Positions 1-64,000 of a DNA stretch of 64,000 nt are shown here, piece after piece. The position numbers were made by a program, and so were the translations under genes. Every line of letters starts with the position of its first letter. Within the stretch, counting starts at the first letter, position 1. Below the pieces are notes generated by a model. That model saw only the letters and a program-made list of their open reading frames with translations, was not told the origin of the DNA and searched no databases. The DNA is from Siphonodentalium dalli (Eukaryota; Mollusca; Scaphopoda; Gadilida; Siphonodentaliidae). The stretch lies in assembly GCA_032622095.1 (NCBI GenBank), contig CP136067.1, positions 95,532,707 through 95,596,706 on the forward strand, read 5' to 3'.

Positions 1-34
1 GTGTTTAACCCTTTACCCAACAGAACGGCCCTGT

Positions 35-103
35 GCCAATGCATTCTCTTATATATGCGAGTCGACCATAGGTCGCCTCGCATATATAAGAGAATGCATT
101 GGC
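35..103. repeat. 69-bp near-perfect palindrome, A1 left
   Basis: A 27-bp perfect outer stem (GCCAATGCATTC... paired with ...GAATGCATTGGC) is followed by one mismatched pair, a further 5-bp stem (CGACC/GGTCG) and a 3-nt loop. The sequence is identical to the palindrome at 8110-8178 and is the exact reverse complement of those at 182-250 and 8250-8318. It could extrude as a cruciform or, if transcribed, fold as a ~33-bp hairpin. Confidence 0.95.
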
Positions 104-181
104 TTAATACATTAAAAATTATAAAATTGTTAATGAATGTAAGAAAAAATGGTAAAAAGTGTTAAAAAAAGTTTTTTTTAG

Positions 182-250
182 GCCAATGCATTCTCTTATA
201 TATGCGAGGCGACCTATGGTCGACTCGCATATATAAGAGAATGCATTGGC
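182..250. repeat. 69-bp near-perfect palindrome, A1 right
   Basis: Exact reverse complement of the palindrome at 35-103. The two are separated by a 78-bp A/T-rich spacer containing a TTCTTACATTC-like stretch on the minus strand, so 35-250 is itself a large inverted repeat. Confidence 0.95.
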
Positions 251-403
251 ACAGGGCATAACTGTAACTATCACAATGTGGTCAATGAGCCGGTTCCAAT
301 GATATCCATATTTGTATGGTTTTATTGAGACAGACCCAAGATAATTTAGGCTGTTGCAGCTTTATTTGGCCGGTTTTGGCCGGTTTGTTGGGTAAAGGTT
401 TAA

Positions 404-2872
404 TAGCGAGTTTACGATTTCAAACCGGTAAGGGTACGGGTACGCGTACGGGTAGCTACCCGTACCGGTACACGTTTTGTGATCGCAAACTGTTTTACGG
501 TAGAATTTATCACATCGACTGGTAATGTATGGTGAGCCAACTGCAACAAAAAAATATTATAATATAGATAGATTGTTATTCGCATTCGCTTTATTGGCCG
601 ATCTTATACTTACCTTTATGGATTGTCGGAAAATTTTATTTCGATTAAATGGGCCTGATGATAATCAGTTGCTTTCATTAAGGACGAGGAGGCAGTTAGG
701 TGGGGTTGGTGCTTTTCTATCACTCATCTTTGTAACATTTTCAACAATTGGATTCTAGAAGTCATAAGCCGATCGAGTGTTGACTATTAATCGGTTGGAT
801 GATAGCTCAAATATACAATTACGTTATAGTTAAATTTTCCAACCAATATTCGGTGTAAAATGTATTGTTTTAGACCCATGTACTTTCAGTCAGACATAAG
901 ACCGAATTTGTCCCTTGTTTTAGTTGGGGAATATTTAGTCATATTAAGTAAATAATGATTTGAATGTTTCAACAGATCGAAGGGTCGGGGCAAGGGAATA
1001 TTTATCCCAAGAATGGGGATTTTTTCTGGATCTAAACCCGGAGGCAGGTTGAAAAGTTAAAATTGATAAAATTTGCTAAAATGTAGTCTGTTTGTTATAC
1101 GGATTGAATAAAGAGCGTTTACTTCGAAACACAGAAAACAGCTGAAACTCGCTCAGATTATGCTTAGATTTTGTAGAGTATGTATAGGTATTTCGTGTCT
1201 TTAGCGACCTATATTATCCCCACTACAATATACACCAGTATTGTGGTTCAAATGTGCCATGTATGTTCAGATGGTAGATATATTTTAAAATGAGAAATCA
1301 GTCCCGACCTACATACGATAAAGTAACTAAACGGTCGTATTCAAATGTGCAATACATGGATAAATCCACGATATATTGACGCCCTTGTACAAAGGGTTGA
1401 GACAGGAACGCGACAACAGGGGCATCTCACCCCAAACTTGGTCAAATGCTCGATATACCTGACACAACAGTTCTTGGAAATTTTACACCAACAGTAGGTT
1501 GAAATTGTTCTCGTAGTTTGATTTTCCAACAATTTATTAGTGGAGAATTTGTAGTTTTTAGACCAACATTTGCATTTTTCCTATTTTTGGTAAAACATTT
1601 GGACTGAAGTGGCTATCAGAAACTGTTGGAAATTGTCCAACTTTTGGGGTGTCAGGTCTCAAAATGTCCAACAAATGGAAAGCTTGATGCCAGTCTGGAT
1701 GCTAGGATTTAGCAAATTTCATGTTCGGATTTCAAATATTTCTCACACCGGGCCGAACCATGGTCGATCCGGTGAGTCAGAAAGTGATAATTAATTTAAG
1801 GAAAAACAAAACAAATATGGGTGAATTTGCATGACGTTAGACCACTAGATATTAGGGTTGTTCAGGCTCAGATCTACACCAGTTGGGAAAAATCAAAGAC
1901 CAACGGGGAAGAGGGTGCGTGCAAATGGAATAACGCGCAAAATTGTGAAATTTATATGGTTCAAGGGTGTAGTTAGAAGGTGGACACCCCTCCTAATGCG
2001 GAAACAATCTATAGCCACGTCCCTGTAATGGGTCGAGACTGCGTCTATAGCACCATCTACTCACTCTATTAACAACAATCTGTCTAATGCGGTGAACAAC
2101 GTTGTTAGTGAAAAGATCGGCCTTCCGTATTTATATAAGTGCTGGATGCCGCCTCTAGAATTTGAACATAAAACCTGGCTTAAAAAATGACAACTTTATC
2201 AATGATGTTTGCCCATGACATCTTGCAATAAATAGGTTAACGCATAGCTGACTAGAATTTCACGTAATTCATCAACCTTTGAGTGAGAAAATCGTAGTGA
2301 AAGGTTACCGGTAAACGGGTCACATCTACCCGTTCCAAATCGCCATCGCTTTATGAGCTGCATTGAAAGTACCCAAGTGACCGTGACGATATTCACCTAT
2401 TTAACCCGTACCCGTTCCTGTCGGACGGGTGTCGCAAACTCGCTAATATATAGAGCATGGTTTGCAGTTGACTACCCACTGGGCACTAAACCCAAAATGA
2501 CAAGACATACATGCTCTATAATTATTATATTTCACCGAACAATTCGAACTTGTAGCATGAATATTACATCACTACTGTATCCAACCAACACAAACTGCTG
2601 GAATTTTCAAGTTTTCAAAGAAATAAAGTAGACCTCGTTTTACTGAGAACAAATATCATTATCCATGCAAACACTTTTAACACTTATTGTCGCAGAAATG
2701 TCTTGCAATATAAAAGTAGTTTAAAAAGTCAAAACGTTAGTATTTAAGTTTTATATTGAATGCAATAAGCCCAGAAACTGTACCACAAGGTGATTTCCAC
2801 CGAATGTTGTCATGTCGCAAGTTTACGTCGTACCTCTGAAAAACGTTAAAAACGGTAACGATTAATTTCATT
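404..2872. other. Intergenic, no gene recognised
   Basis: AT-rich sequence with only short open frames and no splice-bounded coding block or known motif. A short alternation of GTACGGGTACG and TACCCGTACCGG near 430-470 forms a small inverted repeat. Around 1600-2060 a motif (GGCTATCAGAAACTGTTGG) recurs, diverged, near 19690, suggesting an old dispersed repeat. Confidence 0.6.
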
Positions 2873-3128
2873 TGGATACGACTTTGTAAATTGGTGTATA
2901 CATTTCCGTACATTGTATATATTTTCCAGACTTAGTAAATTGTTGGATACATCTCCGTACATTGTAGATATTACTGACATTTATTAGAAAGGTGGATACC
3001 ACTCCGTACATTGTATATATTGCCGACATTTACTAAATTGTGGATACCATTCCGTACATTGTATATATTGCCGACATTTTGTAAATTGGTGGATACAACT
3101 CCGTAAATTGTGTATGTTACCGAAATTT
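2873..3128. repeat. Minisatellite, ~62-bp unit x ~4
   Basis: Diverged tandem copies of a unit built on GGATAC...CTCCGTACATTGTATATAT...GACATTTA(C/G)TAAATT. The CCGTACATTGTA core occurs four times, with a fifth more diverged occurrence, at ~60-bp spacing. Confidence 0.8.
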
Positions 3129-5913
3129 AGTAAATTTTAGTATAATTATATTTGTTCGAGATTGTTGCCCCTGCTCATTCAGTTGTGCTTGCGATTATGC
3201 ATGGTATATAGTTTTCTCAATTTAGCTCAACATTATACCATATAGGAGACAGCTCTCGACCAACCAGAAGGCGAAATTTCTTGGTGGAGTGAAATATATC
3301 GTAACACACAGCTACTAAACATTGTCATATTAAAACACGTATAACAAGGTTTAATTTATATAAGTCCCCATCAAGTAACATATACATAAAACATGGTTCT
3401 TAACTTCACGAAAGGAAAAAATTTATAAGTCCAAAAAATGTGGCCAGGACAATATATCGTAATGCACATCGACTGAACCAATGTTAAAAATTGTCGTAAA
3501 ATAAATAAAGATAAAGATCTTAAAGACCCACGTGACAGATTGTACTCCACAATACACCACATACTATACGCTTTTGAATTTGGCCCGGTATCGAAATAGG
3601 TTGATAAATACTCTTACTACATTTCTACGGGCATAATATATGTCCTATATATAGAAGGACGTATTGAAGTCATAAAAAGTGCAACTTTGAACAAGGTGTT
3701 TGGATTCAAAACAAAAAACATCCACGTGCACAGCATGGAATAGAAAAGAGCGTTCCGTGTTAATCTATTCTGATATGGTAGAAAAAAGCGTTTGTTCCAC
3801 TTCTGTGCGAAAAATTAAAAACAACTTTTGGAGATTGTTTGGTTGAATATATTAAGGGAAATTAATAAGACTTTGCTCACACACTGGAGTTATAATTTAA
3901 AAGATAGGAAATTGTATGGCCAATAAGACTCATTTGGGTAATATGTTTGGTGTAATGGCACATTTTGCGAATTTATGAGGGATAGGGCTGTTGTTGTCGT
4001 GTTTTGTCAAATGATGGTACATTTTGGTATCCCCCAGAGACCTGTGGTCACATCGTCTCGATAATGGACATTGTCTTGTCCGACCACTTATTGCGCGGGT
4101 CTCCGATAGTGTTGTTATGGGGCATGGTGTAACCCTTACGTTAGCTGTTTTAATACTATGAGTTAACTTTAAAGAAGCCCCTTCATATTGTGCAACTTAT
4201 TTGGTCAAACATTTCCGAACAACAAGTGAATAAATCTTGATGATTAATTTCAATCAATGTTACACTCGATATTCGCAGTTAATGTGTAGGCAACACAGAC
4301 ACACTCTTTGAAATATCAATTTGTATTGTTTTGTTGGTTGCCGACAAAGGTTCAAAATTCAAAAGATGCTGCAAAAAGATGATTGGACATCTTTATATTT
4401 AAGTCAAATAGACACAATTTAAAAATAATTATTTAATACATAGGAGGATTTTGATTATTATAATGGTATGAAATTTCTAATCCACTCGTGTGGTATATCT
4501 ACATATGAAATTGATAAGAGTTGATCATTTCAGGTTCGATTGGGAGTTGAAGTTGGGACTACTTATTTGGGCACACCCTAGCTGCCAACTTCAACCGCTT
4601 TCCACAGCAAATAAGCATACGATGTGGGGCGGAATATCAGAAATGGGTGGACAATTCTACTAAATATAACGAGAAAACATGCAGGGCGGAATAACAGTAC
4701 TGGGTGGTAACGTCCAACACGGAAGCAAGTCAGTTTGTTACACTATACCACCAATCATATTATATTTAGCCAACTACAATGCTCCACCACATTGAGTGTA
4801 TATTATCTCAACTTGAAAAAATATACATGGGCCATATATGTCGAAAATTAGAACATTTCAGAGTAAGCAACACTGTAAAGTTGCTTGAAATGCAATGGGA
4901 TCGGATTCAGAACACGTTATGTTGTCATAGAAGTTCTTTGCCTGACGCGAACGATGGCTCGTACACATTTGGTATATCCCTGCAGTATAGCTAGCACGAA
5001 AATCCCAATTTTAAATTAACATATTGTCCCAAATGAGCACATTAAATTGTGGCGAAATTTCCAAAAAATAATAAGCATGCGGGTATGCTTATCTTGGATT
5101 ACAAGAGTACGTATACATTCACACACTGGTAAGTTTGTCAGGTATTTCGTCATAGGATTCCAGAATATGATCGGTGACAACATGCGAATGAAATTCATCT
5201 TTACCAAAGTTAACGACATAAGGAGTAAACTTTCTGTAGTTCCAAATAATTATAATATACCATTGACATTCAAATATCTGTATGGTTGTTGATTTTTGCG
5301 AGGACGGCGCCTGATAATGTCGATAGCATAGCTACTAGTGTAATTACATAGTGTTGACTTGTTACGTAGTTATCTTGTATAGATGCATTTTAAGCATTTT
5401 AACGTTTGTTTTCCGGCACGATAGACACCTTTCTCATAATGAACGAGAACATACATGTATTATTATTACGAATAGGGTACTACGTCACTAGCATTTGGGT
5501 TCTTTCAATTCGTTGTCATTTTTTCCTATCCGTTGTTACGATTACGATTACGACTACAAATAGCTACTTGTAATAATTATCTGTTGTCGTTCTTTATGCG
5601 AAAGGTGTATAGTATAGTTTATTTTGTCGAAATTCCTGCACATATGCGAGTGTGTGGGTGCGGCCTAAGTCGCCAACAAACCTCCATATTTTGGTCTTCG
5701 TCCTCTTTACGGAGCTTCACCTTGAATACACTTGACAAGCAGCTATGTGCCTGAAATGGATGACATACAGCTGGGTGTCTTGAAATGTTTTTTTTTAACA
5801 ACTGTGTGTATAGGAATGGAAATAAATGAATAAAAATAAATACAGCTAAGATGTATATAATGCAACATACCTGTTTCAAATTACTGTAATATTATACCAC
5901 ATGTATCAAAAAC
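3129..5913. other. Intergenic, no gene recognised
   Basis: No convincing ORF. A small duplicated phrase (GGGCGGAATA(T/A)CAG..(A/T)..TGGGTGG) is seen at ~4626-4650 and ~4684-4710. The rest is unassigned AT-rich sequence. Confidence 0.5.
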
Positions 5914-5986
5914 AAAAAATTACCCCACCCCAATAATACTTAATCATATAGGATTACTGAGCATTATTGGGGTGGGGTAATTTTTT
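5914..5986. repeat. Hairpin, 24-bp arms
   Basis: AAAAAATTACCCCACCCC... at 5914-5938 pairs with the reverse complement at 5963-5986, leaving a ~24-nt loop. It may be a very short MITE remnant. No target duplication was seen. Confidence 0.85.
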
Positions 5987-6456
5987 GTTATGGGGACCTG
6001 TGCATTAGACTCTATGGCATTCGATTTTCAATTTATTAATCACAAAAACAAAAACAAAATACTAAAAACGATCAATCCGTTTTAATCCCATTCCAACTAC
6101 CTCGAAACCGTTCTACTTTTCAGCTAACTCCTATAGCTCCTACACTCGGTCGCATCTAGCTAGGGGGGCTTCTCTGTTGACCCCTCTCCACCAGCACCAT
6201 ATTATAGCGCGCCCCTAATTACCTGCCTTCTCTAAACAATAACATGGTGTTCATCAACTCTTGAAATAAATTAACATATCGAGGGTGGTGGAAAAGATCA
6301 TTTGATCCTTTCGAACACATCAGGCGATGTGTGCCAACCCTCGTAAAACTTTATCACATACAACCATGTTATAACATGACGGGAGCTGCGCTGACGCAAC
6401 ACTAAAGACACTTTTTTAATTGGGTTGGTTTGGGGTAGCTAGCCCCGGGATTGTCG

Positions 6457-6476
6457 AAAGGGCCGAAGGGCCCTTT
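6457..6476 (-). other. GC-rich stem-loop near the retroposon 3' end
   Basis: AAAGGGCC at 6457-6464 pairs with GGCCCTTT at 6469-6476 around a 4-nt loop, downstream of the AATAAA signal on the minus strand. A second small stem (GGGG...CCCC around GCTAGC) follows. Such 3' stems are recognition elements in some LINE/SINE partners; that role here is inference. Confidence 0.5.
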
Positions 6477-6547
6477 CCTTAATCCCTCATGTTTTTGCTT
6501 TTATTAGAAATACGAGGGGGGAAAAGGATAGCATTTTTCTGTTTGGA

Positions 6548-7059
6548 TTAGGGTTTTTTTTTTCTCTTCTTCTTAGAGTTAGGCTTTTCTGTCGAAGATT
6601 GTGGAGATTTCAGTTGTTGTTGTTGTTGGTGTTGTTGGATGATATCTGCAATTCTTTGTTCTTGTTCTTTTTGAATTCTTTCTAGTTCTCTTTTTTGCTT
6701 TTGATCTTCTCTCAGGCGTTCTTCATCTTTTTCTCTCCATTTCTTATCTTGTTCTTCTTTCCAATCTTCGAAAAGGTTGTTGTTGGTGCTGGTGGAGCTG
6801 GGGGACACCGGAATGTGTTGGTAATCCGGTGTCCGAGGTGTAAAGCTGTCCAGTTCCACGTCGAAGCTGGCGGCAGGAACATCTGGGTGGTATCCACGTC
6901 CCTGTCTCCGCAAGCTTCGACGACGACAGCAGGGACCTCCGGCAGATCCACGGAATCCCTGCTAGCTGGTATTATGTCGTCAGTCTCCATGCAGGTCGGG
7001 TCGTCTGGGCGTCTCTCAGACAACTCCGGCCTGCCGGCTATGACTCTGGATGGCTGAGC
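6548..7059 (-). pseudogene. Broken coiled-coil ORF inside the retroposon
   Basis: The minus strand shows an acidic, proline-containing N-terminal part (with ETDDIIPASRDSVDLPEV) in one frame down to about 6915. A second frame takes over after that, down to the stop at 6548-6550. A single frameshift near 6905-6915 would explain the switch. The second part has a Ser/Thr/Asn-rich linker, a strongly charged heptad-like helix (EDWKEEQDKKWREKDEERL and onwards), a polyglutamine run and a lysine-rich basic tail resembling a nuclear localisation signal. There is no ATG at the 5' edge, consistent with truncation. The charged helix and basic tail recall C-terminal regions of Myb/SANT-like proteins, but this is a weak resemblance, not an assignment. 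Confidence 0.55.
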
Positions 7060-7074
7060 CACTAAAGACACTGC

Positions 7075-7143
7075 GCCAATGCATTCTCTTAAATATGCGA
7101 GTCGACCATATATCGCCTGGCATTTATAAGAGAACGCATTGGT
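7075..7143. repeat. Diverged 69-bp palindrome, family B left
   Basis: Same length and layout as the palindromes at 35-103 and 8110-8178, but with several substitutions (for example TTAAATATGCG and GGCATTTATAAG) that break the stem at matching positions. Confidence 0.85.
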
Positions 7144-7495
7144 CCAACAATTTGTTTTATCATTTTTTATAAATCTTTCTTACATTCTTTAACAATTTTT
7201 TATAATTTTTTAATTTTTGCTTACATTCTATGCCAATTTTTCTTATATTCTTTAACAATTTTAGAATTTTTTAGAATTTTTTCTTACATTCTATAACAAT
7301 TTTTATCATTTTTTAGAATTTTTTCTTACATTCTTTAACAATTTTATCATTTTTTTATCATTATTTCTTACATTCTTTAACAATTTTTTAGAATTTTTAT
7401 CATTATTTCTTACATTCTCGGACAATGTTTTATAATTGTTTTAATATTTTCTTACATTCTTTAACAATTATAAAAAATAATATTAAATTTGTTAG
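7144..7495. repeat. A/T-rich array of TTCTTACATTCTTTAACAAT units
   Basis: About nine irregular copies of a ~35-45-bp unit containing TTCTTACATTCT(T/A)(T/A)AACAATTTT. The same phrase occurs once in the spacer of the A-family MITEs, so this is an in-place expansion of the spacer between the two palindromes. Confidence 0.8.
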
Positions 7496-7564
7496 GCCAA
7501 TGTATTCTCTTATATATGCTAGGCGACATATGGGAGACTCGCATATATAAGATAATGCAATGGC
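7496..7564. repeat. Diverged 69-bp palindrome, family B right
   Basis: Counterpart of the palindrome at 7075-7143 in reverse orientation. It carries its own substitutions (ATGTATTC, GATAATGCAATGGC) relative to the intact copies. Confidence 0.85.
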
Positions 7565-7615
7565 ACAGGGTTTTCGAAAACATTCAGGAAGCTCCCATGA
7601 TTCCACGCTCTGTTG

Positions 7616-7639
7616 CCCCCCCCCCCCCCCCCCCCCCCC
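7616..7639. repeat. Poly-C run of 24
   Basis: An uninterrupted homopolymer next to the end of the decayed MITE. Its length may be unreliable for sequencing reasons. Confidence 0.95.
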
Positions 7640-7670
7640 ACTTGCATGGCACATAATTTATCGTTTTTGT

Positions 7671-7929
7671 TGTGACAAAGTTACCCAGATTCCTAAAATT
7701 GTGGTAAAGTTATCCCCATGAACCCCTGCCCCCTGCACTGCCCCTATACGCCATCCATATATACGCACCTGCTTTAATTTACGTTAATAGTACCGGTACT
7801 ATACTGTATAGCAGGTGCGTATATAGGGACGGTTCATAGGGGCAGTGCAAGGTGGGGACAGTGGAGCGCGTTACAAGTCCCTGTGCTCCAGTTATAAAAT
7901 GGTAAATGAGTATGATCACTTGGCAAAAC
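7671..7929 (+). repeat. Dispersed hairpin repeat R, copy 1
   Basis: Runs from TGTGACAAAGTTACCCAGAT to GATCACTTGGCAAAAC and is repeated in the same orientation at 8876-9129. Its centre is an inverted repeat: CCCCTATACGCCATCC... pairs with ...GTATATAGGGACGGTTCATAGGGGC around a short AT core containing GTACCGGTAC. No coding capacity. Confidence 0.85.
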
Positions 7930-8109
7930 TGAGTAGTAAATTTTCCTCAATCACTTTTAACCCTTTACCCAACAAAACGGCCAAAACCGGCCAAATAAAG
8001 CTTCAACAGCCTAAAATATCTTCGGTCTGTCTAAATAGAACCATACAAATATGGATATCATTGGAACCGGCTCCTTGACCACATTGTGATAGTTACAGTT
8101 ATGCCCTGT

Positions 8110-8178
8110 GCCAATGCATTCTCTTATATATGCGAGTCGACCATAGGTCGCCTCGCATATATAAGAGAATGCATTGGC
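8110..8178. repeat. 69-bp near-perfect palindrome, A2 left
   Basis: Identical to the palindrome at 35-103. Confidence 0.95.
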
Positions 8179-8249
8179 CTAAATAAAATCTTTTTTTTAA
8201 CACTTTTTTCTTACATTCTTTAACAATTTTATAATTTTTAATGTGTTAA

Positions 8250-8318
8250 GCCAATGCATTCTCTTATATATGCGAGGCGACCTATGGTCGACTCGCATAT
8301 ATAAGAGAATGCATTGGC
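8250..8318. repeat. 69-bp near-perfect palindrome, A2 right
   Basis: Identical to the palindrome at 182-250. Confidence 0.95.
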
Positions 8319-8348
8319 ACAGGGCCCTTCTGTTGGGTAAAGGGTTAA

Positions 8349-8875
8349 ATCAAAAGTTTAATAAACCGTTCAATAGCCACAGTAGCATTAATAGCTATCT
8401 GACAATGCCAGGTTTAACATTAAATGTATATATTAGACAGGGTAACAAGCATTATCAGAGGACTTTTTTTCGTATGTATTATTTATCTGAGCTGAAAATT
8501 GATGCAATTGAGGGTATTTAAGTTGTGCACAAATATTTACTCAGAAGCCAAATTAAAAACTATTATTCAATAATTCCCCAAATAACTCAAATTGACACAT
8601 GTCTGCCATCAAGACATTACTCAAATATTGGCTTGTAACATACTGGTATATCAAGCCACATTGGCCTGATATACGCCATCCATATATATACGCGCCTGCT
8701 TTACTTATGGCATATTGGGGCAGTGCAAATGTGGAACAGCATAGCACGTTCTACAGGCACCTAGCACACATCGGCTTATAACGTGCTCCACTGGTGGACC
8801 ACTACCCCCAACCTGCCCCCACCCTACTGTACACGCAGCTGTATTAGTCACACATATAGGTTTATTGTGACAAAG
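8349..8875. other. Intergenic with a partial R repeat
   Basis: From about 8670 to 8800 it contains rearranged pieces of repeat R (TATACGCCATCCATATATATACG, split by substitutions, and GGGGCAGTGCAAATGTGGA). No gene recognised. Confidence 0.55.
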
Positions 8876-9129
8876 TTACCCAGATTCATAAAATTGTGGA
8901 AAAGTCATACCCAGAAACATTTAACGCACTCCCCTGGCCCCTGCACCACCCCTATACGCCATCCCTATATACGCGCCTGCTTTAATTTACGTTAATAGTA
9001 GTATATTGTAGCAGGCGCGTATGTAGGACGGTGCATAGGGGCAGTGCAAGGTGGGGACAGTGAAGTGCGTTACAAGTCCATGTGCTCCAGTAGTAATATG
9101 TTAAATGAGTAAGATCACTTGGCAAAACC
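8876..9129 (+). repeat. Dispersed hairpin repeat R, copy 2
   Basis: Matches 7671-7929 from end to end with scattered substitutions. It keeps the central hairpin (CGCCATCCCTATATACGCGCC versus GGCGCGTATGTAGGACGG, each with small differences). A further fragment lies at about 10217-10290. Confidence 0.85.
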
Positions 9130-9918
9130 ACAGGGGCCTGTAACACGTTCCGCTGCCCGCCCCCTATACGCCAAATATTAACTTGGGTAAGTTTAATATC
9201 ATACCTTTGACAAACCTGGGTCCTGGGTAACTTTATCACAATTTTGCAACAAATAATGGTGTGCAAAGTTGTGGTTGGAATGTCATTTTTGTCGATAATT
9301 GCACGAAATAGCAGTAGTGCTCGTTAGTGATACAGTTTTTTCTCTCTGTGTTTCTATCCAATATATTTCTTTCAAAGTTCACTTTTCCCACAACCAGCCT
9401 GTCCTAAGATTACAACATTGTGTCCTTCGCGAATAAGTGTGAATAATTTAATTCTTTCTCTTTCCATTGTCGAATAAATGACAATTTAATAAATAGCGCA
9501 ATTGAATAAATAAATATATAGATAAATTGATTGATTGCAAGGAAATAAATATCGCATTTGTATAAATAAATAAATACCAATTGAACAAATATATTTTACA
9601 CAATTCTCTATTTCATGGGCAGCGGCATGTTGTTTTGTTGACAAATGAGCGCGAGCCAAACAAAGGCCAATCAGCGCTCAGTATTATAATCGAGGTCATG
9701 CAGGTCGTAATGAATATTAAAATGAGGAGCTGTGTGAATGCGTAAAAAATGAAATAAAAATCAGAATTATCGACAGATTTCGCCTCTATAAAAAATGTTA
9801 CTGACGACGTCTTGATTTGTATGAGTAAATAAATTATTAGCCGGCAAGAAATCACTGAGCGCTAGATGTTTAGTTAATCGTTTGACCGATTTTTAATCAT
9901 AATAAGCTGTATGGCACT
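9130..9918. other. Intergenic, no gene recognised
   Basis: AT-rich, with short runs of AATAAATA around 9480-9590. No coding block supported. Confidence 0.5.
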
Positions 9919-10566
9919 ATGGGGGTAAATTTAGGGGAACATATCGGCCATTGCTGCTTGAGCAGGATAAATCCGGGATTTTACGCTCTCCGGAGACAAT
10001 ATTCGGTGGTAAAAAAATTTATCAAATGCTATGGATATGAATGGGTAATGAATGGGGAGCTTGTCGTATTGACTGAACGAGGAATCCTTGGCCGACACAC
10101 CCGTGGCTATATCGATACCATTACTCGGATAAATGGGCTAAATTTGTCCGATTCCCGAGCGATGGTAAAACGGGAATTATCTCAAGTTGTCCTTAATGTA
10201 ATACCATTAACCATGAAGCAGGTGCGTATATAGAAGCGGCGTATATGTGCAGTGCAAAGGGGACGGGCAGCGGGGCGATTACAGGCCCCTGTGGAGGCAA
10301 TCTCTATATTCACCACGGTGCGTGCAGGGATCATTGGCCATACACGAAACATTCTATATTCGGACAGTATAGTGTTGACAGAAAAGAGTGTTCGACAATG
10401 TTTGATACGTAAATATACCCAATATGTCGGCACTTTAATTATCCGCAATAATGGTATATCTTCAAATAATATCGACTGCAACATCCAAGCGATCATTCTA
10501 GCTGCCGCCAGAAATTCTTTGATAATGACAAGGGATGGAAAGTGGAACAAAACAACAAACTGCTGA
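9919..10566 (+). pseudogene. Unassigned ORF pair in one frame, split by an R-repeat fragment
   Basis: An ATG-initiated frame (105 codons including the stop, 9919-10233) ends at a TAG lying in a fragment of repeat R (about 10217-10290). The same frame reopens and runs to 10566 for another ~105 codons. The first half contains INPGFYALRRQYSVVKKFIK and the second GIIGHTRNILYSDSIVLTEK. Amino-acid content is balanced, which is unusual for this window. One reading is a ~200-residue coding block interrupted by the repeat. I recognise no family, and the antisense strand is also open here (10182-10550), so chance is possible. Confidence 0.25.
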
Positions 10567-10587
10567 ACAGAATGTGTAACTGCTTGG

Positions 10588-10665
10588 AGCTCTGTTGTCC
10601 GGTGGTTAGCGCGTCGGACTTTACTTCGCTGTCAACACAGCCTGGTGAGTCCGCAGCTCGCCGCT
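10588..10665 (+). other. tRNA-like / SINE head candidate
   Basis: GTCCGGTGGTTAGCGCGTCG resembles a tRNA D-arm (pol III box A region). It is followed ~35 nt later by GGTGAGTCCGCAG, which is only a weak box B. No cloverleaf could be closed convincingly, so it is at best a decayed tRNA-derived SINE. Confidence 0.2.
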
Positions 10666-11049
10666 GGTATCATGTGAGTTTCACACAGCAGTGGCTTGGC
10701 CGAATTGATCGACGTGCAATAATTATTGTCGGATTGTACCCTGTTCATATTTCGCCACAAGGTCGCGCGTATATTGTGTCTGTTTTGCACGACCCATGTA
10801 TGTAAACGGGTTCTTGATTATGAGCAGTGCAATATATTGTCAGTATGGTAACCACATTGTGGCTGTACTTCACCCTGCCCCCGGGGAGCAGCAGATGGTT
10901 ACTGAGTTTTCAGGCTCACCAGGGTAATAATTGTCCCACACATTGGAATAATGCAGGAACAACTCGTAGATGTAATAAATGGATCGATTATTACTTGTTT
11001 ATATCTCGAAGTTTATAAAATTGGATATTCGCACCAATCATATAAAGTT

Positions 11050-11325
11050 ATTATACAATGTTGTGTAAAGTATGTGTTTTTCTTGTACGAGTCCAGGTTG
11101 TGGTGAAAAGTCATATTGGACGAGACACGCATTCACACAGTAGATCGCCCGTATCAATGTGAGTTGTGTGAACAATCATTTACTTAATCGACTGACCTTA
11201 ACAGACACAAGAGCATTCACAAAGTCATGGATCAAACTAAATGCGAGGATCGCATGTCTACAGAACAATACCGAATCCTCGGCAACTTAGCACCATGCGG
11301 GGAGCGTGAACAAAAAAACATGTAA
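11050..11325 (+). pseudogene. C2H2 zinc-finger remnant with C-terminal tail
   Basis: One frame reads TRIHTVDRPYQCELC, then EQSFT, an in-frame stop (TAA) and STDLNRHKSIH. This gives the C-x2-C-x12-H-x3-H spacing of a C2H2 finger with a typical linker before it. A worse-preserved finger precedes it in another frame, implying an indel. After the finger, ~35 further codons (from KVMDQTKCEDRMSTEQY) run to a TAA at 11323-11325, probably the original protein end. The stop and frameshift make it non-functional. Confidence 0.7.
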
Positions 11326-11421
11326 TTGACCACTTAACCACAGCAGAATTATGGGTAATTTTTCAGGATTTAGTCGGAAATATGGCTTCTTGCCATTCAT
11401 CGGAAAGCTCTCCGGATACTT

Positions 11422-11678
11422 ATTATACTTATTATTTATGTGGGCAGTAGCCTCTATCCGGGCGCCTGCGGCGCATAAGATACTATGGGTGGCGGGATGG
11501 GGTTGTGGGTGGGAACGTTATACTTATTATGTATGTGGGCAGTAGCCTCTATCCGGGCGCCTGCGGCGCATAAGATACTATGGGTGGCGGGATGGGGTGG
11601 TGGGTGGGAACGTTATACTTATTATTTATGTGGGCAGTAGCCTCTATACGGGCCGCCAGCGGCGCATAAGATACTATG
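11422..11678 (+). repeat. Tandem repeat, ~96-bp unit x ~2.7
   Basis: The unit begins TTATACTTATTATTTATGTG and contains GGGCGCCTGCGGCGC and GGTGGCGGGATGGGG. Copies start near 11422, 11518 and 11613 and are almost identical, so this is a young local amplification. It is far more GC-rich than the surroundings. Confidence 0.9.
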
Positions 11679-12550
11679 ACCTGGACGAGTACAAGAAACA
11701 CTTATACTGTACACGACATTGAATAATGACATTTTTATTATCCATCTGTATGTTTATCCAAATTTTGGAAATAAAACTTGTGTGGTTATTTTTGGTATTT
11801 GTCGGCACTTAATTCTCTATAAAAGCCTGTACCGTATATTGATCACCAGAAAGCATGATTTGAAAAAGAAAACACGGAAGTGAGAAAAAAACTCAATGCG
11901 GAAGTGAAACGTCTGCTAAAATCCATCAATGTTGCGCGCGCATCACAATTTCACCGATTCATTTCGCAATAGAGTTAATTCGTGACGTCACGGAGTCCAA
12001 TATGAGAAGTCATATTGTACAGTCGGGAGTCCAATATGACTTTTTCCAGGACTATCACGTGGCGGATTTTGCCCAATCGGAAATGGTGTTAGTTAAGGGA
12101 TGGATAATAATATATATTAACTCACCGGACACCGGATGTTTTATTATTCTGCCAACAATTGACCTACACTAAAATAGTCGAAATCAAAGACGTGGGACAA
12201 CCATAAAACTCCATTTTACAACAAACAAAAAATGTTGCCGTTGAGAACAATTGGTATTAAACGAAAGATTAACATTTCTTTTACAATCGATATGTATTGA
12301 CGCGAGCGTAGAAGTTGCTTTGTGAATTTAGATCACGATTAACCGATCGACAGGAAGGTACCGCGAAATGGAAAACTGCCTTCAAAATCAAAGTTTCGAA
12401 TTTAGAATGTTCTGTGAGTACGCCAGCTAACAGCACTTGTTATATTCTCGACACATCGATACCGATAAAAGGTTCTGACACAGTAACAACAATGAAAGAC
12501 AATTAAGGCTCTTAAAGTCTTAATTAAGGCTCTTAACTTGTTCAAGCTCA
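11679..12550. other. Intergenic between the zinc-finger tail duplicates
   Basis: No gene recognised. GAGTCCAATATGA recurs at 11994-12040, and its complement (TCATATTGGAC) is in the finger remnant at 11111-11121. Confidence 0.5.
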
Positions 12551-12657
12551 ACAAAGTCATGGATCAAACTAAATGCGAGGATAGCATGTCTACAGAACAA
12601 TACCGAATCCTCGGCAACTTAGCACCATGCGGGGAGCGTGAACAAAAAAACATGTAA
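12551..12657 (+). pseudogene. Second copy of the zinc-finger C-terminal tail
   Basis: 107 bp, direct duplicate of 11219-11325 with essentially one difference (GATCGC versus GATAGC). It includes the same TAA stop, 1,332 bp downstream of the first. The finger itself is absent here. Confidence 0.8.
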
Positions 12658-12799
12658 ATAATCAGTATTAGTGGCTTTCAAGCCGGGGCCGTAGATTAAG
12701 ATGTGTTTTGCTTGAATGGCAAGAATTATTTTTAGATCCAAAAATGACATGAAAGCTTTATTGACAAGTACGTTAGGTAATGACGACTAATTAACTGTT

Positions 12800-13110
12800 G
12801 TTGTTGTTGTTGTTGAGAAATTATAAGACAATGACAAAAATAACGATGACTACGGTGATGTTGATTATAATGATGACGAGGTATATGACGATGACACTGC
12901 TGGATGATGATGTTGATGTTGTTGTTGTTGGTGATGCTGTTCGATGCTGATAATGATAGTGTTGACAAGGAGGATGATGATGAAAATAATGATAACGATT
13001 ATTGTGATAATGGTGACGACGAGATATACTGTTGTTTTTGCTGATAATGTGATGATGATGATGATGATGATGATGGTGACAATTACAATGATGATGACGA
13101 TCACGATGAT
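12800..13110. repeat. GAT/GTT-type trinucleotide microsatellite field
   Basis: Interrupted (GTT)n, (GAT)n and (GATGAT)n runs; open frames across it on both strands are artefacts of the triplet repeat. Confidence 0.9.
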
Positions 13111-13198
13111 AACGAATAGACGCAGAGCGGGAGGTGGCTGTACACATCGTGTACATAAAATTACCTTCCTTCTATCATTCTTTTATATATAAATAGAG

Positions 13199-13341
13199 GA
13201 TCTCACATGAGTTTCTATTTTATACGGAATTTATCAACCGAGTTCACTAAATTCGATTTGAGCCGAGGTTTACCGAGGCTCAAATAGAATTTAGAGGACG
13301 AGGTTGATAAATTACGTATAAAATAGGACGAGTGTGAGATA
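13199..13341. repeat. Inverted repeat, ~60-bp arms
   Basis: ATCTCACA..CTATTTTATACG..AATTTATCAACC pairs with GGTTGATAAATTACGTATAAA..TGTGAGAT around a small GAGCC/GGCTC inner stem. A MITE-like stem-loop without a clear target duplication. Confidence 0.8.
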
Positions 13342-13629
13342 CATTTTATCATATGATCAAATAAACCCGAAGCAACGTGAAATATTCATCGAAAACAACA
13401 ATCATAAACTACAGCGATCGCAAGTTATTTGAAGAACGCCGTGACGTCATCGCACGCGCTGATATTAAACGTGTCTATTACCGATAATTATGAAACTGCT
13501 TTTATGGCCAAATTATGTGATAAACTATTTTCTCAATATACTGTAATAAAGCATATATATACAAAAATTCAAAACGCACTTAACCTTCTGTCTAGCCGAT
13601 ATCTGGCCTGCTGGACCTCCTATTAAAAT

Positions 13630-13757
13630 GGTCAGGCACATCCTGAATTCCACTATTATCAGGTCAGGAACATACTGAATTCCACTATTAATCAGGTCAG
13701 GAACATCTTGAATTCCACCATTAATCGGGTCAGGCACATACTGAATTCCACTATTAT
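13630..13757 (+). repeat. Tandem repeat, ~33-bp unit x 4
   Basis: Four copies of GGTCAGG(A/C)ACAT..TGAATTCCA followed by C(T/C)ATTA. They abut the left end of the family C element. Confidence 0.9.
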
Positions 13758-15692
13758 AGTGGTTTGACCTAGAACAAATTTGGACTAAGTTTGTTTGTAT
13801 ACCATGTTGAAGAGGAATATATGCTCTATAACATATCCAAAATCCGCTAAAATCCGCTTTGAGCATTTTTTGTAATTCAAAATGGCGTCCAAGATGGCTG
13901 CCATTGTTATATAAGTCAGTTTGGTGCAATTATAGTGAGAAAATCTTGTCATATGTTTTCACATGTATACTTTTTTGTCAAGCTAATACATAACACCACC
14001 CGTTTGTGCCAAAATTGGAACTCCCTGTCCAAGATGGCCGCCATTTTACCGGAAGTGGCAATGTTTACATTTTTTTACTAATATCTTTAAGATAAGTTTC
14101 TGCTGTTTGGTATTGGTTGAGAATTGTGACTTTATTTTGTAATTAGCATGTTAACTGACCATTGAATCAATGAAATATGCCATGCATGGGGTTCGCACCC
14201 CTTCCGATCACTCAAAGTTTGTGGTATAACATTTCACAAAAGATCACCATTGGGATTCTAGTCATATTTCGTGAAGAAATGGGAAGAACTTTACAATGTA
14301 ACAACCCAGTGGTACAAAATTGTCACATTGTCTCAAAATGGCTGCCAAAATGTCGGCCAAAAGATGGAAAATGGTAAATATTGTCCCAGCGTGCCGCGCA
14401 ACCGCTTACAAGTTGTGATTGATGCACACACTTGACTATACTGTCTTCTATACAGTGATTACTAATATTGCTGATGCATCTTGGTTGATTGTTACTATTT
14501 TAACCACTGAAATTAGAAGAATTATTCGAAATTTCTGTCACACACCTGACATCAAAATCAGCATAAATTCACTGTTCAGGTTTGAACCATTTTCTAAAAG
14601 TAAAATGAGGCTATCGTTGGTATCAAAGGTGTTTATTGTTTTGATATGTGTTAAAGATTTCACACTGAGGTGTTTTAGACAAATTAATCAAGATGCAAAT
14701 GTATTTTTTGAGACAGTGCAAGTTTTTGGGGGGATTAGCTGGGATTCGGTCCATGGCGCTTGCGACTCAAAGTCCGACGTCAGTACCACACGGCTACCGA
14801 AGCGTCTCCAAAAATGGAAGCTCAAATGGCCGCCGTATTCCGACGTCGGACTTATGACACTATATGCACATTTTAAGGTCTCTATTGTGTGTGTGTATAT
14901 ATATATACTAGCAGGTGGACCCGAATTCGTCCGGGCTGTTTCCCCTCTGCTTTTCGGCGAATTGCGCGATTTGACCTTGAATTGTCAATTTTGAAGGTCG
15001 AGGTCAGGTGGGGTCACGATTTGACCCGTCCAAAACACTGCCCGGACAAAGGTACCCGACAAAAGTACCCGTCGAAATCCACCCGGTTTTACCCGATTTG
15101 ACCTCGAATTGATCATTTTGAAGTTCAAGGTCAGGTCGGGGTCACGATTTGACTCATCCAAAACACTCATTGGACAAAAGTAACCCTATGTATAAATTTT
15201 CGTCGAAATCCCATCAAAATTCGCTATTTGACCTTGAATTGACCCGATTTCAAGGTCAATGTCACGTTGCAAGGGCAAACGAAGAGGCTTACGACAGTCC
15301 CCATACGAAAGTATCCCTAGACACTAATTTTCATCGAAATCCCGTGATACTCGGGCGTTCTACCTTGAAATGACCCGATTTCAAGGTCAATGTCACGTCG
15401 CACGGGCAAATTAATAGGCCCCATGCCACTCCCCGGCCGAAAGCAACCCCACATACCAAGTTTAATCGAAATCGGTTCGGCCGTTTTCGAGTCCATCGCG
15501 AAGAGTCCATCGCGAGCAGACAGACAGACAGACACACACACACAGATTTCCCAAAATATATAATAGATAGCAGATATGGCAAAGTAGATTTTATATATAG
15601 ATGATATCTTCCTCTTTCGAAATGGTATAAAAGCCAAGTTGGTTCAAATTTTTTCTTGGTTGAACTAAAATTTGTGTTTATCGACCAGACTA
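13758..15692. mobile_element. Family C element, copy C1 (inverted ends)
   Basis: The left part (GACCTAGAACAAATTTGGAC..., then ATACCA...GAAGAGGAA) is matched in reverse at the right, ending TTTATCGACCAGACTA at 15677-15692. It contains several CAAGATGGC(T/C)GCCAT blocks and CCGGAAGTGG, shared with C2 and C3. A family D repeat occupies its right half (14909-15570). The extreme left end has lost the TAGTCTGGTCGATAAA tip seen in C2. The 191-codon open frame at 14419-14994 runs across repeat boundaries and looks like chance. No transposase. Confidence 0.65.
14909..15570 (+). repeat. Family D repeat with AGGTCA-rich submonomers
   Basis: Starts CTAGCAGGTGGACCCG directly after a (TA)n run and ends in (CAGA)n(CA)n followed by GATTTCCCAAAATATATAAT. 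Inside, ~110-bp submonomers repeat TTTGACC(T/C)..GAA(T/A)TG and a TCAAGGTCA..GTCACG phrase. A 5'-end portion is present in reverse at 46690-47031. It is probably a transposon of unknown class; a (TA)n junction and internal monomers are seen, but no ends allowing classification. Confidence 0.7.
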
Positions 15693-16149
15693 ATATTTTG
15701 TCCAGTAGAATGATTAATCGTGACGGCACACCAATAAGCAACTCAATTATCATTCAATTAGTTTAAATGTTATCAAGGAGCGATTGAGTCATCCTGGTAT
15801 TGTCATTTAGAAAGGCATACATTAGTAATATTATAATATTATTGAATATCAACGCTGGAGCAAAAGATTGCACAACGAATTTTGTCGGAAGACTGTTCCA
15901 TTCGCTGCTATATTATTAAGAGTGACATTTGGCTGTGCACTGGTATGCGCCGTCTTCTCATCCCGACGCAAATAAAGGAAACGTGAATATGTTACGGCCA
16001 TATACCACTATAATAGGAATTCAGGATGATTGTGCCTTACCTGGTAATGGGCTTATGTGTCTGATCTGATTATTTTCTGGTATTGAAAACGTACAGATTA
16101 TGGTTTCATGATGTCAAAATACAGGGAATCTTTAATGCTGAATACTTAC
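15693..16149. other. Probable intron or 3' flank of the receptor gene
   Basis: On the minus strand this follows the GTAAGT donor. A possible acceptor at 15933-15934 (GTGCACAG on the minus strand) would open a short phase-0 frame beginning PNVTLNNIAANGTVF, but it hits a stop after ~27 codons. No final transmembrane exon could be placed. Confidence 0.3.
16144..16149 (-). other. Splice donor of the GRL exon
   Basis: GTAAGT on the minus strand immediately after codon 353 (ACA). It matches the metazoan donor consensus and ends the exon in phase 0, as is usual for 3' introns of Gr-like genes. Confidence 0.75.
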
Positions 16150-17208
16150 TGTAGCATTTATTATGGCACAGCAGACAGAAGCAACAACAAGATGACCCAT
16201 GACGAACATCAGCCAGAATACACCCAGGATCCGATGAAGGGTGGCACTGCTCATGTAGAATATGAACTGGTAGAGGATAAGACAACAGATGGGAAAATCT
16301 GCTGCGAAAATCGACCCTATTAACCAGGAGAACGTGTCGTCCAAAATCTCGGTCAGTTCGTTGATATTCTCGTGCCAGCAGCGATATTTCGCGATATCCA
16401 CGGGTGAATCTTTATTATCTACGTCTTTTCGCAATGATTCGTTCAAGGAAAGATACTCCTTCGAAACTACGGCGAATAATAATAACGCTAGTGCAATAGA
16501 AAATGTCGTCACAACTGTTGCCGTAAAAGTACAAAATATTCCCAATCCTACGAAATAAGGTTCGTAACCGGATAAATACGCATTCGGCAGTGTTGCCGTG
16601 GTGATCATACGCATCATGTCTGTTGATAAAGCGCATCCCACAATTAGGCTGCCCGTATTGAAGACGATCATGCCGTTGCACAATTTCACAGCTACCATGG
16701 AGAATATTTTAATAAATCGGCGGTGCGTTTGTAACCCATATTCTTGCCATTTATCGAAGAATTTCGGAAGTAAATCCTGGTTGTAAAATGCCCGAAAAAC
16801 ACATAAGAATTTTGCGACATTCTCCAAGAACCACATGGAAAGCCAAAGGCGAAAAAACAGAAGAATGTCAAAATCTTCTTGTGCTCTGTAAACAGACAAC
16901 GAGCGAATAAAAGAAAACAACACAACAGTCCCTACAAAAACTGAATATATCATCAGCTTCCCAGTCTCCGTTTTCTGTGTCGAATTATTCTTTGCACGAC
17001 GGAAATAAAGTCCCGAAATCTTCAGAAACATAAATAATGTGCGCATATTTTGAAACAGCACCGTATCTGTGTATGCCATGCGGTTCTCGTCCGATATATG
17101 CTCTCCGTTGTTATTCTCTATTTCCCTGTCACCATTACAATCGGAGATTCTTCGGACAAACATACGTTTAATTGGCATCCCTGGAGAATGGTCCAATGCA
17201 CATACCAT
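16150..17208 (-). CDS. Gustatory-receptor-like (GRL) seven-transmembrane chemoreceptor, 5' exon
   Basis: A 353-codon exon of a multi-pass membrane protein. After a ~55-residue hydrophilic N-terminus comes LFMFLKISGLYF, like the start of the Gr/GRL family. Hydrophobic segments lie at ~85-103, 114-138, 168-192, 219-248, 293-318 and 326-352, making six of the seven helices. Before helix 5, YRCWHENINELTEILDDTFS resembles the conserved helix 4-5 loop. The ATG at 17208 has an in-frame TGA four codons upstream. The frame runs past ACA|GTAAGT at 16150/16149, a strong phase-0 donor, then stops after five codons, so the exon carrying helix 7 is missing. The family works as membrane ligand-gated channels in insects; the ligand and role here are unknown. 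No inactivating mutation is visible. Confidence 0.85.
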
Positions 17209-17367
17209 TGGTACGGCTCAATATCAAGGTTGTTGTAGTATATGACAATTGTAACATCATGTCGTTCGTATTACGTGTAAAGAGATATTCGAAATATCAT
17301 GCGTGGATATTCTGATGGCAGGCAGCAACATCACAGTGTTGGTCCCTACTTCAATTACACAGCAGGT

Positions 17368-18030
17368 ATGGTCAATAGTTTGACAATGAACATTGTCCGT
17401 ATGTTATTCAGGATGCAATAATTTGCCTTAACCTCGATATCGCATTACTGCAGCTACCCTATGTTCCTCAGCATAAAATAATTGTCCTAGATTCGATTTT
17501 GCCACAGACCCACTTAACAGGTATGGTCAATAGATTGACATCCTTCATCGACTGCAGTCTGCATATTTGTTATTAAGCATAAAATAATTTGTCCTAGATT
17601 CGATTTTGTCACAGACCCACATAATAGGTATGGTCAATATATATTGAAATCCTTCAGCGACTGTTTGTTACTCAGCAGGAAATAATTTGTCCCAGCTTCG
17701 ATATCGCCAAGCACATAACCACAACAAAGATTAGTTATTCCTCGAATTGATGTCTGACATCTTCAACATCCGGGTCACTTCATATTCAGAATTAAATAGT
17801 TTATCATATAATTTCGATTCTACCATAGAGCCACTAAATGGTATTGTCAATAGATCGACAATCTACACTGTCATGAAATAATTTGTCTTCGCTTCGATCT
17901 CACCAAAGCCCAGAACCAGAAGAACGAAGATTCATTATTCCATCCCATTGGCGCCTTGTAGCTGCAACATCCGGGCATTGTTCAGCATAAAATAATTTGT
18001 ACAAGCTTCGATCTCAAAGCTTCATTATCC
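17368..18030. repeat. Diverged tandem repeat upstream of the GRL exon
   Basis: About five irregular copies of a ~110-140-bp unit with GGTATGGTCAATAGATTGACA, split by substitutions, and CAGCATAAAATAATTTGTCC followed by TTCGAT. It lies 5' of the receptor start and could include promoter or 5' UTR sequence. No TATA or initiator element could be picked out. Confidence 0.75.
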
Positions 18031-18587
18031 CTTCAAATAGATTCCTGGCAGTTGTCCGGTGTTACATCCGCCGGCTGTTATTCTATGTTGTTCTGTGTTA
18101 GGCGCGTGATTGTACAAGACGGGCATCTATTATTCTATGTCCAATATATATACTCATCGATAACACACCCGACGATAGAACTCGGTCAATTGATCTGCGT
18201 CGGAAAAGTACCCCCTAACTTCATGCAAGCGGCTGTTACTAGGGTCCCTTTATTGGAATGTCTAATGCCCATCAATTCTTCATGAAACGTTTCACCTTCG
18301 ACCACTCACTGGGAAAGTAAATATATCGGGTTCCGATTTAGGTAACAATGAGTATAATCGACGTGCACTAATTAGATCGCTAATGCGGTGAGATCAATGT
18401 ACATACACTTTACTCCGTATCCATACCGCGTAAAATTTCCCTCCTCTAAGTCTTTCGGAGCTAAATTATGTTTTACGTTTCGCCACGAAAATCATGTCCG
18501 AAAAAACAAAAATTAACATTTACTAACGATTGTAAAACATGAACCCATTGGTTTGGGTATTATATTCTACTTACTACAACACAATAT
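18031..18587. other. Intergenic, no gene recognised
   Basis: Unassigned sequence between the tandem repeat and the next element. The open frame at 18052-18285 has no recognisable motif. Confidence 0.5.
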
Positions 18588-19280
18588 CGTCGCGTCAGAA
18601 CTAAACTGTTCTATCTCCATTTTGGCGGAAAAATGAGATATTGGTACATTTCGATTCGGTGCGGGATTCTAATGTATATCAAATTTGAATGATATACATT
18701 CTGTTCCATCTCAAAAACTCACCTTTTGACTGCTATATTGTTCTATCTCCACTGTGGACCAATGAATCTATTTATTTTGTACCACGTGATTAAATCAATT
18801 TCAGTGCTAAAATGCATCGCCTACCTTCAATAGAAAGCAATGGAACCCGAACTTGGGCTAACGCCACGAAGTGACTAGTTGGAAATAATGCTTTATCACT
18901 CCTAGGTATGAACATCTTATCTCTAGGATAACTATTTGGTTAAATTAACACTGACAATGGCGTGATTTGGGATTTTTGCACGTTAATATAATTAATAAAC
19001 ACAAAAAAACAATATAGCACCGAATAAAACGGGACATTTTACACACATTGTTCTATCTCCAAAGTGTTCTTTTCGTGATTACACCCAAGATATCATATGT
19101 TTCGTCTCGAAACTCGTCATATAATAAGTATTTGTAATCCAGCTATCATACTCGATGTGTACTATCTTCCAAAACAGAATGAAAACATGTGAATCGGGGG
19201 GGGGGGGAGTCAAAACTTTAAACCCGATTTCCCACAAAAATGAAAATATGGAGATAGAACACTTTAGTTCTGACGCGATG
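18588..19280. mobile_element. Terminal-inverted-repeat element, 693 bp, non-autonomous
   Basis: The left end CGTCGCGTCAGAACTAAAC followed by TGTTCTATCTCCAT is matched in reverse at the right end (ATGGAGATAGAACA..TTAGTTCTGACGCGATG). The TTGTTCTATCTCCA motif recurs internally near 18736 and 19049, resembling subterminal transposase-binding repeats. No coding frame. The flanks TAT and CCA show no clear target duplication, so the superfamily is undetermined. Confidence 0.75.
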
Positions 19281-20024
19281 CCATGACAGGGGTCAATACT
19301 ATGAATAGTTTTATAACAGTAAACATAAATAGTATTTATTAATTTGTAAGAACAAATTTGTGTTAAATATCACAGTGGTTTCATAGTACAGCGCAAATTT
19401 AGCCTTATTATTTGTACACTAAATTAGGGGTATACAAACATATAATTAATAGTTTCATATAGTTAAGTGTTTAACACCCTCCCCCCCCCCCGACCATATA
19501 GCGACACGGTGGCGGGAGATGTGACGGGGGTGTTGGATGGCTTACCTGAAACAACAAATTGTACAAACTGACATTGTTCTCATTGTTAATGCCATAACCA
19601 GCAATTAGTCATGATGCCAATTTGTTGCAGACCAATCAGTCTGAATCACCAGCATGTCTTCTACTGATCAAAGTTGTGGCTTAAATAGGCTATCAGTAAC
19701 TGTTGGGAATCATAGGCGGTATCGTGTTAAAAATTGCACAGCTATATATCGATCATGGTGGAAAGCGTTTGAGGTACCAGCAAGAAAGTTCCAACCAAAT
19801 TGAATTTCCTAAAGTTAGGAGTATGGTCTGGTTCCATGTGGGCGTTTGGTCTTTTTCCATGTGTGCAGTTGGAAAAGTAGAGGTGTGGACACCCCATGGG
19901 CACCATATAGTTACGTTACTGCGTCCGAACGTGTTTTTTACTTTTATATTTCGGGGAGGGGGTCCACATCCAAACGACTAACAGTTGCATGGTGACATTT
20001 ACACAGACTATAGTCGAGGTGTAA
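19281..20024. other. Intergenic, no gene recognised
   Basis: Contains a C-run near 19482. The open frame at 19703-19981 has no supporting motif and overlaps a diverged repeat shared with ~1600-1700. Confidence 0.5.
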
Positions 20025-20168
20025 TAAGGATTTACTGTCATGTGGAATGTTTTTATGAAGATGTAACCGTGAGGTAAGTGGACATAACTTGTGTAAAACC
20101 CGAAGTTATGACCACTTACCTCACGGTTACATCTCCATAAAAATAGTCCACATGACAGTTAATCCTTA
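20025..20168. repeat. Stem-loop MITE-like repeat, ~62-bp arms
   Basis: TAAGGATT..ACTGTCATGTGGA... pairs with ...TCCACATGACAGT.AATCCTTA, with an inner stem ATGTAACCGTGAGGTAAGTG. TA flanks both tips, compatible with a TA target. No coding capacity. Confidence 0.85.
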
Positions 20169-22145
20169 TATTTATATACATTTAGCGAAAAAGCCACTTT
20201 TGTAAATGTATTTAAATCGAAAAGTGTATCGTGACAAGATCAGCCCAAAATATCCAATAGCACCCTTGGCAAAAGTTAATAGGAACAATTTCTCTTCATA
20301 TTGAAACCCGATGATGTATTAAGTCAATCCTGCGCGAGTCCAAATGCGCCCAAAACATTACGCGTTCGTCTTTCCAAACCCAATGACGTATCGATGGTGT
20401 TATGATCTTGGTGTTATGATGCGTTGCGCATTCAGCGAGAAATAACTGCAACTAGCCACGTGGGCGCCGACCAATCAGAATGCTGGATTTAGTGATGACA
20501 ACACTTAGTGTGTAAATATAAACCATTAAGACGTGGAAAAAAGAACTCACCCGTCTCCGGCCATTCACCCATTACCAGTGTTGTCAGAATACCTAGCTCG
20601 ATTGAGTCGTAATTGACACACAATTAATATGGGAACTTACAATCCGTGCTATCATAGTGTGATTAGTGACAAAGAAAATATTTCGTCCGTAATTTGAAAT
20701 CGTGGCCTTCCGGGTGAGGGGTACCTACATAAATGTACTAAAAGGCCGAGCGGAAACCTTACATACAAGTATACCCCAAATGGCACACGTGAAACTAAAT
20801 GGTTAGTGGTAGCGTTATATACTATTAAAGGAAGTGCCACACCATGGACCACTGGTCTACTCACTACATAATTACCATATCACTAATATGCATAGGCCAG
20901 TTGGTAAGTACACCTGTAGCTGTATCGGATTTGTATCCGTAGCTGGTACCGTGACCTTCAATCTCGTTCACGACCTGACATTGCTGGATACCGATATTAT
21001 CGTATGCATGTTAGTAGCTGTACTGAAAGTGGAGAATGGGTGACACGGTAGCGAGACATCTGATAAGCATAAGATAGGACACCACAACGGCCATATTTGA
21101 CATCACTGTGTGGCTGAGTAAGATGTCGACCAAGACATCTGACGAGCAGTGGATAGGGCTATTAGGGCGGTATAGCGAACGGATCGTCGACACTACATGG
21201 CTGGAGGATATCAAAATTCATAAGTAAGCTGATGATGTAGTACCCAATTCATAAGTAAGCTGATTGACGTAGTACTTACCCAATTCCAACTGAGTTAACC
21301 AGTCTATCAAGAGTGGAGACCAGTATAAAATGCTATGATTTATTTACAGTGACCAGAATAACATTGTATATTTAAACCTATGGCAACAATATGAACAATT
21401 TGTATGCACTATATTACGGGAATAAAGTAAATAAATTAGGCCGGGATTAGAGGTTGGTGGGTTATATGTGGATATGTGGTTCATACCGATGAACTGATAT
21501 AAATTTAGTAGAGCAATAAAGACCAATGTTGACACAAAATTCAAAGTGACTCTACTGTCATGGGGAAAACTATAAAATGGGGGGGGGGGTGTCTTAAATT
21601 ATCTCCATTTCTATAGATCATGGTGCCATAATTTAAAGGAATAGCAAATGATGTAAGTATATAGTGATATACCATATAAATTAGTATCACATGGTAACAT
21701 ATACACATAATGGCTAATGCGACTACACTGATAAAAAAATAAATTGGGGGGGTCTGACAGACTACTATTATATTGGGGAAATATGGGTTGGTACCGATAG
21801 ACTGAAATAAATTTGTCGAGTGATAATGACCAATGTTGACGTATACACGACTATACTGTCGCACAATTTGCCAAAAAGGCGAAAGATTAATGAATATTAC
21901 GAGTAATGCATGTCATGTGTCAAAAGTTACTCAAATGAGTCAAAACTGTACTATATCACGATTTATATACATGTTGTATTAGGCTGTGGGGCAATTAAGT
22001 GAGAAGGTGACCAACTACAATGTACATGTAGAAGTCCCAAAAGCAAAATATAACATGTAGAACTGGTCAAATATGGACCCTGGAGGCTGGTGCCCAATAT
22101 GGAGCAGCTCATAAAACACTCGCAGAGCCCTAAAAGTTAAATTGA
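20169..22145. other. Intergenic, no gene recognised
   Basis: Includes a short tandem duplication at ~21220-21285 (CATAAGTAAGCTGAT...GTAGTAC). The open frames here lack motifs. Confidence 0.5.
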
Positions 22146-22543
22146 TTAACAACATAGGATTTGCCATTAAAATCGATTTATGTCAATAAAACTCTTATTT
22201 TTCAAAATTTTAAGCTGAGACTTCGTACGCCTATCTAAAATACTTACATAATCTTAATTTAATTTTTTTTTTAAGTTTGGTCTAACTAAACAATTGTTAA
22301 CAAAACGACTAATATCCAATTTATGAGGTTCAGACTTATAATGCATGTGTAATATACTTCTCCGATCTTAAAATAACTGGATTGTGCAATAAATAAGCTT
22401 TCAGACTCGATAAATTGATTTTTTTAAACATGAAAAAAAACGGAAAAAGAGACAAAAAATTTAACATAGAATTTCCCCATTCAAATCGATTTATGTCGAT
22501 AAAACTCTTATTTTTCAAAATTTTAAGCGGAGACTTCGTGTGT
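22146..22543 (+). repeat. Pair of ~80-bp direct repeats
   Basis: ATCGATTTATGTC(A/G)ATAAAACTC... through TTTCAAAATTTTAAGC(T/G)GAGACTTCGT appears at ~22146-22229 and ~22461-22543, 315 bp apart. Confidence 0.85.
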
Positions 22544-23388
22544 CGTCGTGTAATACTTATATTTTCTTAAAATGATAGAGTCCAACGCGTAATTTTGTTT
22601 TAGATAGAAGAAATTGAATTTTTTCGATGAGTCGAGAATTCGGAGAATGGCTCTCCTCGCTTGAACTCAGTGGCGGCGGGGATTCAAGGATCGAAATTTC
22701 ACTTCACTTCATAGAAGCTCGCGTGTAAACACATCAATATATGCATACATGCAACTAAGAATATTCAAATTTAAATCCCACCGTCTGTCTTGTTATGAAC
22801 ACAAAATAAAGAGCCGATTTTATCTTCAAGCGAGCCTGAGCTGAGGCATGACTGTACAATCTGATTTTGAAAAGGCGCCTTGTTTACGATGACGTCATTT
22901 CGCGCGCCGCGCGTTACTAACCAACTTAACCCTGTCCAGTTGCCACGGCATTTCAATTGGTTGAAATTAAAATTTTCTCAAGTTTCTGCTCAACCTGAAT
23001 CTAGTTACCCAATTGGCAGAAATACTTTAGCAGTACCTTTTAGTTTTATCAGTTATAACTATAATTTTATTGACAATATGAGCTCAACATCATAATATGA
23101 AACTGTTTATGGCGGTGTTATCCAAAGGTGTGCTTTGATAATGATTATAATTTTATTTTGCGATCAAACGTCAGTGCAGCTCAGCAGAAACGCTTGGGCA
23201 CTAATTCAGTTCAGCAGAAACGCATGGAGTCCTACGATAATAGTACACACCACTGGATGCGGCTGAGCCGGGTCGGTCAGTGGGTGAAAAACGCTCTTAA
23301 TGGTTCAAAAGGCATATATACTGGGGCTTTATTGGAATCAAGCATTGACAATTTATAATCGAACAATCCGCATATGTTTCAATAACAT
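22544..23388. other. Intergenic, no gene recognised
   Basis: Slightly GC-richer around 22880-22920. A short duplicated phrase (CAGCTCAGCAGAAACGC / CAGTTCAGCAGAAACGC) lies at ~23176-23223. Confidence 0.5.
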
Positions 23389-23658
23389 CATTAAAGGTTC
23401 ACATCATTTTGACTTAATCAATGTTCAGTTAATATATATTATCTATGTTCATCAACATGTATATATAAAACGCATTTTTCTACACTAATGTCACATCTTC
23501 ACTGCAAATAATTTGGCATATACTAGCCTAAACCCATAGTTTATTTAATTAACAGGGTTTCTTAAATATTTGCTCTCGTGCCTTTACTGAATCGTGGTTA
23601 TCTTGAGAACTAATTATCATACTGACACGCGATTTTCGTAATGGAAGTTGCCCTTCTA
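23389..23658 (+). repeat. Diverged third copy of the duplication's left part
   Basis: Shares TTAAAGGT..CA..TTTTGACTTAAT, then TTTGGCATATACTAGCCTAA and AGAACTAATTATCATA with ~23838-24078 and ~26675-26918. It has many differences, so it is an older duplication than the 2.85-kb one. Confidence 0.8.
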
Positions 23659-23666
23659 GTGATGAT

Positions 23667-26503
23667 TTGTTTTTCATAGATTAGGAATGATTGATTTTCA
23701 TACATATCTTGCTCATTGTGGTATAAATACGGACGAAATTGTTTGTTTGTTTTTTGCTCCTAATGGCTCATAATATACACACAACGCTTCATGTATAATG
23801 CCATACACTCGATAACTATTTGTTATTTGGTCAACTTCATTAAAGGTCATTTTGACTTAATAATTTTCAGTAAATATATATTATCTATGCTCATCAATGT
23901 GTATAACGCATATGTTCTACACTACGGTCACTACGATTAATTTGGCATATACTAGCCTAAACCCATAGGTTCTATATTTAAAAGGGTTTCTCAAACATTT
24001 GGTCACGTGACTTTACTTAACCATGTTTATCCCGAGAACTAATTATCATATTGACACGTTTTCGTAATGACAGTTGTCATTCAATCCAATCCAATCCAAC
24101 CAAATATGGTCACTTTCCTTAAACCTAGACACTGTAATTACATGAACAGGCAACATATTACACCGCATTACAGTGAATTGCTGATGTAAATGGAGGTCTT
24201 ATGACATGGTATTCACTCAGTTCACTACTGTACAAACATGTTGCTCATTTAGAATGTCAAAAACTCCCATCAATTCGGTCCAAATGTTACAAACGGTCAG
24301 GAGAACATTAATTCAATAGCACAGAGTTACCACCCAACCCCACCTGGTAGCTTCCTGGATCATATAGTCCCCACGTCGGGATCATTGGTGACACCTCATA
24401 ATGACTACGTACGCAGCATGAAGGAAGGAGTAGCAGTCCCAACTCTAGAAGAGACTATGGAACAGTTGCCATATGTTGTTCTCTTGGTCGCTGACTCCTC
24501 ATATTAAATTGATACTCGGAGACGTTTCTTCAAACCGGAGTTTATAATCGAATGAAACTCAGTACAGTGTACAGTGATTCCGTGTCAGTGGGTAACTTTC
24601 TCTTCAGCGAAGACAAGTCAAATATTTGGCTGGAAGTAACAGAATGGACGGTAAACATACACAAGGGATTATTTGATGCTATACTCCCGTCGCGAGTCGA
24701 GAAAATATAATAAAACTATACATAAAACGTCTGTCGTAACAGGGACTCGGGCGTTGATATGGTGGCGGGGGTAATTAGTAATTAGCGGGGAATTTCCTAC
24801 ATTCGGTCAAAACTTTCGACGGGAATTTCCAATCTTAGTGTCAGTTTGGAAATCTTGAGACCAGTAAAATTAAATTTTTTAATTGTTCTCCCAGCTCACT
24901 AATCGCTGGTCAGCCAAAACCTGCTAATACATTACAAATTACTAATAAATCAAACTGAAACAAAATATCGGCCTGAATATGTCTGTAGTTAGACCTATAC
25001 ATATATATTCTAAGACTACAAATTTCAGTCAGATTCGGATTTTAAAAATGTTTAAAACAAAACAAAAAACAAATAGAGTTAGGCTGTTTTAGATGCTATG
25101 ATTTTGCAGTGTTCAGGCTCATATTTCAAATTGTTTCATGATTCCTCCCCACAATAGGTAGAGTTAGGAAATTCAATCCACAGGGTGGGGAGCAAATGAA
25201 ATTACGCGACATTGCGAGCTCGGCCTGGTTAAAATGGGCGGAATGCAGCTGGAAAATCCCCGGAGCCCTCTTGCCACGTCGCTGATGACTAATCAACTAT
25301 ATATATTGAACGATATATAGGCACTATTTACACGATTGTATGGTGTTTCAAAGAAATAAATAACACAGGTCATAAATTTGTGCACTGACCACTTGTTAAC
25401 TTTTGGGGGTGATACTTAAATGTATATGTAAGGTAATCGTGGTGGGGGAATAGTTGGAAATCATGCATACACGATGGGTCTGGTGGGAATTTGCCAAACA
25501 CGGGGGTGGCCCATGTCATGTAAGAATTGTCCAATAATTGGAAATGTTATGATACCTTCCAGTTTGAAACATCTAACCTGAAGGACTTGGGTGTGCGACA
25601 TTAAATTGCCATACTGCTCTAGTCACGCCCCTGTGTATTAACTATAGGATTATACTTATAATTCAAGCTAGTATGTGTCTTTCTGATAATAATTGGAAAT
25701 TCAAGAAACCCCATACGATTTGACACTATAATACTTCTATTCTTGCGTATTATACACAAGACAACAATGGGAAAGAATCCGTAAACCCATATATACGCAA
25801 GCGTTTTGTGTGCTTTCGACTTCTTAATAATGAGGCAGTTTTACCAGCTTTCGTGTTGTTTGGTGCCAGAATATTCGAAAAATCACATTTTATAAAGAGC
25901 CTGTTTACTTTATTACCAACCGACGATGAAAATTGAAGAGAAATTTCGAAAATAAGCTGTTTATGCTCATTCTTATCACATTATTTTGGATTTTTCTTGT
26001 GGTGCTGTATTGGTGATGCATATTTATGACGACCATTATTTTCATGTTTTATTGTCTGATAAATGTCTTATGGAATTATAACTTATCTGATGTGGAATTT
26101 ATGGGTATCTTTAAATGAAAAAAAATTTAAAAATAAACAAATACAATTGGATAGAAATATACAGCTCACGTACACTGGCCGACTCCAAAGCGCAACGGCA
26201 AACTTCAGAGGAAACGTCCATCAACTGTCGAGTCCGAATTCGAATTAACTTGCTTTTCGCCGTGGACAACAATAAATGTCCGTGATGAACTGTGTGCGTA
26301 TACTCAGGTAATCAAAACAGAGCTGTGGACCAGACCAAATGGATAGTTGGCTCCAATGACAGTTCGATTGGGTGAGTTTTAAGTTGGATAATATTCTCAG
26401 CGTCGGGAATTCGGCCAAGAATCAACTCGGCGCAAGCGCCTCGTTGATTCTTTTCCAGAACCCCATCTGCTTCGAATATTATCCATTACATAATTAAGTT
26501 TGA
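23667..26503 (+). repeat. Tandem segmental duplication, unit 1
   Basis: A ~2.84-kb unit immediately followed by a nearly identical unit (26504-29373). Differences are scattered point changes and a 27-bp segment near 24103 that unit 2 has and this unit lacks. It contains no supported gene; the 61-codon frame at 26063-26248 is simply duplicated with it. The junction lies in a shared TTG. Confidence 0.95.
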
Positions 26504-29373
26504 TTGTTTTTCATAGATTAGGAATGATTGATTTTCATACATATCTTGCTCATTGTGGTATAAATACGGACGAAATTGTTTGTTTGTTTTTTGCTCCTAA
26601 TGGCTCATAATATACACACAACGCTTCATGTATAATGCCATACACTCGATAACTATTTGTTATTTGGTCAACTTCATTAAAGGTCATTTTGACTTAATAA
26701 TTTTCAGTAAATATATATTATCTATGCTCATCAATGTGTATACCGCATATGTTCTACACTACGGTCACTACGATTAATTTGGCATATACTAGCCTAAACC
26801 CATAGGTTCTATATTTAAAAGGGTTTCTCAAACATTTGGTCACGTGACTTTACTTAACCATGTTTATCCCGAGAACTAATTATCATATTGACACGTTTTC
26901 GTAATGACAGTTGTCATTCAATCCAATCCAATCCAACCAAAACCCATTTAAAATCGACCTATTAGTACAAATATGGTCACTTTCCTTAAACCTAGACACT
27001 GTAATTACATGAACAGGCAACATATTACACCGCATTACAGTGAATTGCTGATGTAAATGGAGGTCTTATGACATGGTATTCACTCAGTTCACTACTGTAC
27101 AAACATGTTGCTCATTTAGAATGTCAAAAACTCCCATCAATTCGGTCCAAATGTTACAAACGGTCAGGAGAACATTAATTCAATAGCACAGAGTTACCAC
27201 CCAACCCCACCTGGTAGCTTCCTGGATCATATAGTCCCCACGTCGGGATCATTGGTGACACCTCCTAATGACTATGTACGCAGCATGAAGGAAGGAGTAG
27301 CAGTCCCAACTCTAGAAGAGACTATGGAACAGTTGCCATATGTTGTTCTCTTGGTCGCTGACTCCTCATATTAAATTGATACTCGGAGACGTTTCTTCAA
27401 ACCGGAGTTTATAATCGAATGAAACTCAGTACAGTGTACAGTGATTCCGTGTCAGTGGGTAACTTTCTCTTCAGCGAAGACAAGTCAAATATTTGGCTGG
27501 AAGTAACAGAATGGACGGTAAACATACACGAGGGATTATTTGATGCTATACTCCCGTCGCGAGTCGAGAAAATATAATAAAACTATACATAAAACGTCTG
27601 TCGTAACAGGGACTCGGGCGTTGATATGGTGGCGGGGGTAATTAGTAATTAGCGGGGAATTTCCTACATTCGGTCAAAACTTTCGACGGGAATTTCCAAT
27701 CTTAGTGTCAGTTTGGAAATCTTGAGACCAGTAAAATTAAAAATTTTAATTGTTCTCCCACCTCACTAATCGCTGGTCAGCCAAAACCTGCTAATACATT
27801 ACAAATTACTAATAAATCAAACTGAAACAAAATATCGGCCTGAATATGTCTGTAGTTAGACCTATACATATATATTCTAAGACTACAAATTTCAGTCAGA
27901 TTCGGATTTTAAAAATGTTTAAAACAAAACAAAAAACAAATAGAGTTAGGCTGTTTTAGATGCTATGATTTTGCAGTGTTCAGGCTCATATTTCAAATTG
28001 TTTCATGATTCCTCCCCACAATAGGTAGAGTTAGGAAATTCAATCCACAGGGTGGGGAGCAAATGAAATTACGCGACATTGCGAGCTCGGCCTGGTTAAA
28101 ATGGGCGGAATGCAGCTGGAAAATCCCCGGAGCCCTCTTGCCACGTCGCTGATGACTAATCAACTATATATATTGAACGATATATAGGCACTATTTACAC
28201 GATTGTATGGTGTTTCAAAGAAATAAATAACACAGGTCATAAATTTGTGCACTGACCACTTGTTAACTTTTGGGGGTGATACTTAAATGTATATGTAAGG
28301 TAATCGTGGTGGGGGAATAGTTGGAAATCATGCATACACGATGGGTCTGGTGGGAATTTGCCAAACACGGGGGTGGCCCATGTCATGTAAGAATTGTCCA
28401 ATAATTGGAAATGTTATGATACCTTCCAGTTTGAAACATCTAACCTGAAGGACTTGGGTGTGCGACATTAAATTGCCATACTGCTCTAGTCACGCCCCTG
28501 TGTATTAACTATAGGATTATACTTATAATTCAAGCTAGTATGTGTCTTTCTGATAATAATTGGAAATTCAAGAAACCCCATACGATTTGACACTATAATA
28601 CTTCTATTCTTGCGTATTATACACAAGACAACAATGGGAAAGAATCCGTAAACCCATATATACGCAAGCGTTTTGTGTGCTTTCGACTTCTTAATAATGA
28701 GGCAGTTTTACCAGCTTTCGTGTTGTTTGGTGCCAGAATATTCGAAAAATCACATTTTATAAAGAGCCTGTTTACTTTATTACCAACCGACGATGAAAAT
28801 TGAAGAGAAATTTCGAAAATAAGCTGTTTATGCTCATTCTTATCACATTATTTTGGATTTTTCTCGTGGTGCTGTATTGGTGATGCATATTTATGACGAC
28901 CATTATTTTCATGTTTTATTGTCTGATAAATGTCTTATGGAATTATAACTTATCTGATGTGGAATTTATGGGTATCTTTAAATAAAAAAAAATTTAAAAA
29001 TAAACAAATACAATTGGATAGAAATATACAGCTCACGTACACTGGCCGACTCCAAAGCGCAACGGCAAACTTCAGAGGAAACGTCCATCAACTGTCGAGT
29101 CCGAATTCGAATTAACTTGCTTTTCGCCGTGGACAACAATAAATGTCCGTGATGAACTGTGTGCGTATACTCAGGTAATCAAAACAGAGCTGTGGACCAG
29201 ACCAAATGGATAGTTGGCTCCAATGACAGTTCGATTGGGTGAGTTTTAAGTTGGATAATATTCTCAGCGTCGGGAATTCGGCCAAGAATCAACTCGGCGC
29301 AAGCGCCTCGTTGATTCTTTTCCAGAACCCCATCTGCTTCGAATATTATCCATTACATAATTAAGTTTGATTG
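26504..29373 (+). repeat. Tandem segmental duplication, unit 2
   Basis: ~2.87 kb, direct repeat of 23667-26503. It includes a 27-bp insertion after TCCAACCAAA (~26940) and a few substitutions (for example CTAATGACTATG for ATAATGACTACG). It ends at TTAAGTTTGATTG, after which the sequence diverges. Either a very recent duplication or two alleles placed in series by assembly. Confidence 0.95.
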
Positions 29374-30612
29374 CGCCTGCACTGGCTCATGCAATATCGA
29401 ATTGCTTATATCCGATCAGTACCTAGATTGGTATTATTTTATCAGTTTACCCATGAGTTCAATCTGGACCACCTAGGTATAGACAACTAGAACTTTAAAA
29501 GAACTTTAAAAGAACTTGCCATTTTTACAAATACATGACATCGCCAAAGGTATGAAATCAAATGGGACTTACAACATGTTCTTAGCAATAAGAGATATTT
29601 GATTCGCAAAACAACAGTTGTAACACTTCAAACTGATGTGATGGCACTGGTTGGGGAATTCCGCAGAGCTATGGTCCTTAGATCAAAAATGCAATTTTGT
29701 CAACAGTGGACCTATATCTCTCAGTCCACATTGGTCACGATTGAATGCTATTCAGTGTGCTCATTTATTTTCAAATCTGACCATATAAATGAGTGTAAAA
29801 TACACCATCCCTAGCTCTATCGTCGTCATCTTAGACCGATTGTGAAGTATTGAACAAGTTTTGGTATACTTATGAATCGAAATGCAACGGGTTTAGTCGA
29901 GTCATCTCAGACCGAATTAAGTAGATACGATTTAAGCCAGCTCACAAAGTTAATAGACATCAGCGAAAGAATACCGTTGCGGGGTATGGACTGTGAGTCT
30001 GTGCGGTTCACTTGTTTGTGTTTTCTGAACAAAACTGTATCTGCTCGAAACTTTCACAAGAGTTGACGTCCATGTACCGTACGAGGAATCTACAATGTTG
30101 GTGTATCGGAATCAGCGAAACAAGGTACCATATTCAATTTTATTTTACAAAATTATATCTATCATACAAGAATATATCTGGCAGAAGACTGCACGGAAAT
30201 GACACCTGTCACACCTATCGCATATTTCAAATGTGTTTGGAATCAGAATAATTATGTACACAGATAACACGAGATAAAGGAAACGATAGCTGTGTGGATA
30301 CCTAGCATTCGCCAAAGCCATAGCTCGGCGAATTAAACATTTTGGGCACACCTCACTTTAAATTACTCTTGAACTTTTGACAAACACCACTCATACTGGG
30401 CTAGTTTGTCAACGTATTGAAATTAATGTGTCGTGATCAGACAATACTATGCGTCATTTCAGAGTGTTATATGTGGTTAGAGTTATTCTTCTTTAACTGC
30501 TACTCTGCATTGTGACCCCCCTCCTCCCGCTGCACTTGTTCCTGAACTCTATATTTGCCCCCGTTGGCTTGTCATTATGGGGTGCCGTTGCTCTATTTAT
30601 CCCCTATTTACA
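29374..30612. other. Intergenic, no gene recognised
   Basis: Short open frames on both strands at 29599-30251 without recognisable motifs or splice structure. Confidence 0.5.
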
Positions 30613-30800
30613 GATAGCTCCAATACATTTGGAGATATCTCCAATTAATTTGGAGATATCTCCATTTCATTGAGAGATATCTCCAATTCTTATGAAGTTA
30701 TCTCCAAGGATATAAGGATATATCTCCATTTTAATATGGAGATATCTCTAATTCACTAGCAGATATCTGTTAAATGATTAGGAGATATCTTTTAATCACT
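30613..30800. repeat. GGAGATATCTCC palindrome array
   Basis: About nine copies of the 12-bp palindrome GGAGATATCTCC or close variants, spaced ~20-26 bp by AATTNNTTT-like linkers. A related, poorer array is at 39533-39652. Confidence 0.9.
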
Positions 30801-33059
30801 AGTACACTCTTAAATAAAGCAATCGATTTAGGTACTCTATAATACCTATAGCTCCCATAGTACCAAACAGCGTGATAATATATTCCTTTAGAACCTGTTT
30901 AACGCTGTAGCACATGTAGATGATATGTTACACAGAGAACCAACGCGTTGGCTTCAAGCTGACTGGGTGAGACCGTCACGTGTGTCGATGTCGAGTGTTG
31001 TATGCAATTGATCAAATTAAAGCGAAAAAATGGCCGCTCATCGACTCGCTGTCATATATCTATCGTTTAAAAGTACTTATAACAACTTTATTTAAAGGCG
31101 AATTCGTCCTCGCCTTACAGGTACACTTTTGAAGTTTTAGTGTGGCCTAAAATTTGCCGGTTGCTAAACAACGTCAGAAGGCGTGAAAATTGAAATGAAA
31201 AATGAATATATTTTGGCCAAATTTGGAGAAATTGGATCAAATAGGTTACTTCTTGTACTGTAGATGTTCTGGATTAATGTCAACACTGTTTGATTTGGAT
31301 CTGAATATGAATATGAGAAGCTGTTCAACTACAAACACCGGTCGATGTTGATATTTTCGAGTTGTTAATTCGACTGTCACTGTTCGCAACATTCCAACAG
31401 CTGTCCATGCCAATTATGTTGGTGTTGCACTTGGTACTGACACGAGACTAATTCCACAAAGCTTTAATGTCAACCACTAGTGATTAGTACATGACAATGT
31501 CAACAACAACAACAACAGCGTAGAAACTGAGAAAGTTTAGTCAGAATTGGTGTGTCGATATTGTCTTCTTGGGAATTAATTATCGCGAACTGACGTGTGA
31601 CACAGATTAGTCACTCGTCTCATGATACATCATATTTCATCGAAACATATGTGTGGCCATGTCTACCAGTTTCGGAGTCTGTTTAACTCTGTTTTGAATG
31701 TTTCTACGGAGTCTGCGACGAACTGATAGGCCTACTGATTTATAGTGTTGTGATATATGCATGGACTGGTTGTAAGGTTGTAGGCCGTTAATGACCGCAG
31801 TTGTACCACCATTCAACTACAGTCAAGTGGTATCACCACAATTGATATTTTTCTTATACATCATAACATATCCCCAGTTATGGCGTATGCTATTCTTTTG
31901 ATCGAAACGATGATGACGCTGTGATATTGTTGTGATATATGTATGGAATGATGGATAATCTCGGAGAAACGGATCCAATTCTGTGACACACATTATCACT
32001 GAATCCGTCACAAACTTTTATTAGAAGTTGACTTTGTTCACTGTAACGTACTACAGCTACCTATGCTACAATTAATCGTCCCCAAGGTTGTATGGCATTA
32101 ATAACACCGGTTATACCATACCGCCGTTCAACCATGGTCAAGACTCAAGTGGTTGACATGTGGCAACGGCGGGTAATCTTACTACGGTATTAGTAATAAT
32201 ATTTTGCGACCACTGTATTAATTTTTCACATAGCCACCTTACACCAAGTCCAGCTTTTTATGAGCGCCGTGCACAGTGTTAACTATACACAAAACAATAT
32301 TTCAATTAATAATTTGTTTTTTCGGTTTAATCAACATTCGAAGTTGGTCATTGACCGACATTCGCAACTGCATCATCAATGCAGCGTCAAGCCATGCCAG
32401 AAATATACACTCTGCGGTGGTTATAATGCTGACTTTAAAAAGGTACGAAGGTCGGCCATGGTAGGATTGATCATTGTTAATAGCATCAACGTGATCGAGT
32501 AACGTTGTAAAATCGGTGGTCAACGTCATTAAGGGGGGTTGTCAATTAGAGTATAACTGTATACATACATGTACATTTAGACCATTCCAATGTCCAGGTG
32601 CATCATGTTCTTTATCAAAAATTGTGTGTCTATCATTCTGAACGATTCGGCCATTTCCGCTTTGCTAGGAAACAACCTCTTCCATAACTGGAAACCATAT
32701 TAAACTCATTTGTGTTACCTTAGCATTTGTTCATGTACATATACAGCACATTGGAAGTGTACGATAAGCAAAACACTCGACACCATAGCAATTTTTTGGG
32801 AGAGTGATAATAATTCCGGTGACCCATTCAATACCAGATTCTTGTGGCGAGGACTAGTGAGCGCTATAACGGTATTTTGCAAACAACATGCTGTCAGTTT
32901 TAATTAACCAAAGTTAATGGTATCACCATTGTTGAGCATATAGCTTATCGCACGCTATTTACATACCGTACAACAGGTTCTGGGACAGAATTTGGCTTTG
33001 TTCACATAATACAGCGTAGGAACTACGAAAATTACATACTGTTTACGCGATATTTATTA
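30801..33059. other. Intergenic, no gene recognised
   Basis: Contains a short (ACA)n run near 31501 and a diverged duplication (TGGTTGTAAGGTTGTAGGCCG at ~31770, related to ~32080). The 32260-32529 open frames on both strands have no motif. Confidence 0.5.
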
Positions 33060-34870
33060 TGGATATAAAGAAAGGTCTGAGTGAACCACAGATTAACTAC
33101 AATAGCCTGATCGGGCTAAAATAGACCGATCGGTCTTTCTGGCACAGTGCTCACTGTTGTAAGAGAGGGAACTCTAAATTTATTGACAATTTGAATCTGT
33201 TTGTTTGAATATCTGTATACATGTATGTTTATTTTGAATATTCTCAGTAAATAATTATTTGGTGTCTTAATTGCACAAGAAATCAGAATTAATTTTGTTT
33301 AAGTATTGGTTGAAAGATAATAATACAACAGTTTAGAGTGACTCCCCTTATCCCAGATGCATGCTGACTGTGACAGACAGATCGGTCTATTTTAGTCTAG
33401 TATAGATCGATAAGTGGTTCACCCAGACCTGTTTAAGATATCTGATTGTTAATGTTTATACGGTTCAATCGCATTGGTGATATAACAATATATCTGCAAT
33501 AAATCATAAACCATTGTGATTAATCGCAAACCAAGTAGTTGGCGATTTATCAGAAATATGTTTTCACTTTATCGCAAAGTTGTTATAACTTTGAATGTTC
33601 TCAGTAAATAATTATATGGTGTCTTGATAAAGAAATCGGTTGATATATAATAATAGAACCGTTTAGAGTGACTCCCCTTATCCCAGATATATGCTGTCTG
33701 TGAAACAACGATCAGTCTATTTAAACCTGATCGGGCTATTGTGATAAATCTCAAACATCTTTGCGATAAATAGCAATGCATAATCACCAAGTAGTTAATT
33801 GACAGTTATCGTAAATATGTTTGAGATTTATCGCAATGGTTTGCGAGTTATTGTAAAGGTGTTTGTGATTTTTCGCAAAGTTGTTTTGTGATTTATCGCA
33901 AAGTTGTTTTAATTTTGAATATTCTCAGTAAATAATTATATGGTGTCCTGAAAAAGAGATGAGAATTAATTTGTTTTAAGTATTGGTTTGCTACCCATGT
34001 CCCACATGCATGTTGGCTGTGAAAGACCGATCAGTCTATTTTAGCCCGACCATGCTGTTATACATGTAGATCGATTTGTGGTTCATCCAGACCTGTTTAA
34101 GATGTCTGTTTTATTATGTTTATACGGTTCAAGACCATCAGTGCCAATGCATAACAATATATCTGCAATAAATCACAAACATTTGTGATAAATCTCAAAC
34201 ATGTTTGCGATAAATTGTAAAGTATAATCACCAAGTAGTTTTAGAGTTATCGTAAATATGCTTGAGATTGTTTACAAAGGATTGGGAGTTATCGCAAAGG
34301 TGTTTGTGATTTTTCGCAAAGTCGTTTTGTGATTTATTGCACAGATTTGCTCCCCTCATCACACAGCCAAGCTGGCTGTGAATGACCGATCGGTCTATTT
34401 TAGCCCGACCAGGCAATTATAGATTGATACATGGAGGTTGTTCACTCAGACCTGTTTAAGATGTCTGATTTATAATGTTTACTTTAATTACACACAAATT
34501 AAGAAATTTGGACGATTATTTCAGACAATCAGACAAATTTTACTCCACGTGCAGGCAACAGGTCATGGAAATCCTGACCCAGATTTGTTTAAGAAGTCTG
34601 ATTTATAATGTTTACAGAAGCCCATTAGCGCAAAAAACAACTTTGCAACAAATCTCAAACATCTTTGCGATAAATCGCAAAATATAATCACCCAGTACGT
34701 AGTCTGAGAGTTATCGTAAAGATGTTTGAGATTTATCGTGAAGATTTGCGAGTTATCGCTAAGGTGTTTGTGATTTTTCGCAAAGATGTTTTGTGATTTA
34801 TCGCAAAGGTTTGCTCCGCTTATCCCACATGCATGCTGGCTGTGAAAGACCGATCGATCTATTTTAACCC
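33060..34870. repeat. Complex tandem repeat with GATTTATCGCAAA motifs
   Basis: Four to five irregular units of ~370-450 bp. Each combines AGACCTGTTTAAGATGTCTG, a GACCGATC(G/A)GTCTATTTTAG palindrome-bearing phrase and clusters of TTTGCGATAAATCGCAAA-like palindromes. A detached copy is at 38385-38775. No ORF of note. Confidence 0.85.
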
Positions 34871-34913
34871 AACCATGCTATTATACACTGCATGAAAAGC
34901 GAGATTTTTAAAA

Positions 34914-35093
34914 TATAAATGTTGCATAAATTTAGGACCCTGAATTTATGCATGCATTTATACATATTAAATTCGCCTTTATACAAAAATATAAATCTCT
35001 CATTTATAATTTTAAATCTCGCATAAATGTTGCATAAATTTAGGACCCTGAATTTATGCATGCATTTATACATATTAAATTCACCTTTCTTGG
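34914..35093 (+). repeat. Two ~70-bp direct repeats, 110 bp apart
   Basis: ATAAATGTTGCATAAATTTA...AATTTATGCATGCATTTATA...ATTAAATTC occurs at 34914 and 35024. It carries an internal TGCATGCA palindrome. Confidence 0.9.
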
Positions 35094-36539
35094 AACAGTG
35101 CCAGAGGTCAGTAGAGCTACTATGTCGCCAGCGAACATTTATAGCAATGTAGTAAACATTTGATGTCACTTTAACACTATTGAGTCAAATGACATGCTGA
35201 CAATGTTTACCCACAAAAAGCCCATGACTGAAGACCTTTCGCATCAGGTATCCGGACAAAACGCCCTACAGATAAATGTGATATAGATGTTATACCTCTA
35301 TAGACACAAGTCGTGTTTCTCAAGTAAATGAATTAAAATGATTACAAATAAAGCATATTTGAGGTCAGGAATGGGGAATGGGGATGTCCACTTCGGATAT
35401 TCCAACTGCACCCCCATTGTTGCTAAATTTTCCAACAATTCTGTAGATTTTCCGACTGATCGAATAATCCCGAAATTCCAAAACATTTAAACTATTCACC
35501 CACCTAGGTGTCAAATTTGCCAACTAAAACATTAAAATCAGACAAAATTACAGGTAGAAATTTAATAATTCCTACCAAATTCTGCCTGGTCTGAAATTTC
35601 CAATATTTCGTTTTTTGACCTCCGAATTTCCAAATGTTGAAAATTGAGGCAAAAATTGTGGGGGGTGTCACACCCCAGATACCCATGTAGCATTGTCCCT
35701 GTCCGCACCACCCCACCCACCACCCCACACACATTCAAAACGTCCCTGAATGCAGACAATCAGTTATACAAAATCAGGTATCATACTAAATAAATCGAGA
35801 ATTTCAATGTTGGCCCGGCGATGTACATATACCGCATGACTGCATTAATGTTTTCGCCTATTACTGTAACCGGCCGCGGGTTTCATTCTCAGCCCATAAT
35901 TTAATTAATACCAGAATCGTATCCACAGCAAGCATGCATATGCGAGACCTGTATCAGATAACAGAAGCTAGCCGCCGGAGATGGCTTTCTTTGTCTCCGA
36001 ATAACCCTATTGTGCAGACGTGTTTCATGGATGTGAATGAGAGATTAGAACTCTGAGGCGAGTATACCTATTCATTATTTAGACGGATTATGTATATACA
36101 AATACGTTTGTTTGCGCATGTTCTCTCTAAAATAAGGAATCATTTGCAATGGTAGATTAACGTTGTGGACAGTAATGTATAGCCATGCATGCAGGAGGGA
36201 CCACGGCGGGTAGGAGGGGATGTTCGTGTGGTGGGGGGGGTATTGGTGGGGGTCTATTTGCATGGGTTAGAACATGATCGCCACATTAATTCAGTTTTTA
36301 AATTCCCTTTCTAATTATAAATTTTACCAAAGGTAAGTTAACACATATGTGAATATGAAATAAAGGTATTTCACAATTTATGTTACAGATTCATTCTTTC
36401 GTCAATTAGCAGCGTGATCGACACATGCCAAAATTTATTCTGAATACCACATGAAATAGTAAAAAAGATTACATATATGTGCGCATTAAATTTAGACATA
36501 GCTTGCCTTGATCACTTATTTACTTTAAATCTTTTATTA
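35094..36539. other. Intergenic, no gene recognised
   Basis: Has G/C homopolymer-like stretches near 35700 and 36235. No supported gene. Confidence 0.5.
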
Positions 36540-37575
36540 TACAGAGACGTCGGAATAAGGTTATTCTATCGCGTGAAAATGTGGTTTTGTGAGAGTGATT
36601 TCACCCTTAGCCAGATCACAAATAAAAGGCCGTACATTACACTTAAATATATTGATAAACAGACTATTATATCGCGTAAAATATGGAATTGAAAGCGTGA
36701 TTTCACCCTTGGCTATGTCACATATAAATTCATTGTACAATATATCCATGATGTAATCCCGTTTTGAAGTTTTAATCGCGTAAAATTGCAATTGTGGTCA
36801 TGGAAGGTTGATATCATCCTTTACCAGTATCACATATAAATTCATTGTACAATATATCCATGATGTAATTCCGTTTTGAAGTTTAATCGCGTAATATTGC
36901 AATTGTGGTCATGGAAGGTTGATATCATCCTTTGCCAGTATCACATATAAATTCATTGTACAATATATCCATGATGTAATCCCGTTTTGAAGTTATAATC
37001 GTGTAAAATTATGATCATGGAAGGGTGATATCACCCTTTGCCATTTCACATATAAATTCATTGTACAATATATACATGATGTAATCCCGTTTTGACGTTT
37101 TAATCGCGTAAAATTGTGGTCACGAAAGGGTGATATCAGTGTCACCCTTTGCCATATCACATATAAATCCATTGTACAGTAAGTCCATGATGCAATCCCG
37201 TTTTGAAGTTTGAATCGCGTAAAATTGCAATTGTGGTCATGGAAGGGTGATATAATCCTTTGCCAGTATCACACATATATTCACTGTACAATATATCCAT
37301 GATGTAATCTTGAAGTTAGAATCACGTAAAATTGTGGTCATGGAAGGGTGATATCACCCTTTTCCATATCACATATAAATCCATGGTACAGTAAGTCCAT
37401 GATGTAATCCCGTTTTGACGTTTGAATCGAATAAAATTGTGGTGATGGAAGGGTGATATCACGCTTTGCCATATCGCATATAAATTCATTGTATAATACA
37501 TCCATGATGTAACACAATTTTGAAGTTTGAATCCCGTAAAATTGTGGTCCTCGAAGGGCGATATAACTCTTTAGC
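36540..37575. repeat. Minisatellite, ~120-bp unit x ~8
   Basis: The unit contains AATCGCGTAAAATTG, GTGGTCATGGAAGGGTGAT(A/G)TCACCCTT, CATATAAATTCATTGTACAA and ATCCATGATGTAATCCCGTT. The AAGGGTGATATCACCCTT palindrome is retained in several copies. Units differ by a few per cent to ~20%. Confidence 0.9.
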
Positions 37576-38384
37576 AGAATACAAAAATTCTTATTTTAGC
37601 AGATTTTAGTTTTAATATTTTATTGTTTATACTTATTTGCGATGCGATCAATTTATTATTTAATTTTTATTCTTTATTGCAGAGACTACGAAAATTGACG
37701 ACGGCAAGATACAAATATGACACAAAGTGCCATGTCCAAGTAGTGCATGTTATATGTGTGACTGGTATAACCCACAATAGGGCAGCATTTTGTTGGCAAA
37801 TTACTACACATGGAGATACATGAATCAGGGCGACACATGTGTATATGTATAGTTAGATATACACATCAGTGTCGCCATATATGCTGGTTACAAGCCAAAT
37901 GTCACCATAAAGTAGATTTCACAAATATATATGGATATATATGTTCAAATCCAAATTTATACCGGGTATAAATGTGCATAAACTGGAGTTTATAACCAGA
38001 ATAAATGTAGCTTCATATATTTATGCAGGTTTATTCAGTGAATAAATTTGAGTTTATAACCAGAATAAATGTAGCTACATATATTTATGCAGGTTTATTC
38101 AGTGAATAAATTTGCATTTATGCATAAACAAGTCGATAATAAATGTGTATAAACGTACAAATAAATGCGAGTTTATCCTGTTGAATAAACGTGGGTTTAT
38201 TTAGTGAATAAATTGAGTATAAATGTCGGCCTTTATTCATGAACAAATTGTGAGTAAATGTGCAGAAATTTCCGGATTTATGCACCTTTATTCAGTGAAT
38301 AAATTTCTGATTTATCCAGATTTATGCACATTTATCCGGAATTAATGCAATGAATAAATTCCAGTTTTCATGCAGTGATAGATC
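37576..38384. repeat. AT-rich field of AATAAATTTGAGTTTAT-like repeats
   Basis: From ~37920 many short units alternate TTTATTCAGTGAATAAATTT, GAGTTTATAACCAGAATAAA and CATTTATGC, several being inverted repeats of one another. The left ~340 bp has no recognised content. Confidence 0.75.
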
Positions 38385-38775
38385 GATTGGTTGTTCGGCC
38401 AGACCTGTTGAAGATGTCTGATTTATATTTACATTTATACGGTTCAAGCCCATTAATGCCAATTCATAAAAATATATCTGCGATAAATCACAAACCATTG
38501 TGATTAATCGCAAACCTTTGTGATCAATCGAAAACCTTTGCATTAAATCGCATATATTTATTGAAAAGTAGTTTGCGATTAGCAAAGGTTTGCAATTTCA
38601 ATCAATTTGTTTATTCTCTTCACTCAAAAGTACATGGGTATTTATCGCAAGATATTTTTTATTTATCGGGCTATTATAGATCGATTGGTGTTTCACCCTG
38701 ACCTGTTTAAGATGTTTTACTTATAATGTTGACTTTAATATTATTGCACACAAATTAAGAAATTTGGCCGATTAT
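38385..38775. repeat. Detached copy of the 33-35 kb complex repeat
   Basis: Shares GGCCAGACCTGTT.AAGATGTCTG, ACGGTTCAAGCCCATTAATG and GATAAATCACAAACC with 33060-34870. Its right end (TTAAGAAATTTGG.CGATTATTT) matches ~34500. Confidence 0.85.
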
Positions 38776-39300
38776 TTTAGACACTCAGACAAATTTTACT
38801 CCACATGCAGGGAACAGTTCAGGGAAATGCTGAAATCCAGATATTAAACCTTGAATTACGTACAAAAACACGATCAAGGTTCTATACTAATAAAAGTAAA
38901 ATAATTCGGATTATTTCATTTTGCACTATGCAAGGGAGTCCATGTAACTGATAACATGAACATCGATCGTGGTTTTGTACTTAATTCGATGTTTAAACGC
39001 CGTAGCATCATTTGGAATCTAACATGCCACATTGTTAAATTTGCCGTCGGCCATTTTTCGTAATTTCGAGTGCTTGGTATCTTGGCAGGTTCTCCACATA
39101 GTATCTATATATTTGGTTATCTGAAATACCAAATTGCTAGGTACTATGCATAGTACCTAAATATTTCAGAGTACCTGTCTTGATATTTGGTGCTTCAGAT
39201 AATATAATGGGCGTGTCAAGAAAGCGTGTGTGCGTGTATTTCTTGGCACTTCATATCGTGTGCGTCATGACATCGGTGGCATTAAGACGGGTTGGTATTA
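38776..39300. other. Intergenic with sparse GGTAC repeats
   Basis: GTACCTAAATATTTCAGAGTAC and similar phrases at ~39140-39175 foreshadow the tandem array that follows. Confidence 0.5.
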
Positions 39301-39535
39301 ATTGTAGTATATGCATAATGCCTGGATAGGTACTACAGAGAACCTAAATATAGGTACTCCAGAGAACCTAAATATTGGTACTCCACAGAACCTAAATATA
39401 GGTACTCCAGAGAACCTATATATAGGTACTCCAGAATACCTAAATATTTGGCAGGTAACAACAATTAGGTACTCCCCCTTGGACAAAGCTTAGTACCTAC
39501 GTAGGTACCCCAGAGTACCTTTTGTTTAAGAGTGT
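39301..39535 (+). repeat. Minisatellite, ~25-bp unit x 5-6
   Basis: Tandem GGTACTCCAGAGAACCTAAA with TATA or TATT. GGTACTC..GAGTACC-type inversions make each unit pair semi-palindromic. Confidence 0.9.
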
Positions 39536-40742
39536 AGATATCTCTTAATTCACGAGGAGATATCTCTAAATCACTAGCATGTATATGTTAGTTCGTTAGG
39601 AGATATCTCTAAATCGCTAGCGGGATATCTGTTAATTCACGAGGAGACATGTCTAAATTCATTGTTCAAATTCATTCAATTGTTGCATATATTTTGTTAA
39701 ATACAAAATGAGATGGTCCTATAAATGGCCGTATATATTTAGTGTAAAGTGCCCCATTAAGACACTAAAGTGTAGAATGTTACGCTTTATTCCTACACTG
39801 TTGTTCTTTATCCCCAATGCCGCAGTTCCCTACGAATATAGGGAACGCTGCTTTTTCTGCTATTCCAAACTGGTTGTTGTTGTTTCTGGAGATCCAAACA
39901 TATCCCTTTTTGCCCCAATTTTTACCCCAACTGAAAAATACAAATAACGATTATGAGCTGGTTTCATTCAATCAGTCTTATAAATAAGACTGCCCATTCA
40001 TACTATATAATTATGCTTTAAACGGACACAAAGCAATCACAGTGGGTAAATATGCAAAAAACATCACCGCTGATAAGAACATGGAGAAAAAGATAAACAT
40101 TGTTCTTGTAACCATTATTGATATTTCTCCAGCAATGAAATTCGCCTGTTGAAACCATTGTAGTGCTAACAAAACTATTACAGACAACGCTAACCGTATA
40201 ATAATATTCAAGTTCAGATATCTAGCTTTCAGAATATAGTTCAATGTTTTTACCTTATCCAACGTTTACCATCACGTTTTGATTAAACCTTGGAAGCATA
40301 TCAAACTGAATTAGACTTTTCGGTATTTCCACGGTTTAATTTGTACATAGCAATGGTATTTACAGCTAAGTCTCATTATTGGAGAGTTAATAATGATGCA
40401 GATAAGAACAAAGTCAATCTCTTGTTTTATGTGCGTGTTGGTAATAGTTGTATTACATACTTGTATGTTATGTTCGCATGGACCCACTTCAAAGGCTTTG
40501 AGTCCCTTTAATTTTCCTAATTACCTGAAATGTTATGTGTAAGGATACATGCATGTCATATTGATCACAAAATAACTTGTCGTTAAGAACATTAAGAAAA
40601 CAAGTAAAAGAATCTAAACTAGAGGTCTGATTCCATGTAACCTTATATAATACCATGTTATCGCATTCCATGTGTGTGTTCTGTGTCTTGGCTACACCAA
40701 AGTCATTAACGTCTCTATAACAGAGAGTTAACTGTAATGGAG
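39536..40742. other. Intergenic with one hydrophobic minus-strand frame
   Basis: The minus strand at 40011-40262 is open for 83 codons, with two hydrophobic stretches (RLALSVIVLLALQW; FIFFSMFLSAVMFFAY). It has only a TTG at its 5' limit and no family signature, so it could be a chance frame or an orphan exon of a membrane protein. 39664-39760 resembles 41890-41975 (ATTCATTCA(A/T)TTGTTGCATATATT). Confidence 0.35.
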
Positions 40743-41545
40743 AGATAACAACATGTATATCACAAACGATAACGCTATAGCTGAGTGGTTACCCGTCCGC
40801 TCTAAAACTTGGAAAATCGCACTAATGTTGTCCGTGAATACTACCAAACACATACAGTGTTCAAAATATAAAATACTATATTCGGGATTTTTCATTTGTC
40901 CCTTTTACGAGTTTCGGTGGAATTTGCCAAAAGCCTGGATTCTCACCGGGGCGTACGTGCGCTCTCCGTTGGGCATGTTGCTTTTGCAGTAGAGCGGTGA
41001 ATCTTTGGGGACATGCGTATGGTATATCGGTGTACCTGCTCATGTATTAGCCTTGCTCCTCGATGAGCCCGTTTGAACTTCGCGCCAAGAAGAGTGGGTT
41101 TGAATTAGAGTGATATATATCACCCGTTAACAACGTTACACGCCACCAGGGGTAAACAGTCCACTCTGCAACTTTGAAAATCGTACTGAACTTGCGCGTG
41201 GATACTACTAACCATATCCACTCGTCCAAAAGTTTTTATCTCAATGTCTGGTTTTTGGAGTAATTTTCCCCATTTGATTTTCGGTGGAATTTGCCAAGTC
41301 TGAAGCCACCCCGACGCAAGCTCTCCGTTGAGCAGGGAAGCATACCTACGGTATACCGATGTACGTGCTCCTTATTAAACTCGCTCCTTCATTAGCCCGT
41401 TTGGATTTGGGGCTAAAAATAGGTTAGTGACACAAAGTGACAGACTACTTAAATAAACGTATTTATGCTATATAGCGTTGTCAGGAGTAAACCGTTCAAT
41501 CTAAAAATAGAAAATCGCAATCTAGATGCGCGTGAATACTACCCA
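40743..41545 (+). repeat. Tandem SINE-like repeat, ~360-bp unit x ~2.3
   Basis: Units begin near 40770, 41130 and 41465. Shared phrases are CGC(T/A)CTA..ACTT(G)GAAAATCGCA, GTGGATACTAC, TTTCGGTGGAATTTGCC, CGCTCTCCGTTG.GCA and GTAT.CCG.TGTAC.TGCTC. The first starts TAGCTGAGTGG, a good tRNA box A, but box B is not convincing. Likely a decayed tRNA-derived SINE amplified in tandem. Confidence 0.65.
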
Positions 41546-41605
41546 TAAGAGAATGCATTGGCACAGGGTTTTTGAAAATTGCTGGAAGCTCCGGTCATGG
41601 ATGGG
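41546..41605 (+). mobile_element. End fragment of a family B TTAA element
   Basis: ATAAGAGAATGCATTGGCAC, then AGGGTTTTTGAAAATTGCTGG and GAAGCTCCGGTCATGGATGGG, run up to TTAA at 41606-41609. In reverse this is CCCATCCATGACCGGAGCTTCC, matching the left ends at 57191 and 63149. Everything inward of half of one palindrome is missing. Confidence 0.75.
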
Positions 41606-41728
41606 TTAATATGTTTTCTGTGAAAAGACATAATGAAGTCTTATAAATTTAACAGTAATTGTTTCCAGTAGAAGATAGACCAAAGCTCTTTAAGTTCCAT
41701 ATTTGCAGTGTTTTACACTGAGCATTAA

Positions 41729-41940
41729 GAGCATCTCCTTTTATACTCAGCAGAATATATGCAAACAACATGGCATAAATTATAATGAAAATGAATTTAT
41801 GACTCCAGCCAATAATTCATTTTCATTATAAATACCATGTTGTTTGCATTGTTCACAGAGCACACAAGTGTTGCACTAATCCGTGGCCCAAATTCATTCA
41901 TTTGTTGCATATATTCTGTTGAGTATAAAAGGAGATGGTC
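41729..41940. repeat. Nested inverted repeat
   Basis: The outer arms CATCTCCTTTTATACTCAGC and AGTATAAAAGGAGATGG flank inner arms ATGCAAACAACATGG..TAATGAAAATGAATT and AATTCATTTTCATTA..CCATGTTGTTTGCAT. Part of the right arm recurs near 39664, so it is a dispersed element. Confidence 0.85.
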
Positions 41941-43020
41941 TCATAAATGACCGGATTTAGTGTACCATTTAATGCTTGTAATACATGCATGTACTAGTAC
42001 CTGAGTAGACCAAGTTTTCGTGGTCCACAGCTTGTGGTATCGGTTGGGTTGATGCTGTTTTGGACCGAGTCCCATCCCGTTACTCTTCGATAATGGACCT
42101 TACGTCCAGAATCGTGGGCTGAAGTTATCTTGGTTGTAGCACTACCATTATGTCTTCAGATTAGGTCCAAAAAAAATTGACGCTTTGTTTATAAGAACAT
42201 AGAGGGCAGCCTTTCCCAAGCATGATGATTTCAAACCTGCATATACTTAAAGTAATTGATCATCTCTTACGTGGAGTTACCCCGGTAATGCTGCGGTATT
42301 ACACTGCAGTAATTTCCAACACCATGGTAAGGTTACCGATTGAACACAAAACAGTTGCACGACGAGGCATGAGGTACCGGTTCACATGCATGCAATTAAA
42401 ATGCATTGATTCTCCTTATATCTTTGGGACTTAAAGGAATGGATGGCCTTCGTTATAGGTTATAATTTATAAATAACATTTACAAAAAGTTTCCCAAGAA
42501 TATACTAATAGTATATGATAATGTTCATATGAATTCGTTATTATCCACAAAACACACTTTTGTATCTTCACTTCACCTTTTTCTATCACATAAATGATAT
42601 ATCATTTTGAGTACAGATTAATCGCGAACATGACAGATGATTAATCAAATTCAGGGTTCACGTGAATGCATGGGATCCATCTTTTCAATGGAAGTCTGTT
42701 ATAGAATAGTAGCCGGACAGGACTCGGTCCAAAACAGTTTCAACTATTCAATATCCCAAGCTGTTGCATACCGAAACGACTTGGGCTAGTACCTGCACAG
42801 TAAACACGCAATCTGCATGATTCATGAAACAGCTATTGAAACCATGCTGTATATACACAGAGTGACACAATTTTGTTTATGGGTTTGTTGATATGACACG
42901 AGTGATAGCGCGCAATGATAGAACGAACAGCACAGCCTAGAGTTCTATCTTTCCGCAATGGCACAAGTGCCGTATCAACAAATCGATTAATACAAGTGTC
43001 GTTGTGTGTTTATTACACAT
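41941..43020. other. Intergenic, no gene recognised
   Basis: GGACCGAGTCCCATCC near 42062 and GACTCGGTCCAAAACAG near 42721 form a long-range imperfect inverted pair. No gene supported. Confidence 0.5.
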
Positions 43021-45426
43021 TAGTCTGGTCGATAAACTCAAATTTTAGGGTCAACCTAGAACAAATTGGCACTAAGTTGGTTTTTATACCATTTTGAAGA
43101 GGAAGCTCTCCTATATAACATATCCAAAATTTGCTAAAATCCGCTTTGAGCAATTTTTGTAATTCAAGATGGCGTCCAAGATGGCTGCCATGTTCCTATA
43201 CGTCAGCTTGATGCAACTATTAGAGCCCGAAGCCGCCATCGCACGCCGCCGCCGCCAGCCATAATGGTCACAAGCCGCCGCCAGCCATATTATTTCTAAC
43301 GCCAGCCACATTTAAAAATCTCCGCCGCCGGAATTGTAAAATGGCTGAGCCGTGTGCATAGGCTTATATGTCAAACACAACTGTACTGTGAATCGCAAAG
43401 AACTGAACCGCATTGCCTAATATTGGCATACTCGCATGGACACGGCATGGTTGTTATTTTATCAGAACACCTGGCCCCTTAATGTGGAATAGACTCCCAA
43501 TGCATGCTTTCATATAACTAAATGGACGCATCCATTCGGTATTGAAAGGGTTAAAATATAAATTGTTTATATTGATAACACCCAGTCTCAGACACCACTG
43601 GCATTTGTCAATATATACACATAAGAATAGAAAATAGTTTGAAATATTATATATCATTACTATCGGGTTCATCATTCAATGATGCATGCATATATCGCAA
43701 GATGGCAGTGATGATAGCAGTCTGAAGTAGACAGAAGTCCCAATTATAATAATGTAACTACTTATACCGATTAGATGGGAAACTACATAGTATATCCATG
43801 CCAGTCCTTCTTGAATTTTCGCTATAGTGGAAAAGCCCAACATCAAAAGATTACGTGTGGTCTGGAATTCTACAAACGCAAAAAAAAAACGGCGTCTATA
43901 ACCGGTAACAGGCGATTAGGAACATTTCGGAAACTAAAATACGCTGAATGATAACATCTCAGCCGGCTGAGCCGCCATATTTCGTGACGTGACGTGACTG
44001 AGCCGGCTTAGCTAGCTAACCAGCCACGAAAATCGGTTGAGCCAGCCATGAAAACTATTTGTCGTGGCTTCGGGGTCTAGCAACTATAGTGAGAACATCT
44101 TGTCATATGTATACACATGTAGACATTTTTGTGAAGATATGACATTACGCCATCTTTACGTGACAAAATTGGAACTCCCCGTCTAAGATGGCCGCCAAAA
44201 TGGCGACCGGAAGTGGAATGTTTACGTTCTTCACTAATACTCTTAAGATAAGTTTCTGTGGTTTGGAACTGGTTGAGAATTGTGACTTTATTTTGTATAT
44301 AGCATATTAACTGACCATTGCAGCAATGAAATATGCTGTTCGTGGAGTCCACAACCCTTCCGATCACTCAAATATTCGAGTTTACAAAACACGGTAAAAC
44401 ATTTCACAAAAGATCCCCTTTGGGATTCTGGTCATATTTCACCAAGAAGTGGGAAGAACTTTGCAATGTAAGTGATGCATTCTGTATCTTATTGATATTC
44501 GAACTCAATGGTACCAAAATTGTCACTTTGGCTCAAAATGGCTGTCAAAATGGCCGCCACAATATGGAAAATGGTAATTATTATCCCAGCGTGCCATGCA
44601 ACCGCTTACAAGTTGTGATTGATGCACACAAATGACTATTCTGTCTTATATACATTGAATACCAATATTGCTCATGCACCTTGATTAATTTTTACTATTT
44701 ACTATTCTGTAATTACCAGAATTATGGGATTTTTCTATCACAAACAACATCAAACATTTTCCATATTTTGGCGGCCATTTTGGCAGCCATTTTGAGCCAA
44801 AGTGACAATTTTGGTACAATTGAGTTCGAATATCAATAAGATATAGAATGGATCACTTACATTGCACAGTTCTTCCCACTTCTTGATGAAATATGATTAG
44901 AACTTGGGGATCTTTTGTGAAAAGTTATACCACGTTTTGTAAAATCGAATTTTTGAGTGATCGGAAGGGGTGTGGACCCCACGAACAGCTTATTGCATTG
45001 CTCCAATGGTCAGTTAACACGCTATATACAAAATAAAGTCACAATTCTCAACCAGTTCCAAACCACAGAAACTTATCTTAAAGATATTAGTGAAAAACGT
45101 AAAAACTCCACTTCGGGTCGCCATTTTGGCGGCCATCTTGGACGGGGAGTTCCAATTTTGGCACCTAAAGGTGACGTGATGTCGTAGCTTCATTAAAATG
45201 TATACATGTGTATACATATGACAAGAGGTTCTCACTATAATTGCATCAAGCTGACTTATAGGAAAATGGCATCCATCTTGGACGCCATCTTGAATTACAA
45301 AAAATACTCAAAGCGGATTTTAGCGGATTTTGGATATGTTATAGAGGAGAGCTTTCTCTTCAAAATGGTATACAAACCAACTTAGTGCAAATTTTTTCTA
45401 GGTCAAACCTTTTATCGACCATACTA
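43021..45426. mobile_element. Family C fold-back element, full copy C2
   Basis: Ends are TAGTCTGGTCGATAAA (43021) and its complement with one change, TTTATCGACCATACTA (to 45426), compatible with a TA target site. Two ~670-bp arms (43021-44572 less the hAT insert, and 44757-45426) are inverted copies around a ~184-bp loop. Arms contain repeated CAAGATGGC(T/C/G)GCCAT blocks, CCGGAAGTGG and TCTTAAGATAAGTTTCTG. No transposase frame. The open frames (44077-44367, 44957-45187) are arm sequence read from both strands. Confidence 0.75.
43221..44079. mobile_element. hAT-like non-autonomous element inside C2
   Basis: 859 bp flanked by an exact 8-bp target duplication GCAACTAT (43213-43220 and 44080-44087), with inverted ends TAGAGCCCGAAGCC and GGCTTCGGGGTCTA (one mismatch). 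Eight-bp duplications with TAGAG-type ends are typical of hAT transposons. Subterminal regions carry many GCCGCCGCCAGCCA- and GAGCCGGC-type repeats, likely transposase-binding sites by analogy. Excision on paper restores the C arm. No transposase. Confidence 0.85.
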
Positions 45427-46155
45427 CATCACCCGTCTGTTTCGCTCAGGTCGATCAAATGAACAACGCCATGGTTGTATAACTTTAATAATTTATTGTT
45501 TCAAGCTATAAAGAAAAGAAAACTAGTATTACAATGATGCAGGGTGAAACAGAGTGAAGTGAAGACCACATGAATGCGACATAGTTAATACATTAGATAC
45601 AACCAAAATGCGACATGATAGCTACCGAACATGACACAACAAAACTGAGAAATTGTAGCAACATACTTATGATAAATATATTCAGAAACCACCGCAAGAC
45701 AACATGGATATAACAAAAAAGGCTAATAAATATATCACACGATAATGGCCTAATTATAACAACACACCTCACTTGCGAATGCATAAGGCAATTACATACA
45801 TACACCACAAAAAGGCCAATATCTCACACGCAAATGGCTACATTACTAACACATACAAAAGAGCACATCACACACGAATGAACACGATATTTATAGACAT
45901 ACTACAGCATACATGTTGAATGCAAATACACACATTACCAACTATATGTACATGATAGAGCAGGGAGTGAGAAAGTAGTAAAAATATAAAGCACAAAGTC
46001 AAGAGTAAGATAAAAAAGAAATGATAGGGGTAAATTAATATACATGTTATGAGTACAATCACTTACACAATAGTAGTTCCGGGGAAACTCGAAAGATTTA
46101 CACTCTTTTGAGTTTCGGCTTGCGTGTGTACATTTTGTATCTGATCCTCATACCT
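45427..46155. other. Intergenic, no gene recognised
   Basis: A/C-rich on the plus strand with many ACACA and AACAC phrases. No coding block. Confidence 0.5.
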
Positions 46156-46689
46156 TTTCTATTTACAGGCGATAAAGGACTCCTGGCGCCAGATTCTGCT
46201 TGGTTCTCTTCTTATGGTGACAATAAAGACAAGATTCCACCAAAAGTTCCGAAATTCACACCTTGTTGTGCTAAATAAAAGACATTTGTCATTTGTCAAT
46301 TTTGCGCAAACACAATTTATTTCCTGGTTACGTTCGTTTGACTTTCTGTTCCAGCATGTCAAATTGTTGTCATGCGCAGTGCCATCGTTCAAATTGCACC
46401 GGATATCGGAGATACTATATACCGAGACCAACCAATAACAAACGCTAACTACCGAGAACAAGTCTAAATGTGATAATTAAGTCATAATAATGTTTAATTA
46501 TAGTGAATGTATCAGTCTTGAGTGGATATTATATCATATTTGACATTTTAAATGACATATTATGGGTATACCGATAACTTGAAACATCATTTAAATTCTT
46601 TATTCTCATCACCCATTTAATGCATACACAAATATAATATAATGCATACATAAATAAACATATTTAATGATTTGTGGGTTGGGACTTCT

Positions 46690-47031
46690 GCCTGTATGTG
46701 TGTGTGTTAGCTGTGGCCTGGAAAACTGCCCGACAGATTTTGACGAAATTTTATACCTAAGGGTATTTATTTCCGGGGATTGTTTTGGACGGGTCAAACG
46801 TAATCCCGACCTAACCTTGACCTTCAAAAGGGTCAATTCAAGGTCAAATCGGGTAAAATCAGACTGATTTCTACGGGTACTTTTGTCGGGTACTTTTGTC
46901 CGGGCAGTGTTTTGGACGGGTCAAATCGTGACCACACCTGACCTTCAAAATGGACAATTCAAGGTCAAATCGCACAATTAGCCGAAAAGCAGAGGGGAAA
47001 CAGCCCGGACGAAGTCGGGTCCACCTGCTAG
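46690..47031 (-). repeat. Family D repeat, 5' portion, reversed
   Basis: Reverse match to 14909 onward: ends GGGTCCACCTGCTAG followed by (TA)n, with TTTTGGACGGGTCAAA, GACCTTCAAAA and CAAGGTCAAATCG in order. Lacks the distal half present at 15240-15570. Confidence 0.85.
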
Positions 47032-47070
<39 letters not shown>

Positions 47071-47250
47071 ATATATATATATAATATATATTATATAATA
47101 TATATTATATAACATGTTTATTATATTATATATATTATAATATAATATATATATGATATATATAATATATATAATATATATACCATATATAACAAATATG
47201 ATATAATCTATATTAATATTTAATATATATATTCTATATATATCTAATAA
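47032..47250. repeat. AT dinucleotide microsatellite
   Basis: Long interrupted (TA)n/(AT)n tract abutting the family D start, as at 14897-14908. Confidence 0.95.
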
Positions 47251-47801
47251 ACCTGGCTATTCATAATAATTCAGGTTTCCGGGCAAATCATTAAACATGT
47301 TTATTTATGTATGCATTATATTATATTTGTGTATGCATTGTGATGAGAATAAAGAATTCAATTGATGTTTCAAGTTATCGGTATACCCATAATATATGTC
47401 ATTTTAAATGTCAAACATGGTATAATATCCACTTAAGACTGATACATTCACTATAATTAAACATTATTATGACTTAATTATCACATTTAGACTTGTTCTC
47501 GGTAGTTAGCGTTTGTTATTGGTTGGTCTCGGTATATAGTATCTCCGATATCCGGTGCAATTTGAACGATGGCACTGCGCATGACAACAATTTGACATGC
47601 TGGAACAGAAAGTCAAACGAACGTAACCAGGAAATAAATTGTGTTTGCGCAAAATTGACAAATGATAAATGTCTTTTATTTAGCACAACAAGGTGTGGAT
47701 TTCGGAACTTTTGGTGGAATCTTGTCTTTATTGTCACCATAATAAGAGAACCAAGCAGAATCTGGCACCAGGAGTCCTTTATCGCCTGTAAATAGAAAAG
47801 G

Positions 47802-48919
47802 AAAGAGCTTCAGATAGACACTGATAGTACGGAAGTAGAGTCTCAATACAGATGTATATCATGTATTGTGACTCAATAGGGTCTAACACAATAGCGGGCA
47901 TTTGACCGAGAGCGTTCATTGGTAATGTTCCGGAAGAATAGTAGCAGACTGTTGACGATGGGTTTATTTAAAGATCAAACATCCCTGGTGATGGAAGCAT
48001 AGCGAGAATCCAAGTTTTCGATAGAATATGAACCGCTGAAGTCTGGGATAGCGATTGTGTGCGTATATCGTTGAAGTGTTGAGATGATACAACTAATTGG
48101 TCTCAGTTAGTAGAGCATACCACAGAACGGCACTTATTCACCGAGTCAAGTAGCCAAGACCAAAGTAAAGACAGCAGGATTCATGTTCAACCACACGCAT
48201 CAATAAAACACTGATCACTATGATCTGCGTGTGTACACACCTCTCTCCCAGCTATTTAGCACCGTCCATATTTCACACCTGGCAGGATTATCATGCAGGC
48301 ACGACATTAGCAGTTTTCCAGAAATATCCACAAGCGTGCGACAAGCATATTGATGACCAGGAATCAATTGGGATCCGAATGACTGTAGAGTTCGAACAAC
48401 CTTAACACATATTATCACAAAGTGATACACCGTCCTAGAATCTGTGCATTTAAAAATAAAGGCTTACAATGTTTTTTTAGGCACATACATGGCTTGTTTT
48501 GTCATGTGTGATGACTTGTTTTCCTATCGTTTGAACTGGATACTCAAATAACAGATATTGTTATATTTTTTTTTTGAAACCGACAGATTTGAGATAATTC
48601 TTTCCATAAATATATTGAAAATCATTTGTCAGAGCGTAATTATAGGCAATCAATATATTTTTTGTTGCGTATATAGTTTATAAAAGTTTAAGTGGCAGAA
48701 CAAGATACAGGTACTTTGTATAGTTTCACTTCGCGAATGTACACAGTATCTTGTTTGGCCACTTGCAATTTTGGAAACCCATAAATGCAACGAGAAATTG
48801 TTGATTGTATATTTAAGCCCCCTTATTGTCTCTATTATACATTTAACAATGATATTTACAAAGTAGTTTTTATATTCAGAATAATTGTCAATTGTATATC
48901 TTAAAACACAAATGAAATT
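47802..48919. other. Intergenic, no gene recognised
   Basis: Short frames on both strands around 48218-48430. A small inverted pair (ACAAGATACAG.TACTTTGTAT / ACACAGTATCTTGTT) lies near 48700-48755. Confidence 0.5.
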
Positions 48920-49470
48920 CTATATTAATTTAAAATTAAATGTTTTTCTTAATTAAGAATTGTTTTCTAATTATCTTTCCTTGGGGAAAATATTCCTACT
49001 TAAGAAAACTTGTTTTCCTTACTTAGATTTATTTTCTTGCTTGAGAAAATCTGATTCTAGAAAAAATTGGCATCACTTAAGAAAAAATATCTTGACGATA
49101 TTTCTAACTATAGAAAATATAATATCTAGTTATAGAATAATTGTATAGCTTTCTTAAATTTCTAGCTATTCTTCCTAGAAAATCGAAGTTTCTTAAACTT
49201 ATCTTATTTCAAGAAAAATAAACTTGTGCCAGAGAAAAACAATCTTTTCTACATTAAGAAAAAAAAATCTAAAATAAGTTTTTTTTTACTATGATTTTCT
49301 TACTGAGATTACTGCGTTTTCTTAAAGAAATTTTCTAGACTCGATATTTCACTTTCTTAGAAAAGAAATTTGTCCACCCTTTTATTTCTTGACCTAGAAA
49401 AAATGTTGTGCTTATTTTTCTAGCTATTCTCCCTAAAAATTTCTCATTTCAAGTTTTTTCTTTCCTGAAT
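48920..49470. repeat. AAGAAAAT/ATTTTCTT-rich field
   Basis: Dense alternation of TTTTCTTA, TAAGAAAA, CTAGAAAAT and TTTCTAG-type words on both strands, giving many small stems. A shorter stretch of the same composition is at ~50820-50960. Confidence 0.8.
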
Positions 49471-49559
49471 TGAGAAAATATTTTTGGCAGTGCATCGCTG
49501 GTGGCAACGTTGGTGGTGCGGAACATCCCTCATCTTACGCTCATTTGGTATCGTTGAAG

Positions 49560-49861
49560 AGCTTAACGCTCACAAAGATCATCACCAACAAATGGTTTGT
49601 GAAATATGCGGCAAGAGTTGTTCAACAAAGTCAAATTTGACTTTATATGCACCAAAATTTAAAAAAACGCATTAACAGAACCGCATGTGAGAAAACATTC
49701 ATTCGTAAATTCAAATTAGTCGACCATATGAATGTGCATCTAAATATCGGCCGTACAGTTGCAACCTATGCAAGACAAATTTTGCACAACGGACGTCCCA
49801 GATGCGACATGCGAATGCACATATGAGAGACCGGACACTTGCATGTGAACATAAAATATGA
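49560..49861 (+). pseudogene. C2H2 zinc-finger pseudogene, three finger remnants
   Basis: Finger 1 (MVCEICGKSCSTKSNLTLYA, with the first zinc histidine lost) is in the frame that stops at ~49673. Finger 2 (CEKTFIRKFKLVDHMNVHLN, first cysteine absent) is in a second frame from ~49686. Finger 3 (PYSCNLCKTNFAQRTSQMRH followed by ANAH) is in a third frame from ~49751 to a TGA near 49861. Cys/His spacing is that of classical DNA-binding fingers; the frame changes and missing ligands show decay. It has no clear relation to the remnant at 11050-11325 beyond family. Confidence 0.75.
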
Positions 49862-52629
49862 AAACATGTCCCAACATGCATCGCTATTATTCAGTTGTGT
49901 TCGCGTGATTAAAACATGTTATTTTGTTCCTCATTTATGAGACACACTAGTAGCACTTGAAGAGGTACATGTTTGCATATCATACTCTGACAATATAGAG
50001 AGTGAGGTCATTTAAAGGCGATATCATATGGGGCATTTTATAAGTCCACAAGAAACGTCCGCTGTAAGCGTTACGCTTGTATCTTTCAAACGGGTGTAGC
50101 CTGCATCTTCGAACAAGATAAACGTTACCATCTCAAAAAAATATTTTCGACGATCACTTCGTTAATGTTTCGATATATAATAAAACAACAACACAATATC
50201 AGTATCACTGTCTCCACTCCAAGGTTATGCTTACATACAATGTACTTCTATTACACGAATCGGTATAGCTAAACTTGTCATTAATGTGTCAAATACAGGC
50301 AAATATTCACTAAAACATTAATTTAGAGAGTGGTTATTTAACGAATATCAATGGAAAAAATATATGTCATGTATTAAACCTGCTACCACATCAGACGGAA
50401 AAAAACACACATTTGTTGTCGAGCGAGATGCACGCCTTTCTCTTTTGAGGTTGGGTGTTTTTGTTCACATTTTTAAAGAAAATCACGAGTTGTAAACTTG
50501 GATCCAAATAGGTGTAAGCGTGTCTAGCAGGACCGGTTCCCAGGGGGTGGTATCTACATGTGTGGCTTGTCAATGAGTTACCACGCGGTCGACCATGTGA
50601 CTATGCTTCTGTTTACATGGGACAATCACGTGGTGGCGCCGACGATCACGTGACTTCGTCTACAACACAAAATCTTCGTCTAACTTCGGAATTTGTTGTA
50701 ATCGTTATAAACATAAGATTAGCAAGTTGCAAGATAATAACTTGCAAGTGGAAGTTAGCTATCTTGCAGGTACAAGTCAATAAATAAATTTGCTTTGAGC
50801 TAACCAGCCACCGTATTTTGTTAACTATGAGAAAAACAATTTCTTAATCCAGAAATTATTTTTCTTGACTAAGAAAACTGTCAAAAATCATCATGTTCGT
50901 GTGTCACTCCCAAAAACAAATCACATTTTAAGTTTATTTTTCTCAAAATAAGAAAATCCTTTTTGACATTGTACACGGATGAGACAGATATAAAGATCTT
51001 GCCACAGAAAGTGGATTGGAATGAGAAAGGTTACGTCACGGAAGTGAAGCACCAGGTAAATTTAATCTCCTTTATGATTCTTTAGAGTTGTATATATCTT
51101 GTTGGCCACAATGACAACAACAGCATCATTTTTTTTTATAAAACCCGATTTCTAGAGCACAAATAGCTTTTTTTGTGTGAATAAAATACCAATAAACTGA
51201 AGGTTTGATATATTCTTTATAATAGTAAAATAAAGTTGTTTATTTTTAATTTGCGTTTAAATGTCTTATTTGTAATGAAATTTGACTTCACTGGGGGGTC
51301 ACGGATGCTAACAAGATTTGTTATCCTCTCTTCTTATTGGCTTATGTTGCGTCACATGGCGGGTCGGAACTGACTTTTTATCCTCGAGGGCAGCATTTCG
51401 AAAGTTGTTTCCCGCTCAGCGATGACAAGTAAACATAGAACGAAGTACTCAACGTGCAGATATTCTGTTTCGTAACAACCGTGAACTGTGCTGTTTGCTA
51501 TTGTATCATTTTTGTTTATTTCAATTAAATCACGCTGTGTATAATTTGTATTATCACTGAGATTAACCCGTTATAAGATGTATTGTTACCATCCTCTCCA
51601 TTTCCCCCGCTTCTGATTAGTCCTATACATGTCACGTGCGGGGTGACATTGTTTTTGTCGCCCGCCTGATGTTATATTGCAAGAATATATCTAATAATTG
51701 CAGTAACTCAGCAATTTCACATCACAAATACGTATTATAATCATAAATCTTATACACCCCACGGATTCACAAAAACACCAGTTGTGGATTGCTAATTTGC
51801 ATATATTTAGATAACACTAATATTCGAACTTTCAAGCTGATACTTTTATCGGAAAAGTGTTATTATGCACATGTACTTATTTACATCGAAACATCTAGGT
51901 GATTCAACATGTCGATATTATGGTGCGAGATTGAAAGTGTCGATCCCTTGAAGCCGGTTCTTATAAATTCTTGCTGGTGTACGTACCATATAATGCATAC
52001 GTTTGTCGTGAATGAAGTATCCTGTACGCTTATCCCTCATATCTGACCTATTTGTGGTGTCTACATTGCTATTATTATTCCACCATTGAAGTATTTTTGT
52101 CTGGGAATGTACTTGTGAGTATTGACACATATGAATGTACATTTTTGAAATCGACAACTTCCCAATAGCTTTTGGGAAGATCGTAATGAAATTAATATCG
52201 CAAACAAGACGACATTGAATGTGCCCAATAGCAGAAGTGGATAAAATACTTCCATGGCTTATTGGTTTACATGCATGGACCGATATTGACGATTTAAATT
52301 ACCTCCACCCTGCATAAAGTTGATCAACTTTTATCCTAATGGACCAGAATAGCCCCTTATTATGGTTCATCTCACTTCCGTTTCCAAGTTCGGCCCATTT
52401 CGTTTCAAAAATATGGCCAGACTCCCAAAAGAGGTTCCCGGCAAAATTCCATACTGCAACTTTGAAATGCATTTGTCGTGCTCCATAAGGAACTGGGACA
52501 ACCAGAATAGAACATTTAGTTGTCAGTTGATTAACTAACATGTATAATAACCAAATGAGTCACAATTTGCTACCTTTCGGAAACGCAGAGAATTATCTTC
52601 TGGCTATACGTAAGAAAATCAACATTTTA
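49862..52629. other. Intergenic, no gene recognised
   Basis: Unassigned AT-rich DNA with scattered short frames. No splice-bounded exon or repeat structure was evident apart from the AAGAAAAT-type stretch noted at 50820-50960. Confidence 0.5.
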
Positions 52630-53365
52630 CCAAATTTGATTGCCATTATGGAAGTAATCTTGAGTAATTTGGTCTATAAACACCGTAGTGTGACAAATTT
52701 AAGATAGACCAAACAATAAAGAGCTTTCATACCAAAGTTAATTACATTTTACTTGGAATAATGGTCCAAACCTGAAAAGTGATTTTTGCCTATATTTATG
52801 TCAAGTTTGTGTGAGAAAAATCTAATATTTCTGGTAATGTCAGTGGTAGCAATAATAACAATTAGCCATGGCGCATCAGGCATGTTAGTATTCAATGAAT
52901 AGAAGACAACATAACCAAGTTTATACATCAACAACAACTTGTGAGCGAATGCGGGACATGCTGGGGCAATATCTACCATTTTCCATATTTTGGATCTGCT
53001 CATTTCTTCTTGAAATATGACTAGAATACCAATTGTGATTTTGTTGTGAAATTTTATACCGTGTTCTGTAAAATCTAACTCAAGAATTGCATATTTCATT
53101 GCTCCGATGATCAGTTAATATAAAAAATACACATTTCTTAACCAGTTCTAAACAGCATAAACTGACCTAGAAGATATTAGTGAAAAGACGTTCTATTTTT
53201 ACTTGTGGCGGCCATCTTGGATGGGGAGTTCCAATTTTGCCCTATAAATGTGGTATATGTCTCATCTTTACTGCAATATATATTTGTATACATTTGACTA
53301 GATTTCCCCACTATAATTTGCATCAAACTGACTTAGGGCTTAGTATGAAAAACGGCGGCCTTGAT
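52630..53365 (-). mobile_element. Family C fragment, copy C3
   Basis: Reverse orientation to C1: matches C1 from ~13900 to ~14730, including GGCGGCCATCTTGGATGGGG and CAGTTTGATGCAAATTATAG. Both outer ends are missing. Its similarity to the inner part of C1 (14560-14730) shows that region is part of the family, not unique sequence. Confidence 0.75.
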
Positions 53366-56343
53366 GGACGCCATCTTGTCTGGAGTCAACACAGCCACTT
53401 TGTTTCGTGTTAACATTGCTTAAAAGTTGAAGGACATAATAATGAACAAAATGAGTGGGGTAAAGTTAAGTCCGGGGGTGAAAGGGTACCCCTATTAGCT
53501 CCCGGACTATAGATTGTGACTAAAATGTATCTGATGTTTCTTAAAGTGGAGCCAAGTCATTGATTAGTGTTTTTTTTTCTAACCAAATTGTATGTTTGAA
53601 ATAAAACAAAAATGTATAAAATCTACCACAATCGGGATACACGCAATACATAACTTAATTTTGTTAGTAAGGACAATTCTCGCTCATATGGCTGGCATTT
53701 TTAATTTACCCATAGTATAAAAGACCAAGCTGCCAACGGGTATACAGCCTGATACATGTCCAACCCACATATGTACACACTGGGCAGTTTTCCTCACAGT
53801 TACCGGGCAACAGCAATGTACAATGGCTTAAAGATACGGGGGGTCTTGGCGGTGGGTATGCTGTTAAAATATTCATCTCCGTCAAAAACCGCCATAAACA
53901 GTAGGAATAGTAAGATATAGACAGACTTTGTTCTTATGTCAATCAGAAATATGGCATAAACAGTATGTTATTGTCAACTTTTTCCCCTTTGTTGTGTAAA
54001 CAAAAGCAAAAATAGTTACTTTTCATGGCTTTTGTTTAGATCCGGATATGGTAAACATAAAGAGCGTTATTTGTTACTGTTTTCCTGTTATCGAAATAAT
54101 AACGAGCGTTTATACCATTTGTGTGTGATTAACCAATAGAATTGCGCTGCGTTATGTAAACAGAAGCACAACTTCTGTAACACGAGCAGTCTCTTGTTTA
54201 AGTACACCAGCATACGTCTTGACGACAATATACTATTTACGCGCTGATGATGTTTGGCATATGAGCGGAACTGTATATATTTTGGTGTTCCTTCTGTTGA
54301 TGGCGATTTGAACAAATATAAATATTTCTGCAACGAACGCCGCCCGTGCCTTTAAAATGGGAGAAAAAACAGGCGTTTTCACCAAAATGGTTGCCATGAC
54401 AACCAGGTCAATTTCCCAGCTTGGCATAATATCCAAAATGACTTACATGTATATTCATTGGTTGTACATGCATGCCAGATTTGGCACTTTTACTATAAAA
54501 TGCACGAAATTGCATATCTCCGCCGACTATTGGTCCCACCCCGTGGCTGCAAGTGTGTATCTGGAGTTAGACTACTAGATGTTAGGATTTATTGCAATTT
54601 TCTATTCATATCTAGACAAATTGTCATATTGGACAGAGCCATGGATCGCCCTTTATCCACGTCACTGATTCTTCAAGTGGGTTGGAGCTGTCCCTAATAA
54701 TTTTACTGAGATGTTGTTTTGGTTTTTCCTTTTCCTCACGTTTTGCTATTTATACAATCTCAATTATATCATCAAAACTCATTCTGCAGATATATAATGG
54801 TCTATTCTGATTCTATATAAACGTATACCCATAATTTATACTGCTCCATGCATGCGGATTGTGGCCGGTTAGAGCTCGTGATTTGGTCGTAATACATTGA
54901 CAAAATACAAACACCCTGGTCAAGTGGTCCTGCTAATATGCTACGATGCTGGTGGGGCAATTGCAATGATGCGGGTAGGGCAATCTGATGCCGTTACGAA
55001 AAAGAACCATTATTTGTTCTAAAGTCGTAATTTTTGCGGTGTTTGACTAATCCGAACGGTTTGAGAAAACCAGTGTGTATATGAAACATTAATTTCCATC
55101 AAACATACATAATCATCTCCAGGATATGAGAAATCTAATGGCAGTGTTTAATGATTTCTACTGGCGTCATAAATAAACGATCCCATATGTTGGACTTATA
55201 TGTTGTATGGCATACAAACACGTATATATCGCAAACTGTAGCACAATTATGTCATGGTAAAGGCGAGGTTAACATGTTATGTAAAATCAAATTGAATAAT
55301 TTAGTATAAATTTACTTGATGGCTTCAGACAAACTAAGTTACTAATTTCCGTGTACAAGGCGTAATCAAATTAATTGACCGATAGTGGATTGGATAACTC
55401 GTGGCACACATCGTGTAACATTATGTTGATACGGCCGGGGCGTGAAATCAAGCCACTTACTGCATGACTATACAATAATCAGATGGAGGAGGAAGACGTT
55501 CTGTTGTCGCCGATGAGGGATATCGTCGAAGAACATACTTCCCAACGCCGGAAAATGGGCATTAATAAAATCGCTGTAAAACAATTGCTCAAAGTCGATT
55601 TTAACCGATTTTGGATATGTTATAGTAGAGATATTCTTGCTTCAAATTGTGAACTACAACAGATAATTATTAAGAATAGTGTAATACGTCATTAAAATTT
55701 GCGTTATTTATATTCGTTGTCGTTTTTCCCTACCCGTTGGAATTTAAACAAACTCACAAACATTGGGTTAAATTAACGAACCAGTAGGCTTGAAGTAACT
55801 AAACATGGGGTTAGAAAAAACCTATATCAATGTGTAACTATATTTCATCTCAATCAATGAGTGTTGGCCATATAATCTGATACTCTGGTCATTTATTAAG
55901 GTTTCCCAAAAATAAGTCCAATGAATGGATTCATTTCGGACATTAACGTCTGAATAGAGGAAAGATATTGAATTTAACCAGACTTCGAACCTATAGTATG
56001 TAATATGAAAGTCCGAATCGATGTGTAACATATAATGGCTTCATTTGCGGGAATAAATTAACAACTTAGAAAAGAATAATTGTACCAAAGACACACGCTA
56101 CAACTACATATAAGTCCGACATAACACATGCCTTGACTGTGTTTTGTTTGAGCTTGATACCAATAAAGAGAAGAAAATATGACAAAGAGAGCTTACGTCC
56201 AGCAAATGTTTATCAATGGGCGCAACATAAAACCAGTAATTATTAATTAAACTAATCTAAGCCAACAATCTAACCCACCTACTGAAACTAACTTCTGGGA
56301 TTTAACCAAATGTTCATATAATAAGTTCAACAAAATTGAATGA
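53366..56343. other. Intergenic with one small family C scrap
   Basis: At ~55570-55640 CTCAAAGTCGATTTTAACCG and TTTTGGATATGTTATA match the family C arm. 56311-56330 holds TGTTCATATAATAAGTTCAA, the arm of the hairpin at 58211. No gene recognised in the rest. Confidence 0.5.
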
Positions 56344-57682
56344 CGGGCTACAGAAGCTGCTGTCAATAGGAATTTTTTTTCACAAATTATTTTCTCTGAA
56401 CCGGGACAAAAAAGTTATATATTTTCTTCAACAAGTTTTGTTGGAAATCTATCTTTTAAAGCAGTTTACATGACGTGTTTGCACTATCATACGTTTCTCT
56501 AATGCCTTATTAGTTGAAACTAGTCTTGAAAAGGAGTGTCATCGACATGTTGTTGGAAAGGCCAACGTTTAGCAACCTATATGATATCTTAGCCCATGTA
56601 TACATCGCAATGTCCACTTACATCGCCTGTTGAGTACATTGTCAGGGAAACATATTGGATTTTGATATTGTTATAAAGTTGATCAATCGCCGGTCAATAT
56701 GTACGTAGAAAGTGCACAGAACTTTCTATTGTCGATGTATTGTAAAATGCCACTGAAAACGAAATTACTATCGGATAGCATCCCACGCGATGTAAACGGA
56801 AACCTATTCATTGTGGACTGGATACGAGGGGAAGGGTCAGATATAAGGTTCTGTTGATTTTAAACGCTTCTTGTTATGGTATTTAAATGTGAATTAAAAC
56901 TATTTGTTGCTTCCCAATGTGAGGAATAACTTCGGAAGGTAGATATATACTGGTAATGTTGGAGATTCTTCTGTATAGGACATAACATTATAAATTGTGT
57001 GATTATTGTTTTTAATTTCTCTTATGAAAGGGAAACATGTTATAATGAAGGACTATTCCGTTCGCGTTGGAAATGCTTTTGGACAGCACATATTCGATCT
57101 TATATGGTCTGAATGGAAACATGATATTTTTCTCAGAAAGAGGGGATCTGTTATTGTATAGCACGCTATCACTTGCGACTATTCTGTTAACCATTCCATG
57201 AGTGGATCTTCCTGATTTATTTCGAAAAACCCTGTGCTAATGCATTCTCGTATATATGTAAGTCGACAATGGGGCGCTCGTGTATACAAGAGAATGCATT
57301 GGCCTAACAATATTTACCTTGACATTGTAAGTTAGTAGGCCCAGTACATTTTCTTATATAAGCGAGACTCCCTATGTGAGATTCGCAAATATAAGAGAAT
57401 GCACTGGCACAGGGTCGTTATCGCTGCACCAGCGCAGCTCTCCTAATGGACCCCCATAAAAGGTTAAATTGTTCTTCCCTGAAATAGCTTTTTTTTGCTC
57501 GGGCCAAAGAAAAGATCATGTGAATATTACAATAGCATGCATACCGGTATGTATAAATGTTATTCATACGTATCGCCATCATGATCTGCACATGCGTATA
57601 TGACAGTAGACGGTCGGTCATTGAATGAGACCTGATCTATGCCTATGTATATCCCTCTACATGTATTCATATATTTTGTATA
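56344..57682 (+). repeat. 1.3-kb dispersed duplication, copy 1
   Basis: Direct repeat of 62298-63632 with scattered substitutions and small indels. Runs from ACGGGCTACAGAAGCTGCTG to ATTCATATATTTTGTATAT and includes a family B TTAA element. No ORF conserved across both copies is long enough to suggest a gene. Confidence 0.9.
57191..57463 (+). mobile_element. TTAA-flanked MITE, family B copy B1
   Basis: 273 bp between TTAA at 57187-57190 and 57464-57467. The left end CCATTCCATGAGTGGATCTT and the right end in reverse, CCTTTTATGGGGGTCC, are only loosely inverted. Inside are two decayed 69-bp-type palindromes (57236-57303, ~57339-57408), linking it to the A-family elements. Non-coding. Confidence 0.65.
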
Positions 57683-57839
57683 TGTAGTCGAGGGTAGTTC
57701 CGCAGCATATACGTAAGGAGTTATTTGAAATACGAGGGCATTACGGGGATTCGGGCTGTGAGTCTTCTTATTGGGGCAAATTGTTTTAATTCTGGCTGAA
57801 TCTGGCAAGTGAAGGGGTTAATATCGGTACTTCTGTTTG

Positions 57840-58115
57840 GCCGTGACCACCCTCCGTGTGTATGTGGGGTTCATTGACACCCGCGCACAGATGTGGAGAC
57901 CAAAATCACCCCTAGACGCAACAGGGGCGGTCCGGGCTGTTAGATTCATTCGCGGCGAACATATTCGCCGATGCCGGCATTTTGAGGGGTTTTAGCAACA
58001 CTTATGTGTGATCGCGACCCCTGTCCGTGCGTGAGTGGCTTTCCATGACACCCCTGCACATATATTACCACTAAACTCACTCCTATACTCCACAGGGGCG
58101 GTCCGGGCTGGTCCG
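57840..58115 (+). repeat. Two ~170-bp GC-rich direct repeats
   Basis: Both units share CGTGTGT(A/G)..GTGG.GTT..(A)TGACACCC..GCACA and end CACAGGGGCGGTCCGGGCTG (first with CAACAGGGGCGG). Much GC-richer than the flanks. No protein signature recognised. Confidence 0.65.
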
Positions 58116-58210
58116 GTGGTGTTTAGTCATACCGTTTAGAGGGATGTAAGATAATACAATGAGACAACATGTAATAAAAGTACAGAAGGAGTCCTATTTA
58201 TTGACGGAAA

Positions 58211-58269
58211 TGTTCAGATAATAAGTTCAACAAAATTAAATGACGTTCATTGAACTTATTATCTGAACA
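58211..58269. repeat. Hairpin, 20-bp perfect arms
   Basis: TGTTCAGATAATAAGTTCAA at 58211-58230 is the exact reverse complement of 58250-58269. A single arm is at 56311-56330 and a related hairpin at 63878-63927, so these may be the inverted ends of one element family. Confidence 0.9.
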
Positions 58270-58275
58270 CTTCAT

Positions 58276-58854
58276 ACGGGATAACAACTCATCAATCAGT
58301 GTTTAATATAGAAAGGATCAAACAACACAATCTGATTCATCGTATCACGGAGCCACATATATAGACGTTTATAGGAAAATCGGCAAATAAGGTGTTTAAC
58401 AATAGGAAGCAGATAATATAGAAACCAAGAAGAACATTTGAGCACCGTACCCCTTTAGTGTAAACAATATTTATTTCTACCCTCAAATAACATATAGAAT
58501 ATTTGTTTTACATATGTTTATGACATGATTTATGAGGATTAAGAGGATCTAACAACATCCGAGTCATTGCGTACGTTGAGTTATCTCCTTAGTACCCCTT
58601 TAAACAACATATTAACACACAGTACCACGAACCAATCAAGTCTCAAAACCAAAGCGGAGTATATGCGCTGTGGAAATTCACAATGCACTTTCAAAAATCA
58701 AAAATCGTTAAAAACTCATATTTTAAACTGATATCTACACGGGAAATATGTATCGATTGTATCTAGATTTTGAACATCAAACACACCGCAAACATTTACT
58801 AGATGTTCGATAAATGCATACAGTACCTTTCACTCGTAAGTACAGTATCTCATG
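58276..58854. other. Intergenic, no gene recognised
   Basis: Unassigned AT-rich sequence. Confidence 0.5.
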
Positions 58855-58860
58855 CAACAA

Positions 58861-59022
58861 ATACCTAGCACATTCACTGCATAATACCTAGCACATTCAC
58901 TGCATAATACCTAGCACATTCACTGCATAATACCTAGCACATTCACTGCATAATACCTAGCACATTCACTGCATAATACCTATCACATTCACTGCATAAT
59001 ACCTAGCACATTCACTGCATAA
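58861..59022 (+). repeat. Minisatellite, 23-bp unit x 7
   Basis: Seven head-to-tail copies of TACCTAGCACATTCACTGCA followed by TAA. Only one variant (TATCACATT, copy 6) is seen, so the array is very homogeneous. Confidence 0.98.
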
Positions 59023-59029
59023 TTTCCCG

Positions 59030-60018
59030 ATAGCAGCTATCCGGATGTTTGAAGCGACGGTTTAGAGATTATATTAAAGACATTATAGGTTTCTGGCCCT
59101 GCACTAGCAGCTATCCGGATGTTTGAAGCGACGTTTAGAGATTATATTAAAGACATTATAGGTTTCTGGCCCTGCACTAGCAGCTATCCGGATGTTTGAA
59201 GCGACGGTTTAGAGATTATATTAATGACATTATAGGTTTATGGCCCTGCACTAGCAGCTATCCGGATCTCTGAAGCAACGGTTTAGAGATTATATTATTT
59301 GCGTACGTTCCTGATCGTCCGAAGCAACGGGTTGGAAATTACATTAGTGACGCAGGTTTCGGAATAGACTCGTCCCTGGCTCAAATGTGAAACACTACGG
59401 CTCTATCGCTCTGTGCCCTCCCATAACGACGTCCAAAGCAGAGCAATGGCAAGGTTTATAGTCCGGGACCAGTCAAGTTCCTGAATGTCTGAAACGACGG
59501 TTTAGAGATTACATTAGCGACTTATGTTTCTGAATGTCTGAAGCGACGATTTGTGGATTACATTAGTGATGTAGGTTCCTGGACGTCTGAAGCAACGGTT
59601 TAGATATTACATTAATGACATAGGTTCCTGAAAGTCTGAAGCAACGGTTTAGAGAGTACACTAATGACATAGGTTCCTGAACGTCTGAATCAACGGTTTA
59701 GAGATTATATTTATGACATAGGTTTCTGAACGTCTGAAACAACGGTTTAGAAATTACATTAATGACATAGGTTCCTGGCCCTAAGATAGCAGCTTCAGAT
59801 ATCACGTTAGTTTCTTACCCTAAGATGTCTGTTATCCGAACGTCTGAAGCAATGGTTTTGATATTATAATAGGTAAGAGGGTTCCTGGACGTCTGAATCA
59901 ATGGTTTTGATATTATAATAGGTAAGAGGGTTCCCGAACGTCTGAAGCAATGTTTTTATATTATAATAGTTAAGAGGGTTCCTGAACGTCTGAAGCAATG
60001 GTTTTGATACTATAATAG
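59030..60018 (+). repeat. Minisatellite built on GTCTGAAGCAACGGTTTAGA
   Basis: First ~3.5 units of ~74 bp (TAGCAGCTATCCGGATGTTT, GAAGCGACGGTTTAGAGATT), then ~10 shorter 50-60-bp units (GTTCCTGAACGTCTGAAGCA, ATTACATTAATGACATAG), drifting to a GGTTTTGATATTATAATAGG form. The array resumes at 61588 after an inserted transposon. Confidence 0.95.
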
Positions 60019-60022
60019 TTAA

Positions 60023-61583
60023 CCCTTTGAACCCTGGCGCCCCACAGTGATCGACACCCTGACCCGGGGCTCCCAGTGGTATGTCCGCTTAAATTAGATA
60101 GTTTCTAGTAGCATGGTGTTGATTATGTTCAAATTGCGACACCGGTCTGAAACTTTACAGGTTTGTCCCCCATGGATCAGCGATCATTATAAGATCGCGA
60201 GACTTTGCCTCACGGCAACTCCTTGGTAACGGTTGCTAGGCAACTACCCGGAATTGACTGGAAAATGTAAATATAGCTTATAGCGTCGTAATTCAACCTC
60301 ATTGATTGCGATTTTTGATGCAGGTACTACCCTAACGTGAAATTTGAGATATACCCGACCAGAATAGTGAACCAAATATCCCATTTAAGGGTAGCAACGG
60401 TTGCTAAGCAAATACCACAACTGATCGAATGACATAATTGCACTAACCATTCAGTGGTATGTTTTGCCTTAATTTAGACAGTGTCTAGTCGCATGGTGTT
60501 GGTTATGTTGAAAGGGGACACCTACCTGAAACTGTGCAGGCATGATATATGCATGCACGGACCACTGATCATTGTAAGATCGGGAGACTTTGCCACCCGA
60601 TCTCGCCTTAGAAACGGTTACTAGGCAACTACCCGAAATTTGCAGGATAAACGAATTCTAGCTTATAACGTTGTAATTATACATCAGCGAATTGCGTTTC
60701 GATGCAACCAATATCCTAATGTGAAATTAAGATATACCTGACCATGCGCGAGTAAGTCAACTTGATATGCGATAGACTTTTTGCTGCATGTGGCACAACA
60801 GAGACTGATATTACAGAGACCAGAAACAACGTAATTTCCCGTAACATATCGTGGCCCCATTGTTCAAGTAAGCTGTCTAGATTGTGTCTACTATACTAAC
60901 ATGTGAAACATGCAACAAAATGTCATATATAGCGCCACATTTAACTTAAACGCATTTTTAAAAATGAATTATAGTCTGCGCCCATGCGCATATTTTCCTA
61001 GCCATTTCTAGTGGGCAGCCAATCCATATAGACACCTTTGCCAGCGCTGACTTCAATAGGCCAATTTAAATATATATATTAGTGGGTATGTCGTGTATAA
61101 GTACGTTATAAACCATTTATTTGTCATTGCGCTAGTCTGCGCATGCGCGAATAAATCAACTTCATATGCGATAGACCCTTCCCCATATGTAGCAGAACAC
61201 TGGTTAATATACACGAGGGTAATTTAAACTGAAATTGTGTGTCTAAATTACGTCTGTTCTGTACACACACGGGGAACACGAAATTATATGCCGTAAATAT
61301 AGCGGCATAGTTCGCTTAAAATATCGTATGTTTTTGTAGATTATATTCTATGCGCATGCGCATATATTTCTACCCGATACTAGCGGTCAACCATTCCATA
61401 CGCACCATGGGCGCCGCTGACATATGTGGGGGCAATTTAAATATAAATCAGTGGGTCAGACGCTCGTTATACTATATATAAATTTGCTACCGAATCATGT
61501 CGTCGCTGCACCGAAATATCGGTGTTACGGGATATAGTCACGGTTCGTTTGCACCTAAATATCGGTGTTACGGGTTCAAAGGG
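60023..61583. mobile_element. TTAA-flanked piggyBac-like element, 1,561 bp, non-autonomous
   Basis: Exact TTAA at 60019-60022 and 61584-61587. The ends CCCTTTGAACCC and GGGTTCAAAGGG are a perfect 12-bp inverted pair. It sits inside the minisatellite: TATAATAG-TTAA-GAGGGTTCC is restored on removal and equals the uninterrupted unit at ~59963. The interior has two pairs of ~250-300-bp diverged repeats (for example CATGGTGTTG..TATGTT at ~60111 and ~60492; CATATGCGATAGAC at ~60757 and ~61163). No transposase frame. Confidence 0.9.
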
Positions 61584-61587
61584 TTAA

Positions 61588-61640
61588 GAGGGTTCCTGGA
61601 CGTCTGAAGCAATGGTTTTGATATTATAATAGGTAAGAAC
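61588..61640 (+). repeat. Resumption of the 59-60 kb minisatellite
   Basis: GAGGGTTCCTGGACGTCTGA followed by AGCAATGGTTTTGATATTAT continues the array interrupted by the TTAA element. Confidence 0.95.
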
Positions 61641-62297
61641 AACTCTTGTTTCTACATATATATGATAAACCTGGAATACATCATCAAACGCCGCATACAC
61701 ATCAGTAAGGGCACATTATGTCATATTGAATTTTGATATTTTTCTGAAGCTGATCGATTACCGTTCAATACTTACAACGTAAGTGTACAGAACATTCAAA
61801 CACGATCGACCAGTAAAGCATTCTACATGAACCACTTAAAGATGTGATCATGTTGGGTGTTAAATATCAGTTTTGGGTCAGTGGGTGTCAAACGATTGTT
61901 TCCACCACGTACGAAGGGGTTGTTGGGTGGTCAAGTGTACACAAAAGATTTTTTTTCCACAGCTAAAAACAGTCCTCCATATTGTTCAACTATTTTGGCC
62001 TTAAGACAAAGATATAATGTACCTTTAACATCAAAACTGCATTTAGACATTCAGTATTGATGGTATATTGTTGTAAAATTAATATATACCCGGTATTTAA
62101 ATTTCTAATATTCTTCCGAAAAAATTGACTTACTTTTTTCTAGAGGGAGTGGATTTCAGGAAATGGTCGGGGGAAAACTTGCTAAAACGGAAATAAAATA
62201 AGGTCGAGGGGCGGGTGGATCTCAAAAATGACCAAAGGTAAAAAATCATATGTGTCAGAATTATTTTTCCGACACCCCCTGTTTGGGTAAAACAAAA
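61641..62297. other. Intergenic, no gene recognised
   Basis: ~61690-61850 is a diverged version of part of the 1.3-kb duplication (GGATTTTGATATT...AAGTTGATCGAT-like phrases). The 67-codon frame at 61857-62060 has no motif. Confidence 0.5.
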
Positions 62298-63632
62298 CGG
62301 GCTACATCAGCTGCTGTCAATAGGAAATATTTTTTTCAAATTATTCCTCTGAACCGGGACACACAAAATATATATATTCTTGAAAAAGTTTTGTTGGAAA
62401 TATATCTTTTAAAGCAGTGTTTGCACTATCATATGTTTCTCTAATGTCTTATTAGCTGAAACTAGCCTTGAAAATGAGTGGCATTGACATGTTGGTGTTG
62501 TTGGAAAGGCCAATGGGAAGAGATATATCAACGTTTAGCCACCTATATGATATCTTAGCATATGTATACACCGCTATGTCGGCTCACATCGCGTGTTAAG
62601 TACATTGTCGGGAAAGTATATCGGATTTTGATATTGTTATAAAGTTGATCGATCGCGGGTCAATATGTACGTAGAAAGTGCACAGAACGTTCTATTGTCG
62701 ATGTATTGTAATATGCCAATGAAAACGAAATTAACATCAGATGTAAACGGAAACCTATTCATTGTGGACTGGATACGAGGGGAAGGGTCAAATATGAGGT
62801 TCTGTTGATTTTAAACGCTTCTTGTTATGGTATTTAAATGTGAATGAAAACGATTTGTTGCTTCCCAATGTGAGGAATAACTTCGGAAGGCAGATGTTTA
62901 CTGTTAATGTTGGAGATTATTCTGTATAGGACATACCATTATAAATTGTGTGAATAATTCTGTTTTTAATGTCTATTATGAAAGGGAGACATTTCATCAT
63001 GAAGTACTATTCCGTTAGCGTTGGAAATGCTTCTGGTCAGAACATTCCATCTTACACGGTCCGAATGGAAACATTTTATTGCCATTTGTCTCATAAAGAA
63101 GGGATCTTTTATTGTGTAGCACGCTATCACTTGCCACTATTCTATTAACCATTCCATGACTGGAGCTTCCTGATTTATTTCTAAAAACCCTGTGCTAATG
63201 CATTCTCGAATATATGTAAGTCGGCCATGGGGCGCTTCGTGTATACAAGAACATGCATTGGCCTAACAATATTTGCCTTGACATTGTAAGCGAGTGCATT
63301 CTCTTATATAAGCAAGACTCCCTATGTGAGATTCGCATATATAAGAGAATGTACTGGCGCAGGGTCGTTAACGCTGCACCAGCGCAGCTCTCCTAATAGA
63401 CCCCCGTGAAAGGGTTAAATTGTTCTTCCCTGAAATAGCTGTTTTTTGCTCGGGCCAAAGAAAAAGATCAGGTGAATATTACAATAGCATGCATACCGGT
63501 ATGTATAAATGCTATTCATACGTATCGCCATCATGATCTGCGCATGCGTATATGACAGTAGACGGTCGGTCATTGAGACTAGATATATGCCTATGTATAT
63601 CCCTCTACATGTATTCATATATTTTGTATATA
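62298..63632 (+). repeat. 1.3-kb dispersed duplication, copy 2
   Basis: Direct repeat of 56344-57682. Both copies contain a family B element at the same internal position, so the duplication happened after that insertion. Confidence 0.9.
63149..63414 (+). mobile_element. TTAA-flanked MITE, family B copy B2
   Basis: 266 bp between TTAA at 63145-63148 and 63415-63418. Left end CCATTCCATGACTGGAGCTT; right end in reverse CCCTTTCACGGGGGTC. Orthologous within the duplication to 57191-57463, and likewise contains two decayed palindromes. Confidence 0.65.
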
Positions 63633-64000
63633 TTCCATTGTATATCGCTAAATAAATTAATAATCCAATCATAAATAATCAAAACTCATCAGATATATAG
63701 AAACATTCTATACTAATTATTCATTGATGACACCTCTATGGAGCCCCAGACTGAGAGAACGGTGCATTGACGACTGTCGTCTGCGTGGGTCCGCATGAGG
63801 CTCCATACTGGAGTGATATAAATTAACTCTTTCTATACTAAATACTCATTGACGGCAATTTGACGCGTACTTCTCTCGGGAAATGTTCAAATAATAATTC
63901 AACAAACTTATTATCTGAACATTTCCCACCAATAAATATAAATTATTCAGCTCGTATATAATCATTTCACTTGTATGTTGTCTGCTTATATTTCCAGAAC
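63633..64000. other. Intergenic; hairpin at 63878-63927
   Basis: GGGAAATGTTCAAATAATAA pairs with TTATTATCTGAACATTTCCC (one mismatch) around a ~10-nt loop, related to the hairpin at 58211-58269. The rest is unassigned to the window end. Confidence 0.6.

Follow-up and report, generated by a model that had tools for sequence, protein, structure and literature searches.

A candidate cis-acting amplification module in MITE families of Siphonodentalium dalli: a pair of 69-bp palindromes kept in amplifying lineages

It is an open question why a small number of MITE families attain copy numbers in the tens of thousands. The stretch of Siphonodentalium dalli DNA analyzed here, a window of 64,000 nucleotides, contains two elements of one abundant family (family A) that differ in their ends and spacer but carry identical pairs of 69-bp palindromes. 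We asked what keeps these palindromes the same. The original prediction had offered two answers, upkeep by gene conversion or cruciform-mediated repair, and a functional hairpin. The features of the window are as follows.

5..403, + strand: family A element including the duplicated TTAA target (the element itself spans 9-399)
29..256, + strand: core module, made of CCCTGT, palindrome, AT-rich spacer, reverse complement of the palindrome and ACAGGG; families B and C have it too, family D has half of it
35..103, + strand: palindrome 1 of the first A element, 69 bp, with a T/C mismatch and an ATA loop
104..181, + strand: AT-rich spacer of the first A element (12 shared and 25 private variants in 36 copies)
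182..250, - strand: palindrome 2 of the first A element, exact reverse complement of palindrome 1
257..399, + strand: family A right arm
7069..7570, + strand: older diverged core, its spacer expanded into a tandem array (borders approximate)
7957..8348, - strand: second family A element with its TTAA duplication (element proper 7961-8344)
8110..8178, no strand assigned: palindrome of the second A element
8250..8318, no strand assigned: other palindrome of the second A element, reverse complement of 8110-8178
57187..57467, + strand: old element of family B; its two palindromes lie at 57235-57303 and 57341-57409 (borders by eye)
63145..63418, + strand: another old element of family B, also with two palindromes; it lies in a duplicated copy of the region around 57187 (borders by eye)

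The TTAA flanks lie at 5-8 and 400-403 for the first A element and at 7957-7960 and 8345-8348 for the second. Family A elements end in CCCTTTACCCAACA ... TGTTGGGTAAAGG, their short inverted ends fit the CCYT-start rule for piggyBac-type MITEs (PMC2872659), and the core sits off-centre in the element. The 69-bp palindrome is imperfect, with 33-nt arms and a T opposite a C five base pairs from the ATA loop; its predicted DNA fold has an energy of -35.4 kcal/mol, compared with -6.6 +/- 1.9 for shuffled sequences. Comparison of the four palindromes confirmed that the 69-mers within each window A element are exact reverse complements of each other. The two elements differ by 13 substitutions at 382 aligned sites, 1 of 26 in the left part, 4 of 69 in the spacer and 8 of 149 in the right arm. 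The original prediction of identical palindromes with drift elsewhere was thus borne out, with 0 substitutions in 138 palindrome positions against 13 in the 244 outside, and under an even spread the chance of finding none in the palindromes is 0.003. The contrast is real, but private drift explains the smaller part of it. At 10 of 12 differing sites listed for this pair both letters occur among other copies as well, and at 2 they do not, so the contrast mostly reflects inherited subfamily variation. Because of this, we analyzed private and shared variants separately.

Searching the S. dalli assembly (2.23 Gb in 9 contigs), we found the exact 69-mer 87,632 times (43,883 + 43,749; control 0). 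Exact A ends at a total length of 372-402 bp identified ~28,000 elements (28,057 forward and 28,076 reverse matches, each element matching in both directions; reversed control 0); a DNA search with the right arm by itself gave no match, probably owing to the skipping of common words. Within 20 evenly spaced stretches (200 kb), the window and loci L001-L008, the palindromes occur in four kinds of element, A to D. Family B starts with TTAACCCTTTCATGACTGGAGC..., family C starts with TGTGACCCGCCATATCAAATCCAGTCGTAAGTCGGGA... and lacks TTAA, and family D starts with TTAACCCTTTGAGTGCCAGG... and has one palindrome only, so the pair is not always needed. Family A elements are about 391 bp long, B about 260 bp, and D 242-252 bp with TTAA. 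Families A, C and D and a single B copy contain the identical 69-mer. We also classed by eye another 20 loci, which were picked because they have an exact 69-mer and are absent from the A list (among them the duplicates L092/L093, L094/L095, L096/L099 and L105/L106): 7 were A, 4 were D or D-derived, 6 were C, 2 combined a C-type spacer with unrecognized outer ends, and 1 fell in none of the classes. In the window and the 200 kb, 10 pairs of like ends matched TTAACCCTTT with one mismatch allowed, the window A pair included; 9 of them contained the hairpin marker and the tenth had diverged palindromes detected by BLAST. By eye, the right flank of the older core at 7069-7570 is of family B type and is followed by a poly-C run.

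For the analysis of private and shared variants we picked 42 A copies with ends and length as the sole criteria (C1:0.1-6.9 Mb; L049-L088, L147 and L148), of which 34 have an exact TTAA on both sides, 6 on one side and 2, as cut, on neither. We kept 36 of them, which lie in one 6.8-Mb stretch of a single contig. The six dropped copies have 8 flanking bases in common with another copy and are therefore possible segmental duplicates; for two of these, L074 and L079, the partner copy differs at 7 and 15 sites, and they may be independent. We masked every site lying no more than 8 bases from a gap of at least 3. In the 36 copies, private substitutions at non-CpG sites amounted to 3.74 per kb in the palindromes and 4.09 per kb in the right arm (ratio 0.91, 95% interval 0.44-1.86), and those at CpG sites to 17.9 and 15.5 per kb. 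The private rate was 6.4 per kb in the left part and 9.4 per kb in the spacer, which is AT-rich and hard to align, and the non-CpG ratio of the palindromes to everything outside was 0.62 (0.33-1.11). Private variants numbered 26 inside and 55 outside the palindromes, against 0 and 29 for shared variants (Fisher p = 0.00019). At non-CpG sites alone, the palindromes had 16 private and 0 shared variants and the right arm 20 and 15 (p = 0.0019). After insertion, private changes accumulate in the palindromes of a copy roughly as fast as in its right arm. Variants passed on by amplification are frequent outside the palindromes, and few or none occur inside. The original prediction had named equal divergence inside and outside as the observation that would count against it; in the 36 copies divergence is roughly equal for private changes and unequal for shared variants. 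The palindromes are not frozen, and these data support a constraint that acts on amplifying lineages.

When the 36 were joined by 34 others (best matches, the second of the A copies at L004, the window pair and four copies taken at random), the resulting set of 70 had 29 private variants inside and 76 outside against 3 and 46 shared (p = 0.0024). Variants found in at least 4 copies numbered 0 inside the palindromes and 20 outside, and each of the 3 shared inside variants was present in 2 copies, two of them at CpG. Here the non-CpG private rate was 2.26 per kb inside and 3.52 in the right arm (ratio 0.64, 0.35-1.16), and the ratio of inside to all outside was 0.52 (0.30-0.88). We ascribe the lower inside rate to undersampled subfamilies among the added copies; a partial private deficit inside the palindromes, up to about half, is possible. 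Without masking, 40 copies had 29 singletons inside the palindromes, 16 in the right arm, 22 in the spacer and 4 in the left part; an indel artefact in L075 accounts for some of the 29. In single copies the palindrome centre has been lost by deletion (L049, L062/L071 and L035).

If gene conversion or cruciform or template-switch repair kept resident palindromes identical, as one branch of the original prediction had it, private changes inside them should be scarce, or else should recur on the opposite arm or in the other palindrome. The identity within and between the two window elements would agree with such upkeep, as would the mild private deficit in the 70 copies and the fewer inside singletons in an earlier sample of 33 copies (per kb, hp1 1.32 and hp2 2.20 against 4.91 in the right arm). 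That sample held mostly best matches to one element and a few copies of other subfamilies, and was superseded by the 36-copy set; its deficit probably comes from undersampled subfamilies, because it nearly vanished in the end-selected copies. Neither expectation of repair agrees with the other counts: the inside rate is near that of the right arm in the 36 copies, CpG sites decay normally, and in 152 palindromes from 76 copies we counted 43 base pairs changed on one arm and 0 on both. In the same copies, 42 changes affected a single palindrome of an element and 1, at a CpG, affected both. Moreover, arm-to-arm repair would erase the T/C mismatch, and its retention counts against repair. Across the genome, the T of the mismatch was changed at 576 sites with the rest of the 21-mer intact, against at least 87,632 unchanged sites, a lower bound given by the exact 69-mers. 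Among 100 listed changes of the 576 there was no clear excess of the G that would perfect the mismatch (37 G, 38 C and 25 A; G versus A, p = 0.16). Hence, this branch of the original prediction is not supported by the counts in resident copies, and we regard upkeep by repair as very unlikely.

We then compared families A and B, using for B a set of 45 copies, 38 of which were picked for likeness to one copy; their mean divergence from the consensus is 9.9%, some 15 flanking positions included. At pairs 29/39 and 30/38, both B palindromes have TC/GA on their arms in place of the GA/TC of A, and B palindrome 2 alone has an A-T to G-C replacement at pair 4/64, on both of its own arms. In total, the compensatory changes for which the original prediction had proposed to look account for five A-B differences; one difference is unpaired, a G to A at position 61 of B palindrome 1 in about 24 of 44 copies, which counts against the functional reading proposed below. 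The T/C mismatch is kept in 147 of 148 palindromes of A, in 41 of 43 copies of B palindrome 1 and in 39 of 44 of B palindrome 2. Genome-wide, 10,565 sites combine the B-type left arm with a right arm of GA, GC, TA or TC, and among the first 100 listed the right arm was the paired GA in 97, GC in 2, TA in 1 and the A-type TC in 0. Common descent accounts for much of this tally, which does show that half-changed lineages are not common. Within B, non-CpG decay was 0.047-0.058 in the palindromes, 0.075-0.089 in the arms and 0.042 in the spacer, so resident B palindromes decay somewhat less than the arms and more than the spacer. A young burst from a few sources that by chance had no palindrome variants would agree with the low private divergence of the 36 copies (about 4 per kb). 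The paired A-B differences argue against such a burst, as does the excess of shared variants outside the palindromes in these copies (29 against 0, p = 0.0002), and it is highly improbable.

Because pair 4/64 is changed in B palindrome 2 and palindrome 1 is unchanged there, the constrained unit appears to be the single palindrome, not a pairing between palindromes 1 and 2. This bears on the possibility that the hairpin is transcribed and that the resulting small RNA or long dsRNA benefits the element, acting for instance as a decoy against silencing. As RNA, the core is predicted to fold into one long stem (-155.7 kcal/mol, shuffles -45.0 +/- 4.0), and the paired changes are compatible with RNA or DNA structure. 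That long stem, however, joins the two palindromes, a pairing that B does not keep at 4/64, and Rfam gave no match in the 64-kb window at the gathering threshold; we consider a role as RNA unlikely. Paired changes are also no proof of a folded hairpin, since a symmetric change of two half-sites following a shift in the protein would look compensatory as well.

The best reading of these data is that selection on amplifying lineages keeps the dyad symmetry of the palindrome, its fixed asymmetry (the off-centre T/C) and its sequence. We therefore propose, with a probability of roughly 0.6, that the two palindromes together act in cis as a module for the amplification of non-autonomous DNA transposons. 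The functional branch of the original prediction survives in this form, as a constraint on source lineages, for which the lack of shared inside variants in the 36 copies and the paired A-B changes speak. Under such a constraint only elements with intact dyad symmetry and T/C asymmetry would multiply, and this would follow if a protein bound two half-sites, the plainest reading. The binding protein would most simply be the mobilizing transposase, through its C-terminal domains, or else a shared host factor. The genome contains 128 matches to the piggyBac transposase domain PF13843, many of them in open frames; three 551-bp piggyBac flanks that we read, which reached no element end, revealed no transposase with family A ends. 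Family C has the same palindromes and ends that are not piggyBac-like, so a site for a piggyBac transposase fits it poorly; a host factor, or a function as RNA or folded DNA, would fit family C better.

The presence of one core in several families could also mean that the core is a transposon in its own right, bounded by palindromic terminal inverted repeats, and that several MITE families received it by insertion and from then on carried it as a passenger. Its borders, CCCTGT...ACAGGG, are clear in families A, B and C, and in C the inverted repeat was seen to run further inward (CTAACAATTTTTT/AAAAAATTGTTAG). There was no clear free-standing core among 20 context loci, 3 of which fit no family, nor in 200 kb of evenly spaced sequence, where weak matches occur at L029:7775-7927. 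Exact patterns for empty elements found 0 core-less C elements and 3 matches for core-less A elements, all of which look like deletion remnants. In addition, a mere passenger should gather shared variants as the spacer does, and the palindromes do not, which counts against an independent transposon. We judge this origin rather unlikely. A 30-mer of the palindrome had no exact match in viral_contigs, which we searched with a viral origin in mind.

Is the core dispensable? Exact A ends enclosed 34 elements of 152-182 bp, compared with about 28,000 of 372-402 bp, these being the two length ranges counted. Five of the 34 were inspected; each has a different deletion, and two keep most of a palindrome. 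Deletion derivatives do arise, and those seen had not multiplied. The scarcity of short elements speaks for the whole interior, not for the palindromes alone.

Overall, a defined internal sequence shows a signature of selection on amplifying lineages that can be separated from the decay of resident copies, and this indicates which letters to test. The hairpins are kept in the lineages that multiplied and seem to help the elements spread. The comparison of private with shared variants is not tied to these elements and could serve to locate cis-acting parts in any MITE family.

How does the module relate to known systems? In searches of open-licence papers for paired hairpins or palindromes in MITEs, we recognized no such description from the titles and abstract beginnings listed. 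The ends of piggyBac and piggyBat are described as having internal palindromes of 14-19 bp bound by the two C-terminal domains of a transposase dimer (PMC11707139), and the S. dalli elements resemble them in their internal dyad-symmetric sites and differ from them in their 69-bp stems. The original prediction that internal palindrome pairs are not a standard piggyBac MITE feature therefore stands for 69-bp pairs, judging from that description, but not for internal palindromes as such. The REP/BIME sequences of bacteria are reported to be inverted pairs of palindromes of 20-50 nt, present in many copies, non-autonomous and linked to TnpA-REP, and the palindromes of E. coli REPs to need a mismatch for activity (PMC8266576). 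As described there, they share with our module the inverted pair and, in one group, the imperfection by a mismatch; they are bacterial and shorter, whereas the S. dalli pair sits inside MITEs. The Y1 HUH transposase domain (PF01797) had 0 matches in the S. dalli genome, with positive controls in 5 of 14 genomes. It is conceivable, if doubtful, that the pair of imperfect hairpins moves among unrelated MITE families of this one animal, piggyBac-type and non-TTAA alike, and promotes amplification of whichever carries it, being read as folded DNA by one shared factor, and that such a selfish cis module would be a eukaryotic counterpart, by function, of bacterial REPINs.

The closest precedent appears to be the CMITEs, piggyBac-like MITEs of Acropora corals, which would represent the same pattern in simpler form. 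They are described as elements of about 100 bp with a 75-bp internal region (Wang et al. 2010, PMC2872659), a TTAA duplication, mostly CCCTTT ends and an interior more conserved across families than the ends, for which the authors suggest a role in transposition. Families A-D likewise share the interior while their ends differ, and the TTAA duplication is another likeness; the lengths of A, B and D exceed the ~100 bp of the CMITEs. The words palindrom, hairpin and secondary structure are absent from the main text of that report, and our comparison is by description. Beyond what is described for the CMITEs, the S. dalli elements have a pair of 69-bp palindromes, a split between private and shared variants, paired changes, one family that lacks TTAA, and copy numbers in the tens of thousands.

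In families A and B, CpG sites of both the palindromes and the right arm differ about 3-5 times more often than other sites, which suggests that these elements are CpG-methylated in the germline.

In the older, diverged core of the window, the spacer, which is the AT-rich stretch between the two palindromes, is expanded into an array whose unit is related to the family A spacer. Family C, which has inverted TGTGACCCGCC ends and no clear target duplication at the loci examined, carries an extra sequence within its spacer, GGACATAAAATAAAAAACATCC...GGGGCTCTGTATGGG, with both orientations present. The elements and arrays, together with an open frame in the window that looks by eye like a multi-pass membrane protein and has no Pfam match, are as follows.

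Window 7163-7480: expanded core spacer, tandem array with unit spacing of ~42 bp around CTTACATTCTTTAACAATTTT
Window 58837-60022: two tandem arrays, neighbours of each other, with units of 23 bp and 49 bp
Window 16132-17208, minus strand: open frame, 358 aa
L005:713-1180, L042:3205-3690, L099, L105 and L107 (genomic loci): family C with the extra spacer sequence
L108: family C, extra spacer sequence reversed

Longer periods were seen on one contig of the searched assembly (G000 C1). Among the exact 69-mer matches listed, exact palindromes recur at eight positions, every 11,174-11,178 bp, in a large tandem array at ~0.84-0.92 Mb; L095, the sole unit of this array that was read, contains a broken family A element. 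Among the end-matched elements listed, family A elements at 742075, 756633, 771191 and 785681 lie at ~14.5-kb intervals, apparently reflecting a tandem segmental duplication.
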